Shown here piece after piece: positions 1-38,226 of a stretch of DNA of 38,226 nucleotides; the stretch's first letter is position 1; every line of letters starts with the position of its first letter. The position numbers were made by a program, and so were the translations under genes. The DNA comes from a virus: the IMG/VR virus record IMGVR_UViG_3300021090_000066, positions 1 to 38,226 of that record; one strand, given 5' to 3'. The notes under the pieces are model-generated. The model saw only the letters and a list, made by a program, of their open reading frames with translations, made no database searches and was not told the origin of the DNA.

Positions 1-75
1 CCACCCCGACCACGACCGCGACCACGACCGCGACCACGACCCCGACAACGACCCGATGTAGTTTGCGGTTATCAT
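1..75 (-). CDS. Small SWSR-repeat protein, 3' part beyond window
   Basis: An ATG at 75 is preceded by a GAGG Shine-Dalgarno about 12 bases upstream and opens a frame that is still open at the left edge. It reads MITANYIGSLSG followed by a tetrapeptide repeat, Ser-Trp-Ser-Arg. The DNA has a 12-base period. Short low-complexity repeat proteins occur in many phages, but I do not recognise a family here. The gene lies directly downstream of the hammerhead ribozyme, whose cleavage would leave a leader of about 30 bases before this start. The downstream extent is unknown because the window ends. Confidence 0.5.
   Translation of the reverse strand, partial: MITANYIGSLSGSWSRSWSRSWSGW
7..51. repeat. 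12-bp tandem repeat
   Basis: About three to four near-identical units of CGACCACGACCG, the last copies diverged. In the minus-strand gene that starts at 75 each unit encodes Ser-Trp-Ser-Arg or Ser-Trp-Ser-Gly. Confidence 0.75.
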
Positions 76-98
76 TTAGCTGGTCACCTCAGAGGATT

Positions 99-158
99 AT
101 TATCTCGACTCCCTCGCGGGAGTTTCGCCGGAGTCTCACCGGCTCATCAGGAAATTAT
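99..158 (-). ncRNA. Type I hammerhead ribozyme
   Basis: Read 5' to 3' on the minus strand, the catalytic core CUGAUGA is at 150..144. Stem II is GCCGG (143..139) with CCGGC (131..127), closing the 7-base loop UGAGACU. GAAA follows at 126..123. Stem III pairs ACUCCC (123..118) with GGGAGU (113..108) around a GCGA tetraloop. The cleavage triplet GUC is at 109..107, so the predicted cut is between 107 and 106. Stem I is formed by 158..151 and 106..99: five pairs including one G-U, an A-A mismatch, then two more pairs. Position 2.1 is C paired with G at 1.1, and 10.1-11.1 is G-C, as in the consensus. Both ends leave through stem I, which defines type I. The TAA stop of the upstream gene (157..155) lies inside stem I. 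Confidence 0.87.
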
Positions 159-448
159 TTTTGTTCGGTTGGCAATTCGTGTTTCCACGGATAGAAATCG
201 ACAACCGTGTCGAGGTTCAAATACACATCCCCAACTGGCTCAATTTCGCTCAGTTCTCCGTTTTTGATAGCCTGCATAAACCGGCCGCTTTCCGCTATCC
301 AGGATGCGCCCTCAATTTTCAAAATATTCTCGTGTAAAATTCCCACGACCTTCCCGACCACGTGGTAGGTTACCGCGCGGAAAAAATACTTTTTCCCAAT
401 CAACGAATCCAATCCATTGACGTCCTTTTTCGAAACTTTTTTTCCCAT
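155..448 (-). CDS. Conserved small phage protein (IGKK / AVTYHVVG type)
   Basis: This 97-residue protein has the pattern I associate with a widespread small phage protein of unknown function: an N-terminal IGKKYFFRAVTYHVVGKV, a central ASWIAESGRFMQAI, an acidic EIEPVGDVY stretch, and a C-terminal WKHELPTEQK. It is probably a small beta-rich fold. The ATG at 448 has a GGAGG site six bases upstream. It belongs to the run of tiny leftward genes after the winged-helix protein. Its stop codon is embedded in stem I of the hammerhead ribozyme, so a terminating ribosome could block ribozyme folding. No catalytic motif is visible and I assign no function. Confidence 0.75.
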   Translation of the reverse strand: MGKKVSKKDVNGLDSLIGKKYFFRAVTYHVVGKVVGILHENILKIEGASWIAESGRFMQAIKNGELSEIEPVGDVYLNLDTVVDFYPWKHELPTEQK

Positions 449-483
449 TTTATCCTCCGTTTTTTAGGCCATTAGGCCAGTTT

Positions 484-503
484 GTGGATCGTTTTTGATC
501 CAC
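484..503. repeat. Perfect 7-bp inverted repeat
   Basis: GTGGATC (484..490) and GATCCAC (497..503) flank GTTTTT. A second small hairpin built on GGCCATTAGGCC lies at about 468..479, just upstream of the gene that starts at 448. There is no U-run for leftward transcription, so these look like leader structure rather than a terminator. Confidence 0.5.
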
Positions 504-511
504 GTCATACG

Positions 512-646
512 TCAGTTCTCCCGCGGCCCATGCCGGCGCGGACCGCTCGTGTAGCCGAAGCCGTGGGATCCGTAGCGCATTAGGATGCGCTAGATTTCTC
601 CCCCGCTCCTCTCAACCGACACCACAGTTCCCCTGGCATAAGCCAT
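512..646 (-). pseudogene. Small conserved phage gene with in-frame amber stop
   Basis: An ATG at 646 with a CGGAG site starts MAYARGTVVSVERSGGEI, then a TAG (592..590), then RILMRYGSHGFGYTSGPR and a short tail to TGA at 512. The two halves together match the start of a common phage protein family as I recall it, which begins like M-x-Y-A-x-G-T-x-V and continues EIExxLxRYGAxxFxY. In that family the residue at the TAG is usually Glu, so GAG to TAG is the simplest change. The family normally continues for about 25 residues with a hydrophobic GR-x-V-R-F-x-LPLP end, which is missing here. Intact long genes elsewhere rule out general recoding of TAG. It is either a decaying gene or a sequence error. 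Confidence 0.6.
573..592. repeat. 8-bp hairpin abutting the amber codon
   Basis: TAGCGCAT (573..580) and ATGCGCTA (585..592) form a perfect stem with loop TAGG. In the leftward transcript the stem begins with the UAG codon of the interrupted gene. Confidence 0.65.
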
Positions 647-772
647 GTCTTGATCTCCGTTTTTTGTATTTCGAGCTAAGGTTTCGCGCCCTTGTTCTGC
701 ACTTTATCGAACAGTATTTAAGAAAGCGCATTTGGTGCGCGCGCATTCATTTCCGCAAACCGGGCATATCAT
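612..772 (-). pseudogene. Zinc-ribbon mini-protein split by a frameshift
   Basis: The ATG at 772 is preceded by an AGGGGG Shine-Dalgarno and reads MICPVCGNECARTKCAFL before a TAA at 704. In the frame one base earlier the DNA continues FLKYCSIKCRTRARNLSSKY to a TGA at 612. Joined, they give CPVCG..., then YCSIKCRTRA, the typical layout of small phage zinc ribbons with two pairs of Cys. The overlap lies around 715..722. No canonical X-XXY-YYZ slippery heptamer is present in the right phase, so a one-base indel or a sequence error is more likely than programmed frameshifting. It overlaps the end of the preceding zinc-motif gene. Confidence 0.5.
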
Positions 773-959
773 TCTGCGTCCCCCTCAGCTCAAGGATGCT
801 TCCCCTCATGATCAGCTTAAGCGCCGTGGTTCTCTTGCGCTGCCCGAGGGATTCCCTGCAGGACAGACATATCCGCCCGCGCCTGGTTTTCCAAAAGGAT
901 GTATGACAAAGGAGGCAGACGGCGTTCTCGACCGGAGGGGCTTTTTTCAAAGAGCGCAT
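747..959 (-). CDS. Small zinc-finger-like protein
   Basis: This 70-residue protein starts at ATG 959, chosen because AAAGGAG lies seven bases upstream; longer upstream starts have no such site. It contains CLLCHTSFWKTRRGRICLSC, two CxxC pairs 14 residues apart, which should bind one zinc ion in a ribbon. The tail is basic and otherwise featureless. Its 3' end overlaps the start of another zinc-ribbon reading frame at 772. Function unknown; nucleic-acid binding is a reasonable guess from the basic residues. Confidence 0.6.
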   Translation of the reverse strand: MRSLKKAPPVENAVCLLCHTSFWKTRRGRICLSCRESLGQRKRTTALKLIMRGSILELRGTQNDMPGLRK

Positions 960-990
960 TAGAAACTCCTTTGAAGAGATAGCGTGGGCC

Positions 991-1011
991 GACCGGTGGC
1001 TCGGGCCGGTC
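991..1011. repeat. GC-rich hairpin in short intergenic gap
   Basis: GACCGG (991..996) and CCGGTC (1006..1011) flank a 9-base loop. It is the only structure in the 117-base gap between the winged-helix gene and the next small gene; no U-run follows. Confidence 0.4.
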
Positions 1012-1076
1012 TGGCCGGCGGGGGTGAACCGGCTCTGCACCCACATGGTTGGGTTAGCGCAGACGCCCACGCTTTA

Positions 1077-1424
1077 TCACTTTATTTCAAAGTGCATCTG
1101 CCCCCCAAACATTTCATCTAGCGCCCTATCAACGACTTTTAATGATCTCGAAATAGCATCGCGGCGTTTGTACATTTGCTCCCTGAAAGGCCTAGCCTCT
1201 TCAAGGGTTGCGGGAATAAAGTATCCGTGGCTTCCTGAATTCACCGCGGAAGCAATCGGAAGGCCTGAAAGCCTAGCTTGGCGAATTACCAGCTGCAGCT
1301 TGCGGGTGTCCACGCCAAACTTATCGGCCAGGGAAGACATTGGGATTATGTTCTCGCGGCCGCGATGGCTATCCTTCAGGACGTTCCAGACAAGCCTTTC
1401 AAGCAGACGCAGATTTTTCATCAT
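1077..1424 (-). CDS. Winged-helix DNA-binding protein
   Basis: A 115-residue protein with an N-terminal helix-turn-helix: residues about 28-60 read SSLADKFGVDTRKLQLVI then a recognition-type stretch ending in GLPIAS. A wing follows with GSHGYFIPAT, and then a C-terminal helix rich in Arg and Glu. The pattern of helix-turn-helix, then a tip ending in Y-F-I-P-A, then EEA resembles small phage regulators in replication or regulatory regions. The first ATG (1424) overlaps the recombinase stop codon and has GGAGG upstream, so translation is coupled to the recombinase. It could regulate excision or the early operon; the target is unknown. Confidence 0.65.
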   Translation of the reverse strand: MMKNLRLLERLVWNVLKDSHRGRENIIPMSSLADKFGVDTRKLQLVIRQARLSGLPIASAVNSGSHGYFIPATLEEARPFREQMYKRRDAISRSLKVVDRALDEMFGGQMHFEIK

Positions 1425-2353
1425 GCCGCCTCCTCAAAATCATCGCGCCGGAATAGTTCTTCCTGATCCATCACGCTTCTAATATCCTCAAGCGCCTTAT
1501 AGGCTTTCTTAAAAGAGGGCAGGTCGAGGTGGGTGTATATCTGCGTGGTGTGAATATTCTTGTGGCCCAACAAGCTTTGGATATCTGCAATGCCGGCGCC
1601 ATTCCAAAGCATGTGTGTGGCGCAACTGTGCCTTAAGCTCTGCGCGCTGCAGTCTGCCCGACCAATCAGGTCAAGATATCGATCTACGACCCGCTCAATG
1701 CTCCGCGTGCTAATCTTCCCGCCGCGAAGATTGCGAAATACAAATCCGTCTGTCGGGCACCTGCGGAGATATCTGATTATTGCCCTGGCCGCGCAACTGC
1801 CCACGGGAACCATTCGCTCGTGGCTCCCTTTGCCCGTGATTTTTATCATCCAACCCCTTTGATTTCTTGCGATGTCCCGACGCGTGATGGCCGCCAGTTC
1901 GGCGATGCGGATTCCGGCCGAATAAATGGTTTCCAATATTGCGGCGTCGCGCTTGCCGGCGAGCGTTCGCTTAAGAGGCGCTTCCATAAGCAGGCGCGCC
2001 TCCTCCGGGGATAAATATTTTGGCAAGCGATAGCCGCCCCGCGGGCCCGTCATGCCCGTCAACGGACTGACCGTTAACCCACCCATGCGAACCATCCACG
2101 CATAGAACGCCTTGAGCGCCGCCACCTTGCGCCAGATCGTCGCCGGCATGAACCCTTGGTTGTGAAGGCTGGCCATGTAAGATCGAGCATCCGGGCGCCT
2201 CACCTTCATCGGAAATTTTAGGCCCGTATATCGAGCAAACTGAGTAACGTCGGTCGCGTATGCCGTGATCGTCAACGCGGAGCCCATACGAATCGCTTTG
2301 TAATATTTTAAAAAAGCTCTTATCCATTTTCCGCTTCCACGTCGCCCGCACAT
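1421..2353 (-). CDS. int: Tyrosine recombinase / integrase (XerC/D-like)
   Basis: A 310-residue recombinase with an N-terminal core-binding (SAM-like) domain, about residues 8-100, and a catalytic domain, 110-295. Catalytic residues visible are Arg149 (SAGIR), Lys175 (GKG), Arg241 (SLRHS), His264 (LLGHKN) and Tyr273 (QIYTH). The first His of the H-x-x-R box is replaced by Gln238. Length and layout fit Xer-type enzymes that cut and rejoin DNA through a 3'-phosphotyrosine. The ATG at 2353 has AAGGGGG upstream. An inverted repeat directly before the gene may be the recombination site or an operator. Probable role: phage integration or genome resolution. Confidence 0.92.
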   Translation of the reverse strand: MCGRRGSGKWIRAFLKYYKAIRMGSALTITAYATDVTQFARYTGLKFPMKVRRPDARSYMASLHNQGFMPATIWRKVAALKAFYAWMVRMGGLTVSPLTGMTGPRGGYRLPKYLSPEEARLLMEAPLKRTLAGKRDAAILETIYSAGIRIAELAAITRRDIARNQRGWMIKITGKGSHERMVPVGSCAARAIIRYLRRCPTDGFVFRNLRGGKISTRSIERVVDRYLDLIGRADCSAQSLRHSCATHMLWNGAGIADIQSLLGHKNIHTTQIYTHLDLPSFKKAYKALEDIRSVMDQEELFRRDDFEEAA

Positions 2354-2366
2354 CGAAAATTCCCCC

Positions 2367-2402
2367 TTGCCGATTTTGTGAAAAAATAATAATTATCGGC
2401 AA
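2367..2402. promoter_or_regulatory. Inverted repeat upstream of recombinase (attP or operator candidate)
   Basis: Perfect 8-base arms TTGCCGAT (2367..2374) and ATCGGCAA (2395..2402) flank a 20-base AT-rich spacer. The left arm is adjacent to the recombinase Shine-Dalgarno. Tyrosine recombinases bind inverted arms around a core, but their spacer is usually 6-8 bases, so an operator or RNA hairpin are alternatives. Confidence 0.4.
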
Positions 2403-2464
2403 TTGGCGCGCTGGCATAAGTTCAAACACCTAGATATTTCTCCCTTGGTCTGTTGTTTGCAATT

Positions 2465-3400
2465 TCATTGTTTTTCGGCTCCCTTTTGGCGTGTTTCCAA
2501 TTGAATCTTTTCCAGATTACACTCGGGTGTATAGGCGTGCGGACAATTAAAAAACACCGTACAAACAAGACTAGAGGTCCCGGTCGAAATTGTTTTTCGG
2601 CAGACTTCCATTACTGGCGCAGGCGCTTTTTTTTCGCCCGGCTCCGGCAACTCATCGGTCCATTTTTCGCGTTTGATCCACCGGGCTAGCGAGGGAAAGG
2701 CTGCGCAAAATTTTTTGGTCTTGGCGCACTTGAACTTATAGGCCTTCTGACTTTCAAGGGCTGATAACATTTTGGCCAGCTGGCCGTTCTGCGGCGCAAT
2801 CTTTTTAAACTCAGCAAAGCCCTCTTTTTTATCGCAATGGTTTGGGTAGGCTTTCCAGATCGATTCAAAACCAAGAGAGTATCCCGAATCACTCCCTGCA
2901 CCCGCCCTGGTGTTTTTGTTTTTATCTAAACCAACACCTAAACCTAAACCAACACCTAAACCTAACCCAACATCGGACGGCGAATCAGCGGAGTCTCTCC
3001 GGAGATCCTCCGGAGTCTCTCCGGAGCTATCAAAATTCCACTCTGATTGTTTAAAAACGCACTCCGGCGGCTTAGGATTCCTTGTGGTTTTAGATGGATG
3101 ACTTATGGCCTGATGCTTTTTGAATTTGGGCAGGAAATAATATTTTTCGCCGTTCTCGGTGAAGGCGATTATTCTCTGGAGTTTTTCGAGGGACCGAAGC
3201 CACTTGCAAAACGTCTGCGGGCTGATTTTGTCATACGATAAAATATGGTTTTTCAGCCAGGCGTCATTGCCGCGGATTACAGAGTAATCATCAGACCAGA
3301 GCCACATGCCGATATATAGAAGCCGCTCATCGCGGGTCAGATTGACCGCGAGCTTTTCATCGTTGAAGAATTCCGGCTTTATCATCCTGGTTCTCGGCAT
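2465..3400 (-). CDS. Replication initiator (lambda O-like / DnaD-like)
   Basis: This 311-residue protein begins MPRTRMIKPEFFNDEKLA, typical of phage initiators with an N-terminal winged helix (about residues 1-100, including RLLYIGMWLWSDD and KHQAI). A low-complexity Gly/Leu/Val linker at about 143-158 follows. The C-terminal part (about 175-250) has FESIWKAYPNHCDKKEGFAEF and PSLARWIKREKWTDE, as in lambda O-like C-terminal domains that recruit the helicase machinery. It starts immediately after the SSB stop (TAGATG). Direct repeats inside the gene make it a likely origin location, as in lambda. The last 60 residues are Cys-containing and not recognised. Confidence 0.78.
   Translation of the reverse strand: MPRTRMIKPEFFNDEKLAVNLTRDERLLYIGMWLWSDDYSVIRGNDAWLKNHILSYDKISPQTFCKWLRSLEKLQRIIAFTENGEKYYFLPKFKKHQAISHPSKTTRNPKPPECVFKQSEWNFDSSGETPEDLRRDSADSPSDVGLGLGVGLGLGVGLDKNKNTRAGAGSDSGYSLGFESIWKAYPNHCDKKEGFAEFKKIAPQNGQLAKMLSALESQKAYKFKCAKTKKFCAAFPSLARWIKREKWTDELPEPGEKKAPAPVMEVCRKTISTGTSSLVCTVFFNCPHAYTPECNLEKIQLETRQKGAEKQ
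2926..2973. repeat. 18-bp tandem repeat (iteron-like) within initiator gene
   Basis: Two perfect copies of CTAAACCAACACCTAAAC (2926..2943 and 2944..2961) are followed by a partial third copy to 2973. In the initiator gene they encode the Gly-Leu-Gly-Val linker. Confidence 0.85.
2989..3026. repeat. 22-bp direct repeat with three CTCCGGAG palindromes at 11-bp spacing
   Basis: CGGAGTCTCTCCGGAG occurs at 2989..3004 and 3011..3026. The 8-base palindrome CTCCGGAG occurs at 2997, 3008 and 3019, exactly 11 bases apart. Because 11 and 22 are not multiples of three, the repeat cannot be explained by repeated amino acids and looks like a set of protein-binding sites on one face of the helix. Confidence 0.8.
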
Positions 3401-3760
3401 CTATTTCCCCCGCGCAGAATTTGGCGGAATGGTTTCGGCTAGGGGATATACCGAAAAGGCCGTGACTTCGATTTTGGATCTGGGCCTTCCGTGAATAATC
3501 CACCGATTGTCTTTTAGCTTGCCATGGACAAAAACATTGGATCCCACCTTGAGATTTGCAATGCAAATATCGGCAACCGGTCCGTAGGTTACGACCGGAA
3601 TAACGTCAACCTCCTCGATCTTTTCTCCGGCCGCGCCCTTCCTCTGCGATCTAATGAGCAACTCGAATTTACAGAATGAAAGGCCGCTGGCCAGGGATTT
3701 AATTTCTGGCGGGGTCGCAATGCTTCCGGCCAGGATGACGCTATTAACGACGCTAGACAC
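3401..3760 (-). CDS. ssb: Single-stranded DNA-binding protein
   Basis: A 119-residue OB-fold protein: SSVVNSVILAGSIATPPEIKS at the start, CKFELLIRSQRKG, VDVIPVVTYGPVADICIANLKVG, then VFVHGKLKDNRWI. These are the strand pattern and the central YG and GS-x-V-x-V-x-G-x-L features of bacterial and phage SSB. The GTG at 3760 is preferred because AAGGGA lies eight bases upstream; it overlaps the end of the preceding Cys-rich gene by eight bases. The acidic C-terminal tip (D-D-x-P-F) of host SSBs is absent, so it may not recruit the host SSB interactome. It is directly upstream of the replication initiator. Confidence 0.88.
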   Translation of the reverse strand: MSSVVNSVILAGSIATPPEIKSLASGLSFCKFELLIRSQRKGAAGEKIEEVDVIPVVTYGPVADICIANLKVGSNVFVHGKLKDNRWIIHGRPRSKIEVTAFSVYPLAETIPPNSARGK

Positions 3761-3992
3761 CGGCCGGTTTCCCTTGGTCCGCGGCCGGCACGGCAAGCGA
3801 TTTTGATGTTCGATTCATGCAGTTCAGTTCCCCGCAAAAAGCCGGCAACCATCCCTCGGGATGGGAACACACGGCATCCAGGCCAATGATATTGCCAATG
3901 CAGGATTCGCAACCCGGGCAACCCATGGCCTCCTGAATTTTTGCCATCCTGGCGTCATATTTCTTTGATTGAGCATAAATCGTCGGTTTCAT
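3753..3992 (-). CDS. Small Cys-rich protein
   Basis: A 79-residue protein with CPGCESC at residues 25-31, then Cys42, Cys53 and Cys58 (the last within CGELNC). Six or more cysteines and a nearby His suggest one or two zinc sites. AAGGGGG lies upstream of the ATG at 3992. It sits between a small unknown gene and ssb in the early operon. I do not recognise the family. Confidence 0.6.
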   Translation of the reverse strand: MKPTIYAQSKKYDARMAKIQEAMGCPGCESCIGNIIGLDAVCSHPEGWLPAFCGELNCMNRTSKSLAVPAADQGKPAGV

Positions 3993-4185
3993 GATTCGCG
4001 CCCCCTTTGTTTGCCCGGGACGACCTACTTAGGCGAGCGTCCCGGGCAGGTAGGTTTTCGGCTCCGTTCCGGTCTACCCCTTCATAGGCATCTCTCCCTT
4101 CTGAATCAACCTCGAACACCACATGCCGGCGGTCGCCGATTCTGAACGAACCGACCGGGCGCGACGCCGAGGGATAGAGATTCAT
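3955..4185 (-). CDS. Small unknown protein, possibly frameshifted
   Basis: The ATG at 4185 overlaps the stop of the preceding gene (TGATG), so translation is probably coupled. Residues 1-35 (including GSFRIGDRRHVVFEVDSEGRD) look like a normal small beta-rich protein. The second half is Ser/Arg/Asn-rich and overlaps the next gene by 38 bases. In another frame the same DNA reads TGTEPKTYLPGTLA and ends at a TAA at 4029, just before the next Shine-Dalgarno. This looks more natural and would fit a one-base lesion near 4080. Function unknown. Confidence 0.45.
   Translation of the reverse strand: MNLYPSASRPVGSFRIGDRRHVVFEVDSEGRDAYEGVDRNGAENLPARDARLSRSSRANKGGANHETDDLCSIKEI
4012..4048. repeat. 11-bp perfect inverted repeat
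   Basis: TGCCCGGGACG (4012..4022) and CGTCCCGGGCA (4038..4048) with a 15-base loop. There is no U-run on the leftward transcript. It lies just upstream of the Shine-Dalgarno of the Cys-rich gene and may be an RNA hairpin or protein site. Confidence 0.6.
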
Positions 4186-4439
4186 CAGACGGCCTGCCTC
4201 GCTTCATCCCGACAGTCCTGGGGCTTGGGTTGCCTCTTGAAAAGACCCGGCTTACGCGAGCGCAAAACGGCCTCTAACTTTCTGACGGCGCTGGGCAAGT
4301 AGAAGTGCGTCAAATGACTTTTGATCGAGCGCCTTTTTTTATACCTGACGCCTGCCTCTCGGCTCCAGTAATGGAAGGACAAGCCCTTCAGCTGCGGCAG
4401 CTGATCCTCGATCTCTTTTCTCTTTAGCAATTTGGTCAT
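4185..4439 (-). CDS. Small basic protein, first gene of left early operon
   Basis: An 84-residue basic protein. The N-terminal half (KRKEIEDQLPQLKGLSFHYW) and THFYLPSAVRKLEAVL could form a small DNA-binding helix-turn-helix, but the match is too weak to name a family. The ATG at 4439 has AAGGAGAG eight bases upstream. It lies immediately downstream of a strong intrinsic terminator, so its expression needs readthrough or antitermination. The next gene overlaps its stop. Confidence 0.55.
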   Translation of the reverse strand: MTKLLKRKEIEDQLPQLKGLSFHYWSREAGVRYKKRRSIKSHLTHFYLPSAVRKLEAVLRSRKPGLFKRQPKPQDCRDEARQAV

Positions 4440-4465
4440 AGCGGGTTCTCTCCTTGTCGCGAAAT

Positions 4466-4501
4466 AAAAAAAGCCGCGGCGCCCTGGTTGGGCAACGCGG
4501 C
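4466..4501 (-). terminator. Intrinsic terminator in leader of left early operon
   Basis: In the leftward direction GCCGCG (4501..4496), then GCCC, loop, GGGC, and CGCGGC (4478..4473), followed by seven U at 4472..4466. It sits only 27 bases before the first gene's start codon, as an attenuator would. Confidence 0.8.
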
Positions 4502-4540
4502 CTTGGTTTGGACTGAAGAAGTATTGGCTACTTGGTATAT

Positions 4541-4546
4541 ATTATA
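4541..4546 (-). promoter_or_regulatory. TATAAT -10-like element
   Basis: A perfect TATAAT for leftward transcription lies between the two terminators. No good -35 is found; the correct spacing falls in the T-run of the upstream terminator. It could give a transcript of about 70 bases ending at the terminator at 4466. Confidence 0.3.
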
Positions 4547-4562
4547 CGACCCTGAACGGTCC

Positions 4563-4584
4563 AAAAAAAACGGGGATAACCCCG
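4563..4584 (-). terminator. Intrinsic terminator downstream of RHH gene
   Basis: Leftward: CGGGG, loop TTAT, CCCCG, then eight T (4570..4563). The stem is short but GC-only with a stable tetraloop and a full U-run. Confidence 0.7.
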
Positions 4585-4672
4585 CTGAGCGATCTGCGAA
4601 AAATGGCCTTTTGGCAGTTGGCAGGATGGATTGCACGCGCCGGAACCCCCCGTTTAAACGTGCGTACATTTA

Positions 4673-4701
4673 AGTATGTAAATAGTTCCCCCAAATGTCA
4701 A
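4673..4701 (-). promoter_or_regulatory. Leftward promoter with overlapping inverted repeat
   Basis: TTGACA (4701..4696), a 17-base spacer, then CATACT (4678..4673). The -35 overlaps the stop codon of the RHH gene. The inverted repeat TACAT/ATGTA (4665..4680) covers the -10 and is a candidate operator. Transcripts would meet two terminators before the first gene at 4439. Confidence 0.5.
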
Positions 4702-4910
4702 GAAAATTTACCGCCAATGTTTATTTTAAGCCTTTTGGCTTCTCGCGCGGCGCCGGCAACCGCCCAGTCGCGGATGAGTTCGCCAATGGGTTTGCCGGTC
4801 CTGCTCGCGATGTCTTCGATGAGAATTTTATCTATGTCCCTCACGGAAATTAACCTAGGTGCCCAGTCGTGGGTTCCGGGTATTATGGGCTTGGGTTTTG
4901 ATCCTGACAT
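4698..4910 (-). CDS. Small ribbon-helix-helix-like regulator
   Basis: A 70-residue protein. A beta-strand-like segment APRLISVRDID is followed by two helices, IDKILIEDIASRTGKPIGE and LIRDWAVAGAAREAKRL, the spacing of Arc/CopG-type ribbon-helix-helix dimers. The ATG at 4910 has an AGGAG site, and both lie in a hairpin that also contains the last codons of an upstream 26-residue membrane peptide. It follows the divergent promoter region, the usual place for a phage repressor or Cro-like protein. Its operator could be the GTTGAC palindrome at 5048 or the repeat at 4665; this is inference. Confidence 0.55.
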   Translation of the reverse strand: MSGSKPKPIIPGTHDWAPRLISVRDIDKILIEDIASRTGKPIGELIRDWAVAGAAREAKRLKINIGGKFS

Positions 4911-4929
4911 GAGTCAGCTCCTATGTCAG
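4904..4929 (-). promoter_or_regulatory. Hairpin sequestering SD and start codon of RHH gene
   Basis: In the mRNA CUGACAU (4929..4923) pairs with AUGUCAG (4910..4904), and GAG with CUC extends the stem around a CUGA loop. The AGGAG Shine-Dalgarno and the AUG are both in the structure. The 5' arm is the last two codons and stop of the upstream micropeptide gene, so a translating ribosome would open the stem. Confidence 0.6.
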
Positions 4930-5001
4930 CGACGCGCCATAAATGAGCGCGAAGAAAATTATCGTCCAGAAGGCAATCTTGGCCGCGCGCCAGAAGTTCA
5001 T
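4921..5001 (-). CDS. 26-residue membrane micropeptide
   Basis: The ATG at 5001 follows a perfect GGAGG with eight bases of spacing and encodes MNFWRAAKIAFWT followed by IIFFALIYGASLT, then TAG at 4921. Residues about 8-24 form one hydrophobic membrane-spanning segment with a positively charged N-terminus. It is the first gene of the leftward transcript from the promoter at 5060. Its stop codon overlaps the start-site hairpin of the RHH gene, suggesting it also works as a coupling leader. Function of the peptide itself is unknown. Confidence 0.6.
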   Translation of the reverse strand: MNFWRAAKIAFWTIIFFALIYGASLT

Positions 5002-5031
5002 GGTCTTCGCCTCCCTTCCGATTGCAATTCA

Positions 5032-5060
5032 AGAGTAATCCTGATTTGTTGACTTGTCAA
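5032..5060 (-). promoter_or_regulatory. Leftward promoter for micropeptide/RHH genes
   Basis: TTGACA (5060..5055), a 17-base spacer, then TACTCT (5037..5032). The -35 lies inside the GTTGAC palindrome. Confidence 0.55.
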
Positions 5061-5061
5061 C
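5048..5061. promoter_or_regulatory. Operator candidate between divergent promoters
   Basis: GTTGACTTGTCAAC: perfect 6-base arms around TT. It covers the -35 of the leftward promoter and ends eight bases before the -35 of the rightward one, so a bound protein could control both. Confidence 0.5.
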
Positions 5062-5068
5062 TTTTATT

Positions 5069-5097
5069 TTGACTTTCGCGCCTTATGGGCTTATTCT
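5069..5097 (+). promoter_or_regulatory. Rightward promoter for BamE-like lipoprotein
   Basis: TTGACT (5069..5074), 17-base spacer, TATTCT (5092..5097). The first gene downstream is the lipoprotein at 5136, about 30 bases after the predicted start of transcription. Confidence 0.55.
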
Positions 5098-5135
5098 TAA
5101 TGAGGGGAAAGCAGACAGACAAGGGGGCGATGATG

Positions 5136-5465
5136 ATGAAAAGATTGATCTTGGCGGCCGCCATTCTAGCCCTGGCCGCAGCCGGCTGCGCGAACATTCC
5201 CGCCAGAAACCCGATTATGAACCTGTCCATTGGCATGACCAAGAGCCAAGTCATCGAATCCATGGGCGCACCGGACGGCATGGCGGCGAAAGGCAACTAC
5301 GAAATTCTAAAATATAAAATCACAACCACCTATGACACCTTCAACCTGCAGGAGATCAAGGAAGACTATTATGTTCGTCTAAACTCCGGGCGGGTCGAGG
5401 CTTACGGGCAGGAAGGCGACTTCAAAACGGACCCGGACAGAATTTACGAGATCCGGCAGAAATAA
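5136..5465 (+). CDS. BamE/SmpA-like outer-membrane lipoprotein (moron candidate)
   Basis: The only rightward gene in the window. Three ATGs stand in a row (5130, 5133, 5136); the third has the best spacing (8 bases) to AGGGGG. The protein begins MKRLILAAAILALAAAGC, a lipoprotein signal peptide with lipobox AAGC and lipidated Cys18. The mature part has IGMTKSQVIESMGAP, the signature start of the SmpA/OmlA/BamE fold, then strands LKYKITTTYDTFNLQEI and YVRLNSGRVEAYG. About 92 mature residues fit a single domain of this family. BamE itself belongs to the outer-membrane beta-barrel assembly complex; many relatives have other roles. Its own promoter and terminators and opposite orientation are typical of a moron expressed from a prophage. 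A role in altering the host surface or excluding other phages is inference. Confidence 0.8.
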   Translation: MKRLILAAAILALAAAGCANIPARNPIMNLSIGMTKSQVIESMGAPDGMAAKGNYEILKYKITTTYDTFNLQEIKEDYYVRLNSGRVEAYGQEGDFKTDPDRIYEIRQK

Positions 5466-5467
5466 TA

Positions 5468-5498
5468 AAAGCCCCCGAATGTAGAGTTCGGGGGCTTT
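5468..5498. terminator. Bidirectional intrinsic terminator
   Basis: AAAGCCCCCGAA (5468..5479) and TTCGGGGGCTTT (5487..5498) around a 7-base loop. It has a T-tract after the stem in the leftward direction (CTTTTATTATT) and CTTT rightward. It separates the converging lipoprotein gene and the leftward late operon. Confidence 0.88.
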
Positions 5499-5499
5499 C

Positions 5500-5521
5500 G
5501 CCTCGCCGCATCCCGCGAGGC
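5500..5521. terminator. Second hairpin of the terminator pair
   Basis: GCCTCGC (5500..5506) and GCGAGGC (5515..5521), followed rightward by CTTTGTTTGGTG and a run of seven T. It backs up the first terminator for rightward transcription. Confidence 0.6.
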
Positions 5522-5542
5522 CTTTGTTTGGTGTTTTTTTAG

Positions 5543-6238
5543 CTATCTCCAGTTTGTCCCGCCTTGGAAAAAGAACATTCCCGGCGTTGCTCCATCCGTC
5601 GCAAAAAAATCATCGAAGATTCTGTATCCCGGCTTGCTGGCGTCGGCGCCGGCGCCAATGCCGATGGTTCCGGTATTATATTTGGTCAGCGGGTTTGTGA
5701 GAATAAGCCGTTGAGTTCCGTTGACGGTGACAATGAGTTTTGTATCGGCACCGGTCGCAAGAACGGTCGTCTTGATTATATCGTTCGCGGCCAGGGCGAA
5801 GGCCGAGGCTGTATTCCCTGCCCAGTAAGCAGTAGCGACAATTGAATTCCCCGAGTCTGGATAATAAAACCAATATCCCATAGATTGCGCGGCCCCGGTG
5901 TTGGACCGAACGCCCCAATAAATTTTGGGAGCATCCGTGACGGTTCCGGAGATATAACGAAACGAGAAGGATTGATCCCCCCAGCTGTATCCGGGCGAAT
6001 AGACATTTTCGACAACGCTGGCCACATTGGTGTTGGTGATGGATACCGCGCAAATGGTATTGTCCCCCGCGAACGATCCTTTGGTCGTGTTGTCGTAAAC
6101 CTCAGCCCAATTTGTAATTGTATTTCCGGGAGGATTGACCGCCCCGGAAAAGTCATTGCTGTAGATGGTTAGCGCCAGGACGGGCTGCGCCAACCAAAGC
6201 AGAAGCGCGATCGCCAGAAGCAATAAACCCTTTCGCAT
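5543..6238 (-). CDS. Secreted lectin-like (concanavalin A-type) protein
   Basis: A 231-residue protein with a clear SPase I signal peptide: MRKG, a long Leu-rich core and a cut after PVLA (residue 22). The mature protein is one beta-sandwich-like domain. It starts with TIYSNDFSG, has FSFRYISGTVTDAPKIYWGV and a WFYYPDSGNS segment, and ends with GYRIFDDFFATDG, the layout of LamG/concanavalin A-like glycan-binding domains. GAGG lies before the ATG. It is the last gene of the leftward late operon, after two other exported proteins. A role at the host surface, in carbohydrate binding, is likely by fold but not proven. Confidence 0.65.
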   Translation of the reverse strand: MRKGLLLLAIALLLWLAQPVLALTIYSNDFSGAVNPPGNTITNWAEVYDNTTKGSFAGDNTICAVSITNTNVASVVENVYSPGYSWGDQSFSFRYISGTVTDAPKIYWGVRSNTGAAQSMGYWFYYPDSGNSIVATAYWAGNTASAFALAANDIIKTTVLATGADTKLIVTVNGTQRLILTNPLTKYNTGTIGIGAGADASKPGYRIFDDFFATDGATPGMFFFQGGTNWR

Positions 6239-6301
6239 TGTTGCTCACCTCGGTTCAGGATGGAATCAGCCTACAAATTAGCGCCCGCCGGCGCAAGTGA
6301 A

Positions 6302-6694
6302 TTAATATCGTTCTTCGATCACCACCTCGGCGTCGGTGCCGGTGGGGATGGTAAATTGTCCGTCGGCGTGTTGAATATGGAACTGCATAGAATAGGCGCC
6401 GGTGCTGGTGGTGTCCGAGTCGGCCCAGCGATATTCGAAGCGGCCGTTCAGGAGATCGGTTGAGGTGCAGGTTATACCCTCGAAGCGATTGGTGCCAGTT
6501 TCCAGGGAGCGCATTGTCGCCGTTATGGTTGTTCCGGTTAAATCCATGGTTCCGTTCTCGTCGATGACCAAAACCTTGTACGGCGGCGCCACGTCGCCCG
6601 CCTTCAGGTAGAGGGTATCGATCGAGGCCGCCCAGGTCGCCGCGGCCGCCAACAGGGTTAAAAGAATTGCCCAAAGCCAAACCGTTCGTTTCAT
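6302..6694 (-). CDS. Exported BppU-N-like protein
   Basis: A 130-residue protein. The ATG at 6694 is chosen for its GGGAGG site eight bases upstream and the signal peptide that follows at once: MKRTVWLWAILLTLLAAA with a cut near TWA. The mature part (YKVLVIDENGTMDLTGTTI, ATMRSLETG, GRFEYRWADSDTTSTGAYSM, HADGQFTIPT) matches the small beta-sandwich found at the N-terminus of phage baseplate upper proteins (BppU type) and in many stand-alone tail-region proteins. Those domains normally stay in the cytoplasm for virion assembly; a signal peptide on one is unusual. It lies between two other exported proteins. Confidence 0.65.
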   Translation of the reverse strand: MKRTVWLWAILLTLLAAAATWAASIDTLYLKAGDVAPPYKVLVIDENGTMDLTGTTITATMRSLETGTNRFEGITCTSTDLLNGRFEYRWADSDTTSTGAYSMQFHIQHADGQFTIPTGTDAEVVIEERY

Positions 6695-6707
6695 GATTTC
6701 AACCTCC

Positions 6708-8933
6708 CTAACGATAAAGTTGGCGTTTCCAATCATCGTAGATCATTTCGCGCGATCCGCGCCTTACTTCAACCGTCTTGCTCAGGGTATCCACTATCCA
6801 GATCCGCGCGTTCCCATCGTAAAAATAAATGCGGTGCGAATTATCATAGAACATAATGCGCGGATAATTTTGGCTCGAAGGGGTTTTGGTTGGAGTGAGC
6901 GTATTTGTAAAGGTGGGGCTGATGGTTTTCGTGGGCGTGATCGTCTTCGTGGGCGTGATCGTCTTCGTGGTGGTGATGGTCTTGGTTTCCGTAAAGGTCG
7001 GGCTGGCCGTGGACGTGAGCGTTATCGTTGGCGTGGGTGTATCGGTCGGGGTAATCGTAGAAGTAGGGGTATCCGTCGGCGTGGCGGTGGGCGTCACGGT
7101 CGAAGTATCCGTTGGTGTTCCCGTGAATGTTGGGGTTCCGGTCGGGCTGGCCGTTGATGTCGCAGTCGGAGTTCCAGTAAACGTAGGCGTGCCCGTGACC
7201 GTAGGTGTTCCGGTTGCCGTCGGCGTTGCAGTGTCGGTAGGTGTATCCGTAGCCGTTGGTGTTTCACTCTTTGTCGGCGTTGCCGTGGGTGTCGCGGTAT
7301 CCGTAGGCGTCGCCGTTGGAGTGTTGGTAGCGGGGGGCGGTTGGTAATATGCAACGATATAACATTGAGAAACAAGGAAACAGCCGCCAGGAGAACTGAC
7401 ATCGATTCCGAAACAAGACAGGTTGTTATTTATCTCAGAAACGGTCCACGCCGAGCCGGTGGCTGGACTATTGACATAATTGTGGCCGTAATTCTCGAAG
7501 CTTGTGGTAAGTGTTTGATTGCTGTTGTCTGTATAGGGAGTTCCGTTAATTGTTAATCTGGTGTTTGCGTAATCAAATAACCCATATTGATACATGGCAC
7601 GATAGAAAACGGAAACGCTTATGTTGGTCGCTCCAGCGGGAACAGAAAAGGGCGTTGGCCCTAAATTAAATGTATGATAGCCATTCTCGCAAATGTAAAT
7701 GTAGGCACCATCATCGGCCTCCGGGTAATCGGAAACGTAAGTGTAATAATAGCGGCTCGAAGATGGATCCTTGATCCAGGTTGGGTAGGAAGCACAATCG
7801 CCGTTCGGAATTCTAACTTGCGATTCGGACCAATTATGCGTGGCCGTGGCTGTGGGTGTTGATGTTACAGTAAACGTCGGGGTGGCCGTTTTGGTCGGTG
7901 TATGTGTTGAGGTCGTAGTCGGCGTCGCGGCGAAGGCGGTCTGGCTGACAATCAGGCTGTCGACATATGAATCCGGTGAAGTATAATTCCAGGTGCTATA
8001 CCAAGCAATTTCGCTATTGGCCGCGTTCAAAGTGGTTGGATAATTTATCCGCAGGCTGGTAGGTTCGATGTCCACAGAAGTATTGTCTGAGTAAATCTTG
8101 ATTGAAGTCCCGTCCGCGACGACCTTGATTGGATACTGCTGTCCCGAGTTGAGACCCGGCATGGATTGGGATGCAACCGTGGCAAATGCATTAAGCGTGG
8201 TGCTGTCCAAAAAAATACCGGGATTCGCGCCAACTTGGGAAAAATAGATGGCATAGCCCGTGCAAGAGGTCCCGGCCGGAGTCGCGCCCAACTCATGAGA
8301 GCCTAGAATTAATAGTTTCCCGCCACTCCAACTATATCCAGAAGTATAGTAACTTGCTGTCCAACGATATATCAAAGGTCCACCAGCCGGGGTTGCGTTT
8401 AAGTTGATATAGTCGCGCGGATAATAAGCGGTAGCTGACGTGCAAAGCAGGTCGAGTTTATTATTGTAGATGGCATTGTAGGCGCCGTTGTTCAGAACAT
8501 GCCAGATATCTCCGGTATTGTTTATCTCGGGTGTATGTACGTCCAGTTTGGTCCCGTTCGCGCCCGTAAATGTGTCGAATAATATTGTATTTGTTGACGA
8601 GCCCGTGGTGGCGGTGGGCGTCGCCGATGGCGTTGGTGTGGCGGTGGGCGTAGGAGTATCCGTTGGCGTCGCGGTAAATGTTGGCGTCTCGGTTGGAGTA
8701 TCGGTCGGTGTTTCAGTAAAAGTGGGCGTCGATGTAGGGGTATCGGTTGGCGTGGCGGTAAAGGTAGGAGTATCCGTCGGGCTTTCGGTTGGAGTCGCGG
8801 TTGGGGTAGGCGTATCCGTGGGTGTGTCTGTCGGGGTTTCCGTGAACGTTGGGGTGCCCGTCAGCGTATCCGCCAGAGCGGGCGCAGCCAGGGCCATCGC
8901 AATTAATAATCCGGCAATAAATTTACAGCGCAT
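6708..8933 (-). CDS. Secreted multidomain adhesin-like protein with TPT stalks
   Basis: A 741-residue protein with GGGGAGG before the ATG and a signal peptide ending APALA (cut after residue 21). Layout: a Thr-Pro-Thr repeat (about 24-110); a lectin-like beta-sandwich (about 118-335, opening [15 protein letters not shown] and ending YVDSLIVSQ); a short TPT linker (about 338-368); a second beta-rich domain with several Cys (about 370-535); a long TPT repeat (about 540-700); and a small C-terminal beta domain ([19 protein letters not shown]). Pro/Thr stalks of this kind space binding domains on secreted and cell-surface proteins. Position after the lysis genes would suit a tail fibre, but the signal peptide argues for export. 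No sortase or membrane anchor is visible. Confidence 0.7.
6870..7320. repeat. Thr-Pro-Thr coding repeat array (distal)
   Basis: Degenerate 6- and 12-base units encode TPTxTPTx in the 741-residue exported protein. A second array lies at about 8604..8864 and a short one at about 7827..7922. Such arrays change length easily by replication slippage. Confidence 0.8.
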
Positions 8934-8943
8934 TACCTCCCCT

Positions 8944-9009
8944 TGGCAGGATTCGGGGGAGCCGGATTAAAGCCCGGCGTGTGCGCTCGCGTCTGAAGGC
9001 CGCCTGCCA
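8944..9009 (-). other. Structured leader of the TPT-protein gene
   Basis: In the leftward RNA GGCAGG (9009..9004) can pair with CCTGCC (8949..8944), enclosing a smaller GCCGG/CCGGC hairpin, directly before the GGGGAGG ribosome site of the 741-residue gene. It is not a tRNA. The 121-base gap 8934..9054 holds no reading frame that I can support. Confidence 0.35.
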
Positions 9010-9054
9010 GCAACCCGCGCACCGCTTCCCGCGATTGTCAGAAAACTATTTGTC

Positions 9055-9255
9055 TTACCTAGCGCCTATGCCTATCACTACCGTGCCGTCAACGGTTGGC
9101 ACGGAAACCGGCGTAAGCTCCCCTGGTTCAGTGGGGCGCTGGTGGTTCTTGTAGCATCCGGGCACAAACATGAGAATAAGAACAATCAGAACGGCAATTA
9201 TCCAACTGGCGACGCAGGCGGCAATAATCAGGATATCCCTCAATAAATCGCTCAA
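9055..9255 (-). CDS. Small membrane/lipoprotein, o-spanin-like
   Basis: A 66-residue protein that starts at TTG 9255, overlapping the stop of the upstream gene, with GAGGG six bases before it. Residues about 7-31 are strongly hydrophobic and lead into VPGC with Cys34, a possible lipobox (Pro at -2 is unusual). The remainder is short and Pro-rich (RPTEPGELTPVSVPT), like the outer-membrane spanin Rz1. Its position after holin-like and peptidase genes supports a lysis role; it may equally be a plain inner-membrane protein. Confidence 0.5.
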   Translation of the reverse strand: MSDLLRDILIIAACVASWIIAVLIVLILMFVPGCYKNHQRPTEPGELTPVSVPTVDGTVVIGIGAR

Positions 9256-10106
9256 ATCTTGGCCCTCGCTTCAGTCAGGCTGCAGCGGAATGATCTCTCG
9301 CGAAAGTAAAGAGGATTTTGAAATAGATATCTCCCGCCAGCCGCGGGCGTCATTTCATCCGGCTTGATAAAGTGATCCAGGAGCCAGGCGCGGATGTCAG
9401 AATCACCCTTGGGCGGATTGTCCGGGCCCACACTGAAATTTTTAGGATCCCGCCCCTCTAGTCCGGTTTCAATAAACGTTGAACAAACCTTGATCTGGCG
9501 TAAATTGGGCCACCAGGGCAAAATCTTTTTTCCAATCTCGAAAATGTCATAGGGCGCGCTATACAGATAATAAAGCGCGTAGCAAATCGCATCAGCCTGG
9601 GCATCGGTCCAATCCCGGGCGAAGGAAACGACAAATTCGCCCTCGCGCGTGACCTCCCGCATATCATTGAGATCGACCATGGCGGATGATTCGATTACCT
9701 CGAAGGGCCGGGGCTCAGCTGGCAGGGCTTTTAGGAGCTTGGGCGGCTTTATGAGTTTTTCCAACCATGTTCCCGGCAGGGCGCGAGGCTCCATCAAATC
9801 CGGATGGCGCCGCCGGGTCTCAAGCGCGCGCCTGCGAGGGATATGCACGCTCATGTGCGAAGACCATGAATTCGTATGATACATAGTCGCGGAATTATAG
9901 AAAGGTGGCGGCTCGGCCGTACTGATGTTGATAACCGGCCCCTCCTCGCCGTCGTTCATTTCATCGAGTTTACCCCGAATCTCCGCCTCGGTCATTTCCA
10001 CCGGGGCTAGCCGCTTGACCGGAAGAATGTGGAATCCGGCCAGGACATCAACCAGGAAAACCTCATTGAAAATTGGCAGATAGAGGGGGCCGGCGACGGG
10101 GCTCAT
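9252..10106 (-). CDS. Permuted papain-like (NlpC/P60, YiiX-type) enzyme
   Basis: A 284-residue protein whose conserved points fit a circularly permuted NlpC/P60 fold. WSSHMSVHI places His84 on the first strand, FEVIESSAMV places Glu139 on the next, the YLYSAPYDIFEIGK helix follows, and KVCSTFIETGL gives Cys208 at a helix start. Members cleave amide bonds in peptidoglycan or lipids or act as acyltransferases. The ATG at 10106 overlaps the stop of the holin candidate (ATGA). It sits inside the lysis block and could be a second cell-wall enzyme, or a virion-associated one. The assignment rests on motif order only. Confidence 0.55.
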   Translation of the reverse strand: MSPVAGPLYLPIFNEVFLVDVLAGFHILPVKRLAPVEMTEAEIRGKLDEMNDGEEGPVINISTAEPPPFYNSATMYHTNSWSSHMSVHIPRRRALETRRRHPDLMEPRALPGTWLEKLIKPPKLLKALPAEPRPFEVIESSAMVDLNDMREVTREGEFVVSFARDWTDAQADAICYALYYLYSAPYDIFEIGKKILPWWPNLRQIKVCSTFIETGLEGRDPKNFSVGPDNPPKGDSDIRAWLLDHFIKPDEMTPAAGGRYLFQNPLYFRERSFRCSLTEARAKI

Positions 10107-10321
10107 TGCGCGGGCGGAGCCGGCAGCTTCAGGCCGACCAATTTATCAACCGCATATTCGCCAACATTGGCGGCGAAATAAAGGCCCGCGATCCACTTAG
10201 CCAAGTCATACCACTCAGCCCATCCAACGCCCGGAACCTTCATGACAAGGGCGACCCACGAGAGTATCAGGATGAGCACGGCCATGATCCATTTACGGCT
10301 GTCGTACTTGGTCAGGTCCAT
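10103..10321 (-). CDS. Holin candidate
   Basis: A 72-residue protein with AAGGAGG directly before the ATG. The first membrane segment is WIMAVLILILSWVALVM (residues 11-27); a second, weaker one is WIAGLYFAANVGEYAV (about 43-58). The C-terminus is short (KLPAPPAQ). Size, two segments and position next to the peptidase genes fit a class II-type holin that opens the inner membrane. No sequence family is certain. Confidence 0.6.
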   Translation of the reverse strand: MDLTKYDSRKWIMAVLILILSWVALVMKVPGVGWAEWYDLAKWIAGLYFAANVGEYAVDKLVGLKLPAPPAQ

Positions 10322-10330
10322 GGTTCCTCC

Positions 10331-10855
10331 TTAGAGTTTTAATAATGATTTCATGAGCAACACAGCGATCGGGCCAAGGACATTTCCCACGAGGACTATG
10401 CCAATGATCCAGCGCACGGTCACATCGAACCTGTCCTGCATGGCCTTCTCAAACAAGGCGGCATCTCGCTTAATATCCCTTTTGAATTCGAGGTCGCCCG
10501 CTATCATGTCGCCTCGCTCCTCTTCGAGATGGCAGTTCCGTTGGATGATCAATTTATGGGTATTCCTGTTCTCGGCGATGTCCTCGCGATAGGACGAAAA
10601 TAATTGTTGAACATGGCTCGACATTTCTTTGAACTCGGACATAATCTCTTTTCCGCTGCCAGACATTGAATTAGCGACGGCTATAAAGGATGCGAGCTGT
10701 GACCACATCCATTGAATATTCGTCTGCGAAAACGTGGAGCCATATTGGTTGACATCATCGATGGTCTTGGGAATCTTAAAGGTTGGTGGCATAGGCAAAC
10801 CCTTGACCCCCTGTTCTATCATTCTCTGGAGTTCTTCAGGATTCATATTTTCCAT
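10331..10855 (-). CDS. Coiled-coil protein with C-terminal membrane anchor
   Basis: A 174-residue protein whose ATG overlaps the peptidase stop (TAATG). The middle (about 60-145) is charged and helical, with likely coiled coil. One membrane segment, WIIGIVLVGNVLGPIAVLLM, lies near the C-terminus (about 148-167). This is the topology of a tail-anchored protein with a cytoplasmic rod, the reverse of an i-spanin. It lies between the M15 peptidase and the holin candidate, so a regulatory role in lysis is possible. Family not recognised. Confidence 0.6.
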   Translation of the reverse strand: MENMNPEELQRMIEQGVKGLPMPPTFKIPKTIDDVNQYGSTFSQTNIQWMWSQLASFIAVANSMSGSGKEIMSEFKEMSSHVQQLFSSYREDIAENRNTHKLIIQRNCHLEEERGDMIAGDLEFKRDIKRDAALFEKAMQDRFDVTVRWIIGIVLVGNVLGPIAVLLMKSLLKL

Positions 10856-11319
10856 TAGACCGGATCCGCTGAATGGTATTTCATCGTCAGAACGTTGCTC
10901 TGATCGACCTGAAGGTGCAGGTGCAGGCCGTGCTCGGAAACCTCGTGGTAAAGAAGCGTCGGATGGTTCCCTTTGTCGTACTCAATCATGTCGTTCAGCC
11001 ATCCAACTAAGTTTATTATTTCTCCGCTGGTGAATGCAAGGGTTCGCAGATCCGCGGCGCGCCAATACTCATGCACCGAGAGCCAGGGCTGTTGCTGGTA
11101 AGCCGGATCATTTTTGTAAATTTCTCGTTGTTCGTCCGGCGACCTCAATATTTCGGTAATCAGAATCGGCTTGTGGAAAGTTTCCCAGCAATAGGCCGAA
11201 ACGGCATAGATCAGCAGCCGAAGGCGCCGGTCCATCAGGTCGCTGTGAAATTCATCCAGCAAGCGTTGTTTATTCTCGGTCTTAAAATTAATCAGGCTGC
11301 ATGGGGTCGTCGGAGCCAT
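10855..11319 (-). CDS. M15-type peptidase endolysin
   Basis: A 154-residue protein with SVHEYWRAADLR at residues 81-92, matching the S-x-H-x(6)-D zinc site of VanY/M15 D-Ala-D-Ala peptidases (His83, Asp90). It also has EVSEHGLHLHLQ near the end (His133 or His135 as third ligand, Glu129 as possible base). These enzymes cut peptide cross-links in peptidoglycan. There is no signal peptide, so export would need the holin. Its start overlaps the stop of the TPR-like gene. It is the best endolysin candidate here. Confidence 0.72.
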   Translation of the reverse strand: MAPTTPCSLINFKTENKQRLLDEFHSDLMDRRLRLLIYAVSAYCWETFHKPILITEILRSPDEQREIYKNDPAYQQQPWLSVHEYWRAADLRTLAFTSGEIINLVGWLNDMIEYDKGNHPTLLYHEVSEHGLHLHLQVDQSNVLTMKYHSADPV

Positions 11320-11765
11320 TATTGGCCTTCTATTCCGGGCTCTACGCCGGGCATTTCAATGCGAGTTATCTGCCGGCCGTTCTCATCCAGCCCTATTTTT
11401 TGTAGGCCCTTAATCATTTCCTGGGCCTTTTGGATATAAAACTGGGCGGAATCGTTGTACCGCCATCCGCCCATTTCAGAGGCCTTCTGCCAGGCCTTCA
11501 CCGCGTAACCGTACCGGCCGGAGAGAAAATATTGAATCCCCTCCATACCCACCCTGTCGCCCGGCGTATCGCGGTAAGAGGCGACCAAGCGAGGCGCGGA
11601 CACCGCGGCCGATACCGGCGGGACGTATTGGCCGGCGGGGATCCTGGGAGCCGACTGGGCCGCGCTGGCCGAGGGCGCCAGCAGTCCCCTGCTCTTGGTT
11701 GGTTCTGTGGGCCCGGCTGCCTGTTTAATTTGCTCTTCGACGTTAGCGGGAACCCTGATAGTCAT
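11319..11765 (-). CDS. Small protein with TPR-like C-terminus
   Basis: A 148-residue protein. Residues 18-60 are low-complexity, Ala/Pro/Ser-rich. Residues about 75-118 (GIQYFLSGRYGYAVKAWQKA then YNDSAQFYIQKAQEMI) look like one and a half tetratricopeptide repeats. Its ATG overlaps the stop of the giant virion gene (ATGA), which suggests a structural or assembly role. Function unknown. Confidence 0.6.
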   Translation of the reverse strand: MTIRVPANVEEQIKQAAGPTEPTKSRGLLAPSASAAQSAPRIPAGQYVPPVSAAVSAPRLVASYRDTPGDRVGMEGIQYFLSGRYGYAVKAWQKASEMGGWRYNDSAQFYIQKAQEMIKGLQKIGLDENGRQITRIEMPGVEPGIEGQ

Positions 11766-14700
11766 TGTCGCTCCTTCGTTGGCCGGCGACGGTAGAAGTC
11801 GCGCGGTTCCAACTCCATATCTCCCTTTAGGGCGTCATAAGCGTTCCAAAACCAGGAATGAAATTGAGTAGGCCAGCCCTTCAGCAGGAACAAGGCCATC
11901 ATGCTTGGTTCAATGGTGCCGGCGAAAATATCGCCTTCTGCGGCCGCTTTCTTGCCGGCCGATACTGATTTTAGAATCTGTTCTCCCAGCGAAAGGATGG
12001 GCGCCGGCCGGTAGCCGTAGGACCGAAGCCCAAGAATGCGGTCCAGCGCCGCTCCGGCAATCTCGCGCGCGAACGGAAAGAAAGAAGTTCCATAAGAAAC
12101 CAGCGATTTAATCCAAAAATGCGACGAGCTCTCTTCGTCATCCTGGCGCGGCAGCTGGCCGGCCAGGACCGCGCTGGCATAGACGAACATCAGCCGCGAG
12201 GCCACGAATCCCACGAACCTCGGCACGTTTCTGATTGTGGGACTTTTTAATTTCTGCGCTTCTAGAATCCAGTTGTTGTATTCCACGTTCCAGAACGAAT
12301 AGAGCTTGGTGAATAGGGTTTCCATGTCGGTGCCGCGCAGGATTTTGGCCACGTCGTACTTTCTGCCCGAGCCGGTCATCCGGTTTATAAGTTTGTCGGC
12401 GTACTCTGCGGCCTCTTGCTCATTATGGCTGGAGTTCAGTTCCTTCGTATAGGCCTCGATCCAATGCGGAATATTGGTCATATCGTCCGAACCGCCCAGC
12501 AGCCCGATCATGAAATCCCAAAGGCCCTTTTTTCCGGTCTTTGAATTGTTCTTCAGTTCCTTCAGGGTCCACTCGGGTATGCTCCGCCGGTCGCGCATGA
12601 ATTGCGACCTTGACCAGACAAAATCCTGCATCTTGCGCGCCTCTGGGTGATTGAATGTCGCCTTGAGCCAATAATCCATGAGGCCCCGGCCGAGCATGGC
12701 TTTAGTCATATCCATCCAGCCCCAACCCTCTACCCTGCCGATGGACAGAAAGGGGTTGGCGAAGTTCTGCAGTATTACTCCGGCCTTGCCCAGCACCAGG
12801 GCGGCCGTCACGGATTTATTCAGGCGCCGAACCACTCGGCTCAGAACGTCCATAGCCATTCGTTCCGCCGACGAGCCGGTAGCAACGGATTTAATCCAGT
12901 TCTGAATCAAGCGGTACCCTTCCTCGCCGAGGTTACGCTTCACGGCGTCGACGAACTGCCGGCGGGCGGACAGGCGGCGCAGATCATAAACCAGTGGGCG
13001 GAAGGCTAAGTCGTGGATAATGTCGCGCAAATGCCGGTCGATGAGGGAAAGATCAAATGTCACGGCATACATGGCTCCGGTGCGGGCCTTGGTATGCCCG
13101 GTCTTGGTCACCGCTTTGTACGCCGGGTTCAGGTCAGTGTAGAGGGCGTCCGCGCTGATTTCGCGCTCGGCCGCGCGCTCGTTGTACCGGGGATCCACGC
13201 CAAGGGGATAATATCCGCCCTTCAGTTGCATCATTGAACCATCGGGCAGCGCAACCTCGAAGGGCACGGGCTCGACCTTTCCCGGCGCAAATCCGGTCAT
13301 ACTCTCGTGCAGTTCGGCAATCTTGGGCCAATATTGATTGATATGGTCCCAGATATTCTGCACGAATTGCCAATCGCGCCGGTTTAGGTATCGGCCGAGA
13401 ACTTCCATGACGTTTTTTTCGGTTTGCTCGGGCGGAGCAAGTCCCCAATCCCAATCCGGTTTAAATCCCACGGGCGGCGTGTTGAAAAGCCGATCGCGGT
13501 TTCCGGTGTTGCCCAAGTTTAGGGCCATAGCCAGAAGTTCGGCTTTGGTGATGGGATTTTCAGCCGTGGCGCCGAATTCCTTAATCATTAATTTCTTTTT
13601 AAATATCTCGTCGATGTCCTTTTGCTCGTAGGCGGACCATATTTTTATCAGCTTTTCCGCAGAATCGCGCATCAGCTTGCTCTCGTTATCCGCGGCCGCC
13701 CGCGTCGGCATTTCAAAAGCGTTTCGCCAGGCGCCGCGGTCGCGGCCGCCATCCAGCTGCTGCAGGATCGTGTCCAGCCGGCGCATGCTGTAGAAATAGC
13801 TGGCCAGATTGCCCTTGCCTCTTTCGCCCTGGGCTTTGAGAATCTTCGGAGAAATATTGGCATGCACGTTCACGTCCGCGGCCGTCGCCAGCTGCGTAAC
13901 CAGTCCGCTCAGATCGAAATTCTCGCTCATGGTATAAAGCCGATCCGCCATATTGGCCACGTGGAGAATGTTTTTCAGCGCGTTTTTAATATCGATCAGC
14001 CGGTCCATGGTGAGCATTCTGTAATTCATGGGCGTGCCCTCGACCATAATCCAGTCGGCGATGCTTAGGGGGCTTGCGTCCGCGTTGTTCAGGTCGGCGG
14101 CGAACAGCCCGGCCATGCGTTGCACATAGGCCATTAGGCTTTCTGTGCGAGCGAGGCGGTCATAATCCATACGGTGCCCGAGCCCGAAGCGCTGCAATAA
14201 TTCGGCCACTTGGTCGAAGGTTTGCTGGTCCTTCATGGATTCCTTACGCCGCCCGGCGATATCGCCGATTGTGGCAAGGGCCTCTTCCGCCTGGGCCTGC
14301 AACTTTCGCATGCCCAGGGCCAGGGTGTGATTTAGCAGCTGTTCTTGCTTGGCGGCCACGGCCGCGTCGTAATCTCCGCGGGCCACGGCCTGAGCCACCT
14401 TGACCGCGGCATTACGCTCGGCGGTGAAGAAGACCGTGCCGGTTTCAACGTCGCGCACGAGCGTATTGGCCAGGATTTCAGCAGCCTTAGCTTTGGCGAT
14501 ATCCGCTTCCATGCGCACCCGATCAATTGCGGCCTGGCGGCGCTTGGCAAAGAGAGACACGAGGGCCTTGGTTTCCACACTTGAAATCTCCGTCCCCATC
14601 TCGGCCAGCGCCTTATTGTAGGCTTGCTCGTCGAATTGCTTCAGACCGTACTTGGCCTCGATCTGGGCTTCGACCAATTCCTTTATGACGTCCGCCTTCT

Positions 14701-17700
14701 TGGGCAGGTCGGCGATCACCCTGGCCGCCTCTTCCGGGCCCGGGAAGTCATGGTTGCCGGCCACATCATTAAAGGCCTGATCTTGCTTGGGCGTGAATTC
14801 CTTGCGCTCGTAATATTTACGGGCAATTTCCCGGTACTTGGGGCCCAGGCGCTTTATCAGCTCGGACGTGGCCAGGTATTCGGGCTGGTTTTCAATTTCC
14901 CGGCGCGCGTCAATGGCAATCTGTTTGATATCGGCCGCCATTTGATCTTCTTCCGCCGGCGAGAGCGGTTGGGGCAGGTCCTTCAGAACCGCCTTTTCGG
15001 CCGCGCCGCGCAACCTAGTTGCCTCGGCTGGCGCGAGGCCACCGCGCTTAGCTAGAATTTTTTTAAGCGCCTCGCGCTCCAAGATTAGGATCTCAAGTTG
15101 CCGTTCGTTGTGAACCGCGTCTAGGGCGGCCGCGTGCATTTGCTCAGAGTTCATAAGGTCCGGGTAAAGCGCCGCAGAGCGGGCCCCGGCACGAGCCAGG
15201 GATTCTTCCTTAAGGCCGCGCGAGGCAATAAGTTGCTTGGCCATATCCTCGCCTGAATAGAAGTTGTTATTCTCGGCAAAATTCTCAAAGGCCAGGTCAT
15301 CGCGGCCGCCGGAGGCCGAGGCGAATTCCCCGGACAGGAATTTTTGAGCAGCCTTCTTGGCGTCCATGCCAAAGTATTCCTTGATCTGCGCGCCCGCAAC
15401 ATACAGAGGCTTAGTTTTAAGCTTTTCTTCTTCTTCGGCGGTCATCTTAGCGATGACCTTGGCGCTGTCGGCCTGGGCCCCGGCCGCCAGTTCCTTCATT
15501 TGCTCTTTCATTACCATGGCCACGGCCTGATCGTGCGCCTGCGCGCGCATGGTCACCAGCTGCTTACGAACGCCCGGGTCTATGCCCTGAATATCCAATT
15601 CCTTTTCCAGCGCCATATCCGCCGTGGCGGCCTTGATTTCTTCTTCGGAGGCCACCATGCGCGACATTATCCCACGGACTTCGGGCGATATTTCCGCGCG
15701 CCCGGCGCCGATATCCGAAACGGATTTATAGATTTCCACCAGCCAACGGCGGAACCTGGCGAATACACCCTCCAGCTCGCGCGTGGGCGCCTGCCCCTCG
15801 CGTAGGTAGGCCTCGAAGGTTGAAGCGAATTTCTCATGCTGATCAACGGTGAGCGCCTCACCCTCCTTGCCGCCGAGCCAACTGGTGATTTCCTTCCAGT
15901 CAGCCTGCAGGCCGGCATCGGCCCGGCCCTGCTTGACGTAATCAGCCACGGCGGTGAGCCAACCGTGCGCGGCCTCGTGCATGAAGGTTGAGGCATTGGC
16001 GGCTTTGAATGAGAGCGTGACCTTGCGGGTATTCTTATCAAATGCGCCCTGGGCGGCCTGAAAGAAGGATTTGCCCTGAAATCCCCTTCCCTCGGCAGCC
16101 CAGGACTTGACGGCTTCGGTGCCCGTGCCAATCACATCAAGAACCCTCGTTCCGTTATTGCTTAAAAATCCGGCCAGGTTTCGAACCACTTCATCGCCCA
16201 TGCTTCCGTTATTTACTATGATGGCGGCAGAGGCATTCGAAATAGAAAGGGCGCGGTAAAGGGCGTCCATGCGGCCCTTTGTCCGCAAAATGCCAGCTTC
16301 GGCCGCGTCCACAGGGACAAATGCCACGGGGTTATGTTTTGAATCCATAATGATGAGACCTGATTTGTTATCTGAAAAAGCGCCTGCCATCCGCAAGCCT
16401 TCCTGGACGTTGTTTAGGACCGGCCACAACTTTTTTTCATCGGCAAATACGCGTTCCACCACCGGGACGCTTGCGCCCTTCTGCGCCGCGCCCGTGACGC
16501 CTTCCCTTGTGGTATATTTTCCAGCCATCTCTACCGATGGTTCGAATTCCCAAACTCTACCTTCGCCCTTGCTCCCGCCGATTACAAATATGCCATGAGC
16601 CTGAATTTCGCTTCCCCGAAAAGAATTCGATAGGGCTTTATTTAATTCTAGGTCGCTTGCTGATGGCTTCGCCGACCCGCTTGGGTGGTTGTGGGCAAAC
16701 CAAATATTTGCAGCGCCTTTAATCCTGAAGGCCTCGGCGACGATGGTTGCCGGAAAGATCATTGTTTGATCGACGGTTCCTTTAAAGCCTCCGATTATTG
16801 CAAGGGGTTTGCCTTTGGCATCCGTAATCAGGGCATCCATGTGCTCAACGGCGTTCTTAGCCAGGTAAGCCATGGCCTGGGCGGCCTCTTCGGGCGTATT
16901 TACCTTCCCGACTCCGATCTGCCTGGTCCCTTCTTTTACGATTGCCGTTCGCGTCGCGTAGGTTCCTGGCGCGTCATTGCGGAATGGCTCCTTCGGGTTG
17001 CGCGGGCGCGGTGCAGCCGGCTCGTTGAAAATGTCCCTGGAATAATCGGTTCGGGGTTCGGTGACAACCGGCTTCGCATTGGGGGCGGCCTGGAAAAGCG
17101 GGAAGCCCTCGGACATGGCCGATTCGCGCATGGCCGGCGTGATATCGAGGGAGTGGACCTTCTCGTCTACGGGCTCTACGGGCTCGGCTTTATCAATAAA
17201 GGCCTGCGCTTGCTCACGTGAAGGGAAACTATCAAGGGGCTGAGCGTCATAAGCCTTGTCCCAAACTTGGTATGACGTTTCGGCGGCATTAAGATCGTCG
17301 GGCGTAATATATAAATCCGACTTGGGGTTCCCGGTCGTAATTGAAGTTTCGCCGACCCTGGCCCCAAATCGCTTGCCCAGCTTATTTGCGTAGTAAGGCA
17401 GGATTTTGTCGTAAAAGCCCTTCATGCCTTCACCGCCGACCTTAAGGTCAAGTCCGGAGTAGCGATGATCCATATCAGTTTGGCTTGCGATCTTTTCTGC
17501 TAAATCTTTCCCAACGACATTAGGCAATTCTGATGGCGAAAATGTCCCCGCCCAATGAATTCTAGAACCGGGAAGGATCATAGCAATTTCAAATTTGCCG
17601 TCATCTGTTTTTTTTGCAATAACCTTTTCAACCTGCTTGCTCAGGTTGTAGCGGCCGGCCTGTTGCTCTCCGGTGGTCCAAGCGATGCGGTCATACCCGT

Positions 17701-20700
17701 TTTCGGCCGCGTACCGGACCATGCGTTTCAGGGCCAGTTCGTGCCAGGTTTTCTTGAAGGGAGTATTGGGAATTCGATCCTCATGTCCGGTTAAATTCAT
17801 AGTTTGTTCAAGATATCTATTTGCCTTTTCTTCTGATTTATGAGCAAATCCTATTTTTTGTCCATCCGGGCCGATTACTTGCCATCCATCATTTTGTTTT
17901 TCAATCCTATATTCCTTGGTTCTATCTTTGTATCCCTGTTCCCTGCCCTTCTGGTGCCAGTCGCTTTGCACTTCTTCCAGGAAGAGCACCTTCTTGCCCT
18001 CTGCGTCCACGCGGTCATTGAAGCGGACGTGGGCCAGGATATTGGGCTCGTCGAAATGCGAGGAGCGAAATTGATTTAGCGATTCCCCATCGCGTTGTTT
18101 AACAAGGCCATAAAATTCATCGTCTACCCCGGGGTTTTTTTTCTTTTCTTCCTGCGTCATATTTGCAATTTCAGATAGCCTTTTGGCTATTTTATCTTTA
18201 TCTATCCTTTCCGGTAACGTCAGCAGCAGTTCGCGGTAATTCTGGCCGCCGGGGAGTTGGTAAGATGAAAATTTGGTTTCGTCATTTTCGATGTTTTGCC
18301 GTATTTTTTCATTCAAACTATCAAGTCGCGAACGCAATTCGGGAGTTGTAGTGAATACCGTTTCCCCACGTCTTACTATTCCATCGGCCAAATGATCCCG
18401 CTGCCTAATTAAACTGTCGTATTCCTCGGCGCTCAATTTATGCGGCTTGTTTTGGCCTTTTTCTACTTCCCGTATTTGCACATTGTTCGTGCGGATGAAG
18501 TCGAGCATCTCCTGCTTGCTGACCTTCTGCTTGCCTGCAAGGAAGTCATCGAGGCCCAGCCACTCTATTTCCTCCTCCTTCACGCCAGCGCCAGCCAATA
18601 GGCCCTTGATCGAATCGGCCGGCGCGGAATTGGGCATTTTGTCGGTGATGGCACGCTCAGCCTTTGAATAGAATATGGACGCCGCCGGCGTTGCCTGGAA
18701 TAGATTTTTAAATCTGTCCAGCAAATAGCCTTCACCCTGGGGCGGGACGAGATCCAGCAGGTCGGCCTTGCTGACCGTTTTTTTGCCCTGGAGGAATTTA
18801 TCGAGCCCTACGGCCTTCATATCGGTCTCGCGGGCCCCGGCCGCGGCCAGGATGGGCCGCACCGCCTCGGCCTCGATGCTGGCCGGCATCCGTTCCTTAA
18901 TCGCCCTGTCCAACACCGCCATGCCTTCGGTCTGGCTCATGGCGCCGGGTGCAATCTGCAGGTTTTCCACGCCGACGATCTGCGAAACCATATCCCGTGC
19001 CACCTGGTCCGGCGTGCCCTTCACGCGCGCGGCCGTGGCCGTGGCCATGCTGGCAAATAATTCAGCCGACGCCTTGGCCTCTTTTGGGGCCATGCCGGCG
19101 GACTCAAGTTCGGCTTGCTTCTCCTTGGCGATGGTGTCCTTGATTTCGGCCCAACCCGGGTTGGTATCGACGGCCTTCTTAGTTTCGGCTTCGAATTGCT
19201 CCTGATAATAAATCGCCTGGTCATCCTTCTGCCGCTGGGTCAGATCGTCCGGAGAAAATTTGATATCCCGGGCGAAATCCTGGTAAATCAGGTTTCCGGT
19301 GGCCTTGCTCACGGAGTGAGAATTGGCAATCCATTGTGCCATGGGAATTTGGATGTCGCCGCCGGCGCTTTGAGCGGCCTGATAGAGTTGAGTAATTCCA
19401 AGGTCGGACGCCAGAACGGCCGGATCCACCTGCTTGCTTTCCGCGTAGGACTTGAAGGCTGCGGCGGGAATATAGACGCTTTCCACCGGCCCGTCTTTGG
19501 TCAGCTGGCTGACATAATCCTGGTAGGAGGCCGGCATCCGCGGAAGAAGCTTGGATTTATCAGCTGAATCTCCCATGGTTCGGTAAAGCTTTTCGGCCGC
19601 ATCCGCGCGCTGCGCCTGGGCTCCCAATCGGTTCAGATCGAAGGCCAGGCGCCCCACGCGCCCGGGCGCTCCCATAAGAGCCATCACCGGGATTGCTTCA
19701 AGGAAGCCCCTGGATGTTTCTGAAACAATTGCACCGGCGGGCGCGGCTTCGAATGGCTGGCCGGAAGCCGCTTTGGCCACTTCTGCGCCGGTCAGGGCGG
19801 TTGCGGTCATGCCCGCCATGCCGGCGGCGCCCTGCAGAGTATGCGGGATCCACGTTTTTGCGAAGGTGGCCAGTGCCTTGCCCGCGCTTAGCTTTTCAAG
19901 TGCCGCGGGCGCGGCCTTTGCAAGAAAGGATTGCAGGAATTTCTGCGAGCCCGGAATGCTCTTCAGGATTGCGTTGATCGGCAACATGCCGAATCCAGCC
20001 TGGACCGCACCCGAAAGAAGCGCCGTTGTTTTCAATATATCGTCGGCGATTGGCTGGCCTTGCTTATCGCGCAACTGCCCGTAAGATTGGTAGGCCTGCC
20101 CGGCAAAGACCTTGAAGTTGTACCAGGCCGCACCACCCAAGGCGCCTATTCCGTATGCAGCGGGAATGGCCAGCGGCGCGGCGGGCCCCGCGGCCGCGGC
20201 CGCCAGCCCCAGGGGAACACCGTACTTGACGCCCTCGGCCGCGGCTCCGGCCAGTAGGGGCGCCATCTGGGCGCTGCCTGATAGGGCGAAGGCCGGAACA
20301 TCGGCCAGGGCTTCCATTTTAGGAAGTGAGGGTTCCAATTCCAAAATCCTTGAATTGACATATTCCAAGCGCGCATCATCGCCGGGCCGCGACTGGCCTA
20401 CCATTCGGTTCCAATTTATGATTCCTTGCTCCTGGCTCAGGACCCCGCTCTCATAGGACGACCGGATGATCTTGACCGCGGACTCCCCAGCCCCGCGCAT
20501 CAAGCTTTGGACGTACCGCTCGCGCGCCACCGGATCCACGAGCATGGGCAAAACGGAATTTGCATTCTGGGCAATTAGGCTATGGGCGCTGAGGTTTTCC
20601 AGGTCATCATGCGAAACGGACATATTCCTGGGGTTGGAAAGGAAGGCCGCAAGTTCCGGGTGCCGTTCGGTAATTTCCTTCAACTGGCCTGGCTTCGGAG

Positions 20701-21004
20701 CGGATGCGGCCGCCTGGACGGCCGAAAGGTTCGCTTCGACAAAATGCTCATCGGCTCCGGCTTGGGAAGCAAGGCCCATGATCTTGGCGGCCTGGTCGGG
20801 ATCGTTTACGGGAATGGCTTGGAAGGAATCCTGCAGGGATGGTGCGACCGGATCATCGCCTGGAATGGTCGCCAAAGCTCTATCAAGGCCCGAATTTACG
20901 CCGCCGGCGGGTATGGGCTGGTCGATTGGCTGGGGGGGCGCTACCACCCCACCACCAGAGTCATCCGGAAGGGAATTTAAGGCCTCTTCGAGGCTGGCAG
21001 CCAT
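11762..21004 (-). CDS. Giant internal virion protein with JAB and HExxH domains
   Basis: At 3,080 residues this is more than twice T7 gp16 and occupies the same position. N-terminal residues about 240-430 are hydrophobic and Ala/Gly-rich, suited to forming a membrane channel during ejection. A degenerate duplicated module lies at about 690-745 and 775-835 (GLDKFLQGKKTVSK and GLDDFLAGKQKVSK). A conserved polyvalent-protein domain follows at about 880-1290 with EEVQSDWH at 1010. A RadC-like JAB domain at about 1390-1480 has HNHPSG at 1438-1443 and SASD ending at Asp1451. A metallopeptidase-like motif HEAAH is at 1676-1680. Long helical stretches fill 1770-2300 and a large C-terminal domain ends the protein. 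The start overlaps the upstream stop (TAATG). Probable role: ejection of DNA with enzymes delivered into the host. Confidence 0.82.
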   Translation of the reverse strand: MAASLEEALNSLPDDSGGGVVAPPQPIDQPIPAGGVNSGLDRALATIPGDDPVAPSLQDSFQAIPVNDPDQAAKIMGLASQAGADEHFVEANLSAVQAAASAPKPGQLKEITERHPELAAFLSNPRNMSVSHDDLENLSAHSLIAQNANSVLPMLVDPVARERYVQSLMRGAGESAVKIIRSSYESGVLSQEQGIINWNRMVGQSRPGDDARLEYVNSRILELEPSLPKMEALADVPAFALSGSAQMAPLLAGAAAEGVKYGVPLGLAAAAAGPAAPLAIPAAYGIGALGGAAWYNFKVFAGQAYQSYGQLRDKQGQPIADDILKTTALLSGAVQAGFGMLPINAILKSIPGSQKFLQSFLAKAAPAALEKLSAGKALATFAKTWIPHTLQGAAGMAGMTATALTGAEVAKAASGQPFEAAPAGAIVSETSRGFLEAIPVMALMGAPGRVGRLAFDLNRLGAQAQRADAAEKLYRTMGDSADKSKLLPRMPASYQDYVSQLTKDGPVESVYIPAAAFKSYAESKQVDPAVLASDLGITQLYQAAQSAGGDIQIPMAQWIANSHSVSKATGNLIYQDFARDIKFSPDDLTQRQKDDQAIYYQEQFEAETKKAVDTNPGWAEIKDTIAKEKQAELESAGMAPKEAKASAELFASMATATAARVKGTPDQVARDMVSQIVGVENLQIAPGAMSQTEGMAVLDRAIKERMPASIEAEAVRPILAAAGARETDMKAVGLDKFLQGKKTVSKADLLDLVPPQGEGYLLDRFKNLFQATPAASIFYSKAERAITDKMPNSAPADSIKGLLAGAGVKEEEIEWLGLDDFLAGKQKVSKQEMLDFIRTNNVQIREVEKGQNKPHKLSAEEYDSLIRQRDHLADGIVRRGETVFTTTPELRSRLDSLNEKIRQNIENDETKFSSYQLPGGQNYRELLLTLPERIDKDKIAKRLSEIANMTQEEKKKNPGVDDEFYGLVKQRDGESLNQFRSSHFDEPNILAHVRFNDRVDAEGKKVLFLEEVQSDWHQKGREQGYKDRTKEYRIEKQNDGWQVIGPDGQKIGFAHKSEEKANRYLEQTMNLTGHEDRIPNTPFKKTWHELALKRMVRYAAENGYDRIAWTTGEQQAGRYNLSKQVEKVIAKKTDDGKFEIAMILPGSRIHWAGTFSPSELPNVVGKDLAEKIASQTDMDHRYSGLDLKVGGEGMKGFYDKILPYYANKLGKRFGARVGETSITTGNPKSDLYITPDDLNAAETSYQVWDKAYDAQPLDSFPSREQAQAFIDKAEPVEPVDEKVHSLDITPAMRESAMSEGFPLFQAAPNAKPVVTEPRTDYSRDIFNEPAAPRPRNPKEPFRNDAPGTYATRTAIVKEGTRQIGVGKVNTPEEAAQAMAYLAKNAVEHMDALITDAKGKPLAIIGGFKGTVDQTMIFPATIVAEAFRIKGAANIWFAHNHPSGSAKPSASDLELNKALSNSFRGSEIQAHGIFVIGGSKGEGRVWEFEPSVEMAGKYTTREGVTGAAQKGASVPVVERVFADEKKLWPVLNNVQEGLRMAGAFSDNKSGLIIMDSKHNPVAFVPVDAAEAGILRTKGRMDALYRALSISNASAAIIVNNGSMGDEVVRNLAGFLSNNGTRVLDVIGTGTEAVKSWAAEGRGFQGKSFFQAAQGAFDKNTRKVTLSFKAANASTFMHEAAHGWLTAVADYVKQGRADAGLQADWKEITSWLGGKEGEALTVDQHEKFASTFEAYLREGQAPTRELEGVFARFRRWLVEIYKSVSDIGAGRAEISPEVRGIMSRMVASEEEIKAATADMALEKELDIQGIDPGVRKQLVTMRAQAHDQAVAMVMKEQMKELAAGAQADSAKVIAKMTAEEEEKLKTKPLYVAGAQIKEYFGMDAKKAAQKFLSGEFASASGGRDDLAFENFAENNNFYSGEDMAKQLIASRGLKEESLARAGARSAALYPDLMNSEQMHAAALDAVHNERQLEILILEREALKKILAKRGGLAPAEATRLRGAAEKAVLKDLPQPLSPAEEDQMAADIKQIAIDARREIENQPEYLATSELIKRLGPKYREIARKYYERKEFTPKQDQAFNDVAGNHDFPGPEEAARVIADLPKKADVIKELVEAQIEAKYGLKQFDEQAYNKALAEMGTEISSVETKALVSLFAKRRQAAIDRVRMEADIAKAKAAEILANTLVRDVETGTVFFTAERNAAVKVAQAVARGDYDAAVAAKQEQLLNHTLALGMRKLQAQAEEALATIGDIAGRRKESMKDQQTFDQVAELLQRFGLGHRMDYDRLARTESLMAYVQRMAGLFAADLNNADASPLSIADWIMVEGTPMNYRMLTMDRLIDIKNALKNILHVANMADRLYTMSENFDLSGLVTQLATAADVNVHANISPKILKAQGERGKGNLASYFYSMRRLDTILQQLDGGRDRGAWRNAFEMPTRAAADNESKLMRDSAEKLIKIWSAYEQKDIDEIFKKKLMIKEFGATAENPITKAELLAMALNLGNTGNRDRLFNTPPVGFKPDWDWGLAPPEQTEKNVMEVLGRYLNRRDWQFVQNIWDHINQYWPKIAELHESMTGFAPGKVEPVPFEVALPDGSMMQLKGGYYPLGVDPRYNERAAEREISADALYTDLNPAYKAVTKTGHTKARTGAMYAVTFDLSLIDRHLRDIIHDLAFRPLVYDLRRLSARRQFVDAVKRNLGEEGYRLIQNWIKSVATGSSAERMAMDVLSRVVRRLNKSVTAALVLGKAGVILQNFANPFLSIGRVEGWGWMDMTKAMLGRGLMDYWLKATFNHPEARKMQDFVWSRSQFMRDRRSIPEWTLKELKNNSKTGKKGLWDFMIGLLGGSDDMTNIPHWIEAYTKELNSSHNEQEAAEYADKLINRMTGSGRKYDVAKILRGTDMETLFTKLYSFWNVEYNNWILEAQKLKSPTIRNVPRFVGFVASRLMFVYASAVLAGQLPRQDDEESSSHFWIKSLVSYGTSFFPFAREIAGAALDRILGLRSYGYRPAPILSLGEQILKSVSAGKKAAAEGDIFAGTIEPSMMALFLLKGWPTQFHSWFWNAYDALKGDMELEPRDFYRRRPTKERQ

Positions 21005-22731
21005 TATTGAGCCACGAGAAAGGGCAGGATGATCGATATTGTTTGCGGAGTGATGGATCTGCCGTTTTTCTGTAAAATTCGGATAGCCTCATATTCGGGC
21101 GTGCCGGGTTGCGCCGGGCTGTTCAGGCCGGATAATTCGGGCTGAATTGGAGAGCCGTTGGCCAGAGCGCCGCGGATCAGAGAAGCCTTGCGCTCCCGCT
21201 CGTTGTCGATTTTGTATTGCTCCCTGGTCCCGAAGAACCCAAGGCTACCGGCGGCCAGCCATTTATTTACAACGACCTTTTTAGCTTCTTCGCTGGCCAC
21301 GTCCACGAGCTGGTCGCTGGTGGCGCCGGCAGTTCCGGCTTGCGCCTGGAGTTTCCGGACGATGGCGGCCATAAACTCATCTTTGTTCTTCTTGTTAAAA
21401 AATTTCTGCCCAACGATCCCCTCGGCGTTTTCAATAGCCTGCTTGAACCCGGACTTAGGGTCTTTGACATTGCCCCAGTATTCCCTGGTCAGCGCGCGCG
21501 CGTCCGCGCCCGAGAGTTTGGCGCTGTTGGCGGCCACGTCCTTATCGGTCATGGTGCCCAGGTTGATTCCCTTCCAGATATTCCAATAGGTAGTATCATC
21601 GGTGGGCGCTTGATCGAACATTTTTTCAATCTGACGTTCTTTATCCATCTGGTCGGCCGAACCGTATAATCCATATTTTGGGATTAGCGAGCGCTTGATC
21701 TCGTCGGATTGAAGGCCTTGCTTGAACATGGCGGCCGCGTCATTATGAAAAGCAAGCTCGTTCGCGGCCTTGTTTCCCTTCCAGCCAGACTCCGCCTCGT
21801 TGGCGCGCCCCTTCATATAATGCCAAAGGTCATCCTTCTTATCCGCCGGCAGTTCCATGCTGTAAACCGCCGCTTCCATCCTGGGCAAGTCATATTGCCC
21901 ATTCCCAATGTAAAAATGTTGATTGAGGGCATTCCAAGCCGATTGGCGCGTTTGTTCGAAGGCTTTGCCGTCGATTTGCTTTTGCAGGCGGTTCGCCTGC
22001 TCTGGAGGCAGATTGGGCTTAAGCGAATTGAAAATCTTAACCGCCTGCAACGGGTCGGTTTCGAGTAGAGGAGCGATCGCGGTCTCTGCAACCTTTCCAG
22101 CGAGTTCTGAGTTGGCCAGGAATATTTCTTCGGGTGTTCTGCCCTGGCGTTTCATCCAAGAGCCGTTCACCGCCGCCAATTTATTAATTGCAGCAACGAC
22201 CGAAGGCGGATCGATCAGGCCCGCCGAATCCCTAATTGTCTGGTCAATATTGGCTTGAATCGTGTTGCCAATGTTTTTTTCAATCTCGCCGGCCTCGTGC
22301 CGGGCCAGGGTTTCGCGCAACGAAGAAACGCGCTCATTCAGCATTTTAAGCGTTAGGGCCCGCTGGTAGTCATCGGGCATTTTTTGAATTTCCTGCGAAT
22401 ATTTCTTCATTTCCGCATCGAAGGTTTCGGTAATCCCGGAGGCATTGCCGAGCCGGCGGTTGAGAAGTCCTTTTTGCTGGTCATAAAGCAAGGATGAAAT
22501 ATTTTGGCGGTTTAAGGTGTCCGCCTCCAGCACCTTTTGAAGCTCGTCGGCCTTTTGGTTTTCAATATCAGCCTCGGCGAGTTTCCCGGAAGCCTGTGAA
22601 ACAACCGCGCCCAGGCCAGCAAGTGCTCGCGCCTCCGGATCCCCAGAGAATGGCGCGGGCTGTTTCTTTGGGGTTGCCACATTGGCAACTTGGGTTTGAA
22701 CGCTTTGTTCATACTGCGGGACTCGCGGCAT
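21004..22731 (-). CDS. Internal virion protein (gp15-like)
   Basis: A 575-residue, largely alpha-helical protein at the position of T7 gp15, between the small gp14-like protein and the giant gp16-like protein. It has no membrane segment. It starts MPRVPQYEQSV, common for this class, and then long amphipathic helices with many Gln, Lys and Glu. The C-terminal region (about 505-575) reads REQYKIDNERERKASLIRG, then a Pro/Gly linker and a last helix. The family forms part of the internal core or the periplasmic tunnel. Assigned mainly by position, size and composition. Confidence 0.65.
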   Translation of the reverse strand: MPRVPQYEQSVQTQVANVATPKKQPAPFSGDPEARALAGLGAVVSQASGKLAEADIENQKADELQKVLEADTLNRQNISSLLYDQQKGLLNRRLGNASGITETFDAEMKKYSQEIQKMPDDYQRALTLKMLNERVSSLRETLARHEAGEIEKNIGNTIQANIDQTIRDSAGLIDPPSVVAAINKLAAVNGSWMKRQGRTPEEIFLANSELAGKVAETAIAPLLETDPLQAVKIFNSLKPNLPPEQANRLQKQIDGKAFEQTRQSAWNALNQHFYIGNGQYDLPRMEAAVYSMELPADKKDDLWHYMKGRANEAESGWKGNKAANELAFHNDAAAMFKQGLQSDEIKRSLIPKYGLYGSADQMDKERQIEKMFDQAPTDDTTYWNIWKGINLGTMTDKDVAANSAKLSGADARALTREYWGNVKDPKSGFKQAIENAEGIVGQKFFNKKNKDEFMAAIVRKLQAQAGTAGATSDQLVDVASEEAKKVVVNKWLAAGSLGFFGTREQYKIDNERERKASLIRGALANGSPIQPELSGLNSPAQPGTPEYEAIRILQKNGRSITPQTISIILPFLVAQ

Positions 22732-22732
22732 T

Positions 22733-23302
22733 TTAGCTCCCGGAGCGGGTATTTACTCTGGTTAACTTTTGAAAGGGCCGGTAATGGCTCCAAAGATCAC
22801 TTACCTGGCTGACTCCAGACAAAAGCGTGCCAACCAGTTCGAAAGGAAGGGCGGATTCTGCCGCGGCGGAAGCCATATATGCGGCCTCGGCTTCATTCCG
22901 GTAACCCCGGGCCTGGGTCCTCGCCTGATTTTCAATTTCCCAGCTTTGAATATCAGCGTTGAGTTTAAGCGCCAGCTCGTCCTTCTTTCCTGCATTTGCC
23001 GTATCCTTGGCCAAGTCCTCGGCGGTGACGGATCCGCCGATACCCATTGTTGCGGTGACGACTTTCTGCTGGCCTAGAACTCCGGCGACATTGGCTTTAA
23101 GCTTTTGTGCCGCGCGCGCGGCCTGGTCCTGGACCTGTGTTTTTTGCAGGCCGGCCTCGGCCTCGACTTGGGCGGCGTTTTGCTCGGCCGTTTCGGCGAC
23201 ATATTTATTGTAATCGGCGCTGGCTTGAGCCTCTTTGTATTTGCCATAGGCTTGAATGGCCGTGCCTAAGACTGAGGCGCCTATAGGGATCGGAGCACAC
23301 AT
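22733..23302 (-). CDS. Internal virion protein (gp14-like)
   Basis: A 189-residue protein from ATG 23302, chosen because GGAGG lies five bases upstream; a longer frame upstream overlaps the previous gene. It opens with a hydrophobic MCAPIPIGASVLGTAIQAYG, then long helices with repeated Ala/Gln/Glu (YNKYVAETAEQNAAQVEAEA), a Gly-rich GIGGSVTAEDLA turn, and a second hydrophobic stretch near 165. This is the layout of T7 gp14 and BPP-1-type relatives, which form the outer-membrane pore on ejection. It overlaps the Gp13-like gene by 22 bases. Confidence 0.7.
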   Translation of the reverse strand: MCAPIPIGASVLGTAIQAYGKYKEAQASADYNKYVAETAEQNAAQVEAEAGLQKTQVQDQAARAAQKLKANVAGVLGQQKVVTATMGIGGSVTAEDLAKDTANAGKKDELALKLNADIQSWEIENQARTQARGYRNEAEAAYMASAAAESALPFELVGTLLSGVSQVSDLWSHYRPFQKLTRVNTRSGS

Positions 23303-23811
23303 GGCGTCCTCCGGGTCAGGGTAAAGTAGCAAAAAGGTTTTTTGATATGGCCGTGCCTGGTTGGAGTACAGATGTGGGCGCCAATCCACGAAAGCCAGCG
23401 GATATACTTTATGTTCTCCGCGCCGACGAAATTGAAAAGGGTTGGATAATGCGCATGGATGGCGCGGAGCACCTTTTTCATGATCCGGCAGAAAGGCAGC
23501 CAGTTCGCGTCAATGGCGCCCGTGCCCAGGAGCCACACGCACGCGGTATCCAGGTCAAATTCCGCGGATCGCGAGATCCCAAAAAAAGCCATTGCGCTTC
23601 CATTCTTGCGAAGCACCATTTTGCATTCAGATGCGACCTGTGCTCCCAAGACGGCCTGCCTGGGAGTCCATCCGTGGCTATCAAAGACCTCTTGCTTGTC
23701 CGCCGCTCGCATGTGAACGATGATGTGGTTAAGGTCGGAAGGGTTTGGTTCGCAGACCTCGAAAGGTCCGTGGCTAAATTTAAGCGGTTTCATAAAATTA
23801 GGAGGGCGCAT
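23281..23811 (-). CDS. Gp13-like internal protein (GNAT-like fold)
   Basis: A 176-residue protein with the marks of the phage Gp13 family: CVWLLGTGAI, a middle RIMKKVLRAIHAHYPTLFNF, and NIKYIRWLSWIG, the pattern of an acetyltransferase-like fold. T7 gp13 is needed for DNA ejection although its acetyltransferase activity is not established. The ATG at 23811 overlaps the nozzle stop region and has only a weak GGTGA site, so coupling is likely. Nearby alternatives are TTG at 23823 and ATG at 23793. Confidence 0.75.
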   Translation of the reverse strand: MRPPNFMKPLKFSHGPFEVCEPNPSDLNHIIVHMRAADKQEVFDSHGWTPRQAVLGAQVASECKMVLRKNGSAMAFFGISRSAEFDLDTACVWLLGTGAIDANWLPFCRIMKKVLRAIHAHYPTLFNFVGAENIKYIRWLSWIGAHICTPTRHGHIKKPFCYFTLTRRTPCVLRSL

Positions 23812-26470
23812 TGATTTCACCAATCAGCGCGATAATATCGCTGGGATATGGCTCATCCTGTCTAAAATAGAGCTGCGCGGTGCCCTTGTATTCGCTGGGC
23901 GGAGCCTGCTCAAAATCTCCGGAATATAGCTGATGTCCCAAGGGGCCAAGAATAGTAAAAACGGTCTGACCCACGCTGGGTATTACGGGAGAGAAGTAAC
24001 TTCCGTCCGGCCAAAGCAACTGAACGGCCGTTTCTTCGTCAAAACCAATTTTCCCCCCCATTGAATTTGATAGCCTCGCCGTCAATCTGCCAAATTTATA
24101 TTTTTTGCCCTGGAGGGTTCCGCTCTGCAAATTAAGCTCCGGCGCCAGAAGCTTGATCTCGCTGATGAAGTTAAAGCCGACCGTAACCCGTGCGGGATAG
24201 GTGCCGGTACCCGAGATTGTTGCGTTCAAAACGCCACCCTGTATTTCTGAATCCATGCCGCTGTAAACGCCCGCTTCGTGTGCAACGGAGTCATAAAGAA
24301 GCATCACGTCTGCGCATTGCTCAAATCTTCCAAGACCGGATATTGTCGGCGTTCCCTTCTGAGCTATTCCGCCCGATATATAATCAGGAAAGTCTGTTGC
24401 GTCCCCGGTTGGGTAAATATCAAAAGTGTGCTGCGTAACGTTCGCGACAAAAAAATATTGACCCCCGCGTTCTCCGAAAGAACCCTTTACTTGAGAAATG
24501 AACAAGAAATCCTGGTTCGAATATCCATGGTCCGGGCACGTGACTCGAAGAATTTTGTCATAGTCGAAAGGCGGCACACCCGTGCCATCAACCTTTTCGA
24601 TGTTAGTTATGACTTTTTCATCCGGGTTGTGGATCTCGCCGCAATCCACAAAATATTGCCGGCTCACTTCGGTGCTGTTCACTGGATCTGCAAACCGCTC
24701 GATGTAGCGCGTTCCGGAGCGGTTGACGATAAACCAAACCTCGTATCCATCCTCGCCAGGAATCACGCACACCGATTCGAATTTATGCGCACCCGCGGGG
24801 CCGGTATCATGCCAGGCCCAACAGTTCTCAATTCCCAGCTCCGGCTCGTAGGTCATGCTGAGCAGCTTTCCGTCTTCGCGGATCGCCAGGAGCATAGAAT
24901 AGGGCTCGGGCCAATAGGCCATTTCGGTAATGTAGTGGCCTTCAAGCAAGTGGCTGGCATAGCGCATAAGGTTTTTGCCCGTGAATCCTCCCTGGTTTAG
25001 ATCAAAACTGGTGTCGCGGACGGCGGCCTGCATATACTGAGCGTAAATAACGCGGTTGCCGATGACAACCGGATCCACGCCGTAGGCGGCGCCTTCATTT
25101 CCGTAAGCCTCGACCGATACCGTGGCCGGCGTGAGAGGACCGCCCTGGGAGCCCGGTCCTATGCTCCAATCTCCCATAGCCGTTAGGATGAGTAATTTGT
25201 TCAGACTGACCATATTTTGAATCGGTGATATCTGCTTTGAAGGAAGGGCCACGGTGATTCCGTCATCGTCCTGCAGGGGATCAGACCGGCCGAAATCCAG
25301 CTTCGCATAATCTCCCGCCGGAACATATTGGCCCGTTTTTGTACCCCAGGCACTTTGGGGCTCGGCGATGGTGTTGGCATAAAACAAACGATCCTGAAAA
25401 AAAGCAAGGGTCTTTGGGTAACCGCGGTACTTTGACCACGCCCCTTCCGCCCAAAGCTTGGTTGGTTTGACGTCGCCCAGTGGAGTAATCACTTCAGCGG
25501 TTGCTGACGAAAACATTGCGCTGCCGCCGCCGGCCGAAGAGCCCGCGGGAACCTGCTTTATTTTTGCAATTCCCACCCATTCAAAGGCGTCGGCTTTCAG
25601 TTCCACCCGGCAGATTCCCGAAACATAGCCGGTCATGGCCGCTTTTAAAAGAAACTGATCGTCCTCCTCAACTTTAAAGGTGTCGGTATTCGTATTATAA
25701 TTTTCAATCACAATCCAGGTTGATCCGTTATCCAAAGACTTTGAGACAACGACCTTTCCCATCCAGTCACCGGTAATTTTAATTCGCCAGGTGCCGCCGC
25801 ATTTAATGCGTCCGCTTTCTCCGTTTGCGCTCCAGTTATTGTAATTATGCCCCGCTGGGATATAATGACTAATTCTGAACAGAGTATTTCCGCCCCAGTG
25901 CTCCCTACCGGAGATGTTGCTGAAAATTGACGAGGAGGCCGAGAGGCTAATTGTTCCAGTTGTGCCGCTTGGTGTTATGGACGTCGGCGTAATATTCTGG
26001 CCCATGAACGGGCCATTGATATAGGGAGTTTCGAAAATAGCCCAATTCTGGTCGCCGTATCGGACCAGGTGGCGCGGCGTGTGCGCGCCGTCGGCCAGGT
26101 AAACAAGGTCACCGATTTGGGTGAAATTTATATTAGGCAGGTCAGATTCGGAATAAGGCGAATCAATTTCATACGGATCCCCGATTTTGGCCTTGTCCTT
26201 AAAAAACCTGATATATCCATCGCCGAACTCTATGACATAGGCCTGGCTGTCAGAAAACACGAATGGGATCAGTCGCGCTTTTTTGTTGGTCGCCTTGGCC
26301 GCTTCAACAAGCAAAGTGCCTGGCCGCCGTCGCGCTCCGCCTCCTGGCGTGACAAAGAAGTTGCGCAAGATTTTGCAGCTTGAATTATAGAAAGGTAGGT
26401 CTGGCCGTGAATAAAAAAACGGGGAAACCTCGCCTCCGCCAAAATTAGACCACATTTGCCGGATAAGCAT
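23798..26470 (-). CDS. Tail nozzle protein (T7 gp12-like)
   Basis: An 890-residue beta-rich protein. The N-terminus is diagnostic: WSNFGGGEVSPFFYSRPDL, then CKILRNFFVTPGGG and ARRRPGT, the opening of tail tubular protein B / nozzle proteins in BPP-1-like and T7-like phages. Further on are YIRFFKDKAKIGDPYEI, LVYLADGAHTPRHL and FQDRLFYANTIAEPQSAWG, typical of its propeller-like platform. It forms the distal tube of the short tail. It follows the adaptor gene with a 3-base gap. Confidence 0.88.
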   Translation of the reverse strand: MLIRQMWSNFGGGEVSPFFYSRPDLPFYNSSCKILRNFFVTPGGGARRRPGTLLVEAAKATNKKARLIPFVFSDSQAYVIEFGDGYIRFFKDKAKIGDPYEIDSPYSESDLPNINFTQIGDLVYLADGAHTPRHLVRYGDQNWAIFETPYINGPFMGQNITPTSITPSGTTGTISLSASSSIFSNISGREHWGGNTLFRISHYIPAGHNYNNWSANGESGRIKCGGTWRIKITGDWMGKVVVSKSLDNGSTWIVIENYNTNTDTFKVEEDDQFLLKAAMTGYVSGICRVELKADAFEWVGIAKIKQVPAGSSAGGGSAMFSSATAEVITPLGDVKPTKLWAEGAWSKYRGYPKTLAFFQDRLFYANTIAEPQSAWGTKTGQYVPAGDYAKLDFGRSDPLQDDDGITVALPSKQISPIQNMVSLNKLLILTAMGDWSIGPGSQGGPLTPATVSVEAYGNEGAAYGVDPVVIGNRVIYAQYMQAAVRDTSFDLNQGGFTGKNLMRYASHLLEGHYITEMAYWPEPYSMLLAIREDGKLLSMTYEPELGIENCWAWHDTGPAGAHKFESVCVIPGEDGYEVWFIVNRSGTRYIERFADPVNSTEVSRQYFVDCGEIHNPDEKVITNIEKVDGTGVPPFDYDKILRVTCPDHGYSNQDFLFISQVKGSFGERGGQYFFVANVTQHTFDIYPTGDATDFPDYISGGIAQKGTPTISGLGRFEQCADVMLLYDSVAHEAGVYSGMDSEIQGGVLNATISGTGTYPARVTVGFNFISEIKLLAPELNLQSGTLQGKKYKFGRLTARLSNSMGGKIGFDEETAVQLLWPDGSYFSPVIPSVGQTVFTILGPLGHQLYSGDFEQAPPSEYKGTAQLYFRQDEPYPSDIIALIGEINAPS

Positions 26471-26473
26471 TGG

Positions 26474-27100
26474 CTACCTCGCGGCTAAAAACGAGGATTG
26501 ATTTTTCTCTGGGTTCTCCGTTTTTTGCTCCCTGGCATCAAGCAGGGTGGCGCTATTTATGACGCCGTTATACGCCCGCTCCATTGCGGCCGTTAATTCC
26601 TTGTCGGCTGTCAATTTTGGCGAAAGCAATGCCGCCATTTCAAACGACCAGGCCAGAATGAAAATCGGATCCATGATTTCGGTAACGGTTACGTCAGCCG
26701 TATATTCAATATAGGCATCCTCTTCGTTGCAGAGAATGTATTGGGCCTCGGTCAGTGGGTCATAAAAGATTTCGTACTCGATTTGGTTTGGATCTGTTTG
26801 GCCGTCATCCAGAAATACCTTGCGCACGGCCATGGCCGCGGCCGGAAACGAATAGGCGTATTGCCAACCAGGAACCAAAATCTCTTCCTCCGGCGGAACC
26901 GGTGTATAGATTGATAATGCCTGTTTTGTATTAGCGAATCTCCATTGATGAGATCGCAGGGTGGCCTGACGAGAAATATCAAAAACCCGCTCGACCGCCT
27001 GGGCATACTCGGTCGGCTGGTCTATTGATCCTATGGTTTTAAGGCCCAGGTGGTGCAGGGCCAGATTTGCAACCGCAGTTTGATCCTGGCTTTGCGGCAT
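26474..27100 (-). CDS. Tail adaptor / tail tubular protein A (T7 gp11-like)
   Basis: A 208-residue helical protein. It has AVANLALHHLGLKTIG, RQATLRSHQWRFANTKQAL, WQYAYSFPAAAMAVRKVF, and EAQYILCNEEDAYIEYTADV, which are the landmarks of the gp11-like adaptor that joins portal to nozzle. It sits immediately upstream of the nozzle gene, as in related phages. Confidence 0.85.
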   Translation of the reverse strand: MPQSQDQTAVANLALHHLGLKTIGSIDQPTEYAQAVERVFDISRQATLRSHQWRFANTKQALSIYTPVPPEEEILVPGWQYAYSFPAAAMAVRKVFLDDGQTDPNQIEYEIFYDPLTEAQYILCNEEDAYIEYTADVTVTEIMDPIFILAWSFEMAALLSPKLTADKELTAAMERAYNGVINSATLLDAREQKTENPEKNQSSFLAAR

Positions 27101-27112
27101 GGTTCTCCTTGG

Positions 27113-27379
27113 CTAGCGGGCGGCGGTTCGCGGGCCTCTGCGCGCCCGGGGCGGTTTGGTCGGATCGGGAAGCGCCCGCGGCTCCGCATTTACTTCAGGG
27201 GCCGGAGCGCGCAAGGAACGATCTGGCGTAACTTGTTCGCCTTCGGCGTTAATCTCAACGAAGGCGTGCTGAATCTCGGGTGGTATTTTCTCTGTGTCCG
27301 CCACTTCGACAATTTCATCGGCAAAAAAATACCGTCCCCTAAATCCAAAAGTGTTCTTAAGCACGCGATACCTTGTCAT
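27113..27379 (-). CDS. Small protein of capsid/tail module
   Basis: An 88-residue protein with a strong GGAGG site. Residues 1-38 (TRYRVLKNTFGFRGRYFFADEIVEVADTEKI contains the pattern) look like a small SH3-like barrel. The C-terminal third is Pro/Arg-rich and probably disordered. Similar short proteins lie between cement and adaptor genes in related phages, but I know no function. Confidence 0.65.
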   Translation of the reverse strand: MTRYRVLKNTFGFRGRYFFADEIVEVADTEKIPPEIQHAFVEINAEGEQVTPDRSLRAPAPEVNAEPRALPDPTKPPRARRGPRTAAR

Positions 27380-27402
27380 GAATCCTCCTAAGCGATAATG
27401 CG

Positions 27403-27426
27403 GGGGGAAGGTTTCTCGCTTCCCCC
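27403..27426 (-). terminator. Strong hairpin between cement and downstream gene
   Basis: GGGGGAAG (27403..27410) and CTTCCCCC (27419..27426) with an 8-base loop. There is no U-run leftward, so partial termination, RNase processing or mRNA stabilisation are all possible. Confidence 0.45.
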
Positions 27427-27446
27427 TCGGTCAATTGGTTGGATTC

Positions 27447-27848
27447 TTAGGCCCGCAATTCGGGCAAGCGGGTGAGGAAGACATTCACCGTTCCGGCCGT
27501 CATCGGTCCGGCGGTCACAGTGAAATAGGCCCGGATGAATTCCAGGAGTTTCCCGGTCACCGGTACCACGGCCACGATGGTGTTGGCGGTCAAGTCCGCT
27601 TCGTCGATTGCGGCGGTTGCGACGACCGTAGTGAGGGCGGCGCTGTTGAATGTGGCAACGGAGTCGCTTTGTAACGCCACGGTCAACTTCGTGTTGCCCT
27701 GGCCGGCGAAAGCCGTCTTGACCTGGACCACCATGTAGAGGCCTTCAAGAATAGAACTTTTCCCTCCCTCGGGAATGTAATAGTCCGATTCCTCGCTTGA
27801 GAGAACTTCTTGGAGCTGCGCAAGTTCAAGAGAAAAATCTTTTAACAT
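27447..27848 (-). CDS. Capsid cement protein (Bbp16-like)
   Basis: A 133-residue beta-rich protein rich in Thr, Val and Ala. MLKDFSLELAQLQEVL at the N-terminus, AIDEADLTANTIVAVVP in the middle and YFTVTAGPMTAGTVNVFLT at the end match the Bbp16 type of decoration/cement protein that follows the major capsid gene in BPP-1-like phages. AAGGAGGG lies before the ATG. A hairpin separates it from the capsid gene. Assignment from pattern and position. Confidence 0.72.
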   Translation of the reverse strand: MLKDFSLELAQLQEVLSSEESDYYIPEGGKSSILEGLYMVVQVKTAFAGQGNTKLTVALQSDSVATFNSAALTTVVATAAIDEADLTANTIVAVVPVTGKLLEFIRAYFTVTAGPMTAGTVNVFLTRLPELRA

Positions 27849-27873
27849 AATCGAGACCCTCCTTGAGGGTTAA

Positions 27874-27907
27874 GATGGGAGGGAGATTGCAGGCTCCCTC
27901 CCCCATC
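27874..27907 (-). terminator. Hairpin between major capsid and cement genes
   Basis: GATGGGAGGGAG (27874..27885) pairs with CTCCCTCCCCCATC (27894..27907) with a small bulge. It lacks a U-run in the leftward direction. Hairpins after capsid genes often adjust expression levels in phages. Confidence 0.45.
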
Positions 27908-27922
27908 TATGCTTGCTGGTTC

Positions 27923-28933
27923 TTAGGCTACCAGGGTTTCCGCTTCGCTCATCTGATCGATGATGCGGATCGGAACCCCGTGATAGGTCGGGATGCTTCT
28001 GCCCAGGCCGTTTGCTCCCATGAAATCTTGGACCAAAAGGCCGCCGATTTTCTTTTCGGCCATTAGGCGGAACATCGCCCGGACGGTGCGGCTGCAATAA
28101 AACACGGGATTGCAGGCTTGCAGGTTCGGGATTTTCTCAAGCGCCAAGGTCATGAACTTGAGAATGTCCGCCGAGGTGTCGGATTCTGCGCCAAAGGTCT
28201 GAAGAGCGGCGACGTTGATGTTGGGAATGCGAACGAAATACTTGTAATTTTCGATACACAGGCCGGCCTTCCAGGCGAAGTGTTCGCTGTATCCTTCGAA
28301 GGGATTGCCGTCTTCGTCGTACAGGGTTTGCTGGCCCTTGTCCTCGCGCTCAAAGCCCAGTTGGGAACCCTTGGGATAAATTCCGTATCCCGTGTTCTCC
28401 CCCCAACCGCAAAGCCAGATAGAGGTCAGGGTCGCGCTTCCGCCGGCGGTGAGGACGTAATCCTTGGCAACGCCCTCGGAATAGCTGTAGTACCGAGGAG
28501 AGAGACCGGTGTACTCTTCGGCCGCGACCATGACATCGCCATAAACCATGGTCTGGGCATGCTCCTGGCCCATAGCTTCCAGGTGCCCGCGCGCTTCTTT
28601 GGCGCGGAATGCGGCTACGTCGCCGGAGCGCTGGGCCAGGTCCTTATCTACGTTGGAATACGATTCCAACGAGCCGAGCGTTTCGGTGAGTTTGCCATAG
28701 CTCGATTTGGTCGGCGGAACACCTTTGTTGATCCGCCGCCAGGAAACGGCCGGCAAGGCGGTTCGGGGAGCGAAAACATGACCTCCCGAATCGTTGGCCT
28801 CGTAGAAAGGCATATCATCGAGGTGTTCGTTCATCTGGTTCAGGATTTCGACCACGGGCAGGAGTTTGTCGTTGTGCATGATCTGCGCCAAGGTCAGAAG
28901 AGTTGGATACTTGCTACCTAAGGCATTTCCCAT
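27923..28933 (-). CDS. Major capsid protein (Gp7 / BPP-1 type)
   Basis: A 336-residue protein with landmarks of the Gp7-like capsid family: an N-terminal helix ending PVVEILNQMNEHLDDMPFYEA, then RTALPAVSWRRINKGV at residues 57-72. It also has SYSNVDKDLAQRSGDVAAFRAKEA and a C-terminal GVPIRIIDQMSEAE. These belong to the HK97 fold. AAGGGAG lies upstream. It follows the scaffold gene and precedes the cement gene. Confidence 0.9.
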   Translation of the reverse strand: MGNALGSKYPTLLTLAQIMHNDKLLPVVEILNQMNEHLDDMPFYEANDSGGHVFAPRTALPAVSWRRINKGVPPTKSSYGKLTETLGSLESYSNVDKDLAQRSGDVAAFRAKEARGHLEAMGQEHAQTMVYGDVMVAAEEYTGLSPRYYSYSEGVAKDYVLTAGGSATLTSIWLCGWGENTGYGIYPKGSQLGFEREDKGQQTLYDEDGNPFEGYSEHFAWKAGLCIENYKYFVRIPNINVAALQTFGAESDTSADILKFMTLALEKIPNLQACNPVFYCSRTVRAMFRLMAEKKIGGLLVQDFMGANGLGRSIPTYHGVPIRIIDQMSEAETLVA

Positions 28934-28968
28934 GAAAGTTTAATCTCCCTTCAGGTTTTATTCGGCGA

Positions 28969-29616
28969 TCAATGATCATAAGTGCTTTTCAGGTCGCCGA
29001 ATTCTTTTGGAGCGCCGCCGGCCGGAGGAGCGCCGCCGGGATTGTCTTCGGAAATTTCTTTTCCGACTTTGATCAGAAACCTGGCCATCGCAGCGGAATA
29101 TCCTATGCCGGTCAGGTCGAACAATTCTTTTAACTTCTTATCTCCAAACATATCCATTGCCTTTGCTGCAAAAGCCAATTCGCGTTCCGGGGTCGGGCCC
29201 AGGGAGGCTAGGGTCTCTTTTTCCCAGTCCTTCCAGGTGCTTTTCAACTCCGCAACGGCTTGCTCTTCCTGCAACCTTTGATTTTCGATCTGCAGGTCGA
29301 TAAGTTGCTGGGCCTTTTCCGGCGCAAGCTTGACGCCCTGGGCAAAGGCCTCAAATTTTTCTTTGATCGGCGCAAGAAGCTTAAATCCGTCAGGAATCTT
29401 TAAGTCATATACAATCGGCTCAACTGCGGCCGCGCGATCGCCCGGGGCGGCTGCGGCGCGAGAGAGAAGGCTTGCTTCGTCATCGGCGCCTGCGGCCGCG
29501 CGATCGCCCGGGGCGGCAGCCGGCGCCGGGGGCGGAGCGGCAGGCGCGAGGCCCGAGGCTGGCGCGGCAAGAGGCGATCCCGGAGCGGGGGGCGCGGGAG
29601 CGGCTGAGTTATTCAT
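28969..29616 (-). CDS. Scaffold / capsid assembly protein
   Basis: A 215-residue protein. Residues 1-65 are Ala/Pro-rich and disordered with an internal duplication (AAAPGDRAAA twice). The rest is helical and charged: YDLKIPDGFKLLAPIKEKFEAF, then APEKAQQLIDLQIENQRLQ and ELKSTWKDWEKET, typical of phage scaffolds encoded before the capsid gene. The ATG overlaps the stop of the upstream gene and has AAGGAAG. It should direct capsid assembly and leave the mature head. Confidence 0.82.
   Translation of the reverse strand: MNNSAAPAPPAPGSPLAAPASGLAPAAPPPAPAAAPGDRAAAGADDEASLLSRAAAAPGDRAAAVEPIVYDLKIPDGFKLLAPIKEKFEAFAQGVKLAPEKAQQLIDLQIENQRLQEEQAVAELKSTWKDWEKETLASLGPTPERELAFAAKAMDMFGDKKLKELFDLTGIGYSAAMARFLIKVGKEISEDNPGGAPPAGGAPKEFGDLKSTYDH
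29424..29517. repeat. 28-bp direct repeat within scaffold gene
   Basis: A 28-base identical stretch at 29424..29451 recurs at 29490..29517, 66 bases (22 codons) later and in frame. It encodes the duplicated Ala-Pro-Gly-Asp-Arg-Ala segment of the disordered scaffold N-terminus. Confidence 0.85.
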
Positions 29617-29830
29617 GAGAAACTTCCTTTATCGGGACCTTCTGAAGGAGAGCGGCGTTGGCCCACATATGGGCATTTTCCAATTGCTTCATCGATTCGC
29701 TTTTCTGCCTTGACTCGGGGCAAGTGCCATTGACAAATTCCCCAAGTTGCATGAATTTTTCCTGAAGCAAAACCAACTGCCTTTTCTGTTCTTCGTTCGG
29801 TTCGAATTTAAACCTCTCGTCAAGATTCAT
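29609..29830 (-). CDS. acb2: Acb2/Tad1-hairpin-like anti-CBASS protein
   Basis: A 73-residue helical protein. Residues 37-61 (CPESRQKSESMKQL then ENAHMWANAAL) closely follow the pattern of the Acb2/Tad1 hairpin-domain family, C-P-x-S-R-E-K-S-x-A-x-x-x-L-E-E-A-x-M-W-A-N-A-A. Acb2 proteins form hexamers that sequester cyclic di- and trinucleotides and so block CBASS and, in some cases, Thoeris-type signalling. Size (about 70-95 residues) fits. The ATG at 29830 has GGAGG nine bases upstream and overlaps the Bbp19-like gene. Location among head genes is known for this family in podoviruses. Assignment is from remembered family pattern. Confidence 0.65.
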   Translation of the reverse strand: MNLDERFKFEPNEEQKRQLVLLQEKFMQLGEFVNGTCPESRQKSESMKQLENAHMWANAALLQKVPIKEVSHE

Positions 29831-30194
29831 GTTGCTCAGCCTCCAGTTTTTTTTCTTGTTGTAGTTCGGCGTTTCTCTCGGACCAGAATTCTCGCCTGGC
29901 CATAACCAATATATTGGGGTCCAGCTCGTCCAAGTCCATCATGAGCGCCAACCCCATATCGCGCGCGCCTTCACTAAAGGCCATAAGCAGCGGGTTTTCG
30001 CTCATTGAGCTCCGATAAATGCCCGACAGCGAAAGTAAGCGCCATAAAACGCGCCGCCCAGCTGGCGTAGATCCAAATTCCTTTAGGTCTGAAAGATCTC
30101 GCGCGCGGTGCCTTTCCCGAAACTCGCACCTATATTCAGACAACTTATCGTCCGCGAGACCCAATATTTTTGCGGTGCTTCTGACGTCGGTCAT
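29820..30194 (-). CDS. Bbp19-like phage protein
   Basis: A 124-residue helical protein with DLSDLKEFGSTPAGRRVLWRLLSL, ENPLLMAFSEGARDMGLALM and a C-terminal charged helix. The pattern of a gap of aromatic/Leu residues, then a G-A-R-x-x-G-x-x-L helix, fits the Bbp19-type proteins found after the portal gene in BPP-1-like phages. Function unknown. AGGGG precedes the ATG. Confidence 0.72.
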   Translation of the reverse strand: MTDVRSTAKILGLADDKLSEYRCEFRERHRARDLSDLKEFGSTPAGRRVLWRLLSLSGIYRSSMSENPLLMAFSEGARDMGLALMMDLDELDPNILVMARREFWSERNAELQQEKKLEAEQHES

Positions 30195-30213
30195 TTATGC
30201 CCCTTGGCGGCCA

Positions 30214-31911
30214 TCATTGGCTTCCCATCGCCGGCACTCCCGGCAAGGTTTGAAGCACTTTATCCAGGGCGCTTCCCTGGCCGAGTTTTGTATCCGATAA
30301 GGTCTTGGCTCCCGCGGTTGCGGCCGCCATTTCCTGGGCTATCTTCTGCTGGTTTTGTTCCTTTGCTCGCGCTTCCCGCAAGGCAGCAACTTCATCATCA
30401 GAACGTATAAGGCGAGGATCGGCGCCCAGGTTTTCGCCATAATCCCTTGCTTCCTTGTCAAAATCGTAATTGTCAAGCGCGGTCGGCGCGAGCGCGGCCA
30501 ACCTGCCAGCGTGATCAAGCAACTGGTCAGATTTCACGGTCTCGACCATCTTTTGAGCCTGCGCCAGGGTGGATATATAATCGACGTGAAGGAACTTATC
30601 CGACAATTCTTGCGGAGCCTGCGGAATCATCATTTTGCGAACCATGATGGCGAAGGTCCGATCAATCAGCGGATCATACTTTTCTGTTTTCAAGCGCTCA
30701 AGCGTGGGAATTAGGGCCATCACCTTTTCTTCGTGACGTTTGACGATCTCCGTCGCCGTCATATTTGGACGGTCAATTTGTTCCAGCATGAGGAAAAGGT
30801 TTTTATAGAAATATTCATTGATCTTATCTTCTTTGGCTGAAATTTCAGCCCGAAGATCGGCCAAGTTTAAATTGACCATATAAGTCGGCCGCACGCCGTC
30901 CCCTGAGCCAACGCCTTTTGCGTATCTGGTTATGCCTCCAGGCTGGCTGTTGGCGATTGTATGGTCATCGGGGATCTGCAACGGCGGGTCCGTCATCTTG
31001 TCCAGGCCGACAAGTTTTCTTACTTCCATAACCTGCAGCTGCTTGATATCTCCAAGGGCGTCCCATCCCGGGCCCGTGCCGTTCACGGCCGAGGTGTTGA
31101 CCACCTTCCACCTGGGAGTTATGAGCGGCCATTCGCGGTATCCGCTAAACCGCAAAACGCCTTCTTGAATCTTTCCGTCTTCCCAATGAACCGAGCGATA
31201 AGGCATATTCCGCATGCCTCTCATACCGACTATGCGCTTATCATTGGGCTCGATCAGCTGGCAGACCTTAATCCATTGCTCCGTGTTATTTGCGGAGTAC
31301 ATAGCGGCCGCGTTGGGCGAAACATTTTGCAAACCATATCCCGCGACGAGCTGGCCAACTGTTCTCCAATATTTTCGGCCGAGGGTATTTACTCGCCCAT
31401 CTGGGCCGGTTCCAAGGGCATACTCCCCAGCCGTATAGACGTAGGCGCGGATCACCGTGTCAAAATCCTCGGCGATTAGAGCGCCGCACGTGGCGAAGCA
31501 AGCCAGTTCTTCATAAATGGAATGGCTGGCCTGATAGATGTTGCTTTTGGCAAATACAGCCATCATGCGATCACGGCAGTCTTCGAGCCAAATCTGGACC
31601 GGCTTATATTTAGCTAAGTCGGGGTCTTCAACTCCCAGCTTGAACCAGGGCCGCGAGGGCGAAGTCAAGCCCGCGGTCATGCCTGCGGCCAGGGTCCGCG
31701 CCGCCAGCGTCGAGGTTCCATTTACAAGCGTTCGATGGTCGAAAGTTTGTCCCTGATTTGGTTGCCGGTCATCAAACGCCCCTCTTTCGGGGAAAATATA
31801 TTCTGAGAGAAATTTCCAGGCCGGAATCCATTTCTGATTTTCCTGATAGATTGCCGTATGCCGCATATTAATTTTTCGAATATCATCTGGGCTCAAACCG
31901 AAGGATTGCAT
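30214..31911 (-). CDS. Head-tail connector / portal protein
   Basis: A 565-residue protein of the T7/N4/BPP-1 head-to-tail connector family. Landmarks are WIPAWKFLSEYIFPERGAF, AAGMTAGLTSPSRPWF (residues 75-90), ADLRAEISAKEDKINEYFY, MTATEIVKRHEEKV and LHVDYISTLAQAQK. Twelve copies form the DNA channel of the capsid. The ATG at 31911 overlaps the TAA of the upstream gene (TAATG) and is preferred to TTG 31920. The C-terminus is helical and Ala/Gln-rich. Confidence 0.92.
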   Translation of the reverse strand: MQSFGLSPDDIRKINMRHTAIYQENQKWIPAWKFLSEYIFPERGAFDDRQPNQGQTFDHRTLVNGTSTLAARTLAAGMTAGLTSPSRPWFKLGVEDPDLAKYKPVQIWLEDCRDRMMAVFAKSNIYQASHSIYEELACFATCGALIAEDFDTVIRAYVYTAGEYALGTGPDGRVNTLGRKYWRTVGQLVAGYGLQNVSPNAAAMYSANNTEQWIKVCQLIEPNDKRIVGMRGMRNMPYRSVHWEDGKIQEGVLRFSGYREWPLITPRWKVVNTSAVNGTGPGWDALGDIKQLQVMEVRKLVGLDKMTDPPLQIPDDHTIANSQPGGITRYAKGVGSGDGVRPTYMVNLNLADLRAEISAKEDKINEYFYKNLFLMLEQIDRPNMTATEIVKRHEEKVMALIPTLERLKTEKYDPLIDRTFAIMVRKMMIPQAPQELSDKFLHVDYISTLAQAQKMVETVKSDQLLDHAGRLAALAPTALDNYDFDKEARDYGENLGADPRLIRSDDEVAALREARAKEQNQQKIAQEMAAATAGAKTLSDTKLGQGSALDKVLQTLPGVPAMGSQ

Positions 31912-32243
31912 TAGACCCAAGATGCAGAACGATTGATTGGGCCGACACTTGCCTTGCTGACGGCAGAAGCCGAGGGCTGGGTGGATGAAAGATTGTTCGC
32001 GCGGATGGTCGCGTAAATTCCATACCGCATTCGCTGAAGCAATTTTTGCTGCCGGTCCTCGTAAGAGGCCGCGGTTTCTCCCCCTATGTCGGGTAGCTCG
32101 AACCTAACGCCCGGGCCAACTCCCGGCTTCCTCATAAATGCCGGAATGTTGGGAGCGGCAACATTGGGAGGATTTTTGGGATCGAAGAAGCCGGTCTCTC
32201 TTGTCGACTGATTGACAAACCAAGTTGTGCACATATCTATCAT
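31911..32243 (-). CDS. Small protein between terL and portal
   Basis: A 110-residue protein, Pro/Gly-rich in the first half (FFDPKNPPNVAAPNIP, GVGPGVRFELPDIGG) and with a short helix (YEDRQQKLLQRMRYG). Neither candidate ATG (32243 or 32234) has a Shine-Dalgarno. The -10 of a promoter overlaps ATG 32243, so a transcript from that promoter would begin almost at ATG 32234 and be leaderless. Small unknown proteins in this position are common in related phages. Confidence 0.6.
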   Translation of the reverse strand: MIDMCTTWFVNQSTRETGFFDPKNPPNVAAPNIPAFMRKPGVGPGVRFELPDIGGETAASYEDRQQKLLQRMRYGIYATIRANNLSSTQPSASAVSKASVGPINRSASWV

Positions 32244-32269
32244 TTATAAATTGATGGCCAACGTGTCAA
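32243..32269 (-). promoter_or_regulatory. Internal late promoter after terL
   Basis: TTGACA (32269..32264), 15-base spacer, TATAAA (32248..32243). It shares TTGACACG and AATTTATA with the promoter before terS. It starts right at the terL stop codon. Confidence 0.6.
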
Positions 32270-33751
32270 TTATTTTTTTAGCACGCCAAATGGATCATAT
32301 TCTCTTTGTCCCTTGTGCCCGTAGGCAAATTCAGGGCCGCTTAAGCTCAGGCCCTTGGAACGAACCGGGTAGGCGAAGGTCAAGGCGAGTGCGTCGGCTC
32401 GATTAGGACTTCGAATTCCGCGCTTGCGCATTTCCTCTTTTCCTTCCAGTTGTATTTTTCCATCCGTGCGCGGGTGGTCCTCGGGAGCCTTTAAATCTTC
32501 AGCCAGTACAGGGTCTGCCGGCAGGGCGCCGCCCTTCCTTAGCCAATCGCGTGCGCCGTCCCACATTTCGGCGCGCTTGTTTAAATATTTTTCTACCGTC
32601 TTTTCTGCAAATGAAACCAGAGTCCATTTTCGATTCATGGACTTGCCTGCTGAATAAATCCCGGTGCCATAGGCCATATCTATGAAAACCGCGTCGGCGT
32701 TGAATTCGTCTTCGTATAAAGCTAATTTGCGCGCGACGGCCATATCGTCATCGTTCTTGGGTTCGGTCCATAAAATGCTTGAGGCAAGGCCCTGCCGCTT
32801 GGCGATGGCCAGCTCATCTTCGCCCCACCAGGCGGGATCAAGGCCTAGAATAACCGGTGCGAAATCGTATTGCCTCGGTTGCAGGCTCTTACCGAACGCG
32901 GCGGTAACAAGATGCGTGGGTATGAACTGCATTTCGGAAGATTCGGGGAAAAGGCCGAGAATGTGAACTCGGACAAAATCCGAATCAATGCCGTAGTCCG
33001 CGATCCATTGCTCGAATAATTCCTTGTTCGTTATGCCTACAGTGCGAGAATCTATTTGCACTTGGTGCCATCTATTTCGAAGCCGGTTGAAGCAATCGAA
33101 AAACCGGCCTTCCCTGCGAGTGCCATTGCCGCAGACAATCCAGAATATCTGGGTGTCTTTATCCGTCATCGCGCCTTCAGCTACTTCCCAAATTTCTTTA
33201 GGGATCTGGCTGGCTTCATCCATGATGAAAATAATCCGGCGCTTCTGGTTGTGCAGGCCGGCAAAGGCCTCGGGGTTGGTCTTGGACCAGGGAACGAGGT
33301 CGGCGCGCCATGTGAATTGGTGCTGTTTTTCATTGGTTAAAAGCGACGTCGCGGTGAGATTAAACCACTTTGAAATTATGCAGCGGCGATACCAAGTGGA
33401 CAAGACTGGCCAGGTTTTACCCTTTAACTGCCTTTCGGTGCCCGCGGTGATAACCGCAATGGCGTCAGGAAAAGTGCTTAGCCCCCAAAGAACAATCCAG
33501 GCGATTAAGGCTGACTTGCCAATTCCATTTCCAGAGCAAATGGCAATTCGGATAACTTCTTGCCATGCCACCCCGGCCTTGAGCAGGTCGCGCAGGTATT
33601 TAAGCTCTTTAATCTGCCACGGCTCTGGGCCCTTGTAGGCCTCCAACTCACCCTTGCCCCACTCAAAGGAATACATCACCCAAGCGTAGGGATCCACCGA
33701 GAAGCACCCCATGTCCTCTGCTAAGGCCAGGTTTGCTTCCTGTTCAGTCAT
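32270..33751 (-). CDS. terL: Terminase large subunit
   Basis: A 493-residue packaging motor. The ATPase part has Walker A CSGNGIGKSA (Lys79, Ser80) and Walker B IIFIMDEA (Asp178, Glu179). The coupling motif is probably WIVCGNGT (about 204-211). The RNase H-like nuclease part has LGLDPAWWG (Asp305), VFIDMAYGTG (Asp358) and NRADALALTFA (Asp453). The ATG at 33751 overlaps the upstream stop (ATGA), so the longer frame to 33877 is not used. It cuts concatemers and pumps DNA through the portal. Confidence 0.94.
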   Translation of the reverse strand: MTEQEANLALAEDMGCFSVDPYAWVMYSFEWGKGELEAYKGPEPWQIKELKYLRDLLKAGVAWQEVIRIAICSGNGIGKSALIAWIVLWGLSTFPDAIAVITAGTERQLKGKTWPVLSTWYRRCIISKWFNLTATSLLTNEKQHQFTWRADLVPWSKTNPEAFAGLHNQKRRIIFIMDEASQIPKEIWEVAEGAMTDKDTQIFWIVCGNGTRREGRFFDCFNRLRNRWHQVQIDSRTVGITNKELFEQWIADYGIDSDFVRVHILGLFPESSEMQFIPTHLVTAAFGKSLQPRQYDFAPVILGLDPAWWGEDELAIAKRQGLASSILWTEPKNDDDMAVARKLALYEDEFNADAVFIDMAYGTGIYSAGKSMNRKWTLVSFAEKTVEKYLNKRAEMWDGARDWLRKGGALPADPVLAEDLKAPEDHPRTDGKIQLEGKEEMRKRGIRSPNRADALALTFAYPVRSKGLSLSGPEFAYGHKGQREYDPFGVLKK

Positions 33752-34080
33752 TTCTTTGTTCTTATTCCTAAAAGCCGGAAGAGAAGGGTTTCTAGAATTG
33801 AATTTTTGCGAGGTCCCGGTTGGTTCGCCGCGTTTTCTTCGGCGATCTTCTCGGAGGTTTTGTGAAGACACCCACAACCAATGACAACCGGGACTTCGAG
33901 GGTAACATTTTTAAACTTGTTTACGTATCCCGAATTACCCCCGCCGCCACAATGCTTGCAATTTTCCTTTGGTTCAAGACCGCGATTCTTAAGCTCGGCT
34001 TTGAAAATAGCGTCGGCCTTTTCTTTGGCCTCGGCGCTCATAACCGCCTTCGTTTTTATGTTATTACCAGCCGCTATCAT
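33748..34080 (-). CDS. Zinc-motif protein between terS and terL
   Basis: A 110-residue protein from ATG 34080 (GGGAGG four bases upstream, ATGA overlap with the preceding gene). It carries CKHCGGGGNSG and, about 22 residues later, CGC, a DnaJ-like or rubredoxin-like Cys arrangement that should bind zinc. The N-terminal 40 residues are helical and Lys/Ala-rich. The close coupling to terL suggests a packaging or head role, but the family is not known to me. Confidence 0.65.
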   Translation of the reverse strand: MIAAGNNIKTKAVMSAEAKEKADAIFKAELKNRGLEPKENCKHCGGGGNSGYVNKFKNVTLEVPVVIGCGCLHKTSEKIAEENAANQPGPRKNSILETLLFRLLGIRTKK

Positions 34081-34289
34081 TTCGCCTCCCAAATCCTTTC
34101 TGTTTTTGTCGTCGCGTCAATAATGACCGGGCTGATTTTCTGGTATCGCATGCCCCGCTTCTTCTCGCCGGCCTGCACTAGCTCGCTGACATCAACTGCC
34201 GCATGAGTACCATCTTCATCCGAGACCGCAAAGATGTATTCGGGAAAGGTTCCGTCCTTTTGCTGGATTTCCTTTTTCTTTTTGGGCAT
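34077..34289 (-). CDS. Small unknown protein
   Basis: A 70-residue acidic/basic mixed protein beginning MPKKKKEIQQKDGTFPEYIF and ending KTERIWEAK. No Shine-Dalgarno is clear for ATG 34289 or the alternative ATG 34301. Its stop overlaps the next ATG (ATGA), which supports it as a real gene. No motif recognised. Confidence 0.5.
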   Translation of the reverse strand: MPKKKKEIQQKDGTFPEYIFAVSDEDGTHAAVDVSELVQAGEKKRGMRYQKISPVIIDATTKTERIWEAK

Positions 34290-34301
34290 TTTACTCTGCA
34301 T

Positions 34302-34446
34302 GTAAATTTCATGGGCGCGAGCCGCACTGGCAACCCCGGAGGGTTGTTTGCAGATTTGCCGGCCGCGCGAAGGAGGATAACGCCTACCGGAAACCCCGCA
34401 TCCGCTTACGACTATGGCGGATAGTCGCGGGCACCCGCGCCCAAGA
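34302..34446 (-). other. Non-coding gap with small hairpins after terS
   Basis: No plausible reading frame on the minus strand. Small hairpins are visible: CAACCC/GGGTTG (about 34329..34344), and ATCCGC/GCGGAT and GACTAT/ATAGTC near 34400-34430. No U-run terminator is seen. Confidence 0.35.
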
Positions 34447-34935
34447 TTATTCCTTGGCGGCCTTTTCTGCCCTAACCCTTGCGTCTTCCAGCCGCACAGA
34501 CACTTGCACCGAGCCGCTCAATTCAGCCGAAATCCGCTCTCGGTATTTCTCCGGACGCAGGCCTTTAAGAAGGAAAATCAATAACGTGTCTGAAAATTTT
34601 CGAACCTGACCGCACTGCGAACCCTCGTACCATACGGGTTCCAGCCACCCTTCGCTTGCTCGCCGCCGCGCCTCTTCTTCTAGGCTGTCGGCAGCAGCTT
34701 CATGCGCGTCCCCGAATATTGTCTTGTACTTGGAATTTTCTTTGATCCAGCGGAAATGTGAGCTGCGATCAATCTTGGCAATTATGGCCGCCCTGGTGAT
34801 ATTTCCGCACGTTCGGTAGGCTGCAAGAAAGGCGCCTTGCTTGAGGCGGGAGCCGCGCTTTTTATTTTTGGCGGGGCGTCCTTTTTTATGCGGTTGCTTT
34901 TTGTCGCTTTTTATTGGCGATGTCATTCTTATCAT
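34447..34935 (-). CDS. terS: Terminase small subunit
   Basis: A 162-residue protein. A basic N-terminus is followed by a helix-turn-helix (about 28-70: GAFLAAYRTCGNITRAAI then SSHFRWIKENSKYK). The diagnostic EEEARRRASEGWLEPVWYEG and KFSDTLLIFLLKGLRPEKYRER follow, common in phage small terminases of this class. The ATG at 34935 is chosen over TTG 34968 because GAGGG precedes it and the promoter upstream would start transcription near 34963. It binds the packaging site and recruits TerL. Confidence 0.85.
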   Translation of the reverse strand: MIRMTSPIKSDKKQPHKKGRPAKNKKRGSRLKQGAFLAAYRTCGNITRAAIIAKIDRSSHFRWIKENSKYKTIFGDAHEAAADSLEEEARRRASEGWLEPVWYEGSQCGQVRKFSDTLLIFLLKGLRPEKYRERISAELSGSVQVSVRLEDARVRAEKAAKE

Positions 34936-34969
34936 CACCACCCTCGCGGATTCAATTCTCTTGGCCAAC

Positions 34970-34997
34970 CGTATAAATTAAAGGCGCGCCGTGTCAA
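34970..34997 (-). promoter_or_regulatory. Late promoter before terS
   Basis: TTGACA (34997..34992), 16-base spacer, TATACG (34975..34970). The core TTGACACG...AATTTATA recurs before the portal block. Confidence 0.6.
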
Positions 34998-35003
34998 TAA
35001 ATT

Positions 35004-35276
35004 TTATATTTTTATGTCTTCAAGTAGTTCCCGCAATTGGATTTGAGCTTCGTCGAGGCGGTTTTCAATTTTCTGAAGTCTCTGCCCGAGATTCGATTCC
35101 GGTACTTTCTGAGCCATTGCAGGCTGCTCCCCAGGAGCCCGCTTCCCCGTAACCGCCTCCAGGCGGGCCCTAAGTTTATCGATCTTTTCTAGAATGTCCG
35201 TCGATTTCGCATCAACCGTTGATATCATTGTCTGTATTTCACCTTCCGCCGTAGGCGTTAGCGCTACTCTTTCCAT
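35004..35276 (-). CDS. Coiled-coil protein
   Basis: A 90-residue protein from ATG 35276 with AAGGAGG four bases upstream. Two helical coiled-coil segments, TDILEKIDKLRARLEAV and RLQKIENRLDEAQIQLRELL, are joined by a Pro/Gly-containing linker. It ends just before the terS promoter. No function can be named. Confidence 0.65.
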   Translation of the reverse strand: MERVALTPTAEGEIQTMISTVDAKSTDILEKIDKLRARLEAVTGKRAPGEQPAMAQKVPESNLGQRLQKIENRLDEAQIQLRELLEDIKI

Positions 35277-35326
35277 TTTTCCTCCTTGGATGATAAAGTC
35301 AGCTATGAGGCCTAGCAAATATTGAC

Positions 35327-35674
35327 TCATATTCTTGTTTCCTGGTACTTGCGACGGAACCCCTCCCTTGGTCCGCGCTTAAGATATTTCTTTCTAAATC
35401 TCTTTCGCCTCTTTCGGCGCCCTCGATGGCCGAAACCATCTGAATCTATTTCGGTGTTGCGCGCGCCGCTGGCGTCCAGCATAATTTTGTCGTCTGATAC
35501 AGTGTAGGTTTCGATGGTATCGAAGAAAACCATCTCGCCGGCGAGATTCATTCGGACATGGTGGCCATCTCGCGCCATATTGTAAAAGGGATAGCAGTTC
35601 AGAAAATTCTCAACCTGCAGCTGGTTTTTCACAATGATTGACCTTTTGCTTAAATGCACCGTAATACGCCGCAA
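35327..35674 (-). CDS. Small protein with very basic C-terminus
   Basis: A 115-residue protein that appears to start at TTG 35674: GGAGG lies seven bases upstream and no ATG is available. The first 70 residues are mixed beta (VVFFDTIETYTVSDDKI-like). The last 35 include RGRRKRRKRFRKKYLKRG, a strongly positive tail suited to binding nucleic acid. Family unknown. Confidence 0.55.
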   Translation of the reverse strand: MRRITVHLSKRSIIVKNQLQVENFLNCYPFYNMARDGHHVRMNLAGEMVFFDTIETYTVSDDKIMLDASGARNTEIDSDGFGHRGRRKRRKRFRKKYLKRGPREGFRRKYQETRI

Positions 35675-35695
35675 GACGGAACCTCCTTTTTGATT

Positions 35696-35914
35696 CTAAT
35701 TCATCCCCGCGCGCTCGCGCGCGGCCGCCCCAAGCGCCGGCCGCGGAGTGGTATGTACTTTGTGCCGCCGGATAACCACCGTAGCGCCTTGCCCAAGCGC
35801 CAGGCAATAGCGCATGCCAGGACAATCCACGCAAAGAGCGCAAACCAGATTTTCATTCTTCTTCCCCCTTGGAGTTAGAGCCCTCAGCTTCGCCGCGTGT
35901 TGGACGAGATCCAC
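35696..35914 (-). CDS. GTG-start small Cys-containing ORF (alternative to the nested ORF)
   Basis: GTG at 35914 has a perfect AAGGAGG six bases upstream. The 72-residue product contains CALCVDCPGMRYC and is Arg/Ala-rich at the end. It encloses the 51-residue membrane ORF in another frame. Either this or the nested one, or both, may be translated. Confidence 0.4.
   Translation of the reverse strand: MDLVQHAAKLRALTPRGKKNENLVCALCVDCPGMRYCLALGQGATVVIRRHKVHTTPRPALGAAARERAGMN
35701..35856 (-). CDS. 51-residue single-span membrane protein (nested)
   Basis: ATG at 35856 follows a GGGGGAAGAAGA purine-rich site and encodes MKIWFALFAWIVLACAIAWR, one membrane span, then a basic tail (PLRGRRLGRPRASARG). 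It lies inside the GTG-start frame. The hydrophobic segment is too regular to be ignored; function unknown. Confidence 0.4.
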   Translation of the reverse strand: MKIWFALFAWIVLACAIAWRLGKALRWLSGGTKYIPLRGRRLGRPRASARG

Positions 35915-35931
35915 GATTTTCCTCCTTGAAT

Positions 35932-36183
35932 TTAATGCCCGTGCTCTTTCGGCCCGATCAAAACCGCGATCGCCGCCTGAGCTTCTAGCTGTTTCTGTTC
36001 TGCCGCCGCGTCTTGAAAATCCATTTTATTCTTAATTATCCGGACTAGATTTTCGGACATTCCGAGCGCCATGACCAAACTCACGCCTTTAATATCCCAG
36101 GTAATTTGCCCCTGCTCGTTAATTCCTGATTTGATAAACCTCTCTTTGGGCTTTTGTTGCTCTGCATTTTTATCCGCGTCCAT
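35932..36183 (-). CDS. Small unknown protein
   Basis: An 83-residue protein from ATG 36183, chosen because GGAGG lies nine bases upstream. It is helical and Gln/Ala-rich at the end (FQDAAAEQKQLEAQAAIAVL) with a central beta-like TWDIKGVSLVMALG. It overlaps the methyltransferase stop by 14 bases. No family recognised. Confidence 0.6.
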   Translation of the reverse strand: MDADKNAEQQKPKERFIKSGINEQGQITWDIKGVSLVMALGMSENLVRIIKNKMDFQDAAAEQKQLEAQAAIAVLIGPKEHGH

Positions 36184-37324
36184 TTTTGCGGTCCTCCATG
36201 TCAAATATGGTCATCTGCCCGGCCTTGAATTCGCGCTCGGCGGCCGCCAGGCGGGGCGCGGATAATTCCTGGCAATATTTCGGGTTCAGGTCGAATCCGA
36301 TGAATTTCCGGCCGCGGCGCAGGGCAACTACCCCGGTCGTTCCGGATCCTGCAAATGGGTCCATCACCAGGTCGCCCGCCTTGCTGCCGGCCAGTATGCA
36401 TGGTTCAACCAAGGCCGGAGGAAACGTGGCGAAATGGGCGCCGCTGTACGCATGGGTGGGGATTTCCCACACGCTGCGCTTGTTCCGCTGCGGGACACGC
36501 AGGCACACGGATTCGTTAAAGCTGGCATTGTTTTTGACCTTCCAACGTTCGTTGAATCCTTCATGCCGACGTCCGTGCCCATCCTGCTTGTGATTCCTGC
36601 CATGATTCGATTCTCGGCAGATGCGTTCTACTTTTTCCGGCATCCGCCGCGCCACCGCCTTCATTGGCCCATTGGTCTTTGCCCCGCCGTTGGCGCGCAT
36701 TGAACCGACCTGGGCGGCGACGTTTTGAGCCAGGCGGACGTGAGTGCCTTCACTTGCGGGTTCTAAAGTGGCTTCCTGGTCGTAATAATATTTCTCGGAT
36801 TTCGCCATGAGAAAAAGGTACTCGTGAGACTTGGTAGGTCTGTCCGTCACGCTCTCTGGCATGGGGTCGGGCTTGCTCCAAATTATGTCGCAGCGAAGAT
36901 ACCAGCCGGCCGCTTGCAGGGCGAATGCCATCATCCATGGCACTCCGATCAAATCCTTGCGTTTGATTCCATAACTCGTGCTTTTCCGTTTTAGATTTCG
37001 CTGGGTGCGAGTGCGATCAGCGCGCGCGCCATGCTTGCCCTGCCATCCCGCCCCTCCGGCAGAGGCATAGCAATCACCCATGTTTATCCACAGAGTACCG
37101 TCGGTCCGCAGCACCCGGCGTACTTCCTCGAAAACCTCGGTCATGCGGTCGACGTATTCTTGAGGTGTTTTCTCAAGCCCGCACTGCCCCACCACGCCGT
37201 AATCGCGCAGGCCCCAATATGGTGGCGAGGTAACGCAGACCTGAACGCACTCATCCGGCATCCGGCGCAGCATTTCCAGCGCGTCGCCACAATGAACCTG
37301 GTTGAGCGCGAAGGGGCCGATCAT
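36170..37324 (-). CDS. Site-specific DNA methyltransferase, beta class (SPPY)
   Basis: A 384-residue enzyme from ATG 37324, which overlaps the nuclease stop (ATGA). Motif IV TSPPYW is at 32-37 and the AdoMet-binding motif I DPFAGSGTT at 322-330 near the C-terminus. This order defines beta-class amino-methyltransferases; SPPY is typical of N4-cytosine and some N6-adenine enzymes. The target-recognition part lies between (about 110-290, Arg/Asn-rich). It probably protects phage DNA from restriction. It forms a cassette with the VRR-NUC nuclease and a C5 methyltransferase. Confidence 0.9.
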   Translation of the reverse strand: MIGPFALNQVHCGDALEMLRRMPDECVQVCVTSPPYWGLRDYGVVGQCGLEKTPQEYVDRMTEVFEEVRRVLRTDGTLWINMGDCYASAGGAGWQGKHGARADRTRTQRNLKRKSTSYGIKRKDLIGVPWMMAFALQAAGWYLRCDIIWSKPDPMPESVTDRPTKSHEYLFLMAKSEKYYYDQEATLEPASEGTHVRLAQNVAAQVGSMRANGGAKTNGPMKAVARRMPEKVERICRESNHGRNHKQDGHGRRHEGFNERWKVKNNASFNESVCLRVPQRNKRSVWEIPTHAYSGAHFATFPPALVEPCILAGSKAGDLVMDPFAGSGTTGVVALRRGRKFIGFDLNPKYCQELSAPRLAAAEREFKAGQMTIFDMEDRKNGRG

Positions 37325-37680
37325 AGATTCGCCAACCCCGCATCGCTTTTTGATATCCCGAGGTACTCGGCGATAGTCAAGGCGGCGGCAGGCCAACCGT
37401 CATTCAGCCGCGGCAGCCATTCTTTTTGTTCCGGCGTTATCCGTCCATTGATGATTTTCATCTCGATAAAAAGCCCTCTGAATTTGTAATTGCAGTCTCG
37501 GGCCGCCAAGAAAATATCCGGGACACCTGGCTTGACTCCCTCCGCTTTCAGTTTGCGGGCGACGCGAATATCTCTCAAGCCCCCGTTGGGGATCGCGAAC
37601 ATCATGTCCAGCGCTGGATATTTTGGCGCGAGGTATCCGGCCCATCGGAATAATGTCGCCTGCTCGTCATGCTCGCTCAT
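37321..37680 (-). CDS. VRR-NUC domain nuclease
   Basis: A 119-residue stand-alone VRR-NUC protein. Landmarks are EHDEQATLFRWAGYL, MMFAIPNGGLRD, VKPGVPDIFLAA (catalytic Asp), GLFIEMK (Glu, Lys) and TPEQKEWLPRLN, the PD-(D/E)XK nuclease layout of this family. Stand-alone phage members often act on branched DNA; others are restriction-associated. The ATG and stop overlap both flanking methyltransferase genes. Confidence 0.88.
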   Translation of the reverse strand: MSEHDEQATLFRWAGYLAPKYPALDMMFAIPNGGLRDIRVARKLKAEGVKPGVPDIFLAARDCNYKFRGLFIEMKIINGRITPEQKEWLPRLNDGWPAAALTIAEYLGISKSDAGLANL

Positions 37681-38226
37681 GCCATCACCGCCATAATCTT
37701 AAAAAACCGATAAGCTAACTTCGGAATAATTGCGTTTCCCAAGCCCTTCAAGCGGTTCGCTCGGTTCGGGATTCCGCGGCCGACCGGCGCGATGCCTTCC
37801 GGGCAGTCGGGCCAATATCCGTCCAGCCCACGGGAAAATTCATAAGCCACTCTACCCAATCCGGGTTTAGCTGGCCGCCCATCACTTCTGGCAGTTGCGG
37901 CGCCGGATTCCCCTTGTGCGCCCCCGCGTCGAAGCCCTCGTGGCGCGGCGAGGGCCAGAGTTTCACCGCTTGAGTCAGCCCCACTTGGGCCAGTCTGCCG
38001 GACTCGCGGTCGTAAAGCCGTTGTCCTGGCTTCGGGTAACTGCCGTCCTTGCAACAGAGTCGCGCCGGGTCTATTCCTGGTTCCTGGCCGTTCGGAGTGC
38101 GCCACAATCCAAACTCGGTCCCGTCTGTGCGGGGCATCGACGGCACAAGCCGGAATAACAAACGCTTGGACCTCATACCCGATCCCCTCCAGTTCAGAAA
38201 GCAAATCCGCGAACACCACGCCGTGT
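37677..38226 (-). CDS. C5-cytosine DNA methyltransferase, C-terminal part
   Basis: The frame is open to the right edge, so the N-terminal AdoMet and PCQ motifs are outside the window. Visible are VDAPHRRDRVWIVA (motif VIII region) and, at the C-terminus, IPNRANRLKGLGNAIIPKLA (motif X). The middle is the variable target-recognition region. A second frame over the same DNA (37748..38176) contains LNPDWVEWLMNFPVGWTDI, also typical of phage C5 methyltransferases; see findings. It ends with ATGA overlapping the nuclease start. Confidence 0.82.
   Translation of the reverse strand, partial: HGVVFADLLSELEGIGYEVQAFVIPACAVDAPHRRDRVWIVAHSERPGTRNRPGATLLQGRQLPEARTTALRPRVRQTGPSGADSSGETLALAAPRGLRRGGAQGESGAATARSDGRPAKPGLGRVAYEFSRGLDGYWPDCPEGIAPVGRGIPNRANRLKGLGNAIIPKLAYRFFKIMAVMA

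Follow-up and report, generated by a model that had tools for sequence, protein, structure and literature searches.

A probable type I hammerhead ribozyme between two small phage genes, and the position of phage hammerheads relative to stop codons and leaders

Hammerhead ribozymes are already known as a kind from phage genomes (Perreault et al. 2011, PMC3088659), and the element described here is a further copy. According to that study, tandem bacterial hammerheads self-cleave in vitro and the Agrobacterium ribozymes do so in E. coli too, while 4 of 18 hammerheads matching the consensus were inactive in vitro. It was proposed there that long phage transcripts are cut into mRNAs the length of an operon or a gene; the 2011 study did not settle what hammerheads do in phages. 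For the hammerhead of the haloviruses HF1 and HF2 (HHphage), the 5' end of a transcript was mapped within three nucleotides of the cut (PMC3088659). An active hammerhead has also been described from the mouse gut, where the rate of cleavage was 0.3 per min in 0.3 mM Mg2+ (PMC7151607).

The window, by which we mean the whole stretch of DNA that was analysed, comprises positions 1 to 38,226 of the viral record IMGVR_UViG_3300021090_000066. Its minus strand contains a stretch that reads AATAATTTC CTGATGAG CCGGTGAGACTCCGG CGAAAC TCCC GCGA GGGA GTC GAGATAATAATCC, and the features assigned to this stretch and its surroundings are listed in Table 1. The core contains CUGAUGA, which agrees with the consensus CUGANGA, along with GAAA, an A15.1-U16.1 pair (A123-U108) and C107 at position H17 of the GUC cleavage triplet (109..107). 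Stem I consists of 5 bp, including one G-U pair, with C2.1-G1.1 at 151-106. Stem II pairs 143..139 with 131..127 (G10.1-C11.1 at 143-127) around the loop at 138..132, and stem III pairs 123..118 with 113..108 around the tetraloop at 117..114. The 3 helices, of 5, 5 and 6 bp, show covariation in the related set, and the topology is that of type I, in that stem I is open while loops close stems II and III.

Table 1. Features on the minus strand of the window in the region of the ribozyme
Feature	Position	Strand	Basis
Upstream small gene ('IGKK'), 97 aa	155..448	-	ORF; A155 of the stop UAA (157..155) is also in stem I
A(-6), second base of the UAA stop	156..156	-	Invariant in 88/88 listed subclass hammerheads
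Type I hammerhead ribozyme, stem I to stem I	102..155	-	Covariance model R1 (window excluded) and structural descriptor
Stem I 5' strand AUUUC, paired to 106..102 GAGAU	151..155	-	Sequence
Catalytic core CUGAUGA	144..150	-	Sequence
Stem II GCCGG/CCGGC with 7-nt loop UGAGACU	127..143	-	Loop matches subclass consensus YGMGAYY
Catalytic core GAAA	123..126	-	Sequence
Stem III ACUCCC/GGGAGU with GCGA (GNRA) tetraloop	108..123	-	Sequence and fold
Predicted cleavage, C107 (2',3'-cyclic phosphate) / G106 (5'-OH)	106..107	-	Deduced from the hammerhead fold
Stem I 3' strand GAGAU	102..106	-	Sequence
31-nt leader of the downstream message, ribosome binding site GAGGUGA at 90..84	76..106	-	Sequence
Downstream ORF (MITANYIGSLSGSWSRSWSRSWSGW...), (TCGNGG)n repeat, truncated by the contig end	1..75	-	Sequence; like the repeat in L005

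Folding the 79-nt stretch in isolation gave the hammerhead as the form of minimum energy, with a z-score that on its own is modest (-1.6). Stem I is weak: only 6 of the 88 listed members of the subclass described below, the window included, were equally weak or weaker. The probability of stem I was low in context according to pairing models that do not include tertiary contacts, and in longer context this applied to the whole subclass. An outer extension of stem I was not clearly above shuffles, with 75 of 200 shuffled partners reaching the observed value, and the same was true of a pseudoknot between loop II and the 3' tail (21 of 200). In a longer fold, an alternative helix formed across the cut site between CUCGAC in the upstream gene and GUCGAG, which we regard as a coincidence because nearly the same bases are present in the gene of L003, a locus that has no hammerhead.

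The bare pattern CTGATGA..CGAAA..GTC occurred once in the window, as compared to 0.04 occurrences expected from shuffles. For the full descriptor with all three stems relaxed the chance expectation was 0.004 per window, and no match with the observed stem lengths was obtained in 40 Mb of simulated sequence. Furthermore, a covariance model, R1, was built from 64 diverse phage hammerheads from which the window was left out. In a search of 128 kb, the model recovered the window at 157..100 with 49.6 bits and an E-value of 1.2e-13, a rough figure owing to the short calibration, and gave no further significant match. Thus, a sequence-and-structure profile derived from independent members recognizes the window. 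Compensatory changes were present in 10 of the 13 pairs of R1; since the 64 members had been collected by their exact match to the core, and stem filters had played a part for them as for the window, much of the score comes from the core and some of the covariation was selected for. These results bear out the first-pass annotation, which had described a type I hammerhead with a complete core, three stems and a GNRA-capped stem III; the element spans 155..102 on the minus strand.

That annotation had also proposed a check against the Rfam hammerhead models. The scan produced no match to the hammerhead at gathering thresholds, and the gathering score of RF00163 (Hammerhead_1) was not reached. 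The highest Rfam score at this position, 20.2 bits for RF03152 (RAGATH-1), was far below the gathering score of 56.3. RF02276 (Hammerhead_II), which demands an open stem II and not a closed one as in the window, gave 19.5 bits against a gathering score of 37. However, in a control of 14 motif-bearing viral loci, each with a full hammerhead, Rfam reported a single hammerhead, so the negative outcome says little and has no force as a refutation of the ribozyme. It was also noted that the type I model RF00163, at its gathering score, missed nearly all the phage hammerheads in these 14 loci. Because RF00163 is insensitive to the type I forms of phages, the element is classified here as a hammerhead but not as a member of that model. 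More generally, the Rfam hammerhead models overlook most phage copies at their curated thresholds.

The weak stem I and the Rfam scores below threshold would be compatible with a chance look-alike or a dead remnant that does not cleave. We consider this very unlikely in view of the expectation of 0.004 per window even with relaxed stems, the E-value, the complete core with all subclass features, and the failure of Rfam to detect nearly all such phage hammerheads. The element is very probably a genuine, active hammerhead.

To place the element among its relatives, viral contigs were scanned with the core and one stem III sequence. This identified 48 stretches, nearly all of which contained good stems I and II although the pattern demanded neither. 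Further patterns were used, including the loop II type of the window (YGMGAYY) with no requirement for stems I and III, and the counts that follow refer to the matches listed. Across the fetched loci there were at least 135 matches to YGMGAYY, at least 124 of which also had stems I and III, and at least 88 were distinct. Among the 88 distinct subclass members listed, 78 had a stem I of exactly 5 bp and all 88 had an A at position -6. By its sequence, the window belongs to this large subclass, characterized by 5-bp stems I and II, a 7-nt YGMGAYY loop II and the invariant A(-6), and it contains every one of these features. The same pattern was found in 23 stretches in 257 Gb of cellular genomes, including Legionella, Nitrosotalea and Bathyarchaeota, which indicates that the subclass is mainly viral. 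Members of the subclass occur in 7 contigs binned as Nitrosotalea and other Thaumarchaeota or as Bathyarchaeota. In 5 phage loci, several hammerheads were located a few kilobases apart at successive gene junctions.

The gene upstream of the ribozyme, 'IGKK', had no match in PHROG or Pfam, but 4 relatives with 59% to 60% identity were identified in other phage contigs. None of the 4 is followed by a hammerhead, and none was detected in phages related by their terminase, several records of which are short. No close relative was found to carry the ribozyme copy of the window, and conservation of the locus therefore offers no support. The relative in L005 has the identical bases at its end (AACAAAAATAAT); a short spacer and a hexamer repeat of the same type come next, without a ribozyme. 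The ribozyme was thus either gained in the window or lost in L005, and does not belong to a fixed gene pair. Nor was a hammerhead detected in 80 loci that carry this hexamer repeat. The suggestion that the ribozyme is tied to an IGKK-type gene and a repeat gene is accordingly rejected, there being no specific pairing with either (0 of 4 gene relatives, 0 of 80 repeat loci). The two genes are called early on the strength of the adjacent replication and integration genes only.

A low-complexity hexamer ORF is located behind the 'IGKK' gene in the window (1..75, minus strand), in L005 (3265..3415) and in L003 and L004 (after 3285). The hexamer is (TCGNGG)n, read as S-W/R/G, in the window and in L005, both of which end within the repeat, and (GGAGCN)n, read as G-A, in L003 and L004, such that the varying base occupies different codon positions in the 2 types. 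Arrays of (NGGTCG)n are common in phage contigs, with at least 120 stretches; their variable position holds T, G or C, and A only rarely. Several of these arrays lie inside a small gene with the N-terminus M-x(5)-L-x(3)-GY/F(D/E) followed by S-W/R/G repeats. Elsewhere in the window, which resembles a 38-kb podovirus contig, a single ORF of 3,080 amino acids (11762..21004, minus strand) perhaps encodes a giant internal virion protein, and an ORF of 741 amino acids (6708..8933, minus strand) with long T-P-T tracts near both ends perhaps encodes a surface or fibre protein.

The patchy distribution, the absence behind the 'IGKK' relatives and the variety of adjacent genes could point to a selfish element or a passenger, moving from one phage gene junction to another with no benefit to the phage; PMC3088659 states that self-cleaving ribozymes often have ties to selfish elements. 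This reading seems quite improbable to us, given that we saw neither a mobility gene nor a flanking repeat associated with the ribozyme and that both position and strand are strongly constrained, as described below.

The stop codon of the upstream gene had been placed within stem I. Its last base, A155, is indeed inside the stem, whereas the other two lie outside the 5-bp helix, with A156, which is A(-6), adjoining it. The distance from the cut to the next gene, given earlier as 30 bases, is 31 nt when counted from 106 to the ATG at 75..73. As features, the overlap with the stop codon and the short leader are nevertheless real and hold for phage hammerheads as a rule. When open frames of 80 codons or more were taken upstream as stand-ins for annotated genes, a stop was located at -9 to +3 of CUGAUGA in 151 of the 197 assessable phage hammerheads, compared to 125 of 1,230 sites drawn at random from the contigs concerned and 5 of 40 sites on the opposite strand. 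The stop fell inside stem I or bordered on it in 115 cases, and 36 used a UGA of CUGAUGA itself. The next start codon, with a ribosome binding site, was located 20 to 42 nt past the cut for 145 of 278 hammerheads (mode 26 to 27 nt), as opposed to 191 of 5,317 random sites (3.6%) and 2 of 278 antisense sites. Related contigs are not fully independent in these counts. The corresponding values in the window are a stop at -7 and a leader of 31 nt.

Both the overlap with the stop codon and the short leader fit the processing of polycistronic mRNA. We consider it likely that the element is a self-cleaving type I hammerhead that splits a polycistronic transcript at the point where two small phage genes of the same orientation meet. 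After passage of the RNA polymerase, the RNA would fold and cut itself after C107. The upstream message would then end directly at its stop codon in the hairpins of stems II and III with a 2',3'-cyclic phosphate, and the downstream message would start with a 5'-OH 31 nt before the AUG, with its ribosome binding site free. The polycistronic phage transcript would in this manner be split into two messages with independent decay and translation. It is established that 3' exonucleases are slowed by hairpins at 3' ends, and that decay dependent on a 5' monophosphate acts poorly on a 5'-OH. The motif, its subclass, its location between the stop codon and the next ribosome binding site and the recurrence of this order in many phages are observed, and cleavage in the window, the effects on stability and any timing by ribosomes are what we infer. 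The genes that flank phage hammerheads are diverse and mostly unnamed, those with names being anti-restriction, RNA polymerase, primase and ATPase genes, as expected of a general processing device. No names of structural genes were listed among the flanking families, though most of the families are unnamed.

Alternatively, the ribozyme might serve to form or stabilize the 3' end of the upstream message, replacing a terminator with a hairpin-capped end, in which case the downstream gene would be incidental. Stems II and III would stay on the upstream product directly past the stop codon, and a scan for terminators at this site yielded no more than shuffles did, as was also the case for promoters. 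Yet, the next start codon is likewise held at a set distance of 20 to 42 nt from the cut, which argues that the downstream side matters too, and we judge this alternative unlikely.

A compatible addition to the processing role is a switch timed by translation. Given the known footprint of a ribosome, the distance over which termination would occlude the RNA can be deduced. While terminating at UAA 157..155, a ribosome would cover the CUGAUGA strand, so that the cut would occur only between ribosomes or after translation has ceased, and cleavage would report on or shut off translation of the upstream gene. The placement of stops at stem I or the core (151/197) is consistent with such timing, as is the finding that the stop codons in the subclass are mostly made from bases around the invariant A(-6) or are the UGA of CUGAUGA. 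Near-zero spacing would, however, also arise in compact genomes and from a motif with many stop triplets. In gene pairs without hammerheads in the same loci, the tightest 13-nt interval contained 37% of the stops, compared to 77% at hammerheads, suggesting that gene packing explains only part of the overlap. The overlap is no proof of coupling, because the motif itself holds stop triplets and a gene that enters it must end there. Ribosome-delayed cleavage is plausible as such, while a switch of this kind in the window is a possibility that we hold with some doubt. Equally tentative is the broader idea that type I hammerheads of phages are a general punctuation, in which the conserved UAA at A(-6) or the UGA of CUGAUGA is the stop codon, termination is mechanically coupled to self-cleavage and the cut sets a leader of about 27 nt.

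The strict and strand-specific order in many phages, with a stop in or at the ribozyme followed by the cut, a short leader and a ribosome binding site, suggests a job that can be tested, namely that multigene messages are cut where genes end, and a likewise testable tie to translation. In the open-access literature, which provides weak evidence of absence, we found no report of an overlap between stop codons and hammerheads or of a general arrangement of stop, ribozyme and leader such as the sequences suggest. The main text of PMC3088659 does not describe the overlap or contain the term 'stop codon', and we found no mention there of a set leader length.

Among the known systems, the bacterial and prophage hammerheads of Perreault et al. 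(PMC3088659; RF00163) have in common with the window the core, three stems, an open stem I, a location between phage genes and the proposed role in cutting transcripts, but the copy in the window is below the Rfam threshold. The HF1/HF2 hammerhead (PMC3088659) is similarly a viral hammerhead just upstream of an early gene, although it has a variant core, is located 13 nt from the start codon and belongs to a virus of archaea. The theta ribozymes of gut phages (PMC10879173) are also self-cleaving and process phage transcripts, but they have an HDV-like fold and are often located beside tRNAs and not between protein genes. The mouse gut hammerhead (PMC7151607), which is active and structurally close to the one described here, shares with the window the CUGAUGAG core, a 5-bp inner stem I after UAA, GGUGAGA in loop II and GUC, whereas its stem II and stem III loops are different and it was described there as a pseudoknotted type II hammerhead.
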